DNA of 64,000 nucleotides, taken from NCBI RefSeq assembly GCF_000477435.1, contig NC_022576.1:2728001-2792000 (forward strand), written 5' to 3'. Positions 1 through 64,000 of this stretch are shown piece after piece (positions within the stretch are counted from its first letter, which is position 1; each line of letters begins with the position of its first letter). A program made the translations under genes and the position numbers. This DNA comes from Candidatus Symbiobacter mobilis CR (GTDB lineage: Bacteria > Pseudomonadota > Gammaproteobacteria > Burkholderiales > Burkholderiaceae_C). The notes under the pieces were generated by a model. The model saw nothing but the letters and a program-made list of their open reading frames with translations, did no database searches and had not been told where the DNA came from.

Positions 1-217
1 TGATCGACGTCACCAGCAGCACTAGCAGCGTCAGCCCCATCATCCACCCGGCCTTGGTCGGCAGGATGTAAATATTGCGGTGGGTCAGCGTGGCGCGATC
101 CGTCGGGGGGAGCCTCGCTTCCCACCACCGTTCCCACTGCTGGTGCCAGCGGGCACGCATCTGGCGCAACGCCGCATTGGCGTCAAGGTTCCCTAGGGAA
201 TCCTGGGGCGTGGGCAT
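1..217 (-). CDS. DUF58 domain protein, N-terminal part (cut by window edge)
   Basis: Reading the minus strand from ATG 215-217 gives an open frame of 72 codons that runs off the left edge. It has a hydrophilic, Trp-rich N-terminus followed by a segment YILPTKAGWMMGLTLLVLLV, which matches the start of DUF58 proteins (a short cytoplasmic tail followed by a membrane hairpin). The gene starts 23 bp after the MoxR stop on the same strand, the usual MoxR-DUF58 operon order; a transglutaminase-like gene often follows in this family but lies outside the window. DUF58 proteins carry a von Willebrand A-like fold and act with MoxR ATPases in envelope functions; the exact role is not known. Only the first quarter or less of the protein is present. 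Confidence 0.8.
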   Translation of the reverse strand, partial: MPTPQDSLGNLDANAALRQMRARWHQQWERWWEARLPPTDRATLTHRNIYILPTKAGWMMGLTLLVLLVTSI

Positions 218-240
218 CGGTGGCGCTCAGAAGATAGGGC

Positions 241-1155
241 TTAGGGGATCGGAACGGCTTCGACCATCGCACGCACCTGGTCACTGGCGCTGCGGCCGCT
301 TTGCCCGGTGGGGATCAGCCTGTGCGCGGTGGTCTGCGCCAGGATGGCCTGCACGTCATCGACCGCGACGTACCCCCGCCCACCCAGATAAGCCTGTGCC
401 TGCGCGGCGCGGAGCACGGCCATGCCAGCGCGGGGGCTAAGCCCTTGTATGAACCAGCTCCCGTCCCTCGTGGCGGCAAGCAGGCTTTGCAGGTAGTCGA
501 GCAGGGCGTCTGAGACGTGTACTGTTTGCACGGCTTCCTGAAAGGTGCCCAGCTCCTGGGGGCCGAGCACGCTGGGCAGGGCTTCGAGCATGGAGCGGCG
601 ATCCTGCCCCTGCAAGAGGGCGCGCTCGGAAAGGCGGTCGGGGTAGCCCAGCGAGATGCGCATCAAAAAACGGTCGAGCTGTGATTCGGGCAACAGGTAC
701 GTTCCCAATTGGTCGTGGGGGTTCTGGGTGGCGATGACGAAAAAGGGAGCAGGCAAGGGCCGCGTTTCGCCTTCGATCGTCACCTGGCGTTCTTCCATCG
801 CTTCCAGCAAGGCGCTTTGGGTTTTGGGGCTGGCGCGGTTGATTTCGTCGGCCAGCAACACCTGCGTGAACAGCGGCCCAGGGTGAAAAACGAACTGTTC
901 TTGCGAGCGCTCGTACACCGCCACGCCAGACAAGTCACTGGGCATCAAGTCCGACGTGAATTGCACCCGTGAAAAGCGCAGCCCGAAAGTCCGGGCCAGC
1001 GCGTGCGCCAAAGTGGTTTTGCCAACGCCGGGAACGTCCTCGATGAGCAGATGCCCCCCGGCCAGCAGACAGGCCACGCAGTCGCGAATCTGGGCGGATT
1101 TGCCGACGATGATGGCGTTCAGCCGTTCGATAGCAGTGTGCAGGGAAGGGTGCAT
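241..1155 (-). CDS. MoxR family AAA+ ATPase
   Basis: A 304-residue protein of typical MoxR length. Walker A (GVGKTT) lies at about residues 43-48, Walker B (LLADEINRA) at about 100-108, followed by the MoxR signature around LLEAMEERQVT and a sensor-1 stretch FVIATQNP. MoxR ATPases are cytoplasmic chaperone-like machines that act on a partner VWA protein, often for metal insertion or envelope assembly. The partner is the DUF58 gene directly downstream (23-bp gap). The upstream 134-bp region is shared with the divergent SemiSWEET gene, so both promoters should lie between about 1156 and 1289. The start ATG at 1153-1155 gives the usual short N-terminus. Function beyond the family level cannot be assigned from the sequence. 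Confidence 0.93.
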   Translation of the reverse strand: MHPSLHTAIERLNAIIVGKSAQIRDCVACLLAGGHLLIEDVPGVGKTTLAHALARTFGLRFSRVQFTSDLMPSDLSGVAVYERSQEQFVFHPGPLFTQVLLADEINRASPKTQSALLEAMEERQVTIEGETRPLPAPFFVIATQNPHDQLGTYLLPESQLDRFLMRISLGYPDRLSERALLQGQDRRSMLEALPSVLGPQELGTFQEAVQTVHVSDALLDYLQSLLAATRDGSWFIQGLSPRAGMAVLRAAQAQAYLGGRGYVAVDDVQAILAQTTAHRLIPTGQSGRSASDQVRAMVEAVPIP

Positions 1156-1289
1156 GGCATGCTCCGATGCGGGGGAAAGCGATTACGAATGGGTGCAATG
1201 GGTGCGCAAAGCCGCGTTGTATCATGGCTTGGCACCCTGGGATAGGATGTGTGGGTCGTCGCAAAAGTGTCGTGGAAAGTAGCGTGAAG

Positions 1290-1553
1290 ATGGTTTTTTC
1301 GGTGGCGGATGCGGTGGGCCTCGTGGCCGCTGTGTTGACGACGGCGAGTTTCTGGCCGCAGGTCCGGCATACCTGGCGCACCCGGGACGTTTCCGGCATC
1401 TCGCTGGGGATGTACTGCGTTTTGGCCGCAGGCATCGTATGTTGGCTGGCGTATGGCATTCTTTTGCGCGCCGTTCCCGTCATTGCCGCGAATGTCGTGA
1501 CCCTCGTTCTGGTTGCGGTCATTCTGGTGATGAAGCTTCGATTTCAAGCCTGA
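1290..1553 (+). CDS. SemiSWEET-type sugar transporter (PQ-loop, 3 TM)
   Basis: An 87-residue, very hydrophobic protein with three predicted membrane helices. The first helix contains the PQ-loop motif in SFWPQVRHTWRTRDVSGIS, diagnostic of SemiSWEET/MtN3 half-transporters that dimerise to move sugars across the inner membrane. The open frame extends upstream, but the family length (about 85-95 residues) and a GGAAAG box at 1274-1279 favour ATG 1290; GTG 1284 is an alternative. The gene lies 18 bp before nagZ on the same strand, so the two are probably co-transcribed. This suggests, but does not show, a link to amino-sugar recycling. Confidence 0.85.
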   Translation: MVFSVADAVGLVAAVLTTASFWPQVRHTWRTRDVSGISLGMYCVLAAGIVCWLAYGILLRAVPVIAANVVTLVLVAVILVMKLRFQA

Positions 1554-1571
1554 ACGCGCTTTTTTGGTGTT

Positions 1572-2642
1572 GTGGTGTTGTCCTCCCCTTTGTTGATCGA
1601 CCTGCCCGGTTGCGCGCTGTGCGCTGCGGATCGGGATCGCCTCGCGCATCCGTTCGTCGGTGGCGTAGTGCTCTTCGCCCGCAACTGGCGTGATCGTACG
1701 CAACTCACTGCGCTGTGCGCAGACATCAAGAGCGTGCGAAACGATCTGCTGATTTGCGTCGATCATGAAGGCGGGCGGGTACAGCGTTTTGCCAGCGATG
1801 GGTTCACGCCATTGCCTCCCATGCGTGTACTCGGACAGCGTTGGGAGGTCGATCCGAACGCTGGCGCTGCACTGGCTACAGCGTGTGGGTTCGTGATGGC
1901 TACGGAGCTGCGCGCTTGCGGGGTCGATCTGAGCTTTGCCCCCGTCCTCGATTTGGATTACGGCGCCAGCACCGTCATCGGCGACCGCGCCTTCCACGCC
2001 AACGCGAACACAGTCACGGCCCTGGCTTCGGCGCTGATGCATGGGATGCAGTTGGGGGGGATGGCCAACTGTGGCAAGCACTTCCCCGGGCATGGCCATG
2101 TGCGTGGGGATTCGCATACCGAGGTGCCCGTCGATTCCCGCACGCTGGAGCAGATTCTGGAGCAGGATGCCCAGCCTTACGGTCACTTGTGCCTGCGATT
2201 GCAAAGCGTGATGCCTGCGCACGTGGTGTACCCCGCAGTGGATGGCGTGCCTGCCGGTTTTTCGGCGAGGTGGTTGCAGGGCATCCTGCGGGAGCGGCTG
2301 TGCTTTGGCGGGGCCATCTTCAGCGACGATTTGTCGATGGTCGGCGCACGGGTGGTAGCCGGGCAACCTATCGGCGTGGGGCGTGCGGCGGAATTGGCGT
2401 GGAAGGCCGGTTGCGACATGGTGCTACTGTGCAATCCCGCTACCTCGCAGGATTTCGACGCATGTCTGGTAGCCCTGGAGCGTTCATGCAGCCAAGCCAC
2501 CCCGCAACGCAAGCAAGACAGCGAAGCCCGGCGGCATTCCTTGCTACCCATAGCCCCCGCGCTTGGCTGGGACGCCCTGCAAAGCGATGGGCGCTACGTA
2601 CATGCATGCAAAACGGTTGCCCGTGTGCAAATCCGTGTGTAA
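1572..2642 (+). CDS. nagZ: beta-N-acetylhexosaminidase NagZ (GH3)
   Basis: A cytoplasmic family GH3 enzyme that removes terminal GlcNAc from anhydro-muropeptides during peptidoglycan recycling. Visible motifs are DHEGGRVQR at about 64-72 (substrate binding), the mobile loop KHFPGHG at about 169-175 with its catalytic histidine, DSHTEVPVD just after it, and FSDDLSM at about 250-256 with the catalytic aspartate. The 356-residue length is normal for the family. The start is a GTG: the frame opens only after the SemiSWEET stop and holds GTG codons at 1572 and 1575 and a TTG at 1578, so the exact start is uncertain. In many Burkholderiales nagZ follows pdxJ-acpS; here it is about 48 kb away from that cluster. 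The C-terminal 50 residues are poorly conserved in type. Confidence 0.92.
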   Translation: MVLSSPLLIDLPGCALCAADRDRLAHPFVGGVVLFARNWRDRTQLTALCADIKSVRNDLLICVDHEGGRVQRFASDGFTPLPPMRVLGQRWEVDPNAGAALATACGFVMATELRACGVDLSFAPVLDLDYGASTVIGDRAFHANANTVTALASALMHGMQLGGMANCGKHFPGHGHVRGDSHTEVPVDSRTLEQILEQDAQPYGHLCLRLQSVMPAHVVYPAVDGVPAGFSARWLQGILRERLCFGGAIFSDDLSMVGARVVAGQPIGVGRAAELAWKAGCDMVLLCNPATSQDFDACLVALERSCSQATPQRKQDSEARRHSLLPIAPALGWDALQSDGRYVHACKTVARVQIRV

Positions 2643-2705
2643 CAAGGCACAACGTACCCGCGCTGGTCTGCCACCGGTACAAAACGACCACCCAAAGGAA
2701 AAACG

Positions 2706-3710
2706 ATGCGATTTTTGGATGTACGAACAGACTTTGCGTTCAAGAAGGTATTTGGTTCGCAGCGGTCGAAACCGGTACTGCGGGGTTTTCTGAACGCGAT
2801 CCTCGAATACGAAGGCGAACACGAGATTCAAGAATTGGAAATCGTCGACCCGTACCAAATCCCCATGGTGCAGGGGATGAAAGATACTTTTGTCGATGTG
2901 AAAGCAGTGCTGGCAAACGGCACCCAAGTCATCATCGAAATGCAGGTATTGAATGTTGAGGGCTTTGAACAACGAATCTTGTACAACGCCGCAAAACAGT
3001 ATTCGAGCCAACTTGGGCCTGGGGAGCATTACCGGCTGTTGAACCCCGTGATTGCATTGACGTTCACGGACTTTGTGTTGTTCGACGACGCCCCGAAACA
3101 AATGACAAGCCGGTACCGGCTGATGGAGAAAAGCAGGCTGGCGGAGTACGGCGATGACATTGAGCTGGTATTCGTCGAATTGCCAAAATTCCAGAAAGAG
3201 GAAAAGGATCTGGCCGACATTCGTGATCAATGGCTGTACTTTATGAAGAATGCAGGTTCACTCGAAATGATTCCCGAAGGGCTGCCCGATCCACTGATCC
3301 GAAAAGCCTTGGAGTGGATCAACGAAGCAGCCATGACCCCGGAAGAACTAGAGGCCCAACACAAGCGTCGGGACTTTATCTACATACTTCGCAATGCGCC
3401 CATCAAAGCGCACAAAGACGGATTGCGGAAAGGGTTGGAACAAGGCATCGCGCAGGGCCTTGCGCAAGGCATCGCGCAGGGAATCGAAAAAGGCCTCGAA
3501 AAAGGCCTCGAGAAGGGCATGGAGAAGGGAATCGCGCAGGGAATCGAGAAAGGCATCGAACAGGGTCGTTTGGCTGCGTACCAAGCCATGGCGTGCGCTG
3601 CGCACCACCAAGGCATGGAGACTGCACAAATTGCCCAATTGGTGGGATGCAGCGAGGCAGAGGTCAGGCAGTGGATCAGCGCAGCAGCCCAGCGTCCGAC
3701 AGGCTCCTAG
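2706..3710 (+). CDS. Rpn family PD-(D/E)XK nuclease / putative transposase
   Basis: A 334-residue member of the Rpn (recombination-promoting nuclease, PDDEXK_2) group. The N-terminus DFAFKKVFG is typical. The catalytic core is visible as D64 (in FVDVK) followed by E78-x-Q80 (IEMQ), and the fold continues to about residue 200. Residues 239-287 are a run of tetrapeptides of the G-[LIM]-[EA]-[KQ] type, also usual in this family, ending in a short helix-turn-helix-like tail (IAQLVGCSEAEVRQWI). An AAAGGAAA box immediately precedes the ATG. Rpn proteins promote RecA-independent recombination in E. coli and are spread horizontally; some relatives take part in phage defence. No terminal repeats were found around this copy, so it is a stand-alone gene rather than a complete insertion sequence. 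Confidence 0.88.
   Translation: MRFLDVRTDFAFKKVFGSQRSKPVLRGFLNAILEYEGEHEIQELEIVDPYQIPMVQGMKDTFVDVKAVLANGTQVIIEMQVLNVEGFEQRILYNAAKQYSSQLGPGEHYRLLNPVIALTFTDFVLFDDAPKQMTSRYRLMEKSRLAEYGDDIELVFVELPKFQKEEKDLADIRDQWLYFMKNAGSLEMIPEGLPDPLIRKALEWINEAAMTPEELEAQHKRRDFIYILRNAPIKAHKDGLRKGLEQGIAQGLAQGIAQGIEKGLEKGLEKGMEKGIAQGIEKGIEQGRLAAYQAMACAAHHQGMETAQIAQLVGCSEAEVRQWISAAAQRPTGS
3420..3566 (+). repeat. 12-bp coding repeat of the Rpn protein
   Basis: About twelve imperfect 12-bp units of the type GGC-ATC-GAA-AAA or GGC-ATC-GCG-CAG encode tetrapeptides G-[LIM]-[EA]-[KQ] at residues 239-287. Several neighbouring units are identical at the base level, which is what recent unit duplication or slippage would leave. 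Confidence 0.85.
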
Positions 3711-3750
3711 CCAGGGCAATTTTGCGTAAGTCTTACTCTTTTCTGCTTCC

Positions 3751-5721
3751 ATGCCCATCCCCTCTTCCCCCGCGTACAGTGAAAGTTCGATCCGTGTCCT
3801 CAAAGGGTTGGAGCCGGTTCGGCAACGGCCGGGGATGTACACCCGCACGGACAACCCCCTGCACATCGTGCAGGAGGTGATCGACAACGCTGCCGACGAA
3901 GCCTTGGCAGGGCATGGCAAAAAGATTCGGGTCACTTTGCATGGCGACGGTTCGGTCAGCGTGGCGGACGAAGGCCGGGGGGTTCCCTTTGGCATGCACC
4001 CTACCGAGAACGCTCCGGTCATCGAGCTGGTGTTCACGCAGCTCCATGCCGGGGGCAAGTTCGACAAAACGCAGGGCGGGGCCTACCGTTTTTCCGGGGG
4101 GTTGCATGGCGTGGGCGTTAGCGTCACCAACGCCCTGAGCCAACGGCTGGAAGTCACGACGACCCGCGAAGGCAAGGTTGCTCGTATCGTTTTTGCGGGG
4201 GGCGCGGTGTGCGAACCCCTCCACATTCGCGATGCCACCGCCGAAGAACGCAAGCCCGGAACGGTGGTGCGTATGTGGCCCGATCCGCAGTATTTCGACA
4301 CCCCAGCCATCCCCGAAGCGCCGCTGATTCATCTGCTGCGCAGCAAGGCCGTGCTGATGCCGGGGGTAACGGTGATTCTGGCGCAGGAAGGAAATCGCCA
4401 GACGCAAACCTGGCTTTACAAAGGCGGGCTGCGCGACTACCTATCGAGCCGGCTTGCCGCCGAGCCGCTGATCCCGTTTTTCGAGGGTTCGGGCTACGCT
4501 GACGAGACCCACGATAGCTTTGCCCCGGGCGAAGGCGCAAGCTGGTGCGTCGCGTTCACGGAAGAAGGGGAAACGATCCGCGAAAGCTACGTGAATCTCA
4601 TCGCCACCGTCGCAGGCGGCACGCACGAATATGGCCTGCGGGAAGGGCTGTTCAGCGCCGTCAAGGGCTTTATCGAACTCCATTCGCTGTTGCCCAAAGG
4701 GGTGCGGCTGGTGGGTGACGATGTGTTGTCACGTGCGAGTTTCGTGCTCTCGGCCAAGGTGCTTGATCCGCAATTCCAGGGGCAGATCAAGGAGCGACTG
4801 AACTCGCGGGATGCCGTGCGGATCGTCGCCTCGGTCGTCCGGCCCGCGCTGGAGCTGTGGCTCAACCAAAACGTCGAGCACGGCAAGAAGCTGGCGGACT
4901 TGGTGATTCGCGCCGCGCAGAAGCGCCAGAAAGCGGCGCAGAAGGTCGAAAAACGCAAAGGCTCCGGCGTGGCCGTTCTGCCTGGCAAGCTCACCGACTG
5001 CGAAAGCCGCGACTTATCAATCAACGAGGTGTTTCTCGTCGAAGGCGATTCCGCCGGGGGCAGCGCCAAGATGGGGCGCAACAAGGAATTCCAGGCGATC
5101 CTGCCCCTGCGCGGCAAGGTGCTCAATACCTGGGAGGTCGACAAAGACCGGCTGTTCGCCAATCAAGAGGTGCATGACATCTCGGTTGCCATCGGCGTAG
5201 ACCCGCACGCGGCTGGCGATACCGTTGACCTGGGTGGCTTGCGCTACGGCAAGATTTGCATCCTCAGCGATGCAGACGTCGACGGCTCGCATATCCAGGT
5301 GCTGCTATTGACGCTGTTCTTTCGCCACTTCCCCCAACTCATCGAAGCCGGCCATGTTTGTGTAGCGCGCCCCCCCCTGTACCGGGTCGATGCCCAGGCA
5401 CGCGGCAAGAAGCCTGCGACCAAAGCCTACGCGCTGGACGAAGGGGAACTCACCGCGATCCTCGACAAGCTCCGCAAGGACGGGGTGCGCGAAGGGACGT
5501 GGACGATTAGCCGATTCAAGGGCCTGGGCGAAATGAACGCCGAGCAGCTCTGGGAGACGACCCTCAACCCCGACACACGCCGCCTGCTGCCCGTGACCAT
5601 CGGGAAATACGGCGTGGAAGCCACCCGCGAAGCCATGACCCAACTGATGGGCAAAGGCGAAGCCAGCGCCCGGCGCGAGCTGATGGAGCGCTATGGGAAC
5701 GAGGTGGAGATTGACGTATGA
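3751..5721 (+). CDS. parE: DNA topoisomerase IV subunit B
   Basis: A 656-residue type IIA topoisomerase ATPase subunit. The GHKL ATPase domain shows the catalytic E42 and Mg-binding N46 in QEVIDNAADEAL, then the DEGRGVPFG turn and the lid GGLHGVGVSVTNALS. The TOPRIM domain carries E431 in LVEGDSAGG and the acidic triplet D507/D509/D511 in SDADVDGS. The C-terminus SRFKGLGEMN is characteristic. The length and the lack of the large GyrB insertion indicate ParE rather than GyrB. With ParC it decatenates sister chromosomes. parC usually follows parE in related bacteria, but here the next 370 bp are non-coding and are followed by unrelated exported proteins. The start ATG 3751 matches family N-termini. 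Confidence 0.96.
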   Translation: MPIPSSPAYSESSIRVLKGLEPVRQRPGMYTRTDNPLHIVQEVIDNAADEALAGHGKKIRVTLHGDGSVSVADEGRGVPFGMHPTENAPVIELVFTQLHAGGKFDKTQGGAYRFSGGLHGVGVSVTNALSQRLEVTTTREGKVARIVFAGGAVCEPLHIRDATAEERKPGTVVRMWPDPQYFDTPAIPEAPLIHLLRSKAVLMPGVTVILAQEGNRQTQTWLYKGGLRDYLSSRLAAEPLIPFFEGSGYADETHDSFAPGEGASWCVAFTEEGETIRESYVNLIATVAGGTHEYGLREGLFSAVKGFIELHSLLPKGVRLVGDDVLSRASFVLSAKVLDPQFQGQIKERLNSRDAVRIVASVVRPALELWLNQNVEHGKKLADLVIRAAQKRQKAAQKVEKRKGSGVAVLPGKLTDCESRDLSINEVFLVEGDSAGGSAKMGRNKEFQAILPLRGKVLNTWEVDKDRLFANQEVHDISVAIGVDPHAAGDTVDLGGLRYGKICILSDADVDGSHIQVLLLTLFFRHFPQLIEAGHVCVARPPLYRVDAQARGKKPATKAYALDEGELTAILDKLRKDGVREGTWTISRFKGLGEMNAEQLWETTLNPDTRRLLPVTIGKYGVEATREAMTQLMGKGEASARRELMERYGNEVEIDV

Positions 5722-5745
5722 AGAGTGGTACGAAGAGCGACATGG

Positions 5746-5772
5746 GAAGAGCGACAGAAGTCGCGATCAGCG
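5746..5772 (+). repeat. REP-like hairpin, copy 1
   Basis: The sequence holds GCGAC-AGAA-GTCGC, an inverted repeat of 5 bp closed by four bases, embedded in the context AGAGCGAC...GTCGCGATCAGCG. It matches the REP-like family seen again near 25258, 39776, 39850, 52882, 61919, 61985 and 62694. It lies 25 bp after parE, in the 374-bp gap (5722-6095) before the exported proteins. Confidence 0.6.
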
Positions 5773-5881
5773 GCTGGCCGTAGCGGTGCCCATGCAATGC
5801 GCGCCGTTGTGCTACCGTGGCACGGTGGGTAGCGGGTGTTCGCCCGTGTTCGCATGTATTGATGCCCCTCCTGCCCACTAG

Positions 5882-6024
5882 GAACCTATTTCAGTAGGCA
5901 GGCGAGCCGAAGCAGTGTGCGTGGCACCGGAGCGCAGGAACCGGAATGTACTGACAGTACATGAGGATTCCGAGCACCGCCGCCGCGTGCAATGCGATGG
6001 CGCAGCCCCTACTGGAATAGGTTC
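5882..6024 (+). mobile_element. 143-bp MITE-like element, copy A
   Basis: This is one of three near-identical 143-bp copies in the window (the others are at 38242 and 62745). The ends are GAACCTATTTCAGTAGG and CCTACTGGAATAGGTTC, an imperfect terminal inverted repeat of about 17 bp. The direct repeat TAG flanks both ends (5879-5881 and 6025-6027). The centre is a perfect 8+1+8 palindrome, ATGTACTG-A-CAGTACAT, and the two halves are weakly self-complementary throughout. No transposase is encoded. The element lies in the parE-downstream gap, 71 bp upstream of the first exported-protein gene. Confidence 0.85.
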
Positions 6025-6095
6025 TAGGCGCCTCGGGTGCCAAACGCCGGGGCTTGGTCGTGTGTTCCTTGTATCACCGTAACGGAGGTGTTTCC

Positions 6096-8381
6096 ATGCG
6101 TAACGCTGTGCGTCGTTTTTTGTTGGCGGGGGCGTGTCTACCTGCATTGGCTGGCGCCGATGCGGGGGTCTCGCTGGTGGCGGGATGGAATTTGCTCGGC
6201 AATAGCAATACGGCGCCGGTTGCCGTGGCTTCTGCCTTTGGCGATGCGGACAAAGTTTGGACGGTCTGGAAGTGGAATAAGGCCCAGGGCAAATGGGCAA
6301 TGTATGCGCCGTCCTTGAGTGCGTCGGAACTGGCGGCCCATGCTGCAGAACATGGCTACGACATCCTGACCACGATCAACCCCAAAGAAGGCTTTTGGGT
6401 TCGTACCAAGGCTGGGGGAGCGTTCGATATCGGGATGCCTGCCGTACCGCCCGCGCCGGGTGCCATGGCAGGTGCTTTGCAAGCGGACGACCTGGTTGCA
6501 GGCTGGAATTTGGTTGCCAGCACCGACAACAAAAACCCCTCGCAGCTCGAAATGGGCCTGCGCAAGGCACTGCGCAACAAAGGGCAGGCCATCATCACCG
6601 CGTGGGCGTGGGACACCGCCACCGGTAGCTGGCGCATGCATGCGCCATCGCTGGAAACCCAGGGCATCGACACCTTGCGCGCACATCTCGTCCAGTACGG
6701 TTATCAGCCCTTTGCCACGGCCCCCGCACCGACTGACGGTTTCTGGCTTCGCATAGGCAACGCCGCGCCAGCCAGCGACCCCCCGGCTTCGGCGGTTGAC
6801 GCAGCCAAAGCGTTCATGTCGACGTTGCGCAGCAATGCGCGTGCGCTCGATGCCGAAGACCTGTCGCTCAAAACGGAACTCGAAGCCGTGGCAGATGACT
6901 TGCGGTTGCGCACCGTGCCGGTATCGGAATTCACCACAGACACGCTCCAACTGGTTCAGGAAGCGGCCGATTACTGGGACAACACTGTTCGCGACACTTC
7001 CGCCCCGTTCACGGCGCAGCGACGTGAGGTGAACGGACTATGGCGTTGTGGGCTGTACGCCGACGCAGCAGCCATGACGGTTGCGACCAGCCGCAACGAT
7101 GCGCGGTACCTGGCGTGTACGACGACCCCCCGCCCGGGTAGCAAAGCGTTCATCAATGCCACCGATGCCAACGGTACTTACAAGCCTTGCGATGCCGTAG
7201 GGGAAGTGTGCGGAACCGCGTGGACATTGCGGCTGCTCTTGCAGCCTGACCCCGCCGATGCCCACCACTACTTCGTGCATACCCGCACCGTGGCATCGCG
7301 CATGACGGTTGCTGCGGTAGCGTACGGCTACTACGACAACATGACATCGAAGTACATCGAAGGCGCCGATACCTGCCCCAGCGGGGAGTCATGCTGGGTC
7401 GAACCCACGGCATGGAACGAGACGCAGACGTATGCGAGCACCCCAGCCCCTGGCGTCGCGGCAACGCTGTCGCTGACTCGCGATGAAGAGGGGGCGATCG
7501 ATTCCTGGGCTTTGCGGGGAGATCTCGCACCTTCCGTGCAATTCGATATGCAGCCTTCTTTTGGCTACGACGGGGCATTGGGGCAATGGATTTACCGGCA
7601 GAACCACACTGCCGAAGTGCTGGGCGAGAAGCATGAAGTCGATCTCTCCGTTGCCTGGTTGCAGCATGACAGCACCGCACACAAACTGGCCCTGCAAGGA
7701 GATATTCGCCTGATTCGACAAGGGCAGGTCGCTTCCTGGGTGGGTTTTGCGCCGGGGTCGACCATGGAGGCTACCCCTGATGCCGCGGGGTCGTACTCCG
7801 ATTGCAGCAGCGGCCAACGGATGCATCTGATCTTGCATGCGGGGTCACCGGTCAGCACGCTGGAAGGAGGGCTGCGCATCGGCGCTTGCCAATACGACCG
7901 CTCCGGCACCGTGTACGAACCCACGCAATTTGCCTTCACCGGGAGCGTGGGGCGCAATGGAGCGCCGTTCTTCGAGGGGACGATCAGTGCCGACCACACC
8001 GGGTTGCCCTCGTTCGATGCGACGCAGGGCGCACATGCCGCCAACACCGATGTGGGCCGCGTGCGACTTGCCGGCAATGTATCGATCCCGAACCGGCCCG
8101 TGCTGTCGATGCAACTCGACATCACCGGCGCAGACAGCGGCACGCAGGGCCGTGTATGGTGGAGCGGCCAGTACGCACAAGGTACGAGCGTGGTCAACCT
8201 CAGCGGTTACGGCGACGATGCAGCGCAAGTGCTCACGCTGGAAAGCAACACGGGGGTTCGATTGGTGCTTGATTCCGCACAAACGGTGCATCCGCTGACC
8301 GTGAACGGCGTGTTGGCGGGGTACCTGAACACCGAAGACGGCACGCTGGAATACACCGACGGGAGCTACGAGCAGCATTGA
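6096..8381 (+). CDS. Unrecognised exported protein with two tandem N-terminal modules
   Basis: A 761-residue protein I do not recognise. An N-terminal signal peptide (basic MRNAVRR, hydrophobic stretch, likely cleavage near ALAGADA) predicts export. Two modules of about 85 residues follow, at residues 25-104 and 131-220. Both read VAGWNL(L/V), then a Trp-rich W-x-W segment, W-x-M-(Y/H)-APSL, and end with (E/D)GFW-(V/L)-R; this is a clear internal duplication. Residues 235-330 are helical and charged. The remaining 400 or so residues look beta-rich, with paired cysteines (for example in DTCPSGESCW). A GGAGG box at 6084-6088 sets the start at ATG 6096. It is followed after 35 bp by a second exported protein. 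A surface or periplasmic location is an inference. Confidence 0.8.
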   Translation: MRNAVRRFLLAGACLPALAGADAGVSLVAGWNLLGNSNTAPVAVASAFGDADKVWTVWKWNKAQGKWAMYAPSLSASELAAHAAEHGYDILTTINPKEGFWVRTKAGGAFDIGMPAVPPAPGAMAGALQADDLVAGWNLVASTDNKNPSQLEMGLRKALRNKGQAIITAWAWDTATGSWRMHAPSLETQGIDTLRAHLVQYGYQPFATAPAPTDGFWLRIGNAAPASDPPASAVDAAKAFMSTLRSNARALDAEDLSLKTELEAVADDLRLRTVPVSEFTTDTLQLVQEAADYWDNTVRDTSAPFTAQRREVNGLWRCGLYADAAAMTVATSRNDARYLACTTTPRPGSKAFINATDANGTYKPCDAVGEVCGTAWTLRLLLQPDPADAHHYFVHTRTVASRMTVAAVAYGYYDNMTSKYIEGADTCPSGESCWVEPTAWNETQTYASTPAPGVAATLSLTRDEEGAIDSWALRGDLAPSVQFDMQPSFGYDGALGQWIYRQNHTAEVLGEKHEVDLSVAWLQHDSTAHKLALQGDIRLIRQGQVASWVGFAPGSTMEATPDAAGSYSDCSSGQRMHLILHAGSPVSTLEGGLRIGACQYDRSGTVYEPTQFAFTGSVGRNGAPFFEGTISADHTGLPSFDATQGAHAANTDVGRVRLAGNVSIPNRPVLSMQLDITGADSGTQGRVWWSGQYAQGTSVVNLSGYGDDAAQVLTLESNTGVRLVLDSAQTVHPLTVNGVLAGYLNTEDGTLEYTDGSYEQH

Positions 8382-8416
8382 CTGGGTTTGTCCCCGGTCG
8401 TCCTTGATCGTCTTCG

Positions 8417-9556
8417 ATGAGACGCAGCATGTACAACAGGCTGCTCGCGTTGGCTAAGGCGCTGGTTCCCCTGGCGCTGGTGGGGGCGTCGTCCCTGCCA
8501 GCGCAGGGCGTGCAGCCCGATCATTGGGCGGTATGGGTGGGCGCCGAGGAGGAATCGATGGGCGTCGGCGTTCCGGTGCTGGCGCTGGATCGGGATGACT
8601 GGGCCACGTATCTGCATGCAATGGGGCAGTCCGGCAGGGCGTTGCGTCGCATCGAAGCGCACGCGGGCGCGATCCACCCCAGCGGATGGGGGCTGGCGGC
8701 GGTGGCCCGTTCGCAGACGTGGCTGGAGGCCAACGCAGACGCCGTGGCGCTGGCTGCGATGGAGTCCCGCCACAGCCTGCCGGAAGCACCGCGCCGTTTT
8801 GCGCTGTGGGCGCGTAGCGAGGCCTGGGATGGGCGCGGCCTGCGCGGGGTGACCCCGTGGTTTGCATTGGCCGATTCGCACACATGGCGATGGCAGGCCA
8901 GCGTGGACTGGCTGCGTCTGCACAAGCTGAAGGTGCGCAGTGTGGAAGGAGACATCGCCTACGAAGGCAGTACAGCGTATGACGCCAGGCTGCGTATGTA
9001 CCGCGCAGACCGCAACGTAACCGGGCGCTTTCTTCCCCCTTCCGGTGAGGTGGGCACCGGGGCCTCGCTTTCGCTGGCCCTGCAGGGCACGCCATGGCCA
9101 GGCTGGCGTGTAGACCTTCGAGCGCAGGACGTGGCTTCCCGACTGCGGTGGAAGCAGTTGGCCACCGACGAGCGCATCATCGACTCGCAAATCGCCATCC
9201 GCGCCGAAGACGGCACGCTGGATTACGCGCCGGTCATCCGTGGCAAAAAGGCCATCGCAGCCGTATCGACGACGATGAGAACGCAGTGGCAAGCCCTGCT
9301 GGGCTGGAGCCCCGGTGCATCCACCGTGGGGGAATGCACCCTGCGCACCGTGCGCATGGCCCCGCTGACGCAACGGTGGCTAGGGTGGCAACGCAACGCT
9401 GGCGCCCTGCGCTGGGGCGCAGAGCTGGAACCCACACTTGGCGCGTTACGGCTGTGGATTGGTGGGGAGCATGGGTACCTGACCCTCGCTACCGATGGGC
9501 GGGGTCTTTCCTCGCAATACCGGCAGATTGCAATGGGGTGGCAGTGGGGCTGGTGA
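8417..9556 (+). CDS. Unrecognised exported protein, possible outer-membrane protein
   Basis: A 379-residue protein of unknown family. Residues 1-30 form a signal peptide (MRRSMYNR, hydrophobic core, SLPAQG). The mature part is rich in Trp, Arg and alternating hydrophobic strands, and ends in an aromatic residue (MGWQWGW), as many outer-membrane barrels do. Barrel formation is an inference. It lies 35 bp after the 761-residue exported protein on the same strand, so the two are probably one transcription unit. ATG 8417 is used here; ATG 8429 is an alternative that still leaves a complete signal peptide. No strong Shine-Dalgarno box is seen before either. Confidence 0.72.
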   Translation: MRRSMYNRLLALAKALVPLALVGASSLPAQGVQPDHWAVWVGAEEESMGVGVPVLALDRDDWATYLHAMGQSGRALRRIEAHAGAIHPSGWGLAAVARSQTWLEANADAVALAAMESRHSLPEAPRRFALWARSEAWDGRGLRGVTPWFALADSHTWRWQASVDWLRLHKLKVRSVEGDIAYEGSTAYDARLRMYRADRNVTGRFLPPSGEVGTGASLSLALQGTPWPGWRVDLRAQDVASRLRWKQLATDERIIDSQIAIRAEDGTLDYAPVIRGKKAIAAVSTTMRTQWQALLGWSPGASTVGECTLRTVRMAPLTQRWLGWQRNAGALRWGAELEPTLGALRLWIGGEHGYLTLATDGRGLSSQYRQIAMGWQWGW

Positions 9557-9617
9557 TGGCGCATGTACGCTATGCGATGTCACGCCTTTTGCGCCCTGTT
9601 TCCCTAGTCTGCAAGCC

Positions 9618-11324
9618 ATGTCTACATTACCAAAACTGCCTTACGGCCTGAGCAATTTCCGGCAAGTCGCGCTGGAGGACTACTTTTATGTAGACCGCAC
9701 GGGGTACATCGCCAAGCTGGAAGCGCATGGGCGGTACCACGTGTTGATGCGCCCGCGCCGTTTTGGCAAAAGCCTATTCCTCTCGATGCTGGAGCACTAC
9801 TACGACCAGCTCCGCAAGTCCGAATTCGAAGCGCTATTTGGCAAGCTGCATGTGGGCCAGCATCCCACGCCGCTTGCCCATACATACCAAGTGCTTGTGC
9901 TCGACTTCAGTGGGATCGAAACGGGCCACGGCGTGGAGACCGTGCGGCGGGGCTTTGCTGCCAGGGTGGCGCTGCCAGGGATCCGCTTTTTACGGCGGTA
10001 TGGCTATCCTGCATCCGTTGTGGAGGAATTGCGTAGCCTGTCCTCCCCACAAGAACAACTCACCCTGCTCTGCCAATGCGTGGCGGATTCCGGCAACAAA
10101 TTGCTATTGCTGATTGACGAATACGACCACTTTGCCAACAGCCTGCTTGCTGAAGACATGGGTGCGTTTCGCGAGGCGGTCGGCAAGGGCGGTTTCGTTC
10201 GCAGCTTCTATGAAACCCTCAAAACCGCCACCCAGGCTGGGATGCTTGACCGGTTTTTCCTCACTGGCGTCACGGCGATCATGCTCGATAGCCTGACCAG
10301 TGGGTTCAACATCGCCAAAAACCTGACTTTCGAGGAAGACTTTCACGACATCCTGGGCTTTACCCGCGACGAAACGCTGACGTTGATTCGCCCCTTGGTC
10401 GAGGGCTGCCAGATGAATGCCGAGACAGTCATGGAAGACGTGACCCGCTGGTACAACGGATATCGCTTTCACCGCAGATGCGACACCGTCTACAACTCCG
10501 ACATGGTGCTGTACTTTGCGGACAACTTTGACCGCAAGCGCTGCGCATATCCCGACCGGATGCTCGACGAGAACATAGCATCGGATTACGGCAAGCTAAT
10601 GGCGCTGTTTGCGATAGGAGACCGCACGGACAACTACCGCGTGCTCGAAGCGTTGGTGACGGAAGGCGAAGTCATTGCCCAGCAGCAGCGACGCTTCGAC
10701 CTTGACAAAGCCTTTGGGCGGGACGACTTCATCAGTTTGCTGGCCTACGTGGGCTTTGCTTCGCTGGTGTCCGTCCAGTCGGATCGGATGCGTTACGCGA
10801 TTCCCAATTACGTGATTCGGGAGTTGTACTTTCAGTATTTCCTGGTGGAGTGGGAACGGCGCAACCAGTTGACGTTGCCATTGCATGAATTGGCCGATGC
10901 GTTGTATGCGCTATCCGATTTCAACAACCTCGAACCGCTGCGCGCCAAGCTGGAATACGTGCTACGCCACTTGTCGAACCGCGACAGCATGCGGATGGAC
11001 GAGAAGCATCTCAAAGTCATCCTGATCACGCTGCTGTTTCAGACATCGGTTTGGTATTTGCAAAGCGAACCCGAGGTAAACCGCCGCTACCCGGACATCT
11101 TGCTGCGGGAACGCAGCCCGTACACGCTGGCCGGGCAACACCTGATCGAACTGAAGTACGCGAAAAAACAGGACGGCGAAGCGGGGTGGGAAGCAAAACG
11201 GCAAGAAGGCCTGGAACAAATCGCCGGGTATCGTGCGTTGCCCGATATTGCACCGATGGCAAAGCTGCATTGCTGGTTGTTGCTGACGGATGGGGAACGG
11301 GTGGAGGTAGTGGAGGTGGTGTGA
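9618..11324 (+). CDS. AAA-ATPase-like / DUF1703 PD-(D/E)XK family protein
   Basis: A 568-residue protein of the AAA-ATPase-like plus DUF1703 nuclease architecture. The N-terminus YVDRTGYIAKLE and the P-loop-like RPRRFGKSLFLSML (residues 45-58) are diagnostic. LLLIDEYD is the Walker B equivalent. The C-terminal 100 residues carry the nuclease-like core, ending in HLIELKYAKK (about residue 510). Such genes are common in bacteroidetes and scattered in proteobacteria; their function is unproven, though mobility or defence roles are proposed. The ATG at 9618 follows the upstream gene by 61 bp. The open frame extends further upstream but overlaps the previous gene, and the family N-terminus supports ATG 9618. 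It sits next to the convergent restriction cluster. Confidence 0.88.
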   Translation: MSTLPKLPYGLSNFRQVALEDYFYVDRTGYIAKLEAHGRYHVLMRPRRFGKSLFLSMLEHYYDQLRKSEFEALFGKLHVGQHPTPLAHTYQVLVLDFSGIETGHGVETVRRGFAARVALPGIRFLRRYGYPASVVEELRSLSSPQEQLTLLCQCVADSGNKLLLLIDEYDHFANSLLAEDMGAFREAVGKGGFVRSFYETLKTATQAGMLDRFFLTGVTAIMLDSLTSGFNIAKNLTFEEDFHDILGFTRDETLTLIRPLVEGCQMNAETVMEDVTRWYNGYRFHRRCDTVYNSDMVLYFADNFDRKRCAYPDRMLDENIASDYGKLMALFAIGDRTDNYRVLEALVTEGEVIAQQQRRFDLDKAFGRDDFISLLAYVGFASLVSVQSDRMRYAIPNYVIRELYFQYFLVEWERRNQLTLPLHELADALYALSDFNNLEPLRAKLEYVLRHLSNRDSMRMDEKHLKVILITLLFQTSVWYLQSEPEVNRRYPDILLRERSPYTLAGQHLIELKYAKKQDGEAGWEAKRQEGLEQIAGYRALPDIAPMAKLHCWLLLTDGERVEVVEVV

Positions 11325-11346
11325 GGGGCATGCCGCTGTTTCTGCA

Positions 11347-12450
11347 TCACCTCTGTGGGGTTTTCTTCTTTCTGTTCCACAGTTCTTCGCAGGGGGTGGG
11401 GTGGTTCCGAATGGCCGATGCCTTTTCGGCCCCGAATCCCCATTGACCTTCTTTGGCGTAGTCCATCAATTGGCGTCTGCGGTTTTTGCTTGCCCATACG
11501 CCGTGTTTTCCTTGGGAATCCGGTCGCAAATAATCGTGGATCAGATTTGCGACAAACTCCGATTCCGTCTCGGGAGGTTCGTCACGGCGCAATGCCACAT
11601 CGTGTTCGATCTCTCCGTTCGGGATCCAGTACGGATCGCCAAATAGCCGCGCTGTCAGGCTCAGCACATGGTCCACGACCGAATCCTCGGTCAGCAACGC
11701 CAGCACATCGTCGATATAGGCCGTGTTCGGCTTCTGAAAAACGATGCGGCCCCGCAGGAAGTCGGCTTCGGAAGGGGCGACGCGATGGCCTTCTTCGTCG
11801 TAGACGAGAAATTTCGCATGGGTTGACAAGCTGGCGTAGGGCGAGGTTGAGACGAGCACGCCGCGAATGCGGAAAGTCCATTCCTTTCCCTCGAATTCGA
11901 CCTTTTGCCCACTCGCGGCGAGTTGGCGCTCCACCACATGCGGCATGTACAGCGTCGAGACGATTTTGTAATCCGACCATCCGCCGACCGCGCCCACCGC
12001 GAGGCCCTTGGGATCGACGAAACCGAAGGTCTGCGTTCGGGAACCATGGTCCAGAATCCAGACGATGAAATCGGGATAAAACCAATCGGAATCGTCAACG
12101 CGAAGACGGAACGAATCGTCGCGCTTTTCCAGATTGCGTTGAAGCCACATTTCCTTGTCCCCCCATCGCAGCGGCGTTTTGTCGCTCTTGGGATGGTTCC
12201 CTGCCGGGTACAGCCGACGAATCAGGTCGCGAACGAAGGCTTCCTCGTGCTCATCGAGCTGGCCTGGGCCAACGTCGATCCCTTCCTCATTGGGTTTCAG
12301 CAGCAGTGGCTGGTACACACTGCCAGGGGCCAGTACTTCCACGGCGCCCTGCGGATCGACGATCAAAGGCAAGTTGTCGATATCCGGACAACGGAACGGG
12401 ACGCCGAACAGCCCACTTTGGACGGGCTTTGCGGGTTTCTTACTCGACAT
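11347..12450 (-). CDS. PD-DxK nuclease-like subunit of a split restriction system
   Basis: A 367-residue protein whose middle shows a nuclease core: YPDFIVWILD at about 125-134 (D127) and GFVDPKGL at about 143-150 (D146-x-K148), with acidic residues E100 and E108 upstream. This pattern resembles the C-terminal endonuclease module of type III Res proteins, where PDF and ETKG motifs occur, but here it is a separate polypeptide and the last motif reads DPK. It is the last gene of a three-gene minus-strand cluster and overlaps the helicase gene by 11 bp. An AAGGA box inside the helicase end, 8 bases before ATG 12450, shows it has its own ribosome binding site. The nuclease role is inferred from motifs and position only. 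Confidence 0.72.
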   Translation of the reverse strand: MSSKKPAKPVQSGLFGVPFRCPDIDNLPLIVDPQGAVEVLAPGSVYQPLLLKPNEEGIDVGPGQLDEHEEAFVRDLIRRLYPAGNHPKSDKTPLRWGDKEMWLQRNLEKRDDSFRLRVDDSDWFYPDFIVWILDHGSRTQTFGFVDPKGLAVGAVGGWSDYKIVSTLYMPHVVERQLAASGQKVEFEGKEWTFRIRGVLVSTSPYASLSTHAKFLVYDEEGHRVAPSEADFLRGRIVFQKPNTAYIDDVLALLTEDSVVDHVLSLTARLFGDPYWIPNGEIEHDVALRRDEPPETESEFVANLIHDYLRPDSQGKHGVWASKNRRRQLMDYAKEGQWGFGAEKASAIRNHPTPCEELWNRKKKTPQR

Positions 12451-14905
12451 GCTCGAATTCCTTGAAATACGTGTCGGGAATGCCGCCCTCGTCGGAGGGA
12501 ACCAGGCCGTAGCGACTCATGCGGTTTTCCTGTTTGCGGTATGCGCTCTCGAACAAACGCCGCACCACGGTGGTGGCCATACGCTGCAACCGCGCCAGAT
12601 CGGCAGGCCCGCGAACGGCGAGCATTCCGGGCAGCCCCGTGATGTTGTATTTCTCGCTATCGAGTGCGCACTGGATGGCTTGCATGTCGAAAGCGAAGTT
12701 CCACCAGCGCTGCATTTGCCTCCACTCGACCATCTCCCGGTACACCGCATTGAGATCGAGCAGCACGCTCCATTGCCGGAACTCGGCAGTGATGTCTTCC
12801 CCCACCACGCCTTGGCGCACTGTGGCGTTGCCCTCCTTCAGCATTGCCGTGGAAACCGTTGCGGTTAACGCAACCTTGACCTGGTTGACCCCGGCGAGCC
12901 AATCTTTTCCCGTAGCGGATACGCGGAAGTCGCCAGGATGCGGCGCAAACGCCCGCACCGATTGCAGCAGCGCCGGGGCGTGCTTGCGAACGTTGCACTC
13001 GATGCGCCGAAGCATCGGCACGCCGTTGTTGCCAAGGCTTTGCAGGAATGCGTCGAGATACCTGGATTGCAGGCCATAAACATACGCGGTTTGCAGGGGA
13101 ACCAGCTCGGCGGGCGGCTGTGCCAGCCTTTTGCCGTTGCCGCCCACCCCGGCAAAGCGCACCACGCGCCCGAACATCTGGATGATGAGCGAACCTTCCC
13201 CCTGCCCCAAGCGCAGCAAGGTCAGGCTGGAAGCGCGGTAGTTGTCCCAGCCCTCTGCAAACCGGCGTGAGCCGATCAACACTTGCAAGCCACTGTGGGG
13301 CGCATCGAGTTCTGCGAACAGCGACCCCGACATGGCATCGTCTTCGACGGCCAAATGGGCTGCTTCGAGCGCTTTCTTCAGGCCGATGGCATCGCCAACG
13401 TTGACCACGCCGTAGTAATGCGATGTATCGCCGCGCAACAACCCCAGGCCCAATTCACCAGCCGCAGACTTGAGCACGCGCAGCACCGGCTTGTCGCCTT
13501 GCTGCCAGGCAAAACAGTCGGCCAGAATGCGCACGGCAAGGTCGCCCGCCTGCCAACCTTCCGTTGCTTTGCGCACTTCTGCAGGCAACAGTTCGGCACC
13601 GACCGTGGTCGTCGCCAAAAGTTGCTCCAGGCTTTGCGCCAATGTCGATGGATTCGCGAGCATCGTCGAAAGGTAGGCCAGAACTTCGACCACGTCGGAA
13701 GTCTGCTGCTTGTCTCCCTCGTTTTTCTGGCTGCCGATGACGGAAAGGCCCAACAGAATCCACAGCGGTGCAGCCACTTGCAGCCTTTGTTCCGTAGCGG
13801 TTTTCTGGGCCTGGGCGGAACGGAAACTGGCGACCTGATGCCAGAACGATAGCAGCGCGGCAGTCATCGTCTGGCGCTGGGTCGTGGCGCTGGCATCCCC
13901 TTTCGACTGCACGCGCACATGCCAGAAATCCTTGCCGTACCGATCTTGATGAAAGCGGTCGTAGGCGTAATCGAAGACCACCGACTTGGCGTAGCGGTCG
14001 AAGGCATGTTCCGCTTCCGCCACCTGGCCAAAGGTTGCGGAGAACTCGATCAGCATCCCGCGATGGGGGGCGTGGCGCGCCCCCACGCCGGCAAGGTTGG
14101 CTTGCAGGGCTTTCCAGATGCTGGATTCGGACTTCTGCCCTTTATGGCCTTCGTCGACGAAAACGAGGTTGCTGCCGTCGGCAAAGACGCTCGTCGGTAC
14201 CGTCACGCCATCGCCTTTTTTCTCGTTTGCCAGCTTGTTGATGTCGAGCACGATCACGGTATCCGAAGGAAGACGCCCGATGCTGGATGCGTCGCCATCC
14301 ATCGGGTAGGCAAAGACCTCCCACGTCGTTAGCGCACGCAGCCTCTCGGCGTGTTGCCGGGTCAATGATTCCGAAGGCGTGACGACGATCCGCCGGTCCC
14401 AGGAACGGCGCCGTTCCAACAAGGCCATGCATGCGTGCAGGAGATGGGTTTTGCCCGCCGCCGTCGCCATCCAGAAAGCCGCCCATTGCAAATCGGCATC
14501 GACGAATTCCGTCACCGTCTCGGCATCGGGGTTGCGTTGCGCAAGAAAGGTGTTCAGGCGGATGAGGAACGCCGAAGCATCCTCCCTTTGCGCATCCATC
14601 CAGTGGGCAAAGAGCACCAGCGCCAGATATTGGGCGTAACGGGGGGCGAACTGCACGCGACCGCACGCCTGCCGTACTTCGTCATCAAGGATAGAGAGGT
14701 GCGCGGTATCCCTTTTGCAAACAGACCCCAATGCTTCCAGGTACCTGCCCTCGGTCAAGCCATGCTTTGCGCCGATCGTGTCTTCCACCGTCCGCAATTG
14801 CGCCATCGCGGAAGGGAGCGCCAGGCCCAATTCGGCGGCCAGCGCATCGCGCAGCACCAGGGCGGATTGCAACCGGGCGTGGCCCGAGCGTTTTACAGGT
14901 GGCAT
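12440..14905 (-). CDS. SF2 DEAD/ResIII-type helicase subunit of the restriction cluster
   Basis: An 821-residue superfamily 2 helicase/translocase. The motifs are Walker A (ATAAGKT) at 147-153, DEGH at 251-254, FSAT at 288-291, and a motif V/VI region with GSRRFAEGWDN followed by QMFGRVVR at about 575. This matches Res-type motors of type III restriction enzymes, but no PD-(D/E)XK core is visible in the last 240 residues; the nuclease motif is in the next gene. The frame is open 93 codons further upstream, but that stretch lies inside the methyltransferase gene; ATG 14905 starts 28 bp after the methyltransferase stop and is preferred. It would drive ATP-dependent DNA translocation for the system. 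Confidence 0.88.
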   Translation of the reverse strand: MPPVKRSGHARLQSALVLRDALAAELGLALPSAMAQLRTVEDTIGAKHGLTEGRYLEALGSVCKRDTAHLSILDDEVRQACGRVQFAPRYAQYLALVLFAHWMDAQREDASAFLIRLNTFLAQRNPDAETVTEFVDADLQWAAFWMATAAGKTHLLHACMALLERRRSWDRRIVVTPSESLTRQHAERLRALTTWEVFAYPMDGDASSIGRLPSDTVIVLDINKLANEKKGDGVTVPTSVFADGSNLVFVDEGHKGQKSESSIWKALQANLAGVGARHAPHRGMLIEFSATFGQVAEAEHAFDRYAKSVVFDYAYDRFHQDRYGKDFWHVRVQSKGDASATTQRQTMTAALLSFWHQVASFRSAQAQKTATEQRLQVAAPLWILLGLSVIGSQKNEGDKQQTSDVVEVLAYLSTMLANPSTLAQSLEQLLATTTVGAELLPAEVRKATEGWQAGDLAVRILADCFAWQQGDKPVLRVLKSAAGELGLGLLRGDTSHYYGVVNVGDAIGLKKALEAAHLAVEDDAMSGSLFAELDAPHSGLQVLIGSRRFAEGWDNYRASSLTLLRLGQGEGSLIIQMFGRVVRFAGVGGNGKRLAQPPAELVPLQTAYVYGLQSRYLDAFLQSLGNNGVPMLRRIECNVRKHAPALLQSVRAFAPHPGDFRVSATGKDWLAGVNQVKVALTATVSTAMLKEGNATVRQGVVGEDITAEFRQWSVLLDLNAVYREMVEWRQMQRWWNFAFDMQAIQCALDSEKYNITGLPGMLAVRGPADLARLQRMATTVVRRLFESAYRKQENRMSRYGLVPSDEGGIPDTYFKEFEHVE

Positions 14906-14933
14906 GGTGGATAGGAAAGTCGCGCAGCGGCTA

Positions 14934-17900
14934 TTAGTGATTCTTGCCAAATTGCAAGGCAAAAATGGATTCAATGGCCTCGAATCTGTCACACCCCTCG
15001 AAAAACAGGCTCGCTGGGTCATTGGTGTAAAAACGATCAGCCGGGTGCGTGGCCATTTTGGTTTGTACCCACTCGGCAGAGCCTTGGGCGGCGCAGTAGC
15101 GGAACAATACCGTAACAGCCTGCCCGCGCCGGTTACGGCCCAGCAGCACGACGCCATGTTCTTCCCAGTACAGCCTATCGACATGCAATCCTAGCAAATA
15201 GGGAATGCTTTCGACCAAATCCACTTCCTGGGGTTGTGCTTTTCCACCGCCAGCGGCGCGTTGGAGTTGGTAGCCGAAGGGTGTTGTGAAACGTTCCACA
15301 CCACAGTACTGATCTTGTGTTATGGAATTCAAACGGTATTGCAAGGAGAAAGCGGGATGTTGGAATGGCAAATTTCCAGAACCGCCGATTTCTGTTTCAG
15401 TATGCAAATTTGCAAGAGTGTCGTCATACTGTTCCAGACTTTGCACACGCAGACAAAGACCCTTGCCGTTGCTGTGAATAGGCAAGCCAGATTTCCAATC
15501 TAGGCCAAAAGCCAGCTTTTTGATACGCTTCAATAAAATAGGCTCAAAATGTTTACCGCCTTCTACCAGCAAAACCTTTCTTGTTACCCGTTCATCTCGG
15601 CAAGCGTTTGCAACAGCCTGCCAAGTTGTGCCTGACCCAGCAAAGAAATCCATCACCCAATCCCCATCGCCAGAGGCTTGCGCAACAAATCGCGCAACCA
15701 GGCTGGCTGGTTTGGGATTGGGGAACTGCTTGGACTTGCCCAGCAATTTGGTCAGGTCTTTTTCGCCATCGCTGTAATCCAGAACCACAGATTGTGCAAC
15801 CTGGGTATCTACATCGTGCAGAAATCGTTTGATTTGCGGCACCCTATCTTTGTGCGTATTTCCCCAAACAATTCTATCTTTCTGCACGAGTTCCGTAAAA
15901 GCGCCTGAGTAGCCCTCCAGCGGTTCATAAGGGAATCGCCAACCTGTTTTGGGAATCTTGTCTGCAGGAATGGCATGGCCATCCGGGTGGTGGGGTGTGT
16001 AGTAGCGGTAATTCGGGCTGTTGGGATTTTTTGTATCTTCTTTGAGTTGCCCCGCAGCGGCGCCCTGTGCAAGATTGTCTTCCCGCCAAACCCATATCTT
16101 TGCTGAAACTGTTCTTGCGGAAGTCTCCGTTACGAGCATGCCATTTTCATCTCTGTATTCAGCGTGCTTGTAGTTGAACAATCCCCGCCATGGATCGAGG
16201 TTGGATTTGTATTCTTCGCCTGCGTCTTCGAATTCAGCCTTCAATTCTTCTATATGCGATTTGTACAGATCGGAAATATATTTTTCGATCTCTGCAATGG
16301 TTGGGTAACCAGGGTTGATCCGTTCCATCAATTCCAAGACATCGCCCGCCCCAGGCTTGGACTCGCGAAACATCATCTTGTCTGCTTTGGCTGCACCGAT
16401 GTCCTTGGTATAAACAGCCACATATTCGTGGTTTGTAGAAAAAGTGGGAGACTGGTTTTTGGTTGTATTTTGGCCCCAAACAATTTCTTCAACGCGGTTG
16501 TTTGCGCCGAAGGTTGCATTCATCGCTTGTAGCAAACTATCACGCTCGTTCTCGTCGATGCTGACATAGATGGCACTCGATGGAGGCATGAAATGCCGCG
16601 CTTGCTCCAACCGACTGTGGATCATCGCAATCCAGCTTGCATGTTGAAAAGCATCTTTGTAAGGAAATCCATCTCCGCCTTTGTTGTATGGCGGGTCGAT
16701 GTAAATGCATTTCACTTTCTCCCGGTACTTTTCCGAAAGGGTGTGGAGTGCCTGCCAGTTGTCCGACTGAATTGCCACACCATCGAGAGCATCATCTAGT
16801 GATTCTTCCATAGTCATGGCACCCAGCATCGACCACTTGAATCCATCATTGAAGTGATGTGTATCTATCGGTAAAGGTAGATATTGTTTTCTAGTATTGG
16901 ATACCAAATCGCCTTGCGTTTTCTGCAAACAATCCGATGCGTTGTCATACTCGCCAAACCCCAGCTCTTTCCATTCCTTCTTTTGTTTCTGGACAATGCC
17001 GTCGATATGGTGTGCCAACCACTCCGGGCAATAGCGTTCGAGTCGATCCAGGGTAATGACATAGCGGGTTTCGAATACCAGTTTTTTCTTTTCCAATAAT
17101 GATTTCTGAAAATCTTCGAGCGCAGCCAGAAAACCGATGATTTGTAGGCCAATCTCGCGGACGAGGCGTGCCACCTTCATGGTGCGTAGGGGAAGGTCGG
17201 AGCGCTGCATTGCGCCTGCAAGAAGCTGATCGACATCGATCACTTCCACTTTGATGTAGAGATCGAGGTCTTCGGTCAGCGCTTCCTGGAGCCGTTTGTG
17301 AATGAAAAAGTCGCTTTGGTTCCGGGCCACAAAGCGATGCAGCCAGCGGCGGATATCGTCTACGGTTTCTGCAGATCCACCCGCGCCAGCCTTTTGCACT
17401 GCGGCGACGATCTCGTCTTTTTGTTTTTCGGATTGCGCGCCTTTGCGGTATTGCAGGCAAACCGTGATGACCTGGCCGTCGTTGCTGGTGTTGTGCAATG
17501 CGTAATGTGCCCTGTCATTCGGTTTCAATGCGGCGCGGGTGGCCTGCAAACTGTCAGGCTCTACGGTAAAAACCAGGCGTTTCCCATTGGCCAATTGAAC
17601 GGGAAAATCGGTAAAGATATCGCCCGATTTGATGTAGTACATGCCCTCGGTCGCCCAATGAAATTCGGTATCTTCACCCGTCGATCTGATATAGCGTGCG
17701 CCGCTTTTGCCATAACGCCGTTCGACGATGAAATCGCCATCCTGGTAATGGCGGGAAAAGAATTGGTACAACCGGTTCAATACTTCGGTTCGATCCTGCT
17801 GCACAGTTTGTTGGCTGGATTGGGACGCAATGCGGCTTTGGTACTCCGCTACGATATTTTGTAGCGCGGGAAAGCTTTCGGCTTTCGATAGCGCTTCTTC

Positions 17901-18218
17901 CCGTTGTGCCTGCGTCATTCCGGGCCTGATTCCCAATTGTTGTTCCAGTTCTTTCAGGCGGAATTTGTCTGTGGCTTGTTCTTCTTGGCCTTCCGCCAAA
18001 AACGCTTGATTGAGCAATGTCGAAAGTTTGCCGCCTTCAAGCCATTTTCCATTTTTGTCGCTACGCACTTTTCCAAGAAAGGCTTGTACTTCCCTATTGT
18101 GGCGACGGATCACGCGGTATATCCCAAAATCCAAAGCCTGGGCTTCTTCCATCTGGAATAATTCCGTCATCAACTCGACGAAACGGGTTTCCACTTGCTG
18201 TTGGGAAGATGTTTTCAT
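14934..18218 (-). CDS. Large beta-class N6-adenine/N4-cytosine DNA methyltransferase (Mod-like)
   Basis: A 1094-residue methyltransferase. Catalytic motif IV (IDPPYNKGG) is at about 507 and the SAM-binding motif I (MDFFAGSGTT) at about 855, the order of beta-class enzymes such as type III Mod. The region between them should hold the target-recognition part. The first 480 residues, beginning with ELFQMEEAQALDFGIYRVI, are an extra charged domain not found in classical Mod proteins. The frame extends 175 codons upstream, but that part overlaps the divergent leader and looks non-coding; ATG 18218 gives the expected family start, though no good Shine-Dalgarno box is visible. Base composition appears lower in GC than the surrounding genes, which suggests transfer. 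The helicase and nuclease genes follow. Confidence 0.88.
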   Translation of the reverse strand: MKTSSQQQVETRFVELMTELFQMEEAQALDFGIYRVIRRHNREVQAFLGKVRSDKNGKWLEGGKLSTLLNQAFLAEGQEEQATDKFRLKELEQQLGIRPGMTQAQREEALSKAESFPALQNIVAEYQSRIASQSSQQTVQQDRTEVLNRLYQFFSRHYQDGDFIVERRYGKSGARYIRSTGEDTEFHWATEGMYYIKSGDIFTDFPVQLANGKRLVFTVEPDSLQATRAALKPNDRAHYALHNTSNDGQVITVCLQYRKGAQSEKQKDEIVAAVQKAGAGGSAETVDDIRRWLHRFVARNQSDFFIHKRLQEALTEDLDLYIKVEVIDVDQLLAGAMQRSDLPLRTMKVARLVREIGLQIIGFLAALEDFQKSLLEKKKLVFETRYVITLDRLERYCPEWLAHHIDGIVQKQKKEWKELGFGEYDNASDCLQKTQGDLVSNTRKQYLPLPIDTHHFNDGFKWSMLGAMTMEESLDDALDGVAIQSDNWQALHTLSEKYREKVKCIYIDPPYNKGGDGFPYKDAFQHASWIAMIHSRLEQARHFMPPSSAIYVSIDENERDSLLQAMNATFGANNRVEEIVWGQNTTKNQSPTFSTNHEYVAVYTKDIGAAKADKMMFRESKPGAGDVLELMERINPGYPTIAEIEKYISDLYKSHIEELKAEFEDAGEEYKSNLDPWRGLFNYKHAEYRDENGMLVTETSARTVSAKIWVWREDNLAQGAAAGQLKEDTKNPNSPNYRYYTPHHPDGHAIPADKIPKTGWRFPYEPLEGYSGAFTELVQKDRIVWGNTHKDRVPQIKRFLHDVDTQVAQSVVLDYSDGEKDLTKLLGKSKQFPNPKPASLVARFVAQASGDGDWVMDFFAGSGTTWQAVANACRDERVTRKVLLVEGGKHFEPILLKRIKKLAFGLDWKSGLPIHSNGKGLCLRVQSLEQYDDTLANLHTETEIGGSGNLPFQHPAFSLQYRLNSITQDQYCGVERFTTPFGYQLQRAAGGGKAQPQEVDLVESIPYLLGLHVDRLYWEEHGVVLLGRNRRGQAVTVLFRYCAAQGSAEWVQTKMATHPADRFYTNDPASLFFEGCDRFEAIESIFALQFGKNH

Positions 18219-18521
18219 GGGTCGAAGCATCGGAAGAAACTGGAAAAGGAACGGTGCATGGTAGCCGAAGGGCAGGTTTGCCGGCATCGGCGGGGTTTTT
18301 TGTTGCCCCGCCGGTGGGCAAAGCAGCACCCACGTAGCGTGGATGCGATGCAGTGGCTTGCGGTGTTCGACCTTGTTCAGGAAGAACCCATGCGGGTGCA
18401 TGCTGCGCGATCCACGTGGGGAACCCCCAGCAGCTACAGCGGCGTTATGCTGTATTCGATACCATCCATTGCGAAATACCACAACGGATTCCCTCCTGAC
18501 CAAGTCAAGAAAGGCTGTTCG
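18219..18521. other. Divergent intergenic region, 303 bp
   Basis: No gene is supported here. It separates the minus-strand restriction cluster from the plus-strand HD hydrolase and should contain both promoters. One perfect 8-bp hairpin is seen: CGGCGGGG at 18288-18295 and CCCCGCCG at 18306-18313, with a loop TTTTTTGTTG. The T-run is in the loop and not after the stem, so it does not look like an intrinsic terminator. Confidence 0.5.
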
Positions 18522-19091
18522 ATGCATACCGCAGTGACCACCGACAACGCAGAGTCTGCCCCCAACGCCGGGATCGCACTCATCCTCCAAGCAGCCCTTT
18601 TCGCTGCGGAAAGACACCAAAACCAGCGCCGCAAGGATGCAAATGCGTCGCCGTACATCAACCATCCTTTGGCGTTGGCCAGCGTGTTGGCCGTCGAAGG
18701 GGCGGTGGTGGATGCCGAAGTGCTCTGCGCGGCTTTGTTGCACGACACCATCGAGGACACCGACACGACGGTCGAAGAGCTGCGTTCCCTGTTCGGGGAC
18801 AAGATTGCGGGAATCGTTGGGGAAGTGACCGACGACAAAAGCCTAGCCAAGCCTGTCCGCAAGGAAGAGCAGGTTCGCCATGCTCCGCACATTTCCGCGA
18901 AGGCGCAGTTGGTCAAGCTGGCGGACAAAATTTGCAACCTGCGTGACCTCCACTCTTCACCCCCCGCCCATTGGTCGATCGAGCGCAAGCGGGCGTATTT
19001 CGACTGGGCGGTCCGCGTCGTTGCCGGGTTGCGGGGAGTCCACCCCGGGCTGGAAGCCCTATTCGATCAAGTCTGTGCCAAGAGGCCGTGA
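18522..19091 (+). CDS. MESH1-type small alarmone hydrolase (HD domain)
   Basis: A 189-residue single-domain HD protein. The pattern RRKDANASPYINHPL, then ALLHDTIEDTDTTVEEL, EVTDDKSL and KLVKLADK-type sequence follows MESH1/RelA-SpoT hydrolase domains. Likely metal ligands are H32, H74-D75 and D135, matching the spacing of MESH1. There is no synthetase, TGS or ACT domain, so it should act as a stand-alone (p)ppGpp 3'-pyrophosphohydrolase; related animal enzymes also remove the 2'-phosphate of NADPH. ATG 18522 is chosen because of the AAAGG box before it and the family length. The open frame upstream to 18195 is rejected as leader sequence. Whether it works with the neighbouring restriction cluster is not shown. 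Confidence 0.85.
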   Translation: MHTAVTTDNAESAPNAGIALILQAALFAAERHQNQRRKDANASPYINHPLALASVLAVEGAVVDAEVLCAALLHDTIEDTDTTVEELRSLFGDKIAGIVGEVTDDKSLAKPVRKEEQVRHAPHISAKAQLVKLADKICNLRDLHSSPPAHWSIERKRAYFDWAVRVVAGLRGVHPGLEALFDQVCAKRP

Positions 19092-19246
19092 GGGTGGATC
19101 GGGAGCGCCGAGAGGGAACGCTGCAAAAGCACGCGCCAGCGCTTTGGTAACGTGCTTCCGTTGCGTTTGTCTTCTCAACAAATTGGCGTAATCCAACCAC
19201 TATTTGTGGAAAGACGTGGGTAGATGTGGGAAGAAAATGATTGCGA

Positions 19247-21850
19247 TCATTTCAATCTAATATATCCCACCACACCATTGCCGATGGTGGTCACGGAGTA
19301 TGGATCGGTGATTTTGTATCGATCGAATTCCATCCCGTTCGATTTTCTCAGTGGCAAATTGCTGATGACAACGGTGACTTTGTACAAACCGGTCAGTTCA
19401 TCGATACCCGAAAATGTTTTGGTAAACTTTTGTTTTATATATTCTACCGCAGAACCGAAATTCGTATTATTTTCTCCATTCAGGTGGATGGATTTTACAA
19501 ATCCAAAGAATGCAACGAATCCACTATCGAATTCCTGGTTGGGTCTCGCGGAAAAATAAACCACAAATTTATTATGGGCCTCGGTATCTGCATTCGTTGC
19601 AAAATAACTTGCAGAATATATGTTGATCGCGACGGAACCTCCAGATGGAAGATAGTTTGGTTTGATAGTAATTTCCAATGCATTGCCAGATTGACGCAAC
19701 GGGACATCCCAGATAGATTCGATGGTTTTGCCACCATTGCAAACGTCTTTGGATGTGCATTCTTGAATTTCGATGGCGGCATGGACTGTCTTTTGTTTGT
19801 CAGAAAGCGTGAAAGTGCCTTTTTGTGACAGTTTGAATTGCAACGTGGCAGTGGTGGCCATGGGCCATGCAAGATCGATTCCACGCTCGAAATCGGCAAG
19901 GGTGACCACGTGATCTTCGGCGCCATCGTTGTACGTTACGCTGTCGCCATCCAGATAAAGGTAATCGTTGGTGGCAGCCTGTGGCGCTGCAACCAAGGCG
20001 ATATCATCGAAGTAATACGTTTCCCCATGGGGAACAGTATCCGGGTTGGGGGTGATAGCGATAGTCCGATAGCTCTTGGTGGTATCTAAACCCGTGAAAT
20101 CCCATTCCAAGTATTGCCAGGTATTTGCAGCGCCAACGATGGCCGATACCTCTTCGGTGGATATGTCTTTGGGTGCAGCGCCCACTCCCTCTATTTTCAA
20201 TTTTATGGGCGCATTGGCTACGGAAGAATACACTCTCGCTTTGATTCTCGTCCGATTGGATGCAAAGGGGATAGGGTTTTTGAGTGTGTACCAGGCGCCT
20301 GCCCAAGTCACCAAATTGCCATCACTATCCTTGATACCAGCCGGTTTTTCGATATTCAGCATGTGATTGGTTTGTTCAGTGACTTCGTAAGAAATCCCAA
20401 CATTCGCACCTTTCGCAGGATATTCACCATAGTTTTGGTTTGGTTCCTCAAAATTGGCCAAGATCGTGTCTGCTGCCGTGATGGGTGAAGTGGTCGTGGT
20501 GTCGTAGCGCAAATCGAATAGGAGGGGGCCTTCGGTGTAGGGGCCGGAACCCATGCTGATGCGTGCCGCACCTGCGGCGTTGGCGGGGGGTGTCCACGTT
20601 CCGGTGTAAAGGGTCGGGTCCGTGCGGTCTTGGGTCAGTGCGCCCAGGCTTCCGGCGCTGACGGAAATGAATGCCATGTCCAAGTCTTTCACCAGGGTGC
20701 CAAAGTCGAATTGGATCGTCGTGGGGGCGGCAATCGTGCTGGTCAAGCCATCTGCCCGCCTGATGGTCACAGTCTGCCCGCCAGAAATCGGCACAGCCAG
20801 GGCGCTGGATTCGATGCGTTGCGCAAGCGTGGTCACTGCGGCGGTGTCGGCGGCTGGATGCAGCACGCCACTTGTTTTCGCAGTGTTGACCATTCTGGCA
20901 ATGACGGAACCATAGGTCGCACTGGGGCTGGGGTCCTGGTATTGCTTCGTGTAATGGGCCAGATTCGCATCGGTTGCAGCCAGGTAGATATTGGCTTGGA
21001 CTGTCATGGCGGGAGCTATGACATCGGTCAACGTGATGACACCCCCTACGGAATCGATCGTGCCTTGTATGCCGACGGGGCTGTCGATCTGATGCACTCG
21101 CTGGAGTGTTCCCGCAAGAAGAATGGCTACTTGTTCCGCATCGAAAGTGCTGGGTACGTAGGCCGCATCGATTGTGTTCGGTGATGCCATCAGCGAAAGG
21201 TCGTTCTCACGCAGCGTTTGGCTGAAAGCCTTGGCGACGGCGGCGTAGAGGGCTTGGGTGCCGGTTGCGCCAGCGGATGTTCCTTCTTGCAATGCTGCAA
21301 GCACTTCGGTCGTTTTTTGCAGCATCTGCTGCGCGGCCAGGGTCTTTCGGAACAGGTCGCTGTGCAAATAGGTATTGCTTTCGCTGCCAGGCGCGGCGGG
21401 GTTGACGTGGGCAATATCCGTATCCGCCGCCAGCCCAAACGCCTTGACGATCTTTTCGTTGCTGGCGCCGTTGGCAAGCAGCGTGGTCAGGGGCGACAGC
21501 ACGGTGGAGTGGGCTGGCGCCCTGAGTTGGCCGACAAAGCCGAGCAACGTATCGGTGCTGTACCCGCCAACCAGCATGAGCGGATGCGCGCAACCGTCGA
21601 GAAAGGTGAATGCGCCTTGGCTTGATGTGATGACTTTTGTGGCAGATGCAGTGGGTGCCCATGCATCGCCATCGTCACATGTGACGATGGCCCCGGACAA
21701 ATACCCGTCCACCGCGACCCCGCTGGTTGGCTCCATGTCTGTCATCTCGTCCGAGGCGCCGCCACCACAGCCGGATACAACCATGGTGAATACGAATACA
21801 AGGGCGGAAGTCGTCGCTGCAATGAATGCGTATTTCCAATTCATCATCAT
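19247..21850 (-). CDS. Large outer-membrane-type lipoprotein with carbohydrate-binding-like module
   Basis: An 867-residue lipoprotein. The signal MMMNWKYAFI... ends in the lipobox VSGC with C28, followed by Gly-Gly-Gly and no Asp at +2, so outer-membrane sorting is likely. Residues 40-130 (AVDGYLSGAIVTCDDG, then LRAPAHSTVLSPLTTLLA) resemble the N-terminal repeat found in large bacterial surface proteins. Residues around 480-640, starting ILANFEEPNQNYGEYP and ending TYYFDDIAL, look like a jelly-roll carbohydrate-binding module. A GGAGG box at 21856-21860 precedes three ATGs in a row; the first (21850) is used, 21847 is equally good. The 3' half appears more AT-rich than its neighbours. It lies 46 bp after an ABC transporter operon and is probably co-transcribed. 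The ligand is unknown. Confidence 0.82.
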   Translation of the reverse strand: MMMNWKYAFIAATTSALVFVFTMVVSGCGGGASDEMTDMEPTSGVAVDGYLSGAIVTCDDGDAWAPTASATKVITSSQGAFTFLDGCAHPLMLVGGYSTDTLLGFVGQLRAPAHSTVLSPLTTLLANGASNEKIVKAFGLAADTDIAHVNPAAPGSESNTYLHSDLFRKTLAAQQMLQKTTEVLAALQEGTSAGATGTQALYAAVAKAFSQTLRENDLSLMASPNTIDAAYVPSTFDAEQVAILLAGTLQRVHQIDSPVGIQGTIDSVGGVITLTDVIAPAMTVQANIYLAATDANLAHYTKQYQDPSPSATYGSVIARMVNTAKTSGVLHPAADTAAVTTLAQRIESSALAVPISGGQTVTIRRADGLTSTIAAPTTIQFDFGTLVKDLDMAFISVSAGSLGALTQDRTDPTLYTGTWTPPANAAGAARISMGSGPYTEGPLLFDLRYDTTTTSPITAADTILANFEEPNQNYGEYPAKGANVGISYEVTEQTNHMLNIEKPAGIKDSDGNLVTWAGAWYTLKNPIPFASNRTRIKARVYSSVANAPIKLKIEGVGAAPKDISTEEVSAIVGAANTWQYLEWDFTGLDTTKSYRTIAITPNPDTVPHGETYYFDDIALVAAPQAATNDYLYLDGDSVTYNDGAEDHVVTLADFERGIDLAWPMATTATLQFKLSQKGTFTLSDKQKTVHAAIEIQECTSKDVCNGGKTIESIWDVPLRQSGNALEITIKPNYLPSGGSVAINIYSASYFATNADTEAHNKFVVYFSARPNQEFDSGFVAFFGFVKSIHLNGENNTNFGSAVEYIKQKFTKTFSGIDELTGLYKVTVVISNLPLRKSNGMEFDRYKITDPYSVTTIGNGVVGYIRLK

Positions 21851-21879
21851 CAATTCCTCCAAAACAAATCGTAAAGATG

Positions 21880-21897
21880 TTTCAACCCAGATTGTCC
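21880..21897. repeat. Half copy of the proB-end inverted repeat
   Basis: The 18 bases TTTCAACCCAGATTGTCC match 17 of 18 bases of the left arm found at 58450-58467. They sit between the permease stop (21897-21899) and the lipoprotein start, touching the last base of the permease stop codon. Confidence 0.55.
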
Positions 21898-23105
21898 TAC
21901 TCGTGCCGCAATGCCTCGATAGGGTCCAACCTTGCCGCATTGCGTGCGGGCATATAGCCGAACACGATGCCGATCCCCGCAGAAAACGCAAAGGCGAGCA
22001 GGTTGATTTGGGCGTGGAATACGAAAGGCACTTCCATCAACGCTGCTAGGCCGATCGAAGCGCCGAATGCGAGCACGATGCCGAGCAGCCCGCCGATGGC
22101 CGCGAGCACGACGGCTTCGACGAGGAACTGCCACAGCACCTCGGATTCGAAAGCGCCGATGGCCATCCGTAGGCCAATTTCTCGGGTGCGCTCGGTCACG
22201 CTGACGAGCATGATGTTCATGATCCCGATGCCGCCGACAAGCAGGCTGACCGCAGCGACGGCGCCGAGCAGCATGGTCATGACCTGTGTCGTCGTCGAAA
22301 AAGTTTGTGCCAGTTGCTTGGTGTCGAGGATGTTGAAGTTGTCTTCCTCGCCTTCGGAGAGCTTGCGCCGTTCGCGCAGAAGCTCGGTCAACGTGGACTG
22401 CACACGCCGGGAATCAGCACTGCTTTGCATGGAAACAAGCAGGGTATGGACGCGGGTGTTGCCAGCGATGCGCCGATGCATCGTCGCCAGGGGAACCCAT
22501 ACCACGTCGTCTTGATCCTGGCCAAAAGCGCCTTGCCCTTTCCCAGCTAGGATGCCAACGATCTTGCACGAGATGTGTTTGATACGCATCCATGCGCCGA
22601 TGGGGTCGCCCTGGGGGAACAGCTCGCGGCGCACCGTTGCGCCGACTACGCAAACGGCGGCGCCTGCCCGTTGTTCTTCCTCGCTGAACGCCCGTCCGCG
22701 CTCAATCTTCCAGTTTCCCGTCACCAGCCAGTCGTTGGTACTGCCGGTGACGACCGTGTTCCAGTTCCGCCCTTCGTAGACGGCAGTGGTCCCGCTGCGC
22801 GCTTCCGGGGCGACGGCGAGCACCCCGCTGATCTGTGCGGCAATGGCGATGGCATCGGCTTCTTGAAACGGCGGCGCCCCCAGGTTCCCGCTACCGGGGC
22901 CCATGCGCTGGCCGGGGCGGATTTGCAGCAGGTTCGTCCCCAGGCTGGAAATTTGTTGCTGAATGGCAAGCGTGGCCCCGTTGCCGATGGTGACCATCGT
23001 GACGACGGCGCTGACCCCGATGATCACGCCCAGCACGGTCAGAAAAGACCGAAGCAGGTTGCGCCGGATCGACCGCAGCGCCAGCAAAAAAACATTGGTC
23101 CACAT
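21897..23105 (-). CDS. MacB-type ABC transporter permease
   Basis: A 402-residue inner-membrane permease with the MacB/FtsX topology: one N-terminal helix (LTVLGVIIGVSAVVTMVTI), a large periplasmic domain at about 50-270, and three C-terminal helices starting LLGAVAAVSLLVGGIGIMNIMLVSVTERTREIGLR, shown here only by position and its key GGIGIMN motif. In MacB proper the ATPase is fused; here it is separate, as in the MacB-like/LolCDE-like class. The start ATG 23103-23105 shares one base with the ATPase stop, so translation is coupled. Frame upstream of ATG 23105 is ignored because it lies inside the ATPase gene. It probably exports a peptide, lipid or lipoprotein substrate together with the adaptor upstream; the substrate is unknown. 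Confidence 0.88.
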   Translation of the reverse strand: MWTNVFLLALRSIRRNLLRSFLTVLGVIIGVSAVVTMVTIGNGATLAIQQQISSLGTNLLQIRPGQRMGPGSGNLGAPPFQEADAIAIAAQISGVLAVAPEARSGTTAVYEGRNWNTVVTGSTNDWLVTGNWKIERGRAFSEEEQRAGAAVCVVGATVRRELFPQGDPIGAWMRIKHISCKIVGILAGKGQGAFGQDQDDVVWVPLATMHRRIAGNTRVHTLLVSMQSSADSRRVQSTLTELLRERRKLSEGEEDNFNILDTKQLAQTFSTTTQVMTMLLGAVAAVSLLVGGIGIMNIMLVSVTERTREIGLRMAIGAFESEVLWQFLVEAVVLAAIGGLLGIVLAFGASIGLAALMEVPFVFHAQINLLAFAFSAGIGIVFGYMPARNAARLDPIEALRHE

Positions 23106-23833
23106 CAGGCTGTGTCGCCACCGTTTCCGGTAGACGAGGTGTCGCAAGGCACATTGGGGGAATCGCTGGCCACCAGCCCGTCGACAAAACGCACGATGCG
23201 TTGCGCGTAGCTGGCCATGTCGGCTTCGTGGGTAACCATCAGCACGGTAATGCCGTGTTCGACGTGCAGGGTGCGCAGCAGGTGCATGATTTCATGGCTG
23301 CGTGTCGAATCGAGGTTCCCCGTCGGCTCGTCGGCCAAGAGCACCGCCGGACGGGTGACGATCGCACGCGCAATCGCCACGCGCTGCTGTTGCCCGCCGG
23401 ACAGTTCCGACGGGGTATGGTGCTCCCACCCCTCCAGCCCGACAAGCGCCAGCGCCTGCATTGCACGTGCGCGGCGGAGGCGCGGAGGTTCCTGGCGGTA
23501 GAGCAGGGGCAGTTCAACGTTTTCGAGCGCAGTGGTGCGGGGCAGCAGGTGAAAGCCCTGGAAGACGAAGCCCAGATAGCTCCGGCGCAGCAGCGCACGC
23601 TGGTTGCGGTTCAGCGTTTCGACGCGGGTGCCGAGCAGGCTGTATGACCCCGATGTTGGCGTATCGAGGCATCCGAGCACGTTCATCGCCGTCGACTTGC
23701 CCGACCCGCTGGGGCCCATGATCGCGACGAACTCTCCGGCTTCAATGCGCAAATCCACCCCGCGCAGTGCCTGAAAGGCCGTGGCTCCTTCGCCGTAGGT
23801 CTTGGTGACCTGGGACAGCTCAATGATGCTCAT
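23105..23833 (-). CDS. ABC transporter ATP-binding protein (MacB/LolD type)
   Basis: A 242-residue ABC ATPase. Walker A is GPSGSGKST, the Q-loop region reads YLGFVFQGFHLL, the signature is LSGGQQQRVAIARAI, and Walker B is VLLADEPTGNLDS followed by the H-loop in VTHE. The NLDS ending and the YLGFVFQ context are typical of the MacB/LolD class that powers type VII ABC (mechanotransmission) systems. The start overlaps the adaptor stop by 4 bp (ATGA) and its end overlaps the permease start by one base, a tightly coupled operon. Confidence 0.93.
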   Translation of the reverse strand: MSIIELSQVTKTYGEGATAFQALRGVDLRIEAGEFVAIMGPSGSGKSTAMNVLGCLDTPTSGSYSLLGTRVETLNRNQRALLRRSYLGFVFQGFHLLPRTTALENVELPLLYRQEPPRLRRARAMQALALVGLEGWEHHTPSELSGGQQQRVAIARAIVTRPAVLLADEPTGNLDSTRSHEIMHLLRTLHVEHGITVLMVTHEADMASYAQRIVRFVDGLVASDSPNVPCDTSSTGNGGDTA

Positions 23834-25095
23834 TGCGGGGCTAAAACCTGCTGGTCGGTGATGACGAGCATCCCTTCGCGTAGTTCGCCAGCGGTGATTG
23901 CCGTCATTCTTCCGTCGCTCACCCCGGGGGTGACGGCCACGGCGACGGGCGCGCCATCGCGCAGCACCCAGAGTTGTTTGGACGAGCCTCCCGCGCTTTT
24001 GCGTGCTCGGGGCATACGCGGAACCATGGCGCCGAGCAGCCCGGACCTTCCCTGTTGCGCTGTGGGTGGCCATTGGAAGCGGAAAGCCGTATTGGGGACG
24101 AGCAGCGCGTCGTCGAGGTGCGCGGCCTCGATCGTGCAGGCTACCGTCATACCGGGGCGCAATTGCAGATCGGGGTTGGTGACGTCGAGTTCCGCCGTGT
24201 ACGTCACGACGTTATCCGTCACCGTCGATCCATACGAAACGCGGGTGATCGTTGCCGGGAAGGGTTTGGAAGGGAAGGCACTGACGGTGAAGTTGGCTGG
24301 CAACCCGACTTGGACGCGCCCTACGTCGGCTTCGTCGATGTTGACGCGCAGCACGAGCCGGGACAGGTCTTCGGCAATCGTGAACAGTGTGACGGCTTGC
24401 AGCGATGCAGCGACGGCATTGCCGGGGTCGACAGACCGGGACAGCACGACGCCGTCGATCGGCGAGCGCAAGGACGCTTTGGCCAGGTTGGTGAGGTCGG
24501 AAGACAGGGTGGCCCGCGCCGAATCCAGACTGGCCCGTGCGCCGTCTCGGGCCGCTGCGGTGCGTTGTGCCTCGGCGCGGGCAGTGTCGAGATCGTGCGC
24601 GGAGAGGGATGCCCCCGCCGAGATGCGATAGAGCTTTTCGAGCCGCTGCAAATGCCGCTGCGCTTGCTCCAGAGCAACCTGCGCCTGGTCGAGCTGGGTT
24701 TGCGCCACGGTGACTGCGGCGCGGGAACGCTTGACTTGGTCATCGAGCTTGGCAATATCAAGCCGCAGCAGCACTTGCCCAGTACGAACGCGGTCATTGA
24801 TATCGACGAGTACCTCGGCCACCGTGCCGGACAGTTCGCTGCCAATCTGCACCAGCCGGGTGGGGTAGAGGGTACCCGTGGCGTTGACGCTCAACGTCAG
24901 CGGGCCTCGGGTGGCAGCTTCGGTGACGAAAGCGGGCGCATCGGCGCGTGCCTGCTGCCGTTGCCATAGCACATAGGCACTGGCCAAGAGCGCAATGCCC
25001 ACAACGACCACCCAAACGCTGCGGCGCTTCCACCAGGGAACCGGGGTACCAAGGTCTGGCAGGGCGAGGGCGATGTCGGTAGAGGGGGCAGTCAT
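23830..25095 (-). CDS. MacA/HlyD-type periplasmic adaptor protein
   Basis: A 421-residue membrane-fusion protein. One N-terminal membrane helix (VWVVVVGIALLASAYVLW) anchors it in the inner membrane. It is followed by a biotinyl-lipoyl-like half (GTLYPTRLVQIGSELSGTV), a long coiled-coil hairpin at about residues 120-210 rich in Gln/Ala heptads, the second lipoyl half (LRSPIDGVVLSRSVDPGN), and beta-barrel domains. It should link the MacB-type permease to an outer-membrane TolC-like channel, which is not encoded here. ATG 25095 is chosen over the 51-codon upstream extension, which is proline-rich and non-conserved in type. It heads the operon, with the ATPase, permease and lipoprotein downstream. 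Confidence 0.9.
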   Translation of the reverse strand: MTAPSTDIALALPDLGTPVPWWKRRSVWVVVVGIALLASAYVLWQRQQARADAPAFVTEAATRGPLTLSVNATGTLYPTRLVQIGSELSGTVAEVLVDINDRVRTGQVLLRLDIAKLDDQVKRSRAAVTVAQTQLDQAQVALEQAQRHLQRLEKLYRISAGASLSAHDLDTARAEAQRTAAARDGARASLDSARATLSSDLTNLAKASLRSPIDGVVLSRSVDPGNAVAASLQAVTLFTIAEDLSRLVLRVNIDEADVGRVQVGLPANFTVSAFPSKPFPATITRVSYGSTVTDNVVTYTAELDVTNPDLQLRPGMTVACTIEAAHLDDALLVPNTAFRFQWPPTAQQGRSGLLGAMVPRMPRARKSAGGSSKQLWVLRDGAPVAVAVTPGVSDGRMTAITAGELREGMLVITDQQVLAPQ

Positions 25096-25257
25096 AACGT
25101 TGGCGTGGCGGCAATGCCCAATGGGTGGTGTAGGGATGGGGTGTGATGGGTGGGAGGGTATCGGGATTCCGTTACGGATTGCAGGCAGAACGTTGAAGTT
25201 TTGGTAAAGCCAGCGATAGCCAGGTGCATCGACCTTGGCGCGGCGCATCCATCTTTG

Positions 25258-25283
25258 GTGGGAGCGACCGGAGTCGCGAACCC
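25258..25283 (+). repeat. REP-like hairpin, copy 2
   Basis: GTGGGAGCGAC-CGGA-GTCGCGAACC carries the GCGAC/GTCGC stem of the window-wide REP-like family. It lies between the adaptor gene and the YciO-type gene and touches the stop codon of the latter. Confidence 0.6.
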
Positions 25284-25906
25284 TACACCCCGAGCAATCG
25301 CAAAGCGCCGCCGCCTACTCGGACGACTTCCATCGGGTCCCGGCTGAGGTCGACGATCGTCGTCGGCTCGCCGGGGCAAGCTCCGCAGTCGACGATGGCC
25401 GAAATTTGTCCGGCATCGTGTTCGGGGAGGTCGTCGGCGTCGCGAACGGGGTCGGTCTGCCCGGCGGGGATGTAGGTGGAGGCGAGCAATGGCTCGCCGT
25501 GCAGTTCCAGTAGCGCTTGCAGCACCTTGTGATCGGGAACGCGCAGCCCGATGGTTCGCGCAGCCGGGTGGCTGAGCCTGCGTGGCACTTCCTTGCTGGC
25601 TTCGAGGATGAACGTGAACGGGCCGGGCGTGGCGGACTTGATGCGGCGGAACTGCTGGTTGTCGACGCGGGCGTAGGTCGATAGCTCCGAGAGATTGCGG
25701 CATAGCAGCGAGAGGTAGTGCTTCTCGTCGATACCCCGGATGCGCCGAATCTTGGCCGCTGCATCCTTGTCCGCGATGCGGCAGGCCAATGCGTACGACG
25801 AATCCGTAGGCACCGCCAGAATTTCTCCCCGCGCCAGCAAGGCTACCGCTTGCTGCAATAAGCGCTGCTGGGGGTTGTCGGGGTGGACGTCGAATCGCTG
25901 TGTCAT
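25283..25906 (-). CDS. Sua5/YciO/YrdC family protein, YciO subtype
   Basis: A 207-residue protein with the YrdC fold. Key stretches are GEILAVPTDSSYALAC (about 24-39), KIRRIRGIDEKHYLSLLC (about 49-66) and PGPFTFILEASKEVPRR (about 94-110). The YrdC/Sua5 class makes threonylcarbamoyl-AMP for tRNA t6A, but this protein belongs to the YciO branch (TDSSYAL, LRVPDHKVLQALLE), for which that activity is weak or unproven. ATG 25906 fits the family; the longer frame adds 17 non-conserved residues. It lies 47 bp downstream of argB on the same strand. Confidence 0.88.
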   Translation of the reverse strand: MTQRFDVHPDNPQQRLLQQAVALLARGEILAVPTDSSYALACRIADKDAAAKIRRIRGIDEKHYLSLLCRNLSELSTYARVDNQQFRRIKSATPGPFTFILEASKEVPRRLSHPAARTIGLRVPDHKVLQALLELHGEPLLASTYIPAGQTDPVRDADDLPEHDAGQISAIVDCGACPGEPTTIVDLSRDPMEVVRVGGGALRLLGV

Positions 25907-25953
25907 GGGTAGCCCTGCAACGCTATGCGAACGTTTGCCGTGCCTTGTGGTGG

Positions 25954-26844
25954 TCAATGCGAGCGGATCATCGTCCCAAAAGCCTGGTCGGTCAGGACTT
26001 CGAGCAGGATGGCATGCGGCACGCGCCCGTCGATGATGTGTACCGCGCTCACGCCGCTGCGCGCTGCATCGAGCGCGCCAGCAATCTTCGGCAACATCCC
26101 TCCACTCAGGGTGCCGTCGGCAAAAAGTTTGTCGATTTGCCGTGCGGTCAGGTTGGTGAGCAGGTCACCGGATTTGTTCAGCACCCCTTGGGTATTTGTC
26201 AGCAGCAACAATTTTTCGGCTTTGAGCACGGTGGCGAGCTTGGACGCTACGACATCGGCATTGATGTTGTAGCTTTCGTTGTGTTCGCCAAAACCGATGG
26301 GACTGACGACGGGGATGAAAGCGTCTTCGAGCAAGGCGCGCACCACGCCGGGGTCAATGGACACGATGTCGCCGACCTGGCCTACGTCATGCACTTTGGA
26401 AGCATCCTGCTGGTCGGGCATACGCAGTTTTTTTGCGCGGATCATCCCGCCGTCACGCCCCGTCAGCCCCACAGCCTTGCCCCCTGCGTGGTTGATCAGC
26501 CCGACGATGTCCTGCTGCACTTCGCCTGCCAGCACCCATTCGACGACTTCCATCGTCTCCGCGTCAGTCACCCGCATTCCCTGAACAAATTCACCTTTCT
26601 TGCCCAGACGATGCAACGCCGTTTCGATCTGCGGCCCCCCGCCGTGAACGACGATCGGCTGGATCCCTACGAGTTTGAGCAGCACCACATCCTGCGCGAA
26701 AGCGGCTTGCAATGCCGTATCCGTCATCGCATTGCCTCCGTATTTGATGACCATCGTCTTGCCATGGAACCGGCGGATGTAGGGCAACGCCTCGGCAAGG
26801 ATACGCGCCTGGTCGTGGGGGGTGATCGAATGTTGGTGGCTCAT
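25954..26844 (-). CDS. argB: Acetylglutamate kinase
   Basis: A 296-residue amino-acid kinase family enzyme that phosphorylates N-acetylglutamate in the second step of arginine synthesis. It shows the phosphate-binding KYGGNAM and GGGPQIE motifs, the substrate segment [12 protein letters not shown], and the ATP-side [12 protein letters not shown]. The length is typical of proteobacterial ArgB. The start ATG 26844 matches family N-termini ([21 protein letters not shown]); a nine-residue longer frame is rejected. Arg biosynthesis genes are not adjacent, as is usual for betaproteobacteria. The upstream gap contains a degenerate copy of the 65-bp repeat. Confidence 0.96.
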
Positions 26845-26907
26845 GGTCAAGGGTGCGCAGCGAGCAGGCAAAACGGGGAATTATGAAACGCTTGTAGCAG
26901 CGACGGA

Positions 26908-26943
26908 AATCGCAAAGCGGCTTTTTGCAGCTCCCCTCGCCCG
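26908..26943 (+). repeat. Degenerate copy of the exbB/pdxJ-tail repeat
   Basis: The stretch CGCAAAGCGGCTTTTTGCAG, followed by CTCCCCTCGCCC, resembles the first half of the repeats at 27791 and 50301 (GCGAAGCGGCTTCTCGAAGCTCCCCT). It lies upstream of argB in non-coding DNA. Confidence 0.4.
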
Positions 26944-27030
26944 ATACACTGCGCCGCCCATGGCATGCCGTTGCGCCCGGTAGGGTAGCGTGCAATATCA
27001 ACAACCTAGAGATGATTCAGGAGCACACGA

Positions 27031-27279
27031 ATGAACGATTCCACCGAAGACCTGCAAGCCGAACTGGAGCGCCTGCGCCGCGAAAACGCCGCACTCAAAA
27101 AAGCGCCTACGACAGGGATCACGCTGAAGGTCAGCGACAAGGGGGCTTTGTCGGTGTACGGGATGGGTCGTTTTCCCGTGACCCTGTACAAGGAACAGTG
27201 GCGCAAGCTCCTCGGCATGTCGCAGGAGATCCTGGCGTTCCTTGATCAGCACGACGCCGAACTCAAATCCAAGGGTTGA
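27031..27279 (+). CDS. Small conserved hypothetical protein with N-terminal coiled coil
   Basis: An 82-residue soluble protein. Residues 5-25 (DLQAELERLRRENAALKK) form a leucine-zipper-like coiled coil, followed by a compact beta-strand segment around LSVYGMGRFPVTLYKEQWRKLL. I have met this second segment as a conserved hypothetical family in proteobacteria, but no function is known to me. An AGGAG box 7 bases before ATG 27031 supports the start. It stands alone between the divergent argB gene and the convergent exbD gene. Confidence 0.75.
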   Translation: MNDSTEDLQAELERLRRENAALKKAPTTGITLKVSDKGALSVYGMGRFPVTLYKEQWRKLLGMSQEILAFLDQHDAELKSKG

Positions 27280-27323
27280 CTTCCCCTGGCGTGGCTGAGG
27301 CGCCGATAGCGCTTCAGCACACT

Positions 27324-27764
27324 TCAGCGCCCCGTTCCCGCCGCCGGGGCTTCTGTCAGAAACCCGGTGTAGCGCACGCCTGCGCGGTGCGCGGTGTCCA
27401 TGATGTCGATGATTCGCCCATGCGCCACGCGCTTGTCGGCGCGAAGCAGCAATTCGGCGCGGGGGTTGGCCTGGATGGCGCGGGCACAGCGTTGCGCCAG
27501 TTCCTCCAGCAGCACGGGCTGGCCATCCAGATAGGCGTTGCCCTCGGCATCGACGGTGACGGTCAACGGCTGCGATGCCGCAGCACCTTCCTGGGACTGC
27601 GCGACGGGCAGGTCGATGGGGATCGAATTCGTGAGCAATGGTGCCGTCAGGAGCAGGATGACGACGAGGACAAGCATCACATCGACCATGGGGGTCACGT
27701 TGATGTCGCTCATCTCCCTCTCAGGGTTGGATGTGCAACGGTGGTCGAAAGAACCGAGAGCCAT
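27324..27764 (-). CDS. exbD: ExbD/TolR-type proton-channel protein
   Basis: A 146-residue protein with a short cytoplasmic start (MALGSF), the conserved INVTPMVDVMLVL helix whose aspartate is in the proton path, and a C-terminal periplasmic domain. Together with ExbB it uses the proton motive force to energise TonB or TolA. The longer start at 27764 is kept because MA-x-GSF is the normal ExbD N-terminus. It lies 14 bp downstream of exbB at the end of the bamE-dapB-exbB-exbD unit. No tonB is adjacent, so assignment to the TonB or the Tol system is open. Confidence 0.87.
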   Translation of the reverse strand: MALGSFDHRCTSNPEREMSDINVTPMVDVMLVLVVILLLTAPLLTNSIPIDLPVAQSQEGAAASQPLTVTVDAEGNAYLDGQPVLLEELAQRCARAIQANPRAELLLRADKRVAHGRIIDIMDTAHRAGVRYTGFLTEAPAAGTGR

Positions 27765-27778
27765 CAGCCAGCCTTAGC

Positions 27779-28537
27779 CTAGCCCTCATGGGCAAGCCGC
27801 GAAGCGGCTTCTCGAAGCTCCCCTCGCCCAACGGGAGAGGGGTTGGGGGTGAGGGAAACTGCATCGGCTTCGGGCGCAGGATGCTGCGAAGTGTGCGGCA
27901 TATCCAGCGCCAGCAAGTCGTGCGCAAAGCCGTCGAGGGCGGTGTCGATGCGCACTGCCCACCTTCCTAGCGCATTGAAAGCCAGTACGGCCGGGATGGC
28001 CACGACCAGACCGGCGGCGGTCATGATCAAGGATTCCCCAACCGGCCCGGCAATCTTGTCGATCGTCGCGCTACCTGCGTTGGCGATGTCGACCAAAGCC
28101 CGGTGAATCGCCCAGACGGTGCCCAGCAGACCGACGAAGGCAGCGGTGGCGCCCACGCTCGCAAGCCAAGCCTGCCCCCATTGCAGGCGGGCGCGGTGGC
28201 TATGCAGCACGTCGCGGAGACGGCGCGTGCGGCGTGCCGGGGCATCGGCTGCGCTGGCCAGCGTGGCGTCAGGCGCTTCCCTCCAGGCTTCGACCAGCGG
28301 CAAGATGAGCCGTTCCCGATCCCACGCGGGCAGCGAGGCCATTGCCTGCGCCATATCGCGGAATTGCCAGAAAGCATCGACGCAGCGCGCCACATCGCGC
28401 CCTGCACGCAGCAGGAACCAGACTTTGCCGACGATGACGACCCAACTGCCGATCGACATGCCCAGCAGAACCAGAGCGACAGCCTGGGTGAGCGCGTCGC
28501 TACCCCACAACCATTGCGCCAGCGTCATGTCCGTCAC
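27779..28537 (-). CDS. exbB: ExbB/TolQ/MotA-type proton-channel protein
   Basis: A 252-residue membrane protein with helices near residues 16-38, 130-150 and 170-195. The signature [21 protein letters not shown] and [22 protein letters not shown] regions are those of ExbB/TolQ. The start is probably GTG 28537, overlapping the dapB stop by 4 bp; ATG 28528 is an alternative. The last 25 residues ([20 protein letters not shown]...) are not ExbB sequence: they are encoded by a dispersed repeat that has replaced the natural end, and the same peptide ends PdxJ. Confidence 0.88.
27791..27855 (+). repeat. 65-bp dispersed repeat at the end of exbB
   Basis: A repeat with an inner palindrome CCGCGAAGCGG and a CCCCT...AGGGG stem (CTCCCCTCGCCCAACGGGAGAGGGG, shown by its arms). 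It matches the copy at 50301-50367 at most positions. On the minus strand it encodes the last 22 residues of ExbB. Confidence 0.75.
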
Positions 28538-29358
28538 GCCACGGATGTCAAGCCGAGGACTTCAGGCATGTCATACAGCCCGTTGCTGCGCCCACGCAGA
28601 AAGCGTGCAGCCTGCAGGCTTCCCTGCGCGTAGCCGACCCTGCTGTTCGAGGTGTGCCGAATCTCGATACGTTCGCCAGTTCCAGCAAACAGAACGAGGT
28701 GATCGCCGACGATGTCCCCGCCGCGCACTGCGTGGAACCCGATGGCGGAGGCTGGACGCACGCCGGTGTGGCCTGCACGGCCATGCACTGCGCAGTCTGC
28801 CAGCGATTGCGACCGCGCCTGCGCGATGACTTCCCCCATGCGCAATGCCGTTCCCGACGGCGCATCGACCTTGTTGCGGTGGTGGGCTTCGATGATTTCG
28901 ACGTCGTACTCTGCGCCCAAGTTCTGCGCGGCAACGGCCAGCAGCTTGAGCGTGACTTGCACGCCCACGCTCATGTTGGGCGAGAGCACGATGGGAATAT
29001 CGCGGCTGGCTTCCTTGATGGCGGCTTTCTGGGCTGTATCGAATCCGGTGGTGCCGATGACGATGGGAATGCGCAATTCCCGGCAGTGGCGCAGATGCCC
29101 GATCGTTCCTTCGGGACGGGTGAAGTCGATCAGCACCTGGGCGTTCCGCAGCCCCACGCCGGGGTCGGCAACGATCTGCACGCCGCTGTGGCTGCCGAGA
29201 AAGGCTGCGGCATCTGTACCGATGTGGGGGCTGCCAGCGACATCAATCGCGCCGCAAAGTTGCAAGTCTGTGGCGCCCAAAACGGCTTCGATCAGCACGC
29301 GGCCCATGCGGCCGCCCGCGCCTGCGATGCATACCTGCATACGGTCAGCAGTGGACAT
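28534..29358 (-). CDS. dapB: 4-hydroxy-tetrahydrodipicolinate reductase
   Basis: A 274-residue NAD(P)H-dependent enzyme of lysine and diaminopimelate synthesis. The N-terminal Rossmann motif is [12 protein letters not shown]; the substrate-binding signature [16 protein letters not shown], with its catalytic His and Lys, follows at about 150-165. The start ATG 29358 is preferred over the 18-residue longer frame, which is Phe/Pro-rich. It lies 90 bp downstream of bamE, a common order in Burkholderiales, and overlaps exbB. It supplies precursors for peptidoglycan. Confidence 0.96.
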
Positions 29359-29448
29359 GGTGTGTGTGGGAGGGGAGAAGGAAAAAGGAAAAAGGAAACA
29401 GGAAACAGGCACAAAACGGGCTGTGCGTCGGCTGTGCGCGATGGCGCT

Positions 29449-30024
29449 TCAGGGCGCGAGAGCGTCGTCTTCCAACGGGGGGTAGCTTGTTGGCAAAGGC
29501 TCCGGCGCAGGGGGCGGGAGCACAGCACTGACTGGGGCAGTGGGAGCTGCTTGCGTGGGAATGGGGGGGCTTTCCAGCACAGGGATAGGGCCGGTAGGGC
29601 GATGGTGGTCGAGGGATGCGACGAACTCGGCCTCGCTGGGCAGGGGGTCGGCCTCGAAGCGCGCAAGGACATCGCCCTCGAAATACACGGTGGCGCGACG
29701 CGACTGGGTTTCCATACCCTGGCGCCGGAACGTGAAAACATAGTCCCAGCGGTCGGCATGGAAGGCGCTTTCCAGCAAGGGGGTGCCGAGGATGTTGCGT
29801 ACGGTATTGCGGCGCATTCCCTTGCGCAACGCGGCAAATTGCTCCCGGGTGACGACATTGCCTTGGACGATGTCGATCTGGTACGGCGACATGGCATTCG
29901 CGACCTTGTGGCTGACGTGATCCAGACTGTTGCACCCGGATACGAAGATTGCGACGGCCAGGCCCGCAAGCGGCAATGCCATGGCGCGAAAGTACCCGGC
30001 AGGCGGGAAAGGGGAGGTTTTCAT
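29449..30024 (-). CDS. bamE: Outer membrane assembly lipoprotein BamE (SmpA/OmlA)
   Basis: A 191-residue lipoprotein. The signal peptide ends in the lipobox FVSGC (C31). The SmpA/OmlA domain follows, with YQIDIVQGNVVTREQFAALRKGM and the loop RRNTVRNILGTPLL, then WDYVFTFRRQG. BamE stabilises the BAM complex that inserts outer-membrane barrels. The last 50 residues are a proline/alanine-rich tail, seen in some betaproteobacterial forms. In many relatives fur lies divergently upstream; here a hybrid histidine kinase takes that place. Confidence 0.92.
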   Translation of the reverse strand: MKTSPFPPAGYFRAMALPLAGLAVAIFVSGCNSLDHVSHKVANAMSPYQIDIVQGNVVTREQFAALRKGMRRNTVRNILGTPLLESAFHADRWDYVFTFRRQGMETQSRRATVYFEGDVLARFEADPLPSEAEFVASLDHHRPTGPIPVLESPPIPTQAAPTAPVSAVLPPPAPEPLPTSYPPLEDDALAP

Positions 30025-30424
30025 ACTGCGGAAATTCTAGTAGTCCGGTATACCCAAAAAAATCCCCTCGCCCCTGTGATCACCGTTTGGCTCTTGTGCT
30101 CACCGATTCCCCACGAAAAGTGCGGCGTATCCATTCCGTCGCTCTCACAACCTTTGTCATAGCAATGGGTATGCGTTCGGAATGGTTCCTGACATGGGGA
30201 TCGATAAATCCATGCCAAGGCGCATCGGCCAGCAGATAGGGGGAAGAGTAAGATGGACGAGCCTGTGCGCCGACTGGTAGTCGGGTGTTGCCGTATTCCC
30301 TGCTGATTCTTTTTGCACTCTTTGCCAGGCCCCCTTTCTCCTGCGCAACGACTTTTGCCGAGTGCCGAGGTGGTTTCCCAGCGTAGGCCCCGCGTTTGTA
30401 TCCCCGTCTGTATTCCCCGTTCCG
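30025..30424. other. Divergent intergenic region, 400 bp
   Basis: It lies between bamE (minus) and the hybrid histidine kinase (plus) and should contain both promoters. No conserved ORF, RNA or clear operator was recognised. GTG 30362 opens the kinase frame but gives an unlikely N-terminus, so the stretch up to 30424 is treated as non-coding. Confidence 0.5.
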
Positions 30425-33400
30425 ATGGTCGAATCACCGCAAGCCTTTGCTCCGATGCAGCCACCGTCCCAACCCACAGCCGTACCGGCACATCCCTACG
30501 CCATCTCCCATCCTCCCATTTACGCCGTCGGCTGGGCAGCCTTGCTGCTGCTGGCTCTGCTGGCGTTGACAGGAGTGCTGTGGTGGCAGGCGCGGGAGCA
30601 GGCCGATGCGCGATTGCGGGTGGAATTTGCCCACGAGATGGACACGGTGACCCAGGCAATCGAGCGTTCGCTGTCGATCCATGAGTCGCTGCTACGGGGC
30701 TTCCAGGGGCTGTTCCACGCTACGGGGCACGTTAGCCGCCAAGACTTTCAGCAGTATTACGAGACCCTACATGCCGGGGAAGATCATCTCGGCCTGGTCG
30801 CCGTGGCCTACCACGAGCTTGTCGCAGAGGCCGATGTGGAACGACACATCGAAGCCATGCGGCAGCAGGGGTTCCCCGAGTACCGCATCCACCCGGCGGG
30901 CAAGCGGGATGGGTATGCGCCGCTGCTGTACATCGAGCCATTGCAAGGCGCCAACCGCAGCGTGCTGGGCTTCGATCCTTGGTCTGTTCCTGTGGAGCGC
31001 ATTGCGGTCGAACTGGCGCGCGATAGCGGAATGGTCACGATGTCGGGCAGGTTGCAACTTGCGCAGGATGTGGGAACCATGAACGTGGGGTTGGTGATGT
31101 ATGCGCCGGTCTATCGTCACGGCCCCGTACATGGCGATCTGGCCGCACGCCGTGCGCACTTTGTCGGATGGGTTGATGCGCCGTTCCGGGTGGCGGATTT
31201 GTTGCAATTTGCCTTGCCGCAGGGGCTGGGGTTGCTGGATTTGGCGGTGTACGACGGTACAGCGCAGTCGGAAGAGGCTGTGCTGTTTCGTTCCACTGCC
31301 CAGCGGGTGAGCGCCCGCGCAGGTCCGGCGCGTTTTCAGGGGGTACGCCGCATTTCCTTTGGGATGCGCCAGTGGATGCTGGCGTTCGAATCTCGATCAG
31401 GATACGGTTCGCCAGAGGTGCATACCCGCCCGATGTACATCGCCGCAGCCGGGGTGTTGATCAGCATCGTCCTGAGCGTGGCGGTGGCGTTGGTGATTCG
31501 GATGCATGGGCAGCAGGCGCAGGCTGCGGCGTCGCATCTGGTGGAGCGAGAACGCCGCGAACGTGCGGAACACACCCATGCCAGTGCCTTGGCATTGCAA
31601 GAAAGTCTGCGTGCCATGAATGAAGCACAGCGCGTAGGCCAGGTGGGCACGTTTGCGATCGACTTGCAGACGCGGCGTTGGGCGGGGTCGGAATCGCTGT
31701 ACGGCATCCTGGGGGTCGACCAAGCGTTCGATTGCACGGTGGAGGGGTGGGTGTCGCTCATCGCTCCGGAGTTTCGCAACAGCGTGGTGCAAGGCACGGA
31801 ACAGAGTCTGCACGGTTCGTCAGAGCTTTCGCTGGACTACCAAATCGTGCGGCCCAGCGATGGGGAGCGGCGCTGGTTGGCCGTTCGTGCGCTGCGCGTG
31901 GACGGGGGGGAGGGCAGCCCAGGGCTGTTGCGCGGGACGGTACAGGACATCACAGCACGCAAGACGGCCGAACTGGAATTGGCGATGTACCGAGACAGGC
32001 TCCAAGAGCTTGTCGACCTCAAAACCCATGAGTTGCAGCGGCTCGTCGACGTGTTGGGCACGAGTGAAGAGCGCTACCGTCTGTTGATCCAGGAATCGAG
32101 CGATCCCATCTTTGCGTTCGACGTCCAAGGGCGGTATGTGTACGTCAACAACATGTATGCCAAGCCGTTCGGTAAGGCGCCTGGGGAATTCGTTGGCAAG
32201 ACCCCCGTGGACTTTTTTCCGCCGGACGAAGCCGGTGAAATGGCCGAAACGATCCAGTGGGTCGTCGATAACGTCCGGGAGGTGTCTTTCGAGGTGTGCG
32301 TGCCGACGATCCAGGAAGAGCTGTATTACCTGACTACTGTCAAACCTATCGCCGATGACGACGGGCATGTCACGACAGTGTTGTGCATCTCCAAGAACAT
32401 CACGCAGCGCAAGCATTCGGAACAGGCGCTCAATGCTTCGCTGGCGATGATTCATGCCACGCTCAATTCGACGGCGGAAGGGATCCTCGTCGTCAACCAC
32501 AGCGGGTATATCCAACACTGGAACCGGCGATTCATTGATTTGTGGGGCGTTCCCGAGGAAGTGCTCGAAACGCACGAAGTTTGCAATTTGCGCCCTTTCA
32601 TGGCCTCGCAAATGTCCAACCCCGATGCGTACTTGGCCGACATCACCGCGTGGTTCGAGCACCCGGACAAGGTCGTAAGCTCTACGCTGGCGCTGGCCAA
32701 CGGCAAGATGTACGCGATGTACACACAGCCGCAGCGGATTGGCGAGGAAGTCGTCGGCAGGGTCTGGTCGTACTCGGACATCACCGAGCGCAAGCGGGCC
32801 GAAGACGCGGCCAATGCGGCCAATCGCGCCAAGTCGGAGTTTTTGGCCAACATGAGCCACGAGATACGCACCCCGATGAACGGGGTGGTGGGGATGGTTG
32901 ACATCCTCCAGCAAACGCGCCTCGACCCGCAGCAGCGACGTATGTTGCGAACCATCCAGCGCAGTTCGCACGCGCTGATGAAAATCCTCAACGACATCTT
33001 GGACTATTCCAAGATCGAGGCTGGCAAGCTCAATGTCGAATTTGCGCCGGCGAATTTGCGCGACCTGGCTGAGGAAGCGATGCACCTGCTTGCCAATGTG
33101 GCCAGCAGCAATGGCGTCGAGCTTACGGTGTTCGTGTCTCCCGAGTTGCCCCGTTTTGTGATCACGGATTCGGCGCGGCTGCGGCAGGTGTTGCTCAACC
33201 TGATCGGCAATGCCGTCAAGTTCACCCGCAGTACTGCGGTGCGCACGGGCAGAGTCGTGTTGCGGCTCGAAAAGGGCGTGCTGGCCAACGACTACGAAGC
33301 CATCCAGATCAGCGTGTCAGACAACGGCATCGGCATGTCCGAAGAAGTCATGGCGCGCATCTTCCAGCCGTTTACGCAGGCGGATACCTCCATCGCACGC

Positions 33401-34852
33401 GAATTCGGGGGGACGGGGCTGGGGCTGTCGATCAGCGCGCGGCTTGTCGGCATGTTGGGCGGGAGCATTTCGGTGCGCAGCACGCCGGGGCAGGGAACGC
33501 ACTTTGCCGTGGTGCTGCCCTTGCAGGAAGCGCGGGTCAATCTGCCTCCTCCGGCAGAGCCGAATCTCGCTGGCGTGGCAGTGCTCGCGGTAATGCAGGA
33601 TTTGCTGTGCCAAGAAGTGGTGCATGCCTACTTGGCTGCAGCAGGGGCGCAGGTCACCATGTCTGGCGATTTCGTCGCTGCCCGGGAGGTGTGGCACCGT
33701 GCCCCCATCTCGGAAAAACCCGCGCTGCTTCTGGGGCAGGCTATTGCCGGTGGTGGCCCAGGCTTCGGCCTGCCGCCGGGAACCCCTTGGGTGCAGTTGC
33801 GGCGTGATCAGAGTACGTCGCTGGAGAACGAAGTCACCGTGTCCTTGCAGCCCATGCTGTATCTCGATCTGGTCCAGGCGGTGGGCAGCGTGTGCGGGCG
33901 TTGGACGGCCCCGGTGGCGACATCGGCTGCGACATCGGTTGCAACATCGGTGATACCCAAGGAATTGGTGTCTGTGGATGCGCAGTATGTCGCGATGCCG
34001 GAGCTAGGGGAGCGCTCCTCCTCGCGCTTGATTTTGCTGGCGGAGGACAACGACACCAATTGCGAAGTCATGCTCGAACAACTCCGGCTGTTGCGCTACG
34101 AAGCCGAAGTGGCGCGGGATGGGAAACAGGCGTTGGAGATGTGGAAAACCCGGCGTTACGCGCTGTTGTTGACCGATTGCCACATGCCTGTGATGGACGG
34201 GTTCCGGCTGGCGCAAGCGATTCGGCAGGACGAGGGCGAAGGCGAGCACATTCCCATCGTCGCCGTGACTGCGCGTGCGATGCAAGGGGAGTCGAGGCAC
34301 TGCATCGACGCAGGCATGGACGATTACCTGAGTAAACCGGTTCGCTTGCAGGAACTGGGAGCGATGTTGGCCAAGTGGTTGCCGTTGTCTTTGGATGGCG
34401 ATATGCAGGAAATCGCTCTCCAGTCTGCCGCATTGCCGGACGAGTCTTCCGCGTTGCCGGGGCCGCAAGACACTGCACCGGAAGCCCATGCGGTCGTCTG
34501 GAATGAAGACACGCTGAGCGAGCTGGTGGGGGAAAACCCGATGATGCAGCGCCGACTGCTCGAAAAATTTCTGGTCAACGCAGTCAAGCAGGTATGCGCG
34601 ATAGAAGATGCCCTGTCTGCGGGGGAACTGGCTGCCATCGAACTGACGGCGCACACGCTTAAATCGGCTTCGCGCACAGTCGGCGCTCTGGCGCTGGGAG
34701 CAGCGTGCCAGAGGTTGGAAGACGTAGCATCGGCCAGAGATCTGGAAGCCAGCCGCGAGGTGGGCGCCGGTCTGGCGAGGATTTTTGCCAGCGCGCAGGA
34801 ACAGATTCAGGCCAGCCTGATGTTCGTGGGGGGTGATTCCACGACATCATGA
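30425..34852 (+). CDS. Hybrid sensor histidine kinase (CHASE-PAS3-HisKA-HATPase-REC-HPt)
   Basis: A 1475-residue phosphorelay protein. A first helix at about 33-55 and a second at about 335-360 bracket a periplasmic CHASE domain (about 80-300; GFDPWS and SGRLQLAQD are typical). Three PAS domains follow (about 398-512, 546-662, 672-788), then HisKA with H812 in MSHEIRTPMN, HATPase with N-box GNAVKF, DNGIGM and GGTGLGLS, a degenerate receiver-like stretch (about 1050-1160), a true receiver with phospho-acceptor D1251 (LLTDCHMPVMDG) and an HPt domain with H1410 (HTLKSAS). All modules for a four-step relay are present. The start is uncertain: ATG 30425 gives a short cytoplasmic tail; ATG 30455 is possible. 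No response regulator gene is adjacent, so output and signal are unknown. Confidence 0.93.
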   Translation: MVESPQAFAPMQPPSQPTAVPAHPYAISHPPIYAVGWAALLLLALLALTGVLWWQAREQADARLRVEFAHEMDTVTQAIERSLSIHESLLRGFQGLFHATGHVSRQDFQQYYETLHAGEDHLGLVAVAYHELVAEADVERHIEAMRQQGFPEYRIHPAGKRDGYAPLLYIEPLQGANRSVLGFDPWSVPVERIAVELARDSGMVTMSGRLQLAQDVGTMNVGLVMYAPVYRHGPVHGDLAARRAHFVGWVDAPFRVADLLQFALPQGLGLLDLAVYDGTAQSEEAVLFRSTAQRVSARAGPARFQGVRRISFGMRQWMLAFESRSGYGSPEVHTRPMYIAAAGVLISIVLSVAVALVIRMHGQQAQAAASHLVERERRERAEHTHASALALQESLRAMNEAQRVGQVGTFAIDLQTRRWAGSESLYGILGVDQAFDCTVEGWVSLIAPEFRNSVVQGTEQSLHGSSELSLDYQIVRPSDGERRWLAVRALRVDGGEGSPGLLRGTVQDITARKTAELELAMYRDRLQELVDLKTHELQRLVDVLGTSEERYRLLIQESSDPIFAFDVQGRYVYVNNMYAKPFGKAPGEFVGKTPVDFFPPDEAGEMAETIQWVVDNVREVSFEVCVPTIQEELYYLTTVKPIADDDGHVTTVLCISKNITQRKHSEQALNASLAMIHATLNSTAEGILVVNHSGYIQHWNRRFIDLWGVPEEVLETHEVCNLRPFMASQMSNPDAYLADITAWFEHPDKVVSSTLALANGKMYAMYTQPQRIGEEVVGRVWSYSDITERKRAEDAANAANRAKSEFLANMSHEIRTPMNGVVGMVDILQQTRLDPQQRRMLRTIQRSSHALMKILNDILDYSKIEAGKLNVEFAPANLRDLAEEAMHLLANVASSNGVELTVFVSPELPRFVITDSARLRQVLLNLIGNAVKFTRSTAVRTGRVVLRLEKGVLANDYEAIQISVSDNGIGMSEEVMARIFQPFTQADTSIAREFGGTGLGLSISARLVGMLGGSISVRSTPGQGTHFAVVLPLQEARVNLPPPAEPNLAGVAVLAVMQDLLCQEVVHAYLAAAGAQVTMSGDFVAAREVWHRAPISEKPALLLGQAIAGGGPGFGLPPGTPWVQLRRDQSTSLENEVTVSLQPMLYLDLVQAVGSVCGRWTAPVATSAATSVATSVIPKELVSVDAQYVAMPELGERSSSRLILLAEDNDTNCEVMLEQLRLLRYEAEVARDGKQALEMWKTRRYALLLTDCHMPVMDGFRLAQAIRQDEGEGEHIPIVAVTARAMQGESRHCIDAGMDDYLSKPVRLQELGAMLAKWLPLSLDGDMQEIALQSAALPDESSALPGPQDTAPEAHAVVWNEDTLSELVGENPMMQRRLLEKFLVNAVKQVCAIEDALSAGELAAIELTAHTLKSASRTVGALALGAACQRLEDVASARDLEASREVGAGLARIFASAQEQIQASLMFVGGDSTTS

Positions 34853-34882
34853 GCACCGACTCCAGCGTGGCACCGTGTGCTA

Positions 34883-36487
34883 TTACGCAAACGTCACCCG
34901 GTCGATTTCCGCCTGGCTGGTGAGGCCCCGCTCTACCAGCTCCATGGCAGATTCGCGCAGCGTTCGCGTTCCCCGCTGCCGGGCTGTTTCCTTGATGCTG
35001 CGTACCGGCGCATGTGCGGCGATCAATTCGCGTAGTTCGTCGTCGAGGACGAGACATTCTCCAATCGCCCGCCTGCCCTTGAGGCCGGTGCCCCGACAGT
35101 CCGCGCAGCCCCGGCCCGCGCAGTGCGTGCAGAACACCCGCACCAGACGTTGCGCGACGATGCCGTTGAGCGCGCCGACGAAGGCGTAGGGGTCTACCTG
35201 CATGTGCTCGAACCGCCCGAGCACGTCGAAGACGTTGTTGGCGTGGACGGTAGAAAAAACCAAGTGCCCTGTCAGAGCAGCCTGCACAGCGATTTGGGCA
35301 GTGTCGGGGTCGCGAATCTCCCCAACCATGATCTTGTCGGGGTCATGGCGCAGGATCGACCGCAGCCCGCGAGAGAAGGTTAGCCCCTTGCGCTCGTTGA
35401 CCGGAATCTGGAGGATTCCCGGAACCTGGTATTCGACGGGGTCTTCGATCGTGATGATCTTGCTGGTCCCGTCGTTGATCTCGGAAAGGGCTGCGTACAG
35501 CGTCGTCGTTTTGCCGCTGCCCGTGGGCCCGGTGATCAGCAACATGCCATAGGGCTTGGCGGCGAGGGTGCGAATCGTTCGCATCGGAACCTCGTCGAAG
35601 CCGAGGTGATCCAGTGTCAACCCCGCCATCTGGTCGCTCAGGTGTTCCTTGTCCAGAATGCGGATCACGGCGTCTTCGCCGTGGATGCTCGGCATGATCG
35701 ACACGCGAAAGTCGATGTCGCGGTCGCGTATACGCGCACGAAAGCGGCCGTCTTGCGGGGTGCGGCGTTCGGTGATGTCCAGTTCGGCCATGACCTTGAC
35801 GCGGGAAATGGCCTGTTCGCTCAGTTCTACGCCGCCGACCTTGGCGGCTTCGTGGATCACCCCGTCGATACGGTACTTGACGACCAGTCCGCCGGAAACA
35901 GCTTCGAGGTGAATGTCCGATGCCTCGGCGCCCATCGCGTCGAACAACGTGGAGTGGATCAGGCGAACGACGGGGCTGGCGGTTTCGTCGATGCGTGCGA
36001 GGGAGATTTCTTCGATCCCGCTGGGGCGCGCAGCCGTTGCAAGCACTTGCCCCAGCGCACCGGGCAATGCGCTGGACGCCGATTCCAGCCGCGCCAATAG
36101 GGCCAACAGTGCCGATTCCGGTACCAATTCGCGGCGGTGCGCGGCAATACCCGTTGCGTCAGCCCAGCGTTGCAGGCCGTCGTCGATGGGGTTGGCGAAG
36201 AGCAAAACCGGAGCTGTGCCCCGCAACACCACCATCGCAGAGAGCCTTCTGCATTCGGCTAAGCCCATGCGGTCGAGAGCCGGGGTATCTGCGGCAGTAT
36301 GTGCCCCTTCCTCCCCCAAAAGGCAGACACCGTAGTGGAATGCCTGGCCTAGCGCAGCGAGCATGTCGCTGGTGGACAGCCCTGTCTTGTCGCAGAGGTA
36401 GACGTCCAGGGAGCAGCGCTGCGTACGGGAACGAGACCAAGCGTCGCGCAGGAAGGCTGCGTCAAGGTGCGTAGTGACGGAATGCAT
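34883..36487 (-). CDS. GspE/PulE-type secretion or pilus ATPase
   Basis: A 534-residue hexameric ATPase of the GspE/PilB family. The weakly conserved N-terminal domain (residues 1-150) is followed by the catalytic core: DIHLE at about 191, Walker A GPTGSGKTT at 320-328, the Asp box IEDPVEYQ at 347-354, Walker B MVGEIRDPDT and the His box. A zinc-binding tetracysteine near residues 455-466 is unusually compact (CTHCAGRGCADC). It convergently meets the hybrid kinase with only 30 bp between. No pilin, GspF or secretin is nearby, so type II secretion versus type IV pilus use is open. ATG 36487 was chosen since the 57-codon upstream extension overlaps the DUF3567 promoter region. Confidence 0.9.
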   Translation of the reverse strand: MHSVTTHLDAAFLRDAWSRSRTQRCSLDVYLCDKTGLSTSDMLAALGQAFHYGVCLLGEEGAHTAADTPALDRMGLAECRRLSAMVVLRGTAPVLLFANPIDDGLQRWADATGIAAHRRELVPESALLALLARLESASSALPGALGQVLATAARPSGIEEISLARIDETASPVVRLIHSTLFDAMGAEASDIHLEAVSGGLVVKYRIDGVIHEAAKVGGVELSEQAISRVKVMAELDITERRTPQDGRFRARIRDRDIDFRVSIMPSIHGEDAVIRILDKEHLSDQMAGLTLDHLGFDEVPMRTIRTLAAKPYGMLLITGPTGSGKTTTLYAALSEINDGTSKIITIEDPVEYQVPGILQIPVNERKGLTFSRGLRSILRHDPDKIMVGEIRDPDTAQIAVQAALTGHLVFSTVHANNVFDVLGRFEHMQVDPYAFVGALNGIVAQRLVRVFCTHCAGRGCADCRGTGLKGRRAIGECLVLDDELRELIAAHAPVRSIKETARQRGTRTLRESAMELVERGLTSQAEIDRVTFA

Positions 36488-36534
36488 CGTGCCAGCGTGC
36501 TGCAGCCGGAACCGGCGCGGGGATGCGCAGGCAG

Positions 36535-36843
36535 TCAGTGGATTAGCACAGGGTTTTGCGCAAGGCTGGCGAACTGCTCCAGCGTCTCTTCGACTTCTTC
36601 TTGCGAAGGGGTCTGGCGTTGCCAAGCGGAGATTTTTCGCTGAAAAATTTCGGCCCATGAGCCGTCGAGGTAGACCTCTTTGCCGCTGCGTTTGTCCACG
36701 ATCTCGAAACCGTGGCGCGCCAGTTGGGGCACGACCCGCAAAGGTTCCCCGGCAGCAGTCGCGTCGGGGGAAACATCAGCAGGCACCGCGTTGGCCAAGA
36801 CGTGGGTGACGGAAAAGGAATCGGAGTCGTAGAGGGTATGCAT
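36535..36843 (-). CDS. DUF3567 family protein
   Basis: A 102-residue protein. It begins MHTLYDSDSFSV and contains HGFEIVDKRSGKEVYLDGSWAEIFQ, the pattern of DUF3567, a small family largely confined to Burkholderiales. The function is unknown. ATG 36843 is the family start; the longer frame (to 37008) lies in the upstream leader and is rejected. It precedes the GspE-type gene by 47 bp on the same strand and is divergent from cbiM. Confidence 0.85.
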   Translation of the reverse strand: MHTLYDSDSFSVTHVLANAVPADVSPDATAAGEPLRVVPQLARHGFEIVDKRSGKEVYLDGSWAEIFQRKISAWQRQTPSQEEVEETLEQFASLAQNPVLIH

Positions 36844-37132
36844 GGCGAAATTATCCGGGAATGCACCGTGCCGTGGAAAAAGCCGACAGTACCAGCCCCT
36901 GCCGGCCAAATGACCAAAGGAATCTGCAAGCCATGTCGTGACGCTGTTGGAGGTTGCAAAACCCAACCTTCGCCTAGTCCCTTGTTTCGGCAGTGTCGCC
37001 CAAGTCATTGGCCAATTATTGCGTGGCTAGAATGCTTCGAGAAAGCGTGGATGTGGTGTAGATCCTCGTTCGCCGCCACAGGCTGCCAGACGTCGGCTTT
37101 CGTCGTACTTCGATATTCTTGAGGAATTCATC

Positions 37133-38203
37133 ATGCACATGGCAGATTCATTGCTTTGCCCTGCGGTTGGAGCGGCTTTCTGGGCGGCATCCACAGCGGC
37201 GACCGTGTGGGCAGTCCGGTTCGTTCGATCTGGGAAAGGCTTGGGACAAGACATGTCGCGCCCTGGCATGGATGCCCATGCACGCCCCCTGCTCTGGATT
37301 GGGGTATTGGCTGCCTTCGTTTTTGCAGCACAAATGTTCAACTTCACCATACCGGGTACGGGTTCGAGCGGACATGTGGTCGGCGGGGTGTTTCTCGCTT
37401 CCTTGCTCGGGCCTCATGTAGCCTTTCTGGTGTTGGCCGGAGTGCTGGCGGTACAGGCCTTTCTTTTCGCCGATGGGGGAGTGTTGGCGTTGGGGGCCAA
37501 TATCTTCAACATGGCTGTGCTCCCTTGTCTCGTAGCCTATCCCCTGTTCGAGCGGCTGGTATTCCTCCGCACGGGGCGCTGGGGTCTGGCCGGACTGGCT
37601 CTGCTGGCCTCGGTCGTGGGTTTGCAGCTCGGCGCACTGGGGGTTGTGCTGCAAACCCAGGCTTCCGGGATCGCATCCTTGCCTTTCTCTGCGTTCCTTG
37701 GCGCGATGCTGCCGATTCATCTCGCCATCGGTGGGGTGGAAGGGTTGTTGACTGCCGCGCTCGTAGCCTACCTGTGGGGCGCCAGGCCTGCATTGCTGTA
37801 TGCAGTGCCTGCTGGTTCCATCGCCACTCTGCCCTTTCCCCGGCAGTGGGTCATTGGGCTGGGTACGGCGGCATGTCTATCCGCAGGGGTACTGTCCTGG
37901 TTTGCTTCTAGCCTGCCGGACGGGCTCGAATGGTCTATCGCCACCACAGAGCGCTCCAACATGCAGGCTGCTGCGCCTTCGCCAGTGCATGAACGACTGC
38001 AAGCGTTGCAGAATCAGGTGGCTTTGTTTCCGGAGTACCGTTTTCCCGTGCGTGCCACAGTCCGGGACGAAGAGCGGTGGCCTTCCATAGATCCCTCCAC
38101 TTCGTTGGCCGGGCTAGCCGGAGGGCTGGTGACCCTGTTGCTGGCAGTGGGTGCGGGTGCGATCCTCCGTCGCCTTCCAGCACCTCGCGAGGCACAGGCA
38201 TAG
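37133..38203 (+). CDS. cbiM: CbiM-type cobalt/nickel ECF substrate component with C-terminal PDGLE part
   Basis: A 356-residue membrane protein. The N-terminus MHMADSLL is the metal-binding start of CbiM/NikM, whose His2 is a Co/Ni ligand. About seven helices follow, with the conserved IPGTGSSGHVVGG loop. From about residue 245 a CbiN-like/PDGLE part is fused (FASSLPDGLEWS, a periplasmic segment and a last helix LAGGLVTLLLAVGAG). It would import Co2+ or Ni2+ with the ATPase and coupling subunits CbiO and CbiQ, which are not present on this side: the next gene is rsmE on the other strand. No cobalamin or NiCo riboswitch pattern was seen in the 289-bp upstream gap (36844-37132). Confidence 0.87.
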   Translation: MHMADSLLCPAVGAAFWAASTAATVWAVRFVRSGKGLGQDMSRPGMDAHARPLLWIGVLAAFVFAAQMFNFTIPGTGSSGHVVGGVFLASLLGPHVAFLVLAGVLAVQAFLFADGGVLALGANIFNMAVLPCLVAYPLFERLVFLRTGRWGLAGLALLASVVGLQLGALGVVLQTQASGIASLPFSAFLGAMLPIHLAIGGVEGLLTAALVAYLWGARPALLYAVPAGSIATLPFPRQWVIGLGTAACLSAGVLSWFASSLPDGLEWSIATTERSNMQAAAPSPVHERLQALQNQVALFPEYRFPVRATVRDEERWPSIDPSTSLAGLAGGLVTLLLAVGAGAILRRLPAPREAQA

Positions 38204-38241
38204 TGCATCTGCCTGGCGCTCCCCGATTACAGTCCCGCTTA

Positions 38242-38384
38242 GAACCTATTTCGGTAGGCAGGCGAGCCGAAGCAGTGTGCGTGGCGCCGGAGCGCAGGAA
38301 CCGGAATGTACTTACAGTACATGAGGATTCCGAGCACCACCGCCGCGTGCAATGCGATGGCGCAGCCCCTACTGGAATAGGTTC
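38242..38384 (+). mobile_element. 143-bp MITE-like element, copy B
   Basis: The second copy has the same orientation as copy A and differs at only a few positions (for example one base in the central palindrome, ATGTACTTACAGTACAT). TTA is duplicated on both sides (38239-38241 and 38385-38387). It lies between the cbiM end and the rsmE stop codon, which starts only one base beyond the duplication. Confidence 0.85.
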
Positions 38385-38388
38385 TTAT

Positions 38389-39138
38389 TTATGGCGCTTC
38401 CTGGCGTAGCGTGAGGGTCACGGCGGCCAGTGCCGCCGTTTCCGCACGCAATACCCGCGTTCCCAGGCTCACCGCCAGAAAACCGCGATCCCTCGCTGCC
38501 CGCTCTTCGTCGGCATCCAGACCGCCTTCGGGGCCGCACAGCAACGTCAGTGCATCGCCCTTTGCATACGGCTGTCCGGCGTCGGGTTCCGACAAGCTCA
38601 GCAGCCAAGGAGCGCAAGCACCGAGAGGAAGCCTCCATCCTGCCAGCCAGTCTCGCAAAGGCTGGACAGGGTGGACGATGGGGATGCGATTCCCCCCGCA
38701 TTGCTCGCACGCTGCAATCGCCAGCCGCTGCCAGTGCTCTTGTCGGCCTACGGCGCGGGCACCCTCCAATCGCAGCACACTGCGCGCTGTCGTCAATGGT
38801 TGGATGCTTGCGGCGCCCAGTTCGCTGGCTTTTTCGACCAGCCAATCCATGCGGTCATTCGCAGGCATACCAATAGCCAGGTGCAGTACACGGCCAGGTT
38901 CCCGGTTCGTTGGCTGCCAAGCGCCCAACTGCACCGTGGCTCCACGGCGTTGGATGGCCGTGACTATTGCCGTGTATTCCCCATATTGCCCACTATCGTT
39001 CGGCTTGCCGTCAAACACGACGACGGAATCTCCCGGCTGCGCTCGCAATACCTGCAGGTGTCGTGCCGTATCCGGTGGCAATGCAAGCTCCGCATAGGGA
39101 TGTAGAGCCTGCGCGACATACAGGCGGGGCATCGGCAT
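38389..39138 (-). CDS. rsmE: 16S rRNA m3U1498 methyltransferase
   Basis: A 249-residue SPOUT-fold methyltransferase that modifies U1498 of 16S rRNA. The N-terminal PUA-like part (HLQVLRAQPGDSVVVFDG) is followed by the knot region with LLCGPEGGLDADEE and SLGTRVLRAETA, the SAM-binding signature. The length is normal. Two starts (39138 and 39132) are equally possible. It is 10 bp downstream of rfbC. The stop codon lies directly beside MITE copy B; the last residues (LRQEAP) may therefore not be the ancestral end. Confidence 0.94.
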   Translation of the reverse strand: MPMPRLYVAQALHPYAELALPPDTARHLQVLRAQPGDSVVVFDGKPNDSGQYGEYTAIVTAIQRRGATVQLGAWQPTNREPGRVLHLAIGMPANDRMDWLVEKASELGAASIQPLTTARSVLRLEGARAVGRQEHWQRLAIAACEQCGGNRIPIVHPVQPLRDWLAGWRLPLGACAPWLLSLSEPDAGQPYAKGDALTLLCGPEGGLDADEERAARDRGFLAVSLGTRVLRAETAALAAVTLTLRQEAP

Positions 39139-39148
39139 CGCTCAGCCT

Positions 39149-39700
39149 TCAGACAAAGGTCTCGGCCTGATCCAGAAAAGGTGCGGCGGCATCTTTGGCA
39201 GCCAAGATCGGTGCGCCATCAAGCGGCCAAGGAATGCCGATGCGGGAATCGTCCCAGCGCAGGATGCGCTCGTGTTCGGGGTACCAGTAGTCGGTCGTCT
39301 TGTACAAAAACTCCGCGCTTTCGCTGAGGACGAGAAAGCCATGGGCGAAGCCCGGCGGTATCCACAATTGGCGCCGGTTTTGCGCAGACAGTACGACACC
39401 GGCCCATTGGCCGAAGTGGGGGGATGATCGCCGCAGATCGACGGCAATGTCGTACACCTCGCCGTGGCTCGCCCGCACCAGCTTGCCTTGGGGGTGTTCG
39501 ATCTGGTAATGCAACCCGCGCAACACCCCGCGTTGCGAGCGGCTATGGTTGTCTTGCACGAAGACGCAATCGATCCCGGTAGCCTGCAGAAAGTCCCGTG
39601 CGTTGTAGCTCTCGTAAAAAAAACCTCTGGGGTCTTCAAAGACCCGGGGTTCCAAAATCAGCACGTCAGGGAGGGTGGTGGGTGTGACGGTGTACGGCAT
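39149..39700 (-). CDS. rfbC: dTDP-4-dehydrorhamnose 3,5-epimerase
   Basis: A 183-residue cupin-type epimerase of dTDP-rhamnose synthesis. The sequence shows FEDPRGFFYESY, the DNHSRSQRGVLRGLHYQ segment with the catalytic His, WIPPGFAHGFLVLS, and a Tyr in KTTDYWYPEHE. It is complete. Other rfb genes (rfbA, B, D) are not in the window, so it is detached from its usual cluster. ATG 39700 is chosen; 15 extra codons upstream are hydrophobic and non-conserved. The gene product feeds lipopolysaccharide or capsule. Confidence 0.95.
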   Translation of the reverse strand: MPYTVTPTTLPDVLILEPRVFEDPRGFFYESYNARDFLQATGIDCVFVQDNHSRSQRGVLRGLHYQIEHPQGKLVRASHGEVYDIAVDLRRSSPHFGQWAGVVLSAQNRRQLWIPPGFAHGFLVLSESAEFLYKTTDYWYPEHERILRWDDSRIGIPWPLDGAPILAAKDAAAPFLDQAETFV

Positions 39701-39775
39701 GATGGCGACAGGCGATGCGAGGGGCGGGATTATCGGGAACCGCATTGGCCTGTAGGGTGTGTAGGGTGGCGCTAT

Positions 39776-39880
39776 GGATCGCGACTTCCGTCGCTCCTAC
39801 TACCACGACATAGCATCGGGTATTGCAAAGTAGGGCGCATAAGTTTGCGTTGCAGGAGCGACGGCAATTGCGATGCAGCG
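39776..39880. repeat. Inverted pair of REP-like hairpins, copies 3 and 4
   Basis: Copy 3 (minus, 39776-39806) and copy 4 (plus, 39850-39880) share the GGAGCGACGG...GCGAT core and point away from each other, separated by 43 bp. They lie between rfbC and dnaE, in the shared promoter region. Confidence 0.65.
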
Positions 39881-39915
39881 CCCAACATGTACCTCCGTTA
39901 CCCCACAGCATCCCC

Positions 39916-42900
39916 ATGTTCATCCACCTCCGTCTCCATACCGAGTTTTCTGTCATCGATGGGACGGTTCGCGTGGACGAAGCCATCGCTGCTGCGGTGG
40001 CCGATGCGCAGCCTGCGCTGGCCATCACGGACTTGGGCAACCTCTTTGGCGCCGTCAAGTTCTACAAGGCTGCGCGCAAAGCCGGGGTCAAGCCCATTCT
40101 GGGAGCGGAAATCTGGGTCGCAGGCCCGGGGAAGGAAGACCTCTCCCGGCTCCTACTCCTGGCGCAAAACCGCCAGGGCTACCTGCACCTGGCAGAGCTG
40201 TTGACGCAGGCGTGGACGGCGAGCGCAAGCCGCACGCAGGCAGCGGTGGACATCCATGCGCTGCGACGCTGGAATGCGGGATTGATCGCGCTCTCGGGCG
40301 CGCAACACGGGCCGCTGGGTGTGGCCTTGCTGGCGGGGGACGAACCCCGCGCCGAGCACATCGCCGCAGAGTACGCCGCGCTGTTTGCCGGGCGTTTCTA
40401 CATCGAAATCCAGCGTGCAGACCGGCCTGACGACGCTGCGCACGTTGCTGCGGCAGTGGCGTTGGCGCACCGTATGCGCTTGCCCGTCGTTGCGACGCAC
40501 CCGATCCAGTTCATCACGGCAGCGGACTTTGAAGCGCACGAGGCGCGGGTGTGCATCGCCGAAGGGGAAACCCTGGCCGACCCCCGGCGCCAGCGGCGCT
40601 TTACCCGCGAGCAGTACTGCAAAACCTCCGCGCAAATGCAAGCGTTGTTCGCAGACTTGCCTGCCGCGCTGGCCAATACCGTCGAAATTGCCCGCCGCTG
40701 CAACCTGAGCCTCGACCTCGGTTCTCCGCGTCTGCCGCACTTTCCGATTCCGCCCATCGATGGCAAGGTGCTCGACGCAGAGGCCTATTTCCGCCATGTC
40801 GCGCACGAGGGGCTGCGCACGCGAATGGAACACCTGTACCCCAACCCCCAGGAACGCGAGAAGCACTGGCCACGGTACCGGGATCGGCTCGAATTCGAGT
40901 TGGACACCATCGTCAAGATGGGCTTTCCGGGGTACTTCCTGATCGTTGGCGATTTCATCCACTGGGCCAAAACCCACGGCTGCCCTGTAGGGCCGGGGCG
41001 GGGTTCGGGCGCGGGGTCGCTCGTCGCCTATTCCCTGTTGATCACCGACCTTGACCCCTTGCAGTACCAACTGCTGTTCGAGCGATTCCTCAACCCGGAG
41101 CGGGTGTCGATGCCCGACTTCGACATCGATTTTTGCCAGGCGAACCGCGACCGGGTCATCGAGTACGTCAAGCAGAAGTACGGCAAGGAAGCAGTCAGCC
41201 AAATCGCCACCTTTGGCACGATGGCCGCACGCGCCGCAGTGCGTGACGTAGGCCGGGTGCTGGGGTTGAGCTACACCTTTTGCGACGGGATCAGCAAACT
41301 GATCCCCAACAAACCTGGCGTTGCCGTCACCCTGCAAAAGCCCCCCGCAAAGCGCGATCCCGACGACAAGCTGGTGTACGCCGTCGAGGCCGAGCCGCTG
41401 TTGGCGCAGCGCGAAGAGAAGGAAGAAGACGTACGCACCGTGCTGGAACTGGCGCGCAAGCTGGAGGGGCTGACCCGCAACGTCGGGATGCATGCAGGCG
41501 GGGTGCTGATCGCGCCCGGCAAACTGACCGATTTCTGCCCGCTCTACCAGCAGCCCGGGAGCGATGCTGCAATCAGCCAGTTCGACAAGGGCGACGTCGA
41601 ATCCGTTGGGCTTGTCAAGTTCGATTTTCTGGGGCTGGCCACGCTGACGATTCTGGAGCTGGCCAAGGACATGATCATCGCCCGCCACCCCACCCAGCGC
41701 GACTTTCGCTTGGAAGACCTACCGCTCCACGACCCCGCTGTCTACCGCCTGTTCCAGCAGGGCGCGACGGAAGCGGTGTTCCAGTTTGAAAGCCGGGGGA
41801 TGCAAGGCATGTTGCGCGATGCCCGCCCAACGTGCCTGGAAGACCTCATCGCCCTCAATGCGCTGTACCGCCCCGGGCCGATGGATCTGATCCCCAGCTT
41901 CGTCGCACGCAAACATGGGCGCGAGACCGTCGAATACCCGCATCCCCTGCTGCAAGGCATCCTCGCAGAAACCTACGGAATCATGGTCTACCAGGAACAG
42001 GTGATGCAGACTGCACAGGTGCTGGGGGGCTATTCGCTCGGCGCTGCGGACATGCTGCGCAGGGCAATGGGCAAGAAAGACGCCGATGAAATGGCGCGGC
42101 ACCGCCAGATCTTTCGCGACGGCGCTGCCCAAAACGGCATCGACCAAGCCAAGGCCGACGAAGTGTTCGACCTGATGGAGAAGTTCGCAGGCTACGGGTT
42201 CAACAAATCGCACGCAGCGGCCTATTCCCTGCTGGCATACCAGACGGCGTGGATCAAGGTGCATTTCAGTGCCGAATTTTTCTGCGCCAACATGACGGTG
42301 GAGATGGACGACACCGACACCCTGCACGCCCTTTACCAAGACGCGACCCGCATGGGGCTGCGGTTCGTCGCCCCGGACATCAACCGGGGAACGCAGCGCT
42401 TCGAGCCGCTCGACGACCACACGATTTGCTACAGCTTGTGCGCGGTCAAGGGCAGTGGCGGGCAGGCCATTGCAGCGATCGTCGCTGCGCGGGAGGGACA
42501 GGGCGTAGGGCCAGTGGCGGGGGATGCAGGGCCATTCCGCAGCCTCTTCGACTTTTGCGCCCGCGTCGACCGCAGCCGTGTGAACAAACGCACCGTCGAA
42601 GCGCTGGTCAAGGCAGGGGCTTTCGATACCCTGCACGGCAATCATGCCGGTGAGCGTTCCCGCATCTTGGCCAGCGTCGATTTGGCCTTTGAATACGCTG
42701 CGGCAGTCGCGGCGCATGCCAAGCAGGCGGGGTTGTTTGACGGGGATGGCGGCAATGACCATGGTTCGGTGCAGCGAGAGCCTGAATTGGAGCAAGCCGC
42801 CCCATGGGGGGTACGCGAACGGCTGGGGCAGGAAAAGCAGGCCATCGGCTTTTGTCTGACGGGACATTTATTCGAGGAAGTGGCCGACGAAGTGCGCCGT

Positions 42901-43494
42901 TTTCTGCCCCGGACCTTGGCACAGCTCGTCGATTCGCGCGAGCCGCAGTGGCTGGCAGGGATCGTCTCCGGCTTGCGTATCGTTCACGGCCAGCGTGGCC
43001 GCCTGGGACTGTTCCGGCTCGACGACGGCACGGCAGCGATCGAGGCCCGTGCGGACGATCAGGTGCTGGGACAGCATCGCGATGCCTTGCAGGACGATGC
43101 GCTGGTTTTTGTCGAAGGCAAGGTGCAGCCCGACCGCTTTGGCGGAGGCTGGCAAATCAACGTGCAGCGGGTATGGGGAATCGAAGAGGCCCGCCAGCAT
43201 TTCGCCAAGCATCTGTTGGTGCGGGTGCAGCTATCACCGGGGTGGGGCAATGCCGAACTGGCTGCGCTGCTGCGCGAGCACGGAATGGCCCCAACGACGA
43301 ACGGCGCATCCCCCCAGGGGTTGCCTGTGCGACTATGCGTGCAATGCCCCAGCGCGCAGGGAACGGCGGTGGCGGAAGTGCAGCTTGCCCAAACAGTGCG
43401 CCCAAGCAGTGCAGCCTTGGCGCAGTGGTGCGCGTTGGTGGGGGAGGGAGCAGTCGAGGTCGTGTACGAGTCTTCTGCGGTGACGGTGTCGTGA
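39916..43494 (+). CDS. dnaE: DNA polymerase III alpha subunit
   Basis: An 1192-residue replicative polymerase. It starts with a PHP domain (HLRLHTEFSVIDG), then the C-family palm with catalytic D401 and D403 in PDFDIDF and D570 in FDFLGL (D401 and D403 coincide with the E. coli numbering). The fingers, helix-hairpin-helix and OB domain follow, ending in the variable C-terminus. The SVIDG, ATFGTMAARAAVRDVGR and GPGRGSGAGSLVAY motifs support the DnaE1 class. ATG 39916 is used; a longer frame upstream crosses a REP pair. It is monocistronic here. Confidence 0.97.
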   Translation: MFIHLRLHTEFSVIDGTVRVDEAIAAAVADAQPALAITDLGNLFGAVKFYKAARKAGVKPILGAEIWVAGPGKEDLSRLLLLAQNRQGYLHLAELLTQAWTASASRTQAAVDIHALRRWNAGLIALSGAQHGPLGVALLAGDEPRAEHIAAEYAALFAGRFYIEIQRADRPDDAAHVAAAVALAHRMRLPVVATHPIQFITAADFEAHEARVCIAEGETLADPRRQRRFTREQYCKTSAQMQALFADLPAALANTVEIARRCNLSLDLGSPRLPHFPIPPIDGKVLDAEAYFRHVAHEGLRTRMEHLYPNPQEREKHWPRYRDRLEFELDTIVKMGFPGYFLIVGDFIHWAKTHGCPVGPGRGSGAGSLVAYSLLITDLDPLQYQLLFERFLNPERVSMPDFDIDFCQANRDRVIEYVKQKYGKEAVSQIATFGTMAARAAVRDVGRVLGLSYTFCDGISKLIPNKPGVAVTLQKPPAKRDPDDKLVYAVEAEPLLAQREEKEEDVRTVLELARKLEGLTRNVGMHAGGVLIAPGKLTDFCPLYQQPGSDAAISQFDKGDVESVGLVKFDFLGLATLTILELAKDMIIARHPTQRDFRLEDLPLHDPAVYRLFQQGATEAVFQFESRGMQGMLRDARPTCLEDLIALNALYRPGPMDLIPSFVARKHGRETVEYPHPLLQGILAETYGIMVYQEQVMQTAQVLGGYSLGAADMLRRAMGKKDADEMARHRQIFRDGAAQNGIDQAKADEVFDLMEKFAGYGFNKSHAAAYSLLAYQTAWIKVHFSAEFFCANMTVEMDDTDTLHALYQDATRMGLRFVAPDINRGTQRFEPLDDHTICYSLCAVKGSGGQAIAAIVAAREGQGVGPVAGDAGPFRSLFDFCARVDRSRVNKRTVEALVKAGAFDTLHGNHAGERSRILASVDLAFEYAAAVAAHAKQAGLFDGDGGNDHGSVQREPELEQAAPWGVRERLGQEKQAIGFCLTGHLFEEVADEVRRFLPRTLAQLVDSREPQWLAGIVSGLRIVHGQRGRLGLFRLDDGTAAIEARADDQVLGQHRDALQDDALVFVEGKVQPDRFGGGWQINVQRVWGIEEARQHFAKHLLVRVQLSPGWGNAELAALLREHGMAPTTNGASPQGLPVRLCVQCPSAQGTAVAEVQLAQTVRPSSAALAQWCALVGEGAVEVVYESSAVTVS

Positions 43495-43770
43495 ACGGGA
43501 AAGGGCGCTTCTTGTTGGGTACCGTCTCTAGGGTACGGGTGACGGGTATGGTCGATACAATGAAACCGCGTGGTTACGCCCCGAAATGCGGGCTGCAGCA
43601 GGGTAGGTTTGGGGTAGCGACGCTCCCTGTCAGGAGAGCGGTTCCCCAACGGTTCGTGTCGTCGCCAACCGGTTCCTGCGTTGTACCGCGTAATCTGCCG
43701 GTGGGGCCCCTGCGGCGTTGCTGGGTACGCAAATTGCTTGTTTGGGTTAGGTCAACCTTAGGAGAACCGT

Positions 43771-44139
43771 ATGGCTACTGCAAGAAAATCTTCCGCTGCA
43801 TCGAAGAAAGTTGCCGACGCCGCCCCCGTGGCCGCTGTGCCAGCCGAGGCAGCACCCGCCCCAGAAACCCAGGCAGCACCACCTGCCTCGGAAACCGTGG
43901 CAGATGCTGAGGCATGTGAATCCAAGTCTTGTGCCACGCGCAAGGGTTGCGGCACCCGCTCCCGCAGCAAGTCTGCCAATGGCCTTACCCCAGAACAGCG
44001 CTTGCACTATGTGGAAGTGGCAGCGTTCTACATCGCGGAGCGCCGTGGCTTTGCCCCCGGCAACCCCATGGAAGACTGGTGCGCAGCGGAAGCCGAAATC
44101 GACCGGCTCATTGCCACCGGGCATTTCTCGCCGAAGTAA
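43771..44139 (+). CDS. DUF2934 domain protein
   Basis: A 122-residue protein. Residues 1-70 are low-complexity and rich in Ala, Pro, Lys and Ser (histone H1-like, with a short Cys-containing stretch), and residues 72-120 form the DUF2934 domain (YVEVAAFYIAERRGF and WCAAEAEIDRLI). DUF2934 proteins are small, often DNA-associated or of unknown function. An AGGAG box stands before ATG 43771. The upstream 276 bp (43495-43770) contain no gene. It is convergent with pdxH (13-bp gap). Confidence 0.82.
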   Translation: MATARKSSAASKKVADAAPVAAVPAEAAPAPETQAAPPASETVADAEACESKSCATRKGCGTRSRSKSANGLTPEQRLHYVEVAAFYIAERRGFAPGNPMEDWCAAEAEIDRLIATGHFSPK

Positions 44140-44152
44140 GCGCGGGGGTGCG

Positions 44153-44815
44153 CTACGGCGCCAGTCGTTCCCGCAGCCAGCGCGTAGCTACTTGTGCGCC
44201 GGGGGCGGAGACGCTGGTGTAGCGCAGCCGGTCATGCAACCGGCTTTTTCGGCCTTGCCAGAACTCCCAGCAATCGGGCCGCAGACGGTACCCCCCCCAG
44301 TGGGGCGGGCGCGGGGGTTGCAAGAGGAACTGCATTCCATAGCATGCTGCGTTGACGATGAGCACTCCCCGGTTCGGGATCACTTCACTCTGCGGGCTGG
44401 CCCATGCACCGATGCGGGAGTCCAAGGGTCGGGAGTGAAAGTACTCCTCGCTTTGCGCTGCATCCACCCGCTCCACCAGCCCCTCGATACGCACCACGCG
44501 CTCCAGTTCCACCCAATGGAATTGCAGTGCGCCGTAAGGGTTTCCAGCCAAGGCTTTGCCCTTGCGGGATTGGTAGTTGGTGTACCAAACCAGCCCTTGT
44601 TCATCCCATTCTTTGAGCAACACTACCCGGGTGCTGGGGCGTAGGTCGCAATCCACTGTGGCGAGGGTCATCGCTGTGGGTTCGGGCACCTCGGCGGCCA
44701 GCGCTTCGTTGAGCCATTGCTCGAATTGCGCAAAGGGCGTATCTCGGGTGTCGTCTTCGCCCAGCTCGGCGCGCTCATAACTTTTGCGCAGGGTATGCAG
44801 GCGGCGGGTAGGCAT
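44153..44815 (-). CDS. pdxH: Pyridoxamine 5'-phosphate oxidase
   Basis: A 220-residue FMN enzyme that makes pyridoxal 5'-phosphate. The sequence carries RKSYERAEL at the start, the FMN-binding [25 protein letters not shown] (named by its parts), [14 protein letters not shown] and a C-terminal RLRYT/RLRERL-like substrate segment. The start at ATG 44815 is the family start; the longer frame is Pro/Ser-rich. With pdxJ, present in the acpS cluster of this window, it completes the last steps of DXP-dependent vitamin B6 synthesis. Confidence 0.95.
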
Positions 44816-44867
44816 GGGGCGGGGGGACGAACCAGGATCGCTTGGTTCGTTTGGTGCCAAGAGAGGG

Positions 44868-45464
44868 TTATTCCGTACGCGGGACGTCGTGCGTAGCGCC
44901 GGGGCACTGTTCCACGGTAGCGAATACGGCATATCCGCTGGGGACATCAACGCAGCGCATCCCGTGTCGCAGGTAGCGGTTGCGGCATTCCTGCCGTGGT
45001 AGGTAGCTGGCCAGCTCGGTCAGCGCGGAGGCATAGACCTCGCGTTTGAAGGCGACGACTGCGTCGAGCGGAACCCAGTACTCGTTCCAACGCCAAGCGT
45101 CGAACTCCGGGTGGCTTGTCGCGCGCAAATTCAAATCCCAATCGTGACCAACGAGCTGTAGCAGGAACCAAATCTGCTTTTGCCCCTTGTACAGGCCTCG
45201 GGAATCGCGCCGGATGTATTCGTCAGGCACCTCGTAGCGCAACCAATCGCGGGTGCGGGCTACGATGCGAACGTGTTCGCGTTGTAGCCCAAGCTCTTCG
45301 TACAACTCGCGGATCATCGCCTGTTCCGGGTTTTCCCCACGATCGATACCGCCTTGTGGGAACTGCCAGGAGTGCGTGTGGATCCGTTTCCCCCAAAACA
45401 CCTGATTTTTCTGGTTGAGCAAGACGATGCCGACATTGGGCCGGAATCCGTCCCTGTCGAGCAT
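44868..45464 (-). CDS. rppH: RNA pyrophosphohydrolase (Nudix)
   Basis: A 198-residue Nudix enzyme that removes pyrophosphate from 5' ends of mRNA to trigger decay. The Nudix box [23 protein letters not shown] lies at residues 38-60 and contains the REYEE-type glutamates. The N-terminus [17 protein letters not shown] is characteristic of RppH. The last 35 residues extend beyond the core. ATG 45464 is chosen. It is divergent from proS, with 123 bp between the two starts, an arrangement common in this group. Confidence 0.95.
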
Positions 45465-45587
45465 AATCAATCTCCTATTGTCAGCAATTGCTCGGATTAT
45501 GCACAGCCCGGCCCCCTGGTGGGAATTGCCGGAGCAGGTGCTGCATTGCCCCCCTTGATAGACCTTGGATAGCCCAGACTGGTAGTC

Positions 45588-47339
45588 ATGAGAGCCTCCC
45601 GATTCCACATTTCCACGTACAAAGATTCCCCTGCGGATGCCGAAACCGTCAGCCATCGCCTGATGGTTCGTGCGGGGTTGATCCGCAAACTCGGCTCCGG
45701 CATTTACATCCTGATGCCGATGGGGTGGAGGGTCGTTCGCAAGGTCGAGGCCATCGTCCGGGAAGAAATGGATCGTGCGGGGGGCATCGAATTGAGCATG
45801 CCGGTGATTCAGCCCGCGCAGCTTTGGCAGCAGACGGGGCGCTTCGACAAGATGGGCGCCGAGCTATTGCGCATCCGCGACCGCCATGGCAACGACTTCG
45901 TCGTGCAGCCGACCAGTGAGGAGGTGGTGACGGACATCGCCCGGCAGGAAGTGCGCAGCTACAAGCAATTGCCCAAGACCTTCTACCAGATCCAGACCAA
46001 GTTCCGCGACGAGCGTCGGCCGCGATTCGGTGTGATGCGCGCTCGGGAATTCTTGATGAAAGACGCCTATAGCTTCGACCGCGACGCCGCTGGCGCCCAG
46101 GCCAGCTATGCAACGATGGCGCAGGCGTACCGCCGTATCTTCGACCGCTTTGGGCTGCGCTACCGGGCCGTCGCTGCGGACAGCGGCGCGATTGGTGGCG
46201 ATCTGAGCGAAGAGTTCCAGGTGATTGCCGCCACGGGGGAAGACGCCGTCGTCTACTGTCCTGACAGCACCTACGCCGCCAACCTGGAAAAGGCCGAAGC
46301 GCTCCCCCCGCAAGGCCCGCGCCCCGCGCCCACGCTACCCCTGACCAAGGTCGCGACCCCGGGGTACACGACGTGTGAGCAAGTGGCCGAATTCCTGGGG
46401 GTTCCGCTGGAACGCACCGTCAAAACGGTGGTGCTGGCTACCGAGAGCAAGGACGCAGGCGAGCAAGGCAGTGTGCGGTTGTGGATCGTGCTGCTGCGCG
46501 GGGACCACGAGATGAACGAGGTCAAGGTGCGCCATATCGAGGGCCTGTCGGCATTTCGGCTGGCTTCTGCGGGCGAGATCGAAGCGACTTTGGGCTGTCC
46601 GCCCGGTTCCTTGGGGCCTGTGCTGCCCGCACGCTGCCCAGGCGTTCGCACGCTGGCGGATCGGGAAGTGGCCGTGCTGGCCGATTGGGTCTGCGGCGCG
46701 AACGAGGAAGGCTTTCACTACACAGGCGTGCAATGGGGGCGCGATGTGCCTGAGCCTGACCTCGTTGCCGACTTGCGCAACGTCGTCGATGGCGATCCTT
46801 CCCCGGACGGCCAAGGCACCCTATGTATCGAGCGCGGCATTGAGGTGGGGCATGTGTTCTACCTGGGAACCAAGTACAGCCAGGCGATGGGCGCGACCTT
46901 TCTCGACGTCGACGGCAAGCCCCGCTACATGGAGATGGGTTGCTACGGGATCGGCATCACCCGCATTCCCGCAGCGGCTATTGAGCAGAACCACGACGAA
47001 CGCGGAATTATTTGGCCTGACGCGCTCGCCCCGTTCACCGTCGTGCTCTGCCCTGTGCAGGCGGATCGATCCCCCGAAGTCGCCGCCGCCGCCGAGGCGC
47101 TGTACGCCGCTTTGTTGGCGCAAGGCATCGACGTGATCCTCGACGACCGCAACGAACGCCCTGGGGTGATGTTTGCAGACTGGGAGCTGATCGGCGTTCC
47201 GCATCGCGTCACCGTGGGGGCGCGCACCTTGCAACAGGGCAAGGTCGAATACCAGCACCGGCGCGATGCAGGCACTACCCTGGTTGCGCAGGAAGAGATC
47301 ATCGCGTTCTTGCAGTCCCGGTTACAACGCCGTGCATGA
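45588..47339 (+). CDS. proS: Prolyl-tRNA synthetase (bacterial type)
   Basis: A 583-residue class II synthetase. Motif 2 is in [21 protein letters not shown] (given by its parts), the TSEEVVTD loop binds ATP, and an INS editing domain is inserted at about 225-410. The C-terminal anticodon-binding domain starts around residue 480. Length and INS domain identify the bacterial-type enzyme. ATG 45588 agrees with family N-termini ([13 protein letters not shown]). The lytic transglycosylase gene follows after 6 bp. Confidence 0.97.
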
Positions 47340-47345
47340 CGACGC

Positions 47346-47972
47346 ATGACGGCGAACCCCCTCGGGCGGCGGGCCGTCCTCGGGCGCGTACTGCTGGCCT
47401 GTGCATCGACGGTGGCGCGTCCGGCGGTGGCTGGTGCGCAGCGGGAAGAACGCCTGGCTGATGCGGTACGCACCGCGCTGAGTTCTGCCATCGCCAACCA
47501 TGCCCCGCCGGAATTCGACTTTCCCGACACAGCGGCCCGGCTGCGCTATCTGCGTTGGCTGGCCGTGCAAAGCGAACGTTTGCGCAGCCGCAAGCCGGAC
47601 TTCGACACCCGCCGGGAATTCCTGCAAACGGTCTGGTATGAATCGCGCCGGGCGCGGCTCGACGAATCGCTCGTCCTGGGGCTGATCCAAGTGGAAAGCA
47701 ATTTCCGCAAATACGCAGTCAGCCAGGTCGGTGCCCGTGGGTATATGCAGGTGATGCCTTTTTGGGCACGGCTCATCGGCGACGGCGACGCGAGCAAGCT
47801 TTTCCACATGCAAACCAACCTGCGCTTTGGCTGCGTAATCCTGCGGCACTACATCGACATCGAGCGCGGAGACTTGTGGATGGCGCTGGGTCGCTACAAC
47901 GGCTCGCGCGGTAAGCCCACATATCCCCGCGCAGTGCTTGCTGCGCAGGAACGTTGGCGCGTGGCGTTGTAG
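47346..47972 (+). CDS. Lytic transglycosylase, SLT domain
   Basis: A 208-residue periplasmic muramidase-like enzyme. The first 31 residues are a signal peptide; the RRAVLG motif makes Tat export possible. The catalytic Glu is E117 in LIQVESNF, followed by GARGYMQVMP at 129-138 and ALGRYNGSRG at about 184-193, the three signatures of SLT-type transglycosylases. It cleaves glycan strands with 1,6-anhydro ring formation. It follows proS by 6 bp and may be co-transcribed with it. Confidence 0.92.
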   Translation: MTANPLGRRAVLGRVLLACASTVARPAVAGAQREERLADAVRTALSSAIANHAPPEFDFPDTAARLRYLRWLAVQSERLRSRKPDFDTRREFLQTVWYESRRARLDESLVLGLIQVESNFRKYAVSQVGARGYMQVMPFWARLIGDGDASKLFHMQTNLRFGCVILRHYIDIERGDLWMALGRYNGSRGKPTYPRAVLAAQERWRVAL

Positions 47973-48037
47973 GGGCACCCGGGGTTGCTGATGGGGTGGG
48001 TGAAATGCCTATCCCAGTAGCTTTTGCCCAAGCCGGG

Positions 48038-48080
48038 ATGCCCTCCTCCACCCAGGCCCTCCCCCGCTGAGGGAGGGCAT
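48038..48080. terminator. Inverted repeat between convergent genes, possible terminator
   Basis: ATGCCCTCC (48038-48046) pairs with GGAGGGCAT (48072-48080). A second left arm GCCCTCC at 48056-48062 can pair with the same right arm. It separates the convergent transglycosylase and FadL-type genes. No U-tract follows on either strand, so termination is uncertain. Confidence 0.35.
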
Positions 48081-48110
48081 CTTGGATGCAGCCCCTGCCG
48101 CAACCGGTGC

Positions 48111-49454
48111 TCAGAACCGTTGGCTGTACATCAGCATCAGGTTCGTTTGCCCGTGGGAGATGTCAATGGCGGTGGGGGTTTGCACCGTATGCGACGGGGC
48201 GTGGGTCAGCGAGACATTGATTGCGCTGGTGTCGGACAACGCATACCCGCCCCCCACAGACACGTGGTTGCTGACGGTGGCGGGGAACATCGGGCAAACA
48301 TACCCATCGGGAACCGGGTTGTCGGAGAGGTTCAGCCCAGCACGCAATGTAAGCCGGTCATTGGCCTTCCATGCAGCGCCCAGGTTCAACACGACCTGAT
48401 CTTTCCAGTGCTGCGGCATGGTGAAATGCACCGACCCGAGGCCGTTGGCGCTGTCGTAGCGCATGCGAAAGCTTTCCATCACGTCCGACCATTCGATATT
48501 GCGGATGTCCGCAGCGAATAGCCACGTGGGGCTGGCCAGCCAGCTTGCGCCTATGGCAAAGACGGCGGGCATTTGGAAGTCGAGGACGGTGAGGCGGCCA
48601 TGGTCTGCAAATCCTCCCATCGCGCTGAGCGTCGCAGACGTTGCGCCCGTCTCCATATCGTCCAGGGCGGTTTGGAATTGGTACGACGCGCCAACGGTGA
48701 CTTCCGGGGTTGCACGCCAGACGGTTCCCAGCGAACCACCCCATCCCGTGGCCTTGGCCGCGCCGGTGAAGTCGTTGTCGTCGGAAAAGCTGATATTCGC
48801 CCACGGGGCTCCAGCCATGCCTGGAAGCATCTGCGCGAAGTTCCCACTGGGCGCCTGCCCGGAATCCGCCACCATCTGGCCAAGCTGCGCGCCGCTGGCC
48901 GTCATCCGCATGTCCAGCGACGACCACATGAACCGGAACGTCGCGCCGACGATCCAGTCTGGATGAAACTGGTACGTCACGGGAAACAGCACATTGCCCA
49001 CGCCCAGTTCGGAGCGGGAAGGGAGATTCGAAGACACCCCAGCCGGTGCACTCAGCCAGGCATCCGCGCCGTATTCCGTCCCCATGCCGCCTTGGGCAAA
49101 CATGCCCACGCCATAGGTCAGGGGGCCTACGCGCTTGACGTAACCGACAGCGGGCATGACGTAGGAATCGCCACCGGACTCTGCGCTTTCCGCAGCGGTA
49201 CTACTGCGCACCTTGGGCCCCAGTTCCCCGATGGCCAGATCGAGCCGGGAAGTGCCGTCGGGCATCAGCCCCAGCGTGGCTGGGTTTTGCGCCATGGCGG
49301 CGTTGCCGTGTTCGATGGCCTGCGAAGCCCCGCCCATCGCCGTCGAGATTGGCCCGTATCCTTCCATCAACATGCCATTGGTGGCATAGGCGGTCGTGGC
49401 GAGGAGCAAGGTGCTGGTGGAAAGTAGGGTGGCGGTGGGCTGATGGAATTTCAT
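48111..49454 (-). CDS. OmpP1/FadL/TodX-type outer membrane transporter
   Basis: A 447-residue outer-membrane protein. A signal peptide (cleavage near AYATNGM) is followed by the FadL-like N-terminal plug (NGMLMEGYGPISTAMGG) and the NPATLG motif. A beta-barrel pattern runs to the end and the last residue is Phe (MYSQRF), as in most outer-membrane barrels. FadL-type channels carry long-chain fatty acids or other hydrophobic compounds; the substrate here is unknown. ATG 49454 was selected because it starts the signal peptide. Confidence 0.9.
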   Translation of the reverse strand: MKFHQPTATLLSTSTLLLATTAYATNGMLMEGYGPISTAMGGASQAIEHGNAAMAQNPATLGLMPDGTSRLDLAIGELGPKVRSSTAAESAESGGDSYVMPAVGYVKRVGPLTYGVGMFAQGGMGTEYGADAWLSAPAGVSSNLPSRSELGVGNVLFPVTYQFHPDWIVGATFRFMWSSLDMRMTASGAQLGQMVADSGQAPSGNFAQMLPGMAGAPWANISFSDDNDFTGAAKATGWGGSLGTVWRATPEVTVGASYQFQTALDDMETGATSATLSAMGGFADHGRLTVLDFQMPAVFAIGASWLASPTWLFAADIRNIEWSDVMESFRMRYDSANGLGSVHFTMPQHWKDQVVLNLGAAWKANDRLTLRAGLNLSDNPVPDGYVCPMFPATVSNHVSVGGGYALSDTSAINVSLTHAPSHTVQTPTAIDISHGQTNLMLMYSQRF

Positions 49455-49878
49455 AGATCGGAAGCGTAAAAAAAACGAAGAACACCACAGACATGCCCAC
49501 GCGAACCCGCTTTCCATGCCGTCAGGGGCCATCCACAGCCTGCACCAGGGTGTGGCGCAGAGGCGCAAAGCCATGCCAACACGACGAAAGCCGTGAGCAC
49601 CAGGAGAAGTGGGGATTTGTGCCAGACAGCAGCCGTAACGGCCACCGGCGGGGAGAGGATCGTGCAATTCCGGCGTGGAACCGGAACAGACACTACAGCG
49701 TTGCGCGGAGCAAGACGTCTGTGCGCGATCGAGTATCGCCGATGGCTGGCAGGGTTTTGTTGTCCCCGAACATCGGCGCTGGCGGATTGCGATGCAGCGC
49801 CGGATGGGTACCCCCGCTGCCTATGGGTAGCGCCATGGGCAGCGTTCGCGATGCAGCCCTTCCAACATGGCTGGAAGG
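49455..49878. other. Intergenic region, 424 bp, no gene supported
   Basis: It lies between the acpS stop and the FadL-type start, both on the minus strand, so it should contain the promoter of the FadL-type gene and the end of the acpS transcript. Several open frames of up to 177 codons cross it, but none has a recognisable start, family similarity or composition of a protein. Confidence 0.5.
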
Positions 49879-50286
49879 CTAGGCTGCACCGCCGTCGCAC
49901 CGCTCGACGATGCAGAAGCTCGATGCATAGTCCCCCTCGTCGCTGAGGCTGAGGTGGGCTACGAGTTGCCTGGCATCGAACCATTCGCGCAGGGGGCCGT
50001 GCAGCACGATGTGCGGCTGGCCGCCTGGGCGATTGACGATTTCGCAGGCGCGCCAGGTCATCGGCCCATGCATTCCCAGGCCGATGGCTTTGCTGAAAGA
50101 TTCCTTTGCGCTAAACCGGGTAGCCAGATATCGCAGGCCGCGTTCCTCGTTCCGCTGGCTGCGCGCTGTCCATACGGCCAGTTCCGCTTCGCCAAGAATC
50201 TTGAGCGCGAAATGTTCGCCATGGCGTTCGACCACGCCGCGCACGCGGCGGATGTCGCAGAGATCCGTGCCTACACCGTACAGCAT
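49879..50286 (-). CDS. acpS: Holo-[acyl-carrier-protein] synthase
   Basis: A 135-residue enzyme that transfers phosphopantetheine from CoA to acyl carrier protein. It has GVGTDLCDI with the metal-binding Asp at residue 8, and the [13 protein letters not shown] signature with the conserved Glu and Lys. The length is normal. ATG 50286 lies 7 bp after the pdxJ stop; the longer start would overlap pdxJ. In related genomes acpS is followed by nagZ; here it ends the operon. Confidence 0.94.
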
Positions 50287-50293
50287 GGTGCTG

Positions 50294-51154
50294 TTACCGT
50301 GCAAGTCGCGAAGCGGCTTCTCGAAGCTCCCCTTGCCCAGCGGGAGAGGGGCTGGGGGGGGAGGGCGCTTGCATCCCTCTGCGCAAGCCCTCGTCGATGG
50401 AGCGCAGATATGCGTGGACGGTCGCCGTATACCCCATTTCGAGCGCGTCGGCGATCAGCGCATGGCCGATCGATACCTCGCGAATCTGGGGCACCCGGCC
50501 TAGCAGCGTGACGAGGTTGACGCGGTCGAGGTCATGGCCCGCGTTGAGGTTCAGCCCACATTGCCGTGCTGCGTCGGCAGCCTGTGCAAGACGGTCGAGT
50601 TCGCGGGCCTCCTGCGGGGTGCCGTGTACTGCGGCGAACGGTTCGGTGTACAGCTCTACGCGATCCGCACCCAGAGCGTGGGCGTGGGGCATGACCTCAG
50701 CGTCGGGATCGACGAACATGCTGACGCGGATTCCCCACCCTCGCGCACGCTTGATGCACGGGGCCAGTGCGGCGGCGTTGCGCACCAGGTTCCAGCCATG
50801 GTCGCTGGTGCGTTGGTCTACTACGTCGGGAACGAAGGTGAGCTGGTGTATGGGCAGTTTGCGGCGGACTAGCTCTTCCGCAATGTCCATCAGGTTGTGC
50901 AAGGGGTTGCCCTCGATGTTGAACTCGCATTGCGGCCAGTCCTGCAACAGCGTGGCAAGCTCCACGACATCGCTGGGCCGGATATGGCGTTCGTCGGGAC
51001 GAGGGTGGACGGTGATGCCGTGCGCCCCGGCTTGCAGGCACAGGGTGGCGGCGTGGGTCACGCTGGGGATTCCTGAAAGACGGGAATTGCGTACCAACGC
51101 GACCTTGTTCAGGTTGACGGACAGGGTGGTGCGGGGGAGAGTGGTGCTCGACAT
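50294..51154 (-). CDS. pdxJ: Pyridoxine 5'-phosphate synthase
   Basis: A 286-residue TIM-barrel enzyme that condenses DXP with 3-amino-2-oxopropyl phosphate. The [14 protein letters not shown] start, [27 protein letters not shown] and [11 protein letters not shown] motifs are typical. Normal PdxJ proteins end shortly after the last barrel helix (about 245-260 residues). Here about 22 residues ([18 protein letters not shown]...) come from the same dispersed repeat that ends ExbB. It follows recO by 6 bp. Confidence 0.95.
50301..50367 (+). repeat. 65-bp dispersed repeat at the end of pdxJ
   Basis: A second copy of the repeat at 27791-27855: GCAAGTCGCGAAGCGGCTTC, then TCGAAGCTCCCCTTGCCCAG and GGGAGAGGGGCTGGGG. 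On the minus strand it encodes the PdxJ tail in the same frame as the copy in ExbB. Confidence 0.75.
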
Positions 51155-51160
51155 CGCAGG

Positions 51161-51910
51161 CTAGAGGGATTGCAGGTCGATCAAAAGCTGCCGGGTACGC
51201 AGGGTGCGTACCTTGCCGTGGTGGCACAGCAGCGCACGAAGTTGGGGTTTGAGCGCGGAAGACAAGGCCGCGCAAGATGACAGGGCGTCGGGCCAGGGGA
51301 TGTTGCCGTCCAGCATCTGCTGCAACCACAGCCATTGTGCGCCACGCAGCGTTGCCCGGTGGTGGGCGGGAGCCGGGTGCAGGCCCAGCTCTGCGTGCAA
51401 TTGGTATGCGTCGGCGGGGGCTAGTGCTTGCGAGGAGGGCGTTTGCATGTCCAGCCGGGGCAGTACGCCGATTTCGCGCAGTAGCCGTAGTTCGAAAACA
51501 CGCAGCGCGGGTTCCATCGCCACGCCGGGATTGCTGGCAAGGATCGGGACGATTTGGTTGTACACGTCGAACAGGGCAGGGTGCGGGTCTTCCCGCGCTA
51601 GCAGGAGCAGCAGCAGTTCATTGAGGTACAGCCCGGAAAGCAGGGCATCCCCCAGTGGCATGGTGTGTACGCCTTGCCATTGCGCGCCGTACAGGGTGCG
51701 CACCTCGCCCTTGCCACCAAAGCCCAGCAGCAGCGGTTGCAAGGGCAATAGCACGGCGCGCAAGGCGGAGGAGGGCCTTTTGGCCCCCTTGGCCAGCACG
51801 GCGATGCGACCATGGTGGCGGGTGAAGGCTTCGACGATCAGGCTCGATTCGCTCCAGTCGTGGCGATGGAGCATGTATGCCGGTTCGTCGCTAATGCGCC
51901 GGGGTTGCAT
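51161..51910 (-). CDS. recO: DNA repair protein RecO
   Basis: A 249-residue recombination mediator of the RecF pathway. An N-terminal OB-fold (AYMLHRHDWSESSLIVEAFTR, GRIAVLAKGAKRPSS) is followed by a helical domain with YLNELLLLLLAREDPH. The zinc-binding cysteines found in some RecO proteins are absent, as in E. coli. It lies 23 bp downstream of era in the rnc-era-recO-pdxJ-acpS series. Confidence 0.94.
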   Translation of the reverse strand: MQPRRISDEPAYMLHRHDWSESSLIVEAFTRHHGRIAVLAKGAKRPSSALRAVLLPLQPLLLGFGGKGEVRTLYGAQWQGVHTMPLGDALLSGLYLNELLLLLLAREDPHPALFDVYNQIVPILASNPGVAMEPALRVFELRLLREIGVLPRLDMQTPSSQALAPADAYQLHAELGLHPAPAHHRATLRGAQWLWLQQMLDGNIPWPDALSSCAALSSALKPQLRALLCHHGKVRTLRTRQLLIDLQSL

Positions 51911-51933
51911 TGAAGCCGTGTTGCCGGCAAGGG

Positions 51934-52857
51934 TTACTCGTACCCAAAGGATCGCACGCGGGCCTCGTCATCCGCCCAGCCTGAGCGTACCGTCACCCAG
52001 GTTTCGAGGAATACCTTGGCGTCGAGCAGGCGTTCGAGCTCAATGCGCGCCTGCGTTCCGATCGCCTTGATGCGTTCCCCGCGATCTCCGATGACGATGC
52101 CTTTGTGGCTTTCGCGGTCGACGACGATCGTCGCGGCAATGCGCACCTTGCGCGGCGCTGTGCCTGCTTCGGTGAAGGTGTCGATGACGACGGTGGAGGA
52201 ATACGGCAATTCGTCCCCCGTCAGACGAAAGAGCTTTTCGCGAAGGGTTTCGCTGGCCAGAAAACGTTCGCTGTGGTCGGTCAGCGCATCGGCGGGATAC
52301 CACCAGTCTTGCTGCGGAAGCCGAGCGCAGCACAGGTGCAGCAGGCGTTCGACGTCCTTGGGGCGTGTGGCCGACATGGGTACCAGATCGCAAAAGTCGG
52401 CACGCTGTTGCATGGCGCTCAACCAGGGAAAGAGTTCGGCGCGACGGTGAACCCGGTCGAGCTGGTTGGCCACGAGCATGGTGGGAATCGCGGGGTCGAG
52501 CAGCGAGAGCACCTTGGCGTCTTCGTCGTGGAAATGCCCGGCACGAACGACCAAGAGTACAAGGTCTACGTCATGCACCGTTCCCGTGACTGCCTTATTG
52601 AGCGTGCGGTGGATCGCTTGGTGGAAATGCGTCTGGAACCCAGGCGTGTCAACGAAGATGCACTGTGCAGCCCCCACGGTGCGAATGCCCGTGATGCGGT
52701 GCCGTGTGGTTTGCGCCTTGCGCGAGACGATGCTGATCTTCTGCCCCACCAGGGCGTTGAGCAAGGTGGATTTGCCGACATTGGGCTTGCCAACGATGGC
52801 GATGCGCCCGCATTGCCGTGGGGCATCCGGGGGCGTGGGGGGAAAGGTGGCAGACAT
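51934..52857 (-). CDS. era: GTPase Era
   Basis: A 307-residue GTPase for 30S ribosome assembly. G1 is GKPNVGKS at 23-30, G3 is DTPGFQ, and G4 reads NQLD instead of the commoner NKxD. A KH domain follows at the C-terminus (KVFLETWVTVRSGWADDE). The length matches the family. A REP-like hairpin lies in the 45-bp gap that separates it from rnc. Confidence 0.95.
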   Translation of the reverse strand: MSATFPPTPPDAPRQCGRIAIVGKPNVGKSTLLNALVGQKISIVSRKAQTTRHRITGIRTVGAAQCIFVDTPGFQTHFHQAIHRTLNKAVTGTVHDVDLVLLVVRAGHFHDEDAKVLSLLDPAIPTMLVANQLDRVHRRAELFPWLSAMQQRADFCDLVPMSATRPKDVERLLHLCCARLPQQDWWYPADALTDHSERFLASETLREKLFRLTGDELPYSSTVVIDTFTEAGTAPRKVRIAATIVVDRESHKGIVIGDRGERIKAIGTQARIELERLLDAKVFLETWVTVRSGWADDEARVRSFGYE

Positions 52858-52881
52858 GGGGGGGGGGAGGGGGTCGGCGCT

Positions 52882-52904
52882 GTATCGCGACTTCCGTCGC
52901 GCCT
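52882..52904 (-). repeat. REP-like hairpin, copy 5
   Basis: GTATCGCGACTTCCGTCGCG on the plus strand is the reverse complement of the GCGACGGAAGTCGC core. It reaches into the rnc stop codon and separates rnc from era. Confidence 0.6.
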
Positions 52905-53616
52905 ACAACGTTTGTGGATGCGTGGCGGGAGCCGCGCACAGCTTCTGCAACATCGCTTCTGCGGCGGCCTGTTCGGCTGCGCGGCGGGATGCGCCGACGC
53001 CTTGCGCGCTGAGCCCCAGCGAGGGGACATGGCACGCGACTTGGAAGGTTTGCTGGTGCGGGGCGCCGTGCGTTGCGGCCACCTCGTAGACGGGGGTGGC
53101 GCGCTTGCGTGCTTGCAGCCATTCCTGCAAGCGGGTTTTGGGGTCTTTGTCGATGGCGGCGGGGGTAGGGTCGATCTGCGCTTCGGCGTAGATACGCTCG
53201 ACTACGCTCTTTGCCGCCAGATACCCGCCATCAAGGTAGACAGCGCCCAGCATCGCTTCCAGCGCATCCGCAAGGATCGAAGGCCGCTGGCTGCCTTGGG
53301 CGCGTACCTCGCATTCCCCCAGCCGCAGCAAGGCGGGCAACCCCAGCGCCTGGGCAGCATGGAATAGCGTGTCCTGCCGGACGAGATGTGCGCGGATGCG
53401 CGACAAATCGCCTTCGGGCAGGTCTGTGCGCTTGGCAAATAGCGCGTCGGACACCGCCAGCGCGAGCACGGCGTCGCCCAGGAATTCAAGCCGTTCGTTG
53501 TGGTCGGCGCCGAAACTGCGGTGCGTCAGTGCCCTTTCTAGCAGCGCGGGAGACCGGAACTGGTAGCGCAGGCGATCTTGCAATGCAGACAGTGCGCCAC
53601 GATCCAGCGTGCTCAA
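52903..53616 (-). CDS. rnc: Ribonuclease III
   Basis: A 237-residue dsRNA endonuclease. The RNase III signature ERLEFLGDAVL is at 41-51, with catalytic-site residues E44 and D48 (E41 and D45 in E. coli). A double-stranded-RNA-binding domain forms the last 80 residues (DPKTRLQEWLQ onwards). The start appears to be TTG at 53616, overlapping the DUF4845 stop (TTGA). The gene lies between DUF4845 and era, the normal order in Burkholderiales. It processes rRNA. Confidence 0.95.
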   Translation of the reverse strand: MSTLDRGALSALQDRLRYQFRSPALLERALTHRSFGADHNERLEFLGDAVLALAVSDALFAKRTDLPEGDLSRIRAHLVRQDTLFHAAQALGLPALLRLGECEVRAQGSQRPSILADALEAMLGAVYLDGGYLAAKSVVERIYAEAQIDPTPAAIDKDPKTRLQEWLQARKRATPVYEVAATHGAPHQQTFQVACHVPSLGLSAQGVGASRRAAEQAAAEAMLQKLCAAPATHPQTL

Positions 53617-53981
53617 CGCGAGTCGCCCGTGTACTTGAGCGTCAGGTACGCCGGGCCTGCAAGGTGGATTTCACGCTGGTAAGAAAAGCTGATGACCACT
53701 TCGTTGCCATCTTTGCGGATATCGAGATCCTTGCCGCTGATTGAGGAGATGTTGTCGATACCGGCCGACTTGTTGAACGACATACGAATGTCGGGGATGG
53801 TCGGCGCGTCTTTGGCCCGCTTGACGGCGGTGAGAACCGCTTGGTATTCGAGCGCCGTGGGAACGATCTGCGCGACGACAACGCCTAGCGCGGCGAGGAA
53901 ACCAGCGATGAACAGAAACCCGATGAACGTGACTCCACGTTGGGAGTGCAGTGCAGAACGATGCATGGTGTGTGCAGTCAT
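53613..53981 (-). CDS. DUF4845 family membrane protein
   Basis: A 122-residue protein. An N-terminal basic stretch (MHRSALHSQRG) precedes one membrane helix (VTFIGFLFIAGFLAALGVVVAQ), then a soluble domain of about 80 residues with FNKSAGIDNISSISGKDLDI. DUF4845 genes sit between lepB and rnc across betaproteobacteria and some gammaproteobacteria. Pilin-like architecture is suggested by the helix, but the function is unknown. ATG 53981 is used; the much longer frame overlaps lepB. Confidence 0.88.
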   Translation of the reverse strand: MTAHTMHRSALHSQRGVTFIGFLFIAGFLAALGVVVAQIVPTALEYQAVLTAVKRAKDAPTIPDIRMSFNKSAGIDNISSISGKDLDIRKDGNEVVISFSYQREIHLAGPAYLTLKYTGDSR

Positions 53982-54007
53982 GGGGGATTCTTGTGTTGGG
54001 AGTGGGG

Positions 54008-54976
54008 TTAGTGGAAAGAGCCGATGCGCTGGGGGTTGGTGAAATTCATCCAGACGAAGAATGCCCGGCCCACGATGTTTTGTTCCGGGACGAAGCCCCA
54101 GTAGCGGGAGTCTAGCGAGTTGTCCCGGTTGTCGCCGAGCACGAAATAGTGCCCGGCGGGGATGCGGCACACCACGCCTTCGACGCTGTATCGGCAGTGT
54201 TTGCGGTGCTCGTACTCCTGTGGCCCGGCGATCCACGCAGGGTGGCGTTCGTCGAGCAATATCTTGTGGGGCCGCGCCCCCAGTTGCTCTTCAAAACTAT
54301 GGTAGTACCGCATCGTGCTGTCGTCGAAAAAGTCGCCGATTTGCTCGGAAGGGATGGGGGAGCCATTGATCGTCAGCGTTTTGTTGCGGTACGCCACCTC
54401 GTCCCCTGGCAGGCCGACGACGCGCTTGATGTAGTCCAGGCTGGGTTTGGGCGGGTAGCGGAAGACGATCACGTCCCCACGTTGTGGCAAGGCGCCCATG
54501 GTGAGGCGGGTGTGGAGCACAGGTAAGCGCAGCCCGTACTCGAATTTGTTGACGAGGATCAGGTCGCCAATCAGCAGGGTGGGCATCATCGAGCCGGAGG
54601 GAATTTTGAAAGGCTCAAAAAGAAAAGACCGCAGCAGAAAGACGACGGCGATGACCGGGAACAGCCCCGCCGTCCAGTCCAGCCACCAGGGTTGCGCCAG
54701 AAGGGCTGCCTTGGCAGGCGCTGTGTCTTCGGGGTCGGGTTCGACGCCCAGGCGCTGCAGTTCCTGCCTGCGTAGCCGCGCCTGTTGCTCGAAGTGCAGC
54801 GCAGCCTTGCGGCGGTGGGGCGCGAAATACCACTGCTCTGCCAGCCAGTACACCCCCGTGACGACGGTGGCGCAGAACAGCAGCAGCGCGAAATTGCCTT
54901 CGACGTTGCCGGTGTACCAAGCAGCGATGTAGGTGCCGAATGCGGCGAGGAGGATCCCGGTGAGCGTCGGCATCAT
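54008..54976 (-). CDS. lepB: Signal peptidase I
   Basis: A 322-residue membrane protease that removes signal peptides. Two N-terminal helices (about 6-20 and 28-46) and a third at about 102-118 are followed by the catalytic serine S129 in [10 protein letters not shown] and lysine K184 in [12 protein letters not shown]. The late signature [13 protein letters not shown] is present. The start ATG 54976 overlaps the lepA stop by 4 bp; an adjacent ATG at 54973 is also possible. It belongs to the lepA-lepB-DUF4845-rnc-era series. Confidence 0.95.
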
Positions 54977-56784
54977 TCGTCCACGCGCAAGATGGCCAGG
55001 AACGCCTCCTGGGGAACTTCGATCGAGCCGATTTGTTTCATCCGTTTCTTGCCTTCCTTTTGTTTTTCGAGGAGCTTGCGCTTGCGGGTGATGTCCCCGC
55101 CGTAGCACTTGGCGATGACGTTCTTGCGCAGTGCTTTGACTGTCTCCCGCGCGATGACTTGGGCGCCGATGGCGGCCTGGATGGCAACGTCGTACATCTG
55201 GCGGGAAATCGCTTCGCGCATTTTGGAGACCACTGCGCGCCCGCGTTGCTGGGCTTGGGAACGGTGGACGATGATCGACAGGGCATCGACTTTGTCGCCG
55301 TTGAGGAGGATGTCCACCTTGACGACATCTGCACGCCGGTATTCGAGGAATTCGTAGTCCATCGAGGCATACCCCCGGGAGACGCTCTTGAGCCGGTCGA
55401 AGAAGTCCATCACGATTTCCGCCAACGGCAATTCGTAGGTCAGCAGAACCTGGCGGCCGTGGTAGCTCATGTTTTTTTGGATGCCGCGCTTCTGGTTGGC
55501 CAGCGTCATCACTGGGCCTACGTATTCCTGCGGCATGTATAGGCGCACGGTGACGATGGGTTCGCGAATTTCATCGAGACGGCCCAATTCAGGCATCTTC
55601 GAGGGGTTTTCGACCATGCGCACGGTCTTGTCGGCCTGCACGACTTCGTAGACCACGCTGGGCGCGGTCGTGATGAGTTCCTGATGGAATTCGCGCTCCA
55701 GGCGCTCCTGCACGATCTCCATGTGCAGCAGTCCTAGGAACCCGCAGCGAAAGCCAAAGCCCAGCGCTTGAGAGACCTCAGGCTCGAAGCGCAGCGAGGA
55801 ATCGTTGAGCTGGAGTTTTTCGAGGCTGTCGCGCAGGTTGTCGTATTGGTTGGCTTCCGTGGGGTATAGACCGGCAAAGACCTGGGGCTGGATTTCTTTG
55901 AAGCCGGGCAGGGGCTCGGTGGCGGCAAGGCTTTGCCCTCCGGGGCCTGTACGCACGACGGTGATCGTGTCGCCGACCTTGGCTGCGCATAGTTCGCGGA
56001 TTCCGGCGGTGACGTAGCCCACTTCTCCGGCTCCCAGCGCATCCCGGGGGATATCGGCGGGGGTGAAGACGCCGAGGGCATCGATGTGGTAAGTCGATCC
56101 CGTGGCCATCATGCGGATGCGGTCTCCCCGCGCCATTCGACCGTCCACGACGCGAACGAGCATGACGACGCCGACGTAGGTATCGAACCAACTGTCGATG
56201 ATCATCGCGCGCAGCGAACCATCGGGGTTGCCCTTGGGTGGGGGAATGCGATGGACGACGGCTTCCAGGATGTCATCGATGCCCATGCCGGACTTGGCAG
56301 AACAGGGGATGGCTTCCGAGGCGTCGATCCCGATCACATCCTCGATTTCTTCCCGCGCACGGTCGAAATCTGCGTTGGGCAGATCCATCTTGTTGAGGAC
56401 GGGAACGACCTCGACGCCGAGGTCGAGCGCGGTGTAGCAATTGGCCACGGTCTGCGCTTCGACGCCTTGGCTTGCATCGACGACGAGCAATGCACCTTCG
56501 CAGGCGGACAGCGAGCGGCTGACTTCGTAGCAGAAATCGACATGGCCGGGGGTGTCGATCAGGTTGAGCAGGTACGTTTGGCCGTCGCAGGCAAGGTATT
56601 GCAACGCGGCAGTCTGCGCCTTGATCGTGATGCCGCGCTCTTTCTCGATGTCCATCGAGTCGAGCACCTGGTCTTGCATCTCCCGTCGTTGCAATCCACC
56701 GCAACGCTCGATCAGGCGGTCGGCCAGGGTGGATTTGCCATGGTCGATATGCGCAATGATGGAGAAATTGCGGATGAGAGTCAT
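54973..56784 (-). CDS. lepA: Elongation factor 4 (LepA)
   Basis: A 603-residue translational GTPase. G1 is [10 protein letters not shown]3 is DTPGHVDF and G4 is NKMD. The EF4-specific C-terminal domain contains [20 protein letters not shown] sequence and ends in [21 protein letters not shown], shown by its parts. The length is standard. ATG 56784 is the family start; the 88-codon upstream extension crosses the mucD terminator. It precedes lepB with a 4-bp overlap. Confidence 0.97.
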
Positions 56785-56848
56785 CGAAAGCAGCGGGGGT
56801 GGCACAAAAAAGGGGGCGGTGTCGCAGATCCAGCGAGACCGTGCCCCC

Positions 56849-56880
56849 AAAAAAAGCGCCACAGCGCAGGGGCTGTGGCG
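56849..56880 (-). terminator. Intrinsic terminator after mucD
   Basis: On the minus strand CGCCACAGC-CCCTGC-GCTGTGGCG forms a perfect 9-bp stem with a 6-base loop, followed by C and seven T. It lies 46 bp downstream of the mucD stop and 64 bp before the lepA start, so most mucD transcripts should end here and lepA needs its own promoter or read-through. Confidence 0.88.
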
Positions 56881-56926
56881 GGCGTGGCGGGATTGTACGG
56901 GGCACCCCACAAGGGGCAACGGGGCT

Positions 56927-58375
56927 TCACCGCGCCGGGCGGATGACCGTGTATTGCGCCCAATTGCCGCGCCGGAAGAAGACGGGCAGGGGGCGGGATG
57001 CCTGCGCTTTGACCATCGCAGCATCGAATTCGCGCACGTTCGACACACTGGTGTTGTTGATCGCGAGGATCACGTCGCCCTCACGCAGCCCGGCCTGGGC
57101 AGCAGCGTCCGTGGCTGCATCGATCATGACACCGCCTTTAATGCGCAGTTCTTGCTTTTGCGCATCGGTCAATTCACTCACTTCCAGCCCCCATTTTTCG
57201 GCAGCGTTCGATCCTTTGGAAGAACGCGGGCGGTCGGAGGGGCGTGACGATCCCTTGTCCGATTCGGCTTCGGCGATGGTCACACGCAGATCCCGCGTCG
57301 TGCCACGGCGAAAGACCGTCACGGTACTGCGCGTTCCCGGTTTGGTGCCGCCAACCAGCCGTGGCAGGTCGCTGGCCTTGTCCACCGGCTTGCCATCGAA
57401 TCGCAGGATGATGTCCCCGGCTTCGACCCCTGCCTTGTCTGCGGGGGAGTCTTCTTCGACCGAACGAACCAGCGCGCCCTGGGGCTTGCCCAGCCCGGCG
57501 GATTCGGCCACGTCCTTGCTAACCTGGTCGATCTGCACGCCCATGCGCCCTCTCGATACCCGGCCATGTTGGCGCAATTGGTCGCTGACGCGCATGGCTT
57601 CGTCGATCGGGATCGAGAAAGAAATGCCCATCGAGCCGCCGGATCGCGAATAGATCTGGCTGTTGATGCCGACGACTTCCCCGCGCATGTTGATCAACGG
57701 GCCGCCGGAATTGCCTGGGTTGATCGCGACGTCCGTCTGGATGAAGGGCAAGTAATCGCCGGTGTCGCGCTGTTTGGCGCTAACGATCCCGGCGGTGACG
57801 GTGTTGTCCAGCCCAAACGGTGAGCCGATGGCCATGACCCATTCGCCGACCTTGAGCCGCCCTACGTCCCCGATGCGGACGGCAGGCAAGCCGCTGGCGT
57901 CGATCTTGACGACAGCCACGTCGGTGCGTTTGTCAGCGCCGACAACGCGAGCTTTGAATTCGCGCTTGTCCGGCAGCGTGACGTAGACCTCGTCGGCGTC
58001 GTCGATGACATGCGCGTTGGTCATGATGACACCATCGGCGCTGATGATGAACCCCGACCCCACTCCGCGAGGCTGTTCCTCATCCTGCCGACGTTGCGGG
58101 CCTTGCCGGGGCGAAGGGCGCGGCAGCGCTGGAACGGGTAGGCCGAAGTGGCGGAAGAACTCGAACATGTCTTGGTCGTACTCCGGGCCTAAAGGCGAGG
58201 AACGGCTGATCTTGGCCATCGTGCGGATATTGACGACGCTGGGGCCGACCTGTTCGACAAGCTCGGTGAAGTCGGGAAGTGTGCGAACCTGCGCCAGCGC
58301 CGGGAAGGCAGCACACAGGCTCCACAGCAGCGCGGCAAGCCATACCAGGGAAGCAGTGTGGGAATGGGTTTTCAT
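56927..58375 (-). CDS. mucD: DegP/MucD-type periplasmic serine protease
   Basis: A 482-residue HtrA-family protease/chaperone. A signal peptide ends near FPALAQV. The catalytic triad is H122 (TNAHVI), D152 (TDVAVVK) and S223 (GNSGGP). Two PDZ domains follow, at about 270-370 and 400-475, separated by a charged linker. The lepA-proximal position is typical of mucD in beta- and gammaproteobacteria. It degrades misfolded envelope proteins and often feeds the sigma-E response, but no anti-sigma gene is in the window. ATG 58375 begins the signal peptide. Confidence 0.93.
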
Positions 58376-58449
58376 GACAACGATCCTTGCGAGAGGAAGG
58401 GGACGAGAGTGGTTCCAGACGATCCAAAGTGGATGCACTGGGTCGAACT

Positions 58450-58556
58450 TTCAACCCAGATAGTCCCTGAAGGTTTGCAGGGCAAAAATGGCCGCCAATG
58501 CGCCGCCTGTTTGCAAACAGCACCGCAAGTGCGCCTCATGGACTATCTGGGTTCAA
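58450..58556. repeat. Inverted-repeat element of about 105 bp between mucD and proB
   Basis: AACCCAGATAGTCC at 58453-58466 is inverted as GGACTATCTGGGTT at 58540-58553, extended by a few matching bases on each side. Inside lies a perfect palindrome CTGTTTGCAAACAG. The right end supplies the proB stop codon. A half copy is at 21880-21897. Confidence 0.6.
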
Positions 58557-59728
58557 GGTGTGCAGGCTGTGTTGCAGTTTGTCGGTGCGGCTTGCAGCAC
58601 CATGTTGTCGCGATGCACCATCTCCGGCTCGGCGCAGTAGCCGAGGGTGGCTTCGATGGCTGATGAAGGTTTGCGGGCGATGAGCCGGGCTTCTGCGCTG
58701 GAGTAGTTGCTCAATCCGCGTGCCACCTCAGCGCCGGTTTGGTCTTGAATCGCGATCACATCGCCTCGGGAGAAGCGTCCATGTACCGATGTCATGCCAA
58801 TGGGCAGCAGGCTGGATCCATCGTGGAGCAGCTTGCGAACAGCGCCTGCATCGACCGTGACCGCGCCGCGAAGTTGCAGGTGGTCGGCAATCCATTGCTT
58901 GCGTGCTTGTTGTTTGGGGGTGGTTGCGTGCAGGAATGTGCCCATCGCTTCCCCATCGCACAGCCGAATGAGCACGTTGTGCTCGCGTCCACAGGCGATG
59001 ACGGTCGAAGCCCCGGAGCCTGCAGCGCGCCGGGCAGCGAGCACCTTGGTGATCATCCCCCCGCGCGCAAGGTGCGATCCCGCTCCACCTGCCATGGTCT
59101 CCAGGGCAGGGTCCCCGGCGCGGGCAGTACGCACCAGCGTGGCGGAAGCGTCTTTGCGCGGGTCTGCGGAGTACAGGCCTTGCTGATCGGTCAGGATGAC
59201 GAGCGCGTCGGCTTCGACGAGGTTGGCGACCAGGGCGCCGAGTGTGTCGTTGTCGCCGAACTTGATTTCGTCGTTGACGACCGTGTCGTTCTCGTTGATG
59301 ATGGGAACGACGCCGAGGTCGAGCAGCGTCAGCAGCGTGGAACGGGCGTTGAGGTAGCGCTCCCGGTTGGCGAGATCGGCATGAGTCAGCAGCACTTGCG
59401 CGCTGGTCAGATTGTGTTCGCGCAGGCAGGTCTCGTACATCTGCACCAGCCCCATCTGGCCTACGGCTGCCGCAGCCTGCAACCCATGCACTTCACGCGG
59501 GCGATGGGACCAGCCCAGGCGGCGCATCCCTTCCGCCACCGCCCCGCTGGACACCATGATGACCCGACGATCCGAGCGCACCAGCGCGGCGATTTGCGCG
59601 CACCAATGGCCAATGGCTGTGGCATCCAGCCCGCGCCCTTCGTCCGTGACGAGGCTGGAGCCGACCTTGACGACGAGCCGTTTGGCTTCGCGCAGCGTAG
59701 GGCCTGGGGTTGCGTCGTGTTCGGACAT
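58553..59728 (-). CDS. proB: Glutamate 5-kinase
   Basis: A 391-residue amino-acid kinase with a C-terminal PUA domain. The ATP side reads [10 protein letters not shown], the substrate segment [17 protein letters not shown] is visible, and [15 protein letters not shown] marks the second half. The PUA domain starts near residue 295. It makes gamma-glutamyl phosphate in proline synthesis. The last residues (TNCNTACTP) run into the inverted repeat, which supplies the stop codon, so the native C-terminus may be altered. In relatives obgE usually precedes proB; here sucD does. Confidence 0.95.
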
Positions 59729-59742
59729 GCGTGCTCCCCACT

Positions 59743-60636
59743 CTAGAGCAGGGAACGCACGAGCCTGCCCATGTCGGAAGGATTCCGGGTTACATGGAAC
59801 CCGCATTCCTCCATCACCGCGAGCTTGGCTTCCGCAGTGTCCGCACCGCCGGAAATCAGCGCGCCGGCATGACCCATGCGCTTGCCGGCCGGGGCCGTGA
59901 CGCCGGCAATAAAGCCGACGATGGGCTTGCGCATGTGCTCTCGGCACCAGCGCGCGGCGTCGACTTCATCTTGGCCGCCAATTTCGCCGATCACGACGAC
60001 GGCATCGGTATCGGGGTCGTCGTTGAATGCGCGCAAGACATCGATGTGCTTCAGCCCGTTGATCGGGTCGCCGCCGATGCCGACGGCGCTGGATTGCCCC
60101 AGCCCGACTTCGGTGAGTTGCGCGACGGCCTCGTAGGTGAGCGTTCCCGAGCGGCTGACCACGCCCACGCGGCCACGGCGGTGGATGTGGCCGGGCATGA
60201 TGCCAATCTTGATCTCGTCGGGCGTGATCAGGCCGGGGCAGTTCGGGCCGAGTAGCAAGGTTTTCTTGCCGCCGCGCGCTTCCTTGGCGCGCATCTTGTG
60301 GCGCACTTCGAGCATGTCACGAACGGGGATGCCTTCGGTAATGCAGACGACCAAATCCAAATCGGCATCGACGGCTTCCCAAATGGCTGCGGCAGCGCCT
60401 GCCGGGGGAACGTAGATCACCGAGACCGTCGCGCCGCTGCTGGCTGCGGCCTCGCGCACGGTGGCGTGGATGGGGATGCCGAAGATCGATTCCCCGGCTT
60501 TTTTGGGGTTGACGCCGGCGACGAAGCACTGCTGGCCGTTGGCGTAGGCCTGGCATTTTTCCGTGTGGAACTGGCCGGTTTTGCCGGTAATGCCCTGGGT
60601 GATGACCCGGGTGTTGCGGTCGATGTAGATAGACAT
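59743..60636 (-). CDS. sucD: Succinyl-CoA synthetase alpha subunit
   Basis: A 297-residue TCA-cycle subunit that carries the phosphohistidine. The CoA-binding Rossmann start [11 protein letters not shown], the segment [15 protein letters not shown] and the catalytic His in [12 protein letters not shown] are present. The start ATG 60636 lies 2 bp after the sucC stop; the 285-codon longer frame is a sucC shadow. sucC and sucD are clearly one operon. Confidence 0.97.
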
Positions 60637-60638
60637 GA

Positions 60639-61811
60639 TCAGACGGGTTGGTGCTGCACTGCGGCCACGACCCGCTGGGCGGCTTCGGCCATCGTGTCGG
60701 CGCTGAGGATGGGAAGGCCGCTGTCTGCAAGGAGTTGTTTGCCTAACTCCTCGTGCGTGCCTTTCATGCGAACCACCAGGGGGACGGAAAGCTGTACCGC
60801 TTTGCACGCGGCGATGATCCCGGTGGCGATGGTGTCGCATTTCATGATGCCGCCAAAAATATTGACCAGAATGGCCTTGACCCGGGGGTTCTGGAGCATG
60901 ATCTTGAAGCCTTCCGTGACCTTCTCCGGCGTGGCGCCACCGCCGACGTCGAGAAAATTGGCCGGTTCGGCGCCGAAAAGCTGAATCGTGTCCATCGTGG
61001 CCATCGCCAGCCCTGCGCCATTGACCAGGCAGCCGATATTGCCCCCTAGGCTGACGTAGGACAGGTCGAATTTGCTGGCCTGTACCTCGGCGGGGTCTTC
61101 TTCGTCGAGGTCCCGGTACGCGGCGATGTCGGGGTGGCGGAAGAGGGCGTTGTCGTCGAAGTCCAGCTTGGCGTCCAGCGCGATGAGTTCCCCATCGCCC
61201 CGCAGCACCAAGGGGTTGATTTCGACGAGCGAGGCGTCGGTCTGCGCATAGGCCTGGTAGATAGATTGCAGCACCTCGACGGCGCGTGGGTTGGCTTGTT
61301 GCGCGATGCCCATTCCTTGCAGCAACCGCTGTGCCTGGTCGGGCGTCAGTCCGGCGTCGAAGTCGATGGTTTCGGAAACGATGCGTTCGGGGTTCGTCCG
61401 CGCTACTTCTTCGATGTCCATGCCCCCGGAGCCGGAAGCCACCATCGTGACGCATTGGTGGGCGCGGTCGGTCAGGACGGAGAGATAGCACTCTTGGCGG
61501 ATGTCTGCGCCTTCTTCGATAAGCAGGCGGCGCACTTTTTGCCCTTGGGGGCCTGTCTGATGGGTGACGAGCTGCATTCCCAAAATCGCCGTGGCGTGCT
61601 GGCGCACTTCCTCAATCGATCGAGCCAGCTTCACCCCGCCGCCTTTGCCGCGCCCACCGGCGTGGATCTGCGCCTTGACGACCCACACAGGCCCTCCAAG
61701 CTGCTGCGCGGCTTCGACGGCCTCTTGCACAGTGAAGGCCGGCAGGCCCCGGGGTACGGGAACGCCGAAGCGGGAGAGCACCGCTTTGCCCTGGTATTCG
61801 TGGATCTTCAT
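60639..61811 (-). CDS. sucC: Succinyl-CoA synthetase beta subunit
   Basis: A 390-residue ATP-grasp subunit. It begins [19 protein letters not shown] as expected and shows [21 protein letters not shown] at about 205 and GGATPEKV near residue 295. With SucD it makes ATP or GTP from succinyl-CoA. Start and length are standard. The upstream region (61812-62053) contains an inverted REP pair and probably the promoter of this operon. Confidence 0.97.
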
Positions 61812-61918
61812 GGAGCGACTCGATGGCGGGGTGTCGGGAGCCCGGCATTATCGAGTTCGCCGAACAGGGGATTGCACAATCAGCGCCCGATGTGCCATGT
61901 TCGTTGCCCCAGGAAGCG

Positions 61919-62014
61919 CTGCATCGCGACTTCCTCCGTCGCTCCCCCACAACCCTCGTCCACGGCGCCGCGCATCCACCACGTTGTGGGAGCGATGGAA
62001 GTTGCGATGCAGCG
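61919..62014. repeat. Inverted pair of REP-like hairpins, copies 6 and 7
   Basis: Copy 6 (minus, 61919-61950) and copy 7 (plus, 61985-62014) both carry GGGAGCGA(C/T)GG...GCGATGCAGC and point away from each other across 34 bp. This is the same arrangement as at 39776-39880. They lie between sucC and the toxin-antitoxin pair. Confidence 0.65.
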
Positions 62015-62053
62015 TTTATATAGTGCATACGTCAACAATACAGATAAAAATTT

Positions 62054-62284
62054 ATGAAAATTTCTGAACGAATCACTATTGACCCAAAGATATGCCACGG
62101 CAAGCCGTGCATTCGTGCGCTGCGTTATCCTGTGGAAACAGTATTGGAATGGCTTGCCAGCGGAATGGATATCCAACAAATATTGACTGATTACCCAGAT
62201 TTGGAACAGGCTGATATTTTGGCTTGCCTGGACTTTGCTGCACGCATCACGCAAGTGCATCGCTTAGAGTATTTGCAGGCATGA
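62054..62284 (+). CDS. DUF433 antitoxin-like protein
   Basis: A 76-residue protein of the DUF433 family. It begins MKISERITIDPKICHGKPCI and has the helix-turn-helix-like body VLEWLASGMDIQQILTDYPD, LACLDFAARI. DUF433 proteins are antitoxins paired with DUF5615 PIN-like toxins. The stop overlaps the toxin start by 4 bp (ATGA). It probably autoregulates its operon. Composition appears AT-richer than the surrounding genes. Confidence 0.85.
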   Translation: MKISERITIDPKICHGKPCIRALRYPVETVLEWLASGMDIQQILTDYPDLEQADILACLDFAARITQVHRLEYLQA

Positions 62285-62634
62285 AATTTCTGATCGATGC
62301 GCAATTGCCACGGCGTTTTTGTGACTGGCTTGCGCTGGCTGGCCACGATGCTCTCCACACGCTGGATTTGCCCATGGGCAATAGAACGACCGATGCAGAA
62401 ATCATCGAATTTGCTGATGGACAAGACAGGATAGTGGTAACCAAAGATGACGATTTCGTTCAATCGCATCTTGTACATGGTCAGCCCCGGCGTTTGTTAT
62501 TGGTTGCTACTGGCAATATTTCTAATCGAGAGTTGGAAATATTGATGAATAAAAACCTTTTGAATATAACGACTGCATTGGATACCAGTCATTACGTCGA
62601 GGTAGGGCGTGAGAAATTGGTGTGCCATGGATGA
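62281..62634 (+). CDS. DUF5615 PIN-like toxin
   Basis: A 117-residue protein. The N-terminus MKFLIDAQLPRRFCDWL, with D6, and the later VVTKDDDF belong to the DUF5615 group, a compact PIN-like fold that acts or is predicted to act as an RNase. The acidic residues D6, E57-like and D76-D78 fit a metal site. The ATGA overlap with the DUF433 gene supports a toxin-antitoxin pair. No gene is seen in the next 110 bp. Confidence 0.82.
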   Translation: MKFLIDAQLPRRFCDWLALAGHDALHTLDLPMGNRTTDAEIIEFADGQDRIVVTKDDDFVQSHLVHGQPRRLLLVATGNISNRELEILMNKNLLNITTALDTSHYVEVGREKLVCHG

Positions 62635-62693
62635 AGATCAGGCTTGGCTTCCTGGAGTCCGCCTGGCTACATCCGTGCTAGTTCTGCTGGTGT

Positions 62694-62724
62694 CGATCGC
62701 GACTTCCGTCGCTCCCACATCACG
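62694..62724 (-). repeat. REP-like hairpin, copy 8
   Basis: GATCGCGACTTCCGTCGCTC on the plus strand is the reverse complement of the REP-like core. It lies 20 bp before MITE copy C, in the gap after the toxin gene. Confidence 0.6.
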
Positions 62725-62744
62725 GTGCAGGCTGTTTGGGTTCA

Positions 62745-62887
62745 GAACCTATTCCAGTAGGGGCTGCGCCATCGCATTGCACGCGGCGGCGGTGCTCGGA
62801 ATCCTCATGTACCGTCAGTACATTCCGGTTCCTGCGCTCCGGCGCCACGCACACTGCTTCGGCTCGCCTGCCTACTGAAATTGGTTC
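62745..62887 (-). mobile_element. 143-bp MITE-like element, copy C
   Basis: The third copy is inverted relative to A and B. TCA is duplicated at 62742-62744 and 62888-62890. The reverse complement keeps ATGTACTGACGGTACAT at the centre, with one mismatch to the palindrome. The duplicated TCA also forms the TGA stop of the following minus-strand gene. Confidence 0.85.
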
Positions 62888-63130
62888 TCAATGCAGGCCG
62901 AAGCTGGGGCGTAACTGCGCCGCGCTGTGTCGTAACGCGGGAATCTCGGAAGCTTCGGCCTGGTGCAGCCAATAGTCTGCGTAGGCGGTATCGCTGTGCA
63001 GGCGGTTGGTATCGACCCACCAGCCGTGCCCTGCCATCAGCCATTTGAAGTCCACCTCGCGCAGCAATGCAGCGCATTCGTGCGTCGTGTGGAACGTTTC
63101 GGAACCCTGGGTGGCGGCAGTGGTGTTCAT
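62888..63130 (-). CDS. Small conserved hypothetical protein
   Basis: An 80-residue soluble protein. Residues 24-50 (LREVDFKWLMAGHGWWVD and following) are Trp-rich and resemble a small conserved hypothetical family I associate with Burkholderiales; no function is known. The longer frame up to 63277 is rejected because it crosses the predicted control region of the ribonucleotide reductase. The stop codon coincides with the target-site duplication of MITE copy C, so the C-terminus may have been cut or extended by the insertion. Confidence 0.6.
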   Translation of the reverse strand: MNTTAATQGSETFHTTHECAALLREVDFKWLMAGHGWWVDTNRLHSDTAYADYWLHQAEASEIPALRHSAAQLRPSFGLH

Positions 63131-63328
63131 GGCATGGCTCCAGGTGAAGAGGGGAGAAATTTGTCGCGATGTAGTCACTGTGTGCGTCCCCAAAAATTCC
63201 TTGATGGGGAAAAGCGGGCGAGAAACCGGCCTATTCCAGGTACTGGGATGGTGGGGATGCGCCGTGGTTCGCAGCACGCCGCTCCTACGAATACTCGGTG
63301 TTTTGCGCTATGGCGAAAGTAGCTCACT

Positions 63329-63375
63329 ACACTACCCGTGTTCACAAAGCGCCTGTCATTCACTACATCTAGTGT
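63329..63375 (+). promoter_or_regulatory. Probable paired NrdR boxes
   Basis: TCACTACATCTAGTGT at 63360-63375 matches the NrdR consensus acaCwAtATaTwGtGt at 13 of 16 positions. A weaker box (left half ACACTA) begins at 63329, exactly 31 bp upstream, the spacing of known NrdR pairs. A possible -10 (TACACT, 63328-63333) overlaps the first box. It should repress the ribonucleotide reductase gene when dATP/ATP levels are high. Confidence 0.62.
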
Positions 63376-63400
63376 TTTGCTGGGCGATGGTTCCTCGCAA

Positions 63401-63441
63401 GGGGGCTTTGCAGATCAACGCATTGCCCCCTGTTTTTTTTT
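63401..63441 (+). terminator. Intrinsic terminator or attenuator in the nrdJ leader
   Basis: GGGGGC (63401-63406) pairs with GCCCCC (63425-63430); one more A-T pair extends it to 7 bp, with an 18-base loop and a run of nine T from 63433. It lies 51 bp before the ATG, downstream of the NrdR boxes, so transcripts from that promoter must pass it. Alternatively it ends read-through from the toxin-antitoxin pair. Confidence 0.6.
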
Positions 63442-63491
63442 GTGCTTTCTGCGTTTTTCGCCCTAACTTCTGCGCACTGCCGCGTACTGCC

Positions 63492-64000
63492 ATGACCCAC
63501 GAACGCTCTGCCCTGTACCTTGACCCCCAGCCCATTAGCGCGGAAGTCCTGCTAGAAAAGTACGCCAAGGGCGATGAGCGCTGCACTGACGATGTGAGCA
63601 AGCGCGTAGCCCACGCCCTGGCGCAGGCCGAAAAGCCCGAAGAACGCTCTGTGTGGGAAGAGCGCTTTTTGTCTGTGTTACAGCAGGGCTTTTTGCCTGC
63701 GGGACGGATTCAGTCCGCAGCAGGAACCCAGCTTTCCGCCACGCTGATCAACTGCTTCGTGCAGCCTGTGGGGGATTCGATCGCGCACGTCGAAGACGGG
63801 CATCCCGGCATCTATACCGCGTTGACTGAAGCGGCGGAGACGATGCGTCGCGGCGGCGGGGTGGGGTACGACTTCTCGCGAATCCGCCCACGCGGCGGGT
63901 GGGTGGGCAGCACCCAGAGCAGCGCTTCCGGCCCGGTGAGCTATATGCGCGTGTTCGACCGGTCTTGCGAGACGGTCGAATCCGCCGGGGCGCGGCGCGG
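63492..64000 (+). CDS. nrdJ: Adenosylcobalamin-dependent (class II) ribonucleotide reductase, N-terminal part
   Basis: The first 169 codons are present, and the gene is cut by the right edge. The sequence ILLE-like start (ISAEVLLEKYAKGDE), RFLSVLQQGFLPAGRIQSA, the active-site cysteine in LINCFVQPVGDSI, and AAETMRRGGGVGYDFSRIRPRGG match class II NrdJ of proteobacteria. It reduces ribonucleotides with 5'-deoxyadenosylcobalamin and works with or without oxygen. ATG 63492 fits the family N-terminus. The NrdR boxes and a leader hairpin precede it. Cobalt supply by the CbiM in this window would fit, but is an inference. Confidence 0.93.
   Translation, partial: MTHERSALYLDPQPISAEVLLEKYAKGDERCTDDVSKRVAHALAQAEKPEERSVWEERFLSVLQQGFLPAGRIQSAAGTQLSATLINCFVQPVGDSIAHVEDGHPGIYTALTEAAETMRRGGGVGYDFSRIRPRGGWVGSTQSSASGPVSYMRVFDRSCETVESAGARR

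Follow-up and report, generated by a model that had tools for sequence, protein, structure and literature searches.

What is the 143-bp unit that occurs three times in a 64,000-nucleotide stretch of the 'Candidatus Symbiobacter mobilis' genome (the whole stretch analysed, referred to below as the window), and by what means would it move? The window covers positions 2,728,001–2,792,000 of a single contig of 2,991,840 bp. The organism is placed in the Comamonadaceae, and an excerpt of PMC4053972 gives its genome (CP004885) as 2,991,840 bp with a G+C content of 59.1%; that of the window is 60.9%. An earlier note on this DNA had described three copies of identical length, each with a terminal inverted repeat (TIR) of about 17 bp and each flanked by a different 3-bp direct repeat, and this description is borne out:

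5882–6024, plus strand: copy 1 of the unit, 143 bp; TIRs at 5882–5898 and 6008–6024; core in common with other genomes at about 5927–5981
5879–5881, strandless: target duplication TAG, left of copy 1, read from the sequence
6025–6027, strandless: target duplication TAG, right of copy 1, read from the sequence
38242–38384, plus strand: copy 2, 143 bp, between the converging genes for a CbiM-like protein (37133–38203, plus strand) and an RNA methyltransferase (38389–39138, minus strand)
38239–38241, strandless: target duplication TTA, left of copy 2, read from the sequence
38385–38387, strandless: target duplication TTA, right of copy 2, read from the sequence
62745–62887, minus strand: copy 3, inverted relative to the other two, 143 bp
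62742–62744, strandless: target duplication TCA, left of copy 3, read from the sequence
62888–62890, strandless: target duplication TCA, right of copy 3, doubling as the TGA stop of an ORF at 62888–63277 (minus strand)

The TIRs of copy 1 are identical at 16 of 17 positions, and the 17-bp end pattern, allowing up to three mismatches, occurs six times in the window against a shuffled mean of 0.03; the unit carries no transposase gene. A central 8+1+8 palindrome, ATGTACTG A CAGTACAT, had also been proposed: it is perfect in copy 1 only, and imperfect in copies 2 and 3. The long hairpin that had been considered possible is indeed predicted, as the whole unit folds into a single one with DNA parameters (−42.7 kcal/mol, z −7.4). 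As to the neighbouring genes, a 775-aa open frame without a Pfam match (6054–8381) begins 30 bp past copy 1, a DUF5615/Mut7-C PIN-like protein (62224–62634) adjoins copy 3, and the ORF at 62888–63277 that abuts copy 3 likewise gave no Pfam match.

The flanks of further copies, which the earlier note had named as the check on its reading, point the same way. At least 40 distinct places, some of them incomplete, were found genome-wide among the best 40 of 94 candidates scored; with the stretches around further end matches added, 41 near-complete and 38 complete copies were examined, besides fragments, so that no fewer than 38 complete copies are present in the genome. Of these 38, 20 lie between exact 3-bp direct repeats (2000 flank shuffles: mean 6.7, maximum 13) and 18 do not, and a 4-bp repeat flanks none of them, which bears out the reading as a mobile element that is non-autonomous and duplicates 3 bp of its target. 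This larger sample also answers the doubt whether TAG is compatible with a TNA target: TNA accounts for 17 of the 20 exact duplications (TAA 8, TTA 6, TGA 2 and TCA 1), and TAG, CTA and TAT occur once each. Of the 20 duplicated targets, 19 begin with T, 18 have A in third position and 13 are followed by G. TNA stands on both flanks of 22 of the 38 complete copies (17 equal, 5 different) and on neither flank of 4; the five copies with differing TNA flanks would fit recombination between copies. Additionally, a 73-bp copy without the central hairpin keeps TGA/TGA flanks, and so either moved without its core or lost it after insertion.

A candidate for the enzyme lies in the same genome. End matches that start with GAGCC pair 910–916 bp apart and define copies of an IS, for which ten copies were read: eight have an exact TAA or TTA duplication, and matching flanks are missing in the other two. 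In the one copy scanned, the transposase scores 254.6 bits against NF033580 (cut-off 110) and also matches PF13340 and PF01609; a search of the genome with the NF033580 profile gave nine stop-free places above 245 bits. A 3-bp TNA duplication is known for the IS1031 group of the IS5 family, and this element combines it (8/10) with an IS5-type DDE transposase. At one locus (L045, 1397–3225), IS copies of 910 and 916 bp lie head to tail with a single TAA between them.

The ends of this IS are nearly those of the 143-bp unit: the 19 terminal bases on the left agree at 94.7% (18/19; 16/17 over the 17-bp end), and 15 of 17 agree on the right. The IS ends read GAGCC, and most copies of the unit read GAACC, with one copy (L028) bearing GAGCC at both ends, like the IS. 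The search for a full IS with the same ends was thus successful, and the suggestion of an IS1031-like mobiliser from the IS5 family has a concrete counterpart in the resident 910-bp element, which is likely to be the mobiliser; that it mobilises the unit is something we infer from its matching ends, TNA duplications and transposase type. The unit resembles IS1031-like elements of the IS5 family (NF033580) in its 17-bp ends, TNA target, 3-bp duplication and the IS5_3 transposase of its partner, but it has no transposase of its own and its interior is unrelated.

It could be supposed that the unit arose from the resident IS by internal deletion, given that ends and target size are common to both; this is most improbable, as outside the 17–19 terminal bases only chance words of 7–9 bp match, and the interior occurs in other genera without these ends (see below). 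The interior does not come from the IS, and a deletion derivative was rejected on this sequence comparison. Equally improbable is that the unit belongs with the REP or REPIN elements and owes its movement to a RAYT (Y1 tyrosine transposase). The unit is palindromic and repeated, relatives carry GTAG-like tags, and the S. mobilis genome has seven Y1_Tnp matches, fragments included; against this, the exact core-hairpin pattern is absent outside the places of the unit (all 31 genome matches fall there) and neither target duplications nor long TIRs would be expected of Y1 enzymes. Two of the seven Y1_Tnp loci were read (L058 and L059, at 1544776 and 2682892), and both encode one and the same protein of ~143 aa, which we take to be IS200 TnpA-like; on the look of these two loci, a RAYT/REP origin was set aside. 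The score is the same at a third place, L060.

Short, non-coding elements with TIRs, many copies and IS-type ends are familiar from Correia/NEMIS and RUP, and the 143-bp unit resembles these MITEs in each of these respects; it differs in that its interior spans lineages under different ends and elsewhere lies one way round at stop codons. A list of bacterial MITEs is given in the part of PMC3733652 consulted, where REP/BIME repeats are described as palindromic and located near gene ends; the unit shares both properties, but has long TIRs and a target duplication, and no RAYT was found with it at the two Y1_Tnp loci read. As judged from its sequence, the 143-bp unit is a MITE: it is short and transposase-free, it has TIRs, its many dispersed copies carry 3-bp duplications and its autonomous partner, the resident IS, has nearly equal ends.

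Where, then, does the interior come from? When 60 genomes were searched with the whole unit, scoring at most the best 14 candidates per genome, it was found in S. mobilis only; in at least 16 of the 59 others, matches were confined to inner positions 20–126, mostly 46–100. A scan of named genomes for the exact core gave at least 80 loci, and the hosts among the matches listed include Comamonadaceae, Herbaspirillum, Thiobacillus, Gallionellales, Rudaea, Rhodanobacter, Methylotetracoccus and others. With even genome sampling, the exact core pattern is rare, being present in 5 of 369 Gammaproteobacteria, S. mobilis included; a plasmid collection contains two records that match part of the core.

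That the exact-core loci agree in the core is in part a product of the search, because the pattern fixes most core bases; the tags outside the pattern, the arms and the length are free of this effect. Taking the best placement in 25 positions among the matches listed, the tag GTAGCGAGCG is present at 9 or 10 of 10 positions in 62 of 79 elements, and the tag on the other side, TACTGCGC, at 7 or 8 of 8 in 63 of 79. Both inner tags could be located in 71 elements, and the remaining 8 were dropped from the comparison of arms; as the 71 include orthologous sites and elements that share a genome, not all are independent. Within one element, the 17-nt arms are identical at a mean of 12.4 of 17 positions (at least 14 in 40/71), a value reached by none of 2000 permutations, and the match fades at about 17 nt; between different elements, the mean is 5.7 of 17, and 38 of 4970 mismatched pairs reach 14 or more. 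From arm to arm, the 71 elements and the MITE measure 141–144 bp, with one of 148; as the arms were cut at 17 nt, these figures show a constant inner length. Moreover, the consensus fold has compensatory pairs of up to four types (e.g. GC 43, TA 17, CG 9 and AT 3), and a pair with both sides left free by the search pattern varies as well (GC 51, CG 21). On this comparative evidence, the interior is a ~142-bp self-complementary scaffold of Beta- and Gammaproteobacteria that lies under different 17-nt ends.

In these other genomes, the scaffold mostly has a fixed orientation in which its right end meets the stop codon of a gene. Within 45 nt of the inner tag, 59 of the 71 elements have the end of a frame of 100 or more codons on the right side and 27 on the left (random positions, 292/2760). 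With the arm boundary set at 14–18 nt from the tag, long frames (at least 100 codons) are closed by 29 of the 35 stop triplets at the right boundary, where the background is 11.5% (binomial P 5e-22 if the cases are taken as independent), and by 2 of 17 at the left; a Pfam scan of 20 of the 29 frames gave a match for every one. Copies were also collected from six genomes by means of an end that they have in common: of the 14 with a core, 13 sit exactly against the stop codon of such a frame, and this set overlaps with the 71. A cruder longest-ORF rule gave no clear bias in gene orientation: the elements divide into 28 codirectional, 13 divergent and 14 convergent cases, with 15 more lying within a listed ORF and 11 at the edge of a contig or locus, and control gaps of at least 150 bp are 67 codirectional, 36 divergent and 24 convergent. 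This rule was judged unreliable in GC-rich contigs, because it misses genes below 100 codons (e.g. groES) and calls ORFs across elements, and the frame-ending test and Pfam were preferred.

The gap between groES and groEL illustrates such a site. In a set of the best 30 loci in the genus of S. mobilis, where 49 of 60 genomes have a match, the element is full in six (L227, L239, L241, L244, L249 and L256), shortened in five (L231, L232, L233, L238 and L242) and unseen in the other 19; by our own reading, L231, L238 and L242 appear to hold arm-like remnants only. VVEK is the C-terminal end of GroES in 28 of the 30 loci, with or without the element, so this end of groES probably predates the element, the far arm being a partial inverted copy of the last codons. 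Such copying could have occurred either on insertion or later, between the hairpin arms.

A further property links the scaffold to RNA, and in the window it takes the form of one sub-threshold feature:

5923–5962, minus strand: weak match to sX9 (RF02228), 28.6 bits, below the gathering score of 44

No Rfam match in the window reaches gathering level, and the best copy elsewhere in S. mobilis scores 38; all 17 own-genome matches at E ≤0.001 fall at places of the MITE. RF02228 has a match in 23 of the 60 genomes of the genus, S. mobilis included, and lies above the gathering score in 6 of 21 relatives' loci scanned (1/5 and 5/16), where the central hairpin and the GCUCGCUACG block match the full model; the match is on the strand opposite to the core pattern, which is the sense strand of the right-end gene. 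Half of the scaffold thus resembles an already listed sRNA, the Xanthomonas sX9, but Rfam models as an sRNA only 76 nt, about half of the element. A literature text search with six 13-base core words gave nothing except one word in an unrelated protocol, and in this incomplete search no description of the element was recognised; we make no claim of novelty to the literature.

The scaffold might therefore be mainly a host RNA element of gene ends, an sX9-like sRNA or 3′ UTR, that was mobilised in S. mobilis by accident. The one-way placement at stop codons, the compensatory base pairs and the sX9 match in the sense direction of the neighbouring gene all speak for this reading, which we regard as possible and worth serious attention, if on the doubtful side; the cruder orientation count and several signs of mobility speak against it. 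TNA duplications are weakly seen at the 47 best-armed elements (6/47 at one of ten offsets; 500 shuffles: mean 1.3, maximum 5), an exact 3-bp duplication flanks 4 of the 14 core-bearing copies in the six genomes searched by shared end, and several relatives' copies have one TIR in common. Because of these duplications and the common TIR, the scaffold seems to be mobile elsewhere too. An IS with the relatives' ends was sought as well: an NF033580 search of 11 genomes gave none above the cut-off and weaker matches in three, and an end-pattern search of six genomes gave no IS-sized pair save one of 1,124 bp in G065, which consists of the outer ends of two separate 142-bp elements. In a Rhodanobacter genome (G060; L291, L293 and L297), core-less palindromes of 44–61 bp carry the ends of its 143-bp element, two of the three with exact duplications.

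The gene-end rule, moreover, is absent in S. mobilis, which also tells against a host RNA element: of 39 stop triplets that abut MITE ends, 8 belong to frames of 100 codons or more (background 14.3%, P 0.19), six at the left end and two at the right. Stop-codon targeting in this genome is therefore not claimed, although the raw number of 11 abutting stops (frames of at least 80 codons; 41 copies, 82 ends) was striking at first sight.

We consider it very probable that the MITE is moved in trans by the resident IS, and that its interior is a hairpin scaffold unrelated to the IS, found under other ends elsewhere and present here in ~40 copies. The transposase of the 910-bp IS5-family (IS1031-like) element would recognise the common 17–19-bp ends of the 143-bp unit, insert it into TNA targets and duplicate 3 bp. 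What fits this less well is that 18 of the 38 complete copies and 2 of the 10 IS copies have no matching flanks, and that the ends of most copies of the unit read GAACC and those of the IS GAGCC. The interior is a member of the wide ~142-bp hairpin family, half of it resembling the Rfam sRNA sX9, and not a deleted piece of the IS. In the S. mobilis lineage, the scaffold would have come by ends to which the resident IS responds, through acquisition or evolution, a direction of end exchange that we infer, and with these IS-compatible ends it may then have multiplied to about 40 copies.

More tentatively, and with slightly less than even confidence, we propose that the sX9-type scaffold represents a class of mobile elements of gene ends: a conserved ~142-bp hairpin with interchangeable 17-bp ends of different transposases would set one fixed end on a stop codon and leave the protein intact, at some sites (groES) with a far arm made of the inverted last codons, and in 'Ca. 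S. mobilis' it would have been captured by an IS and freed from the gene-end rule. For a transposase, the ends of a MITE are enough; that the ends vary while the inside recurs in two classes of Proteobacteria suggests that some factor besides the transposase maintains the inside. The findings further suggest that what is catalogued as an sRNA family makes up half of a mobile element, and the S. mobilis genome, by uniting the likely mobiliser with the element, makes the question testable.
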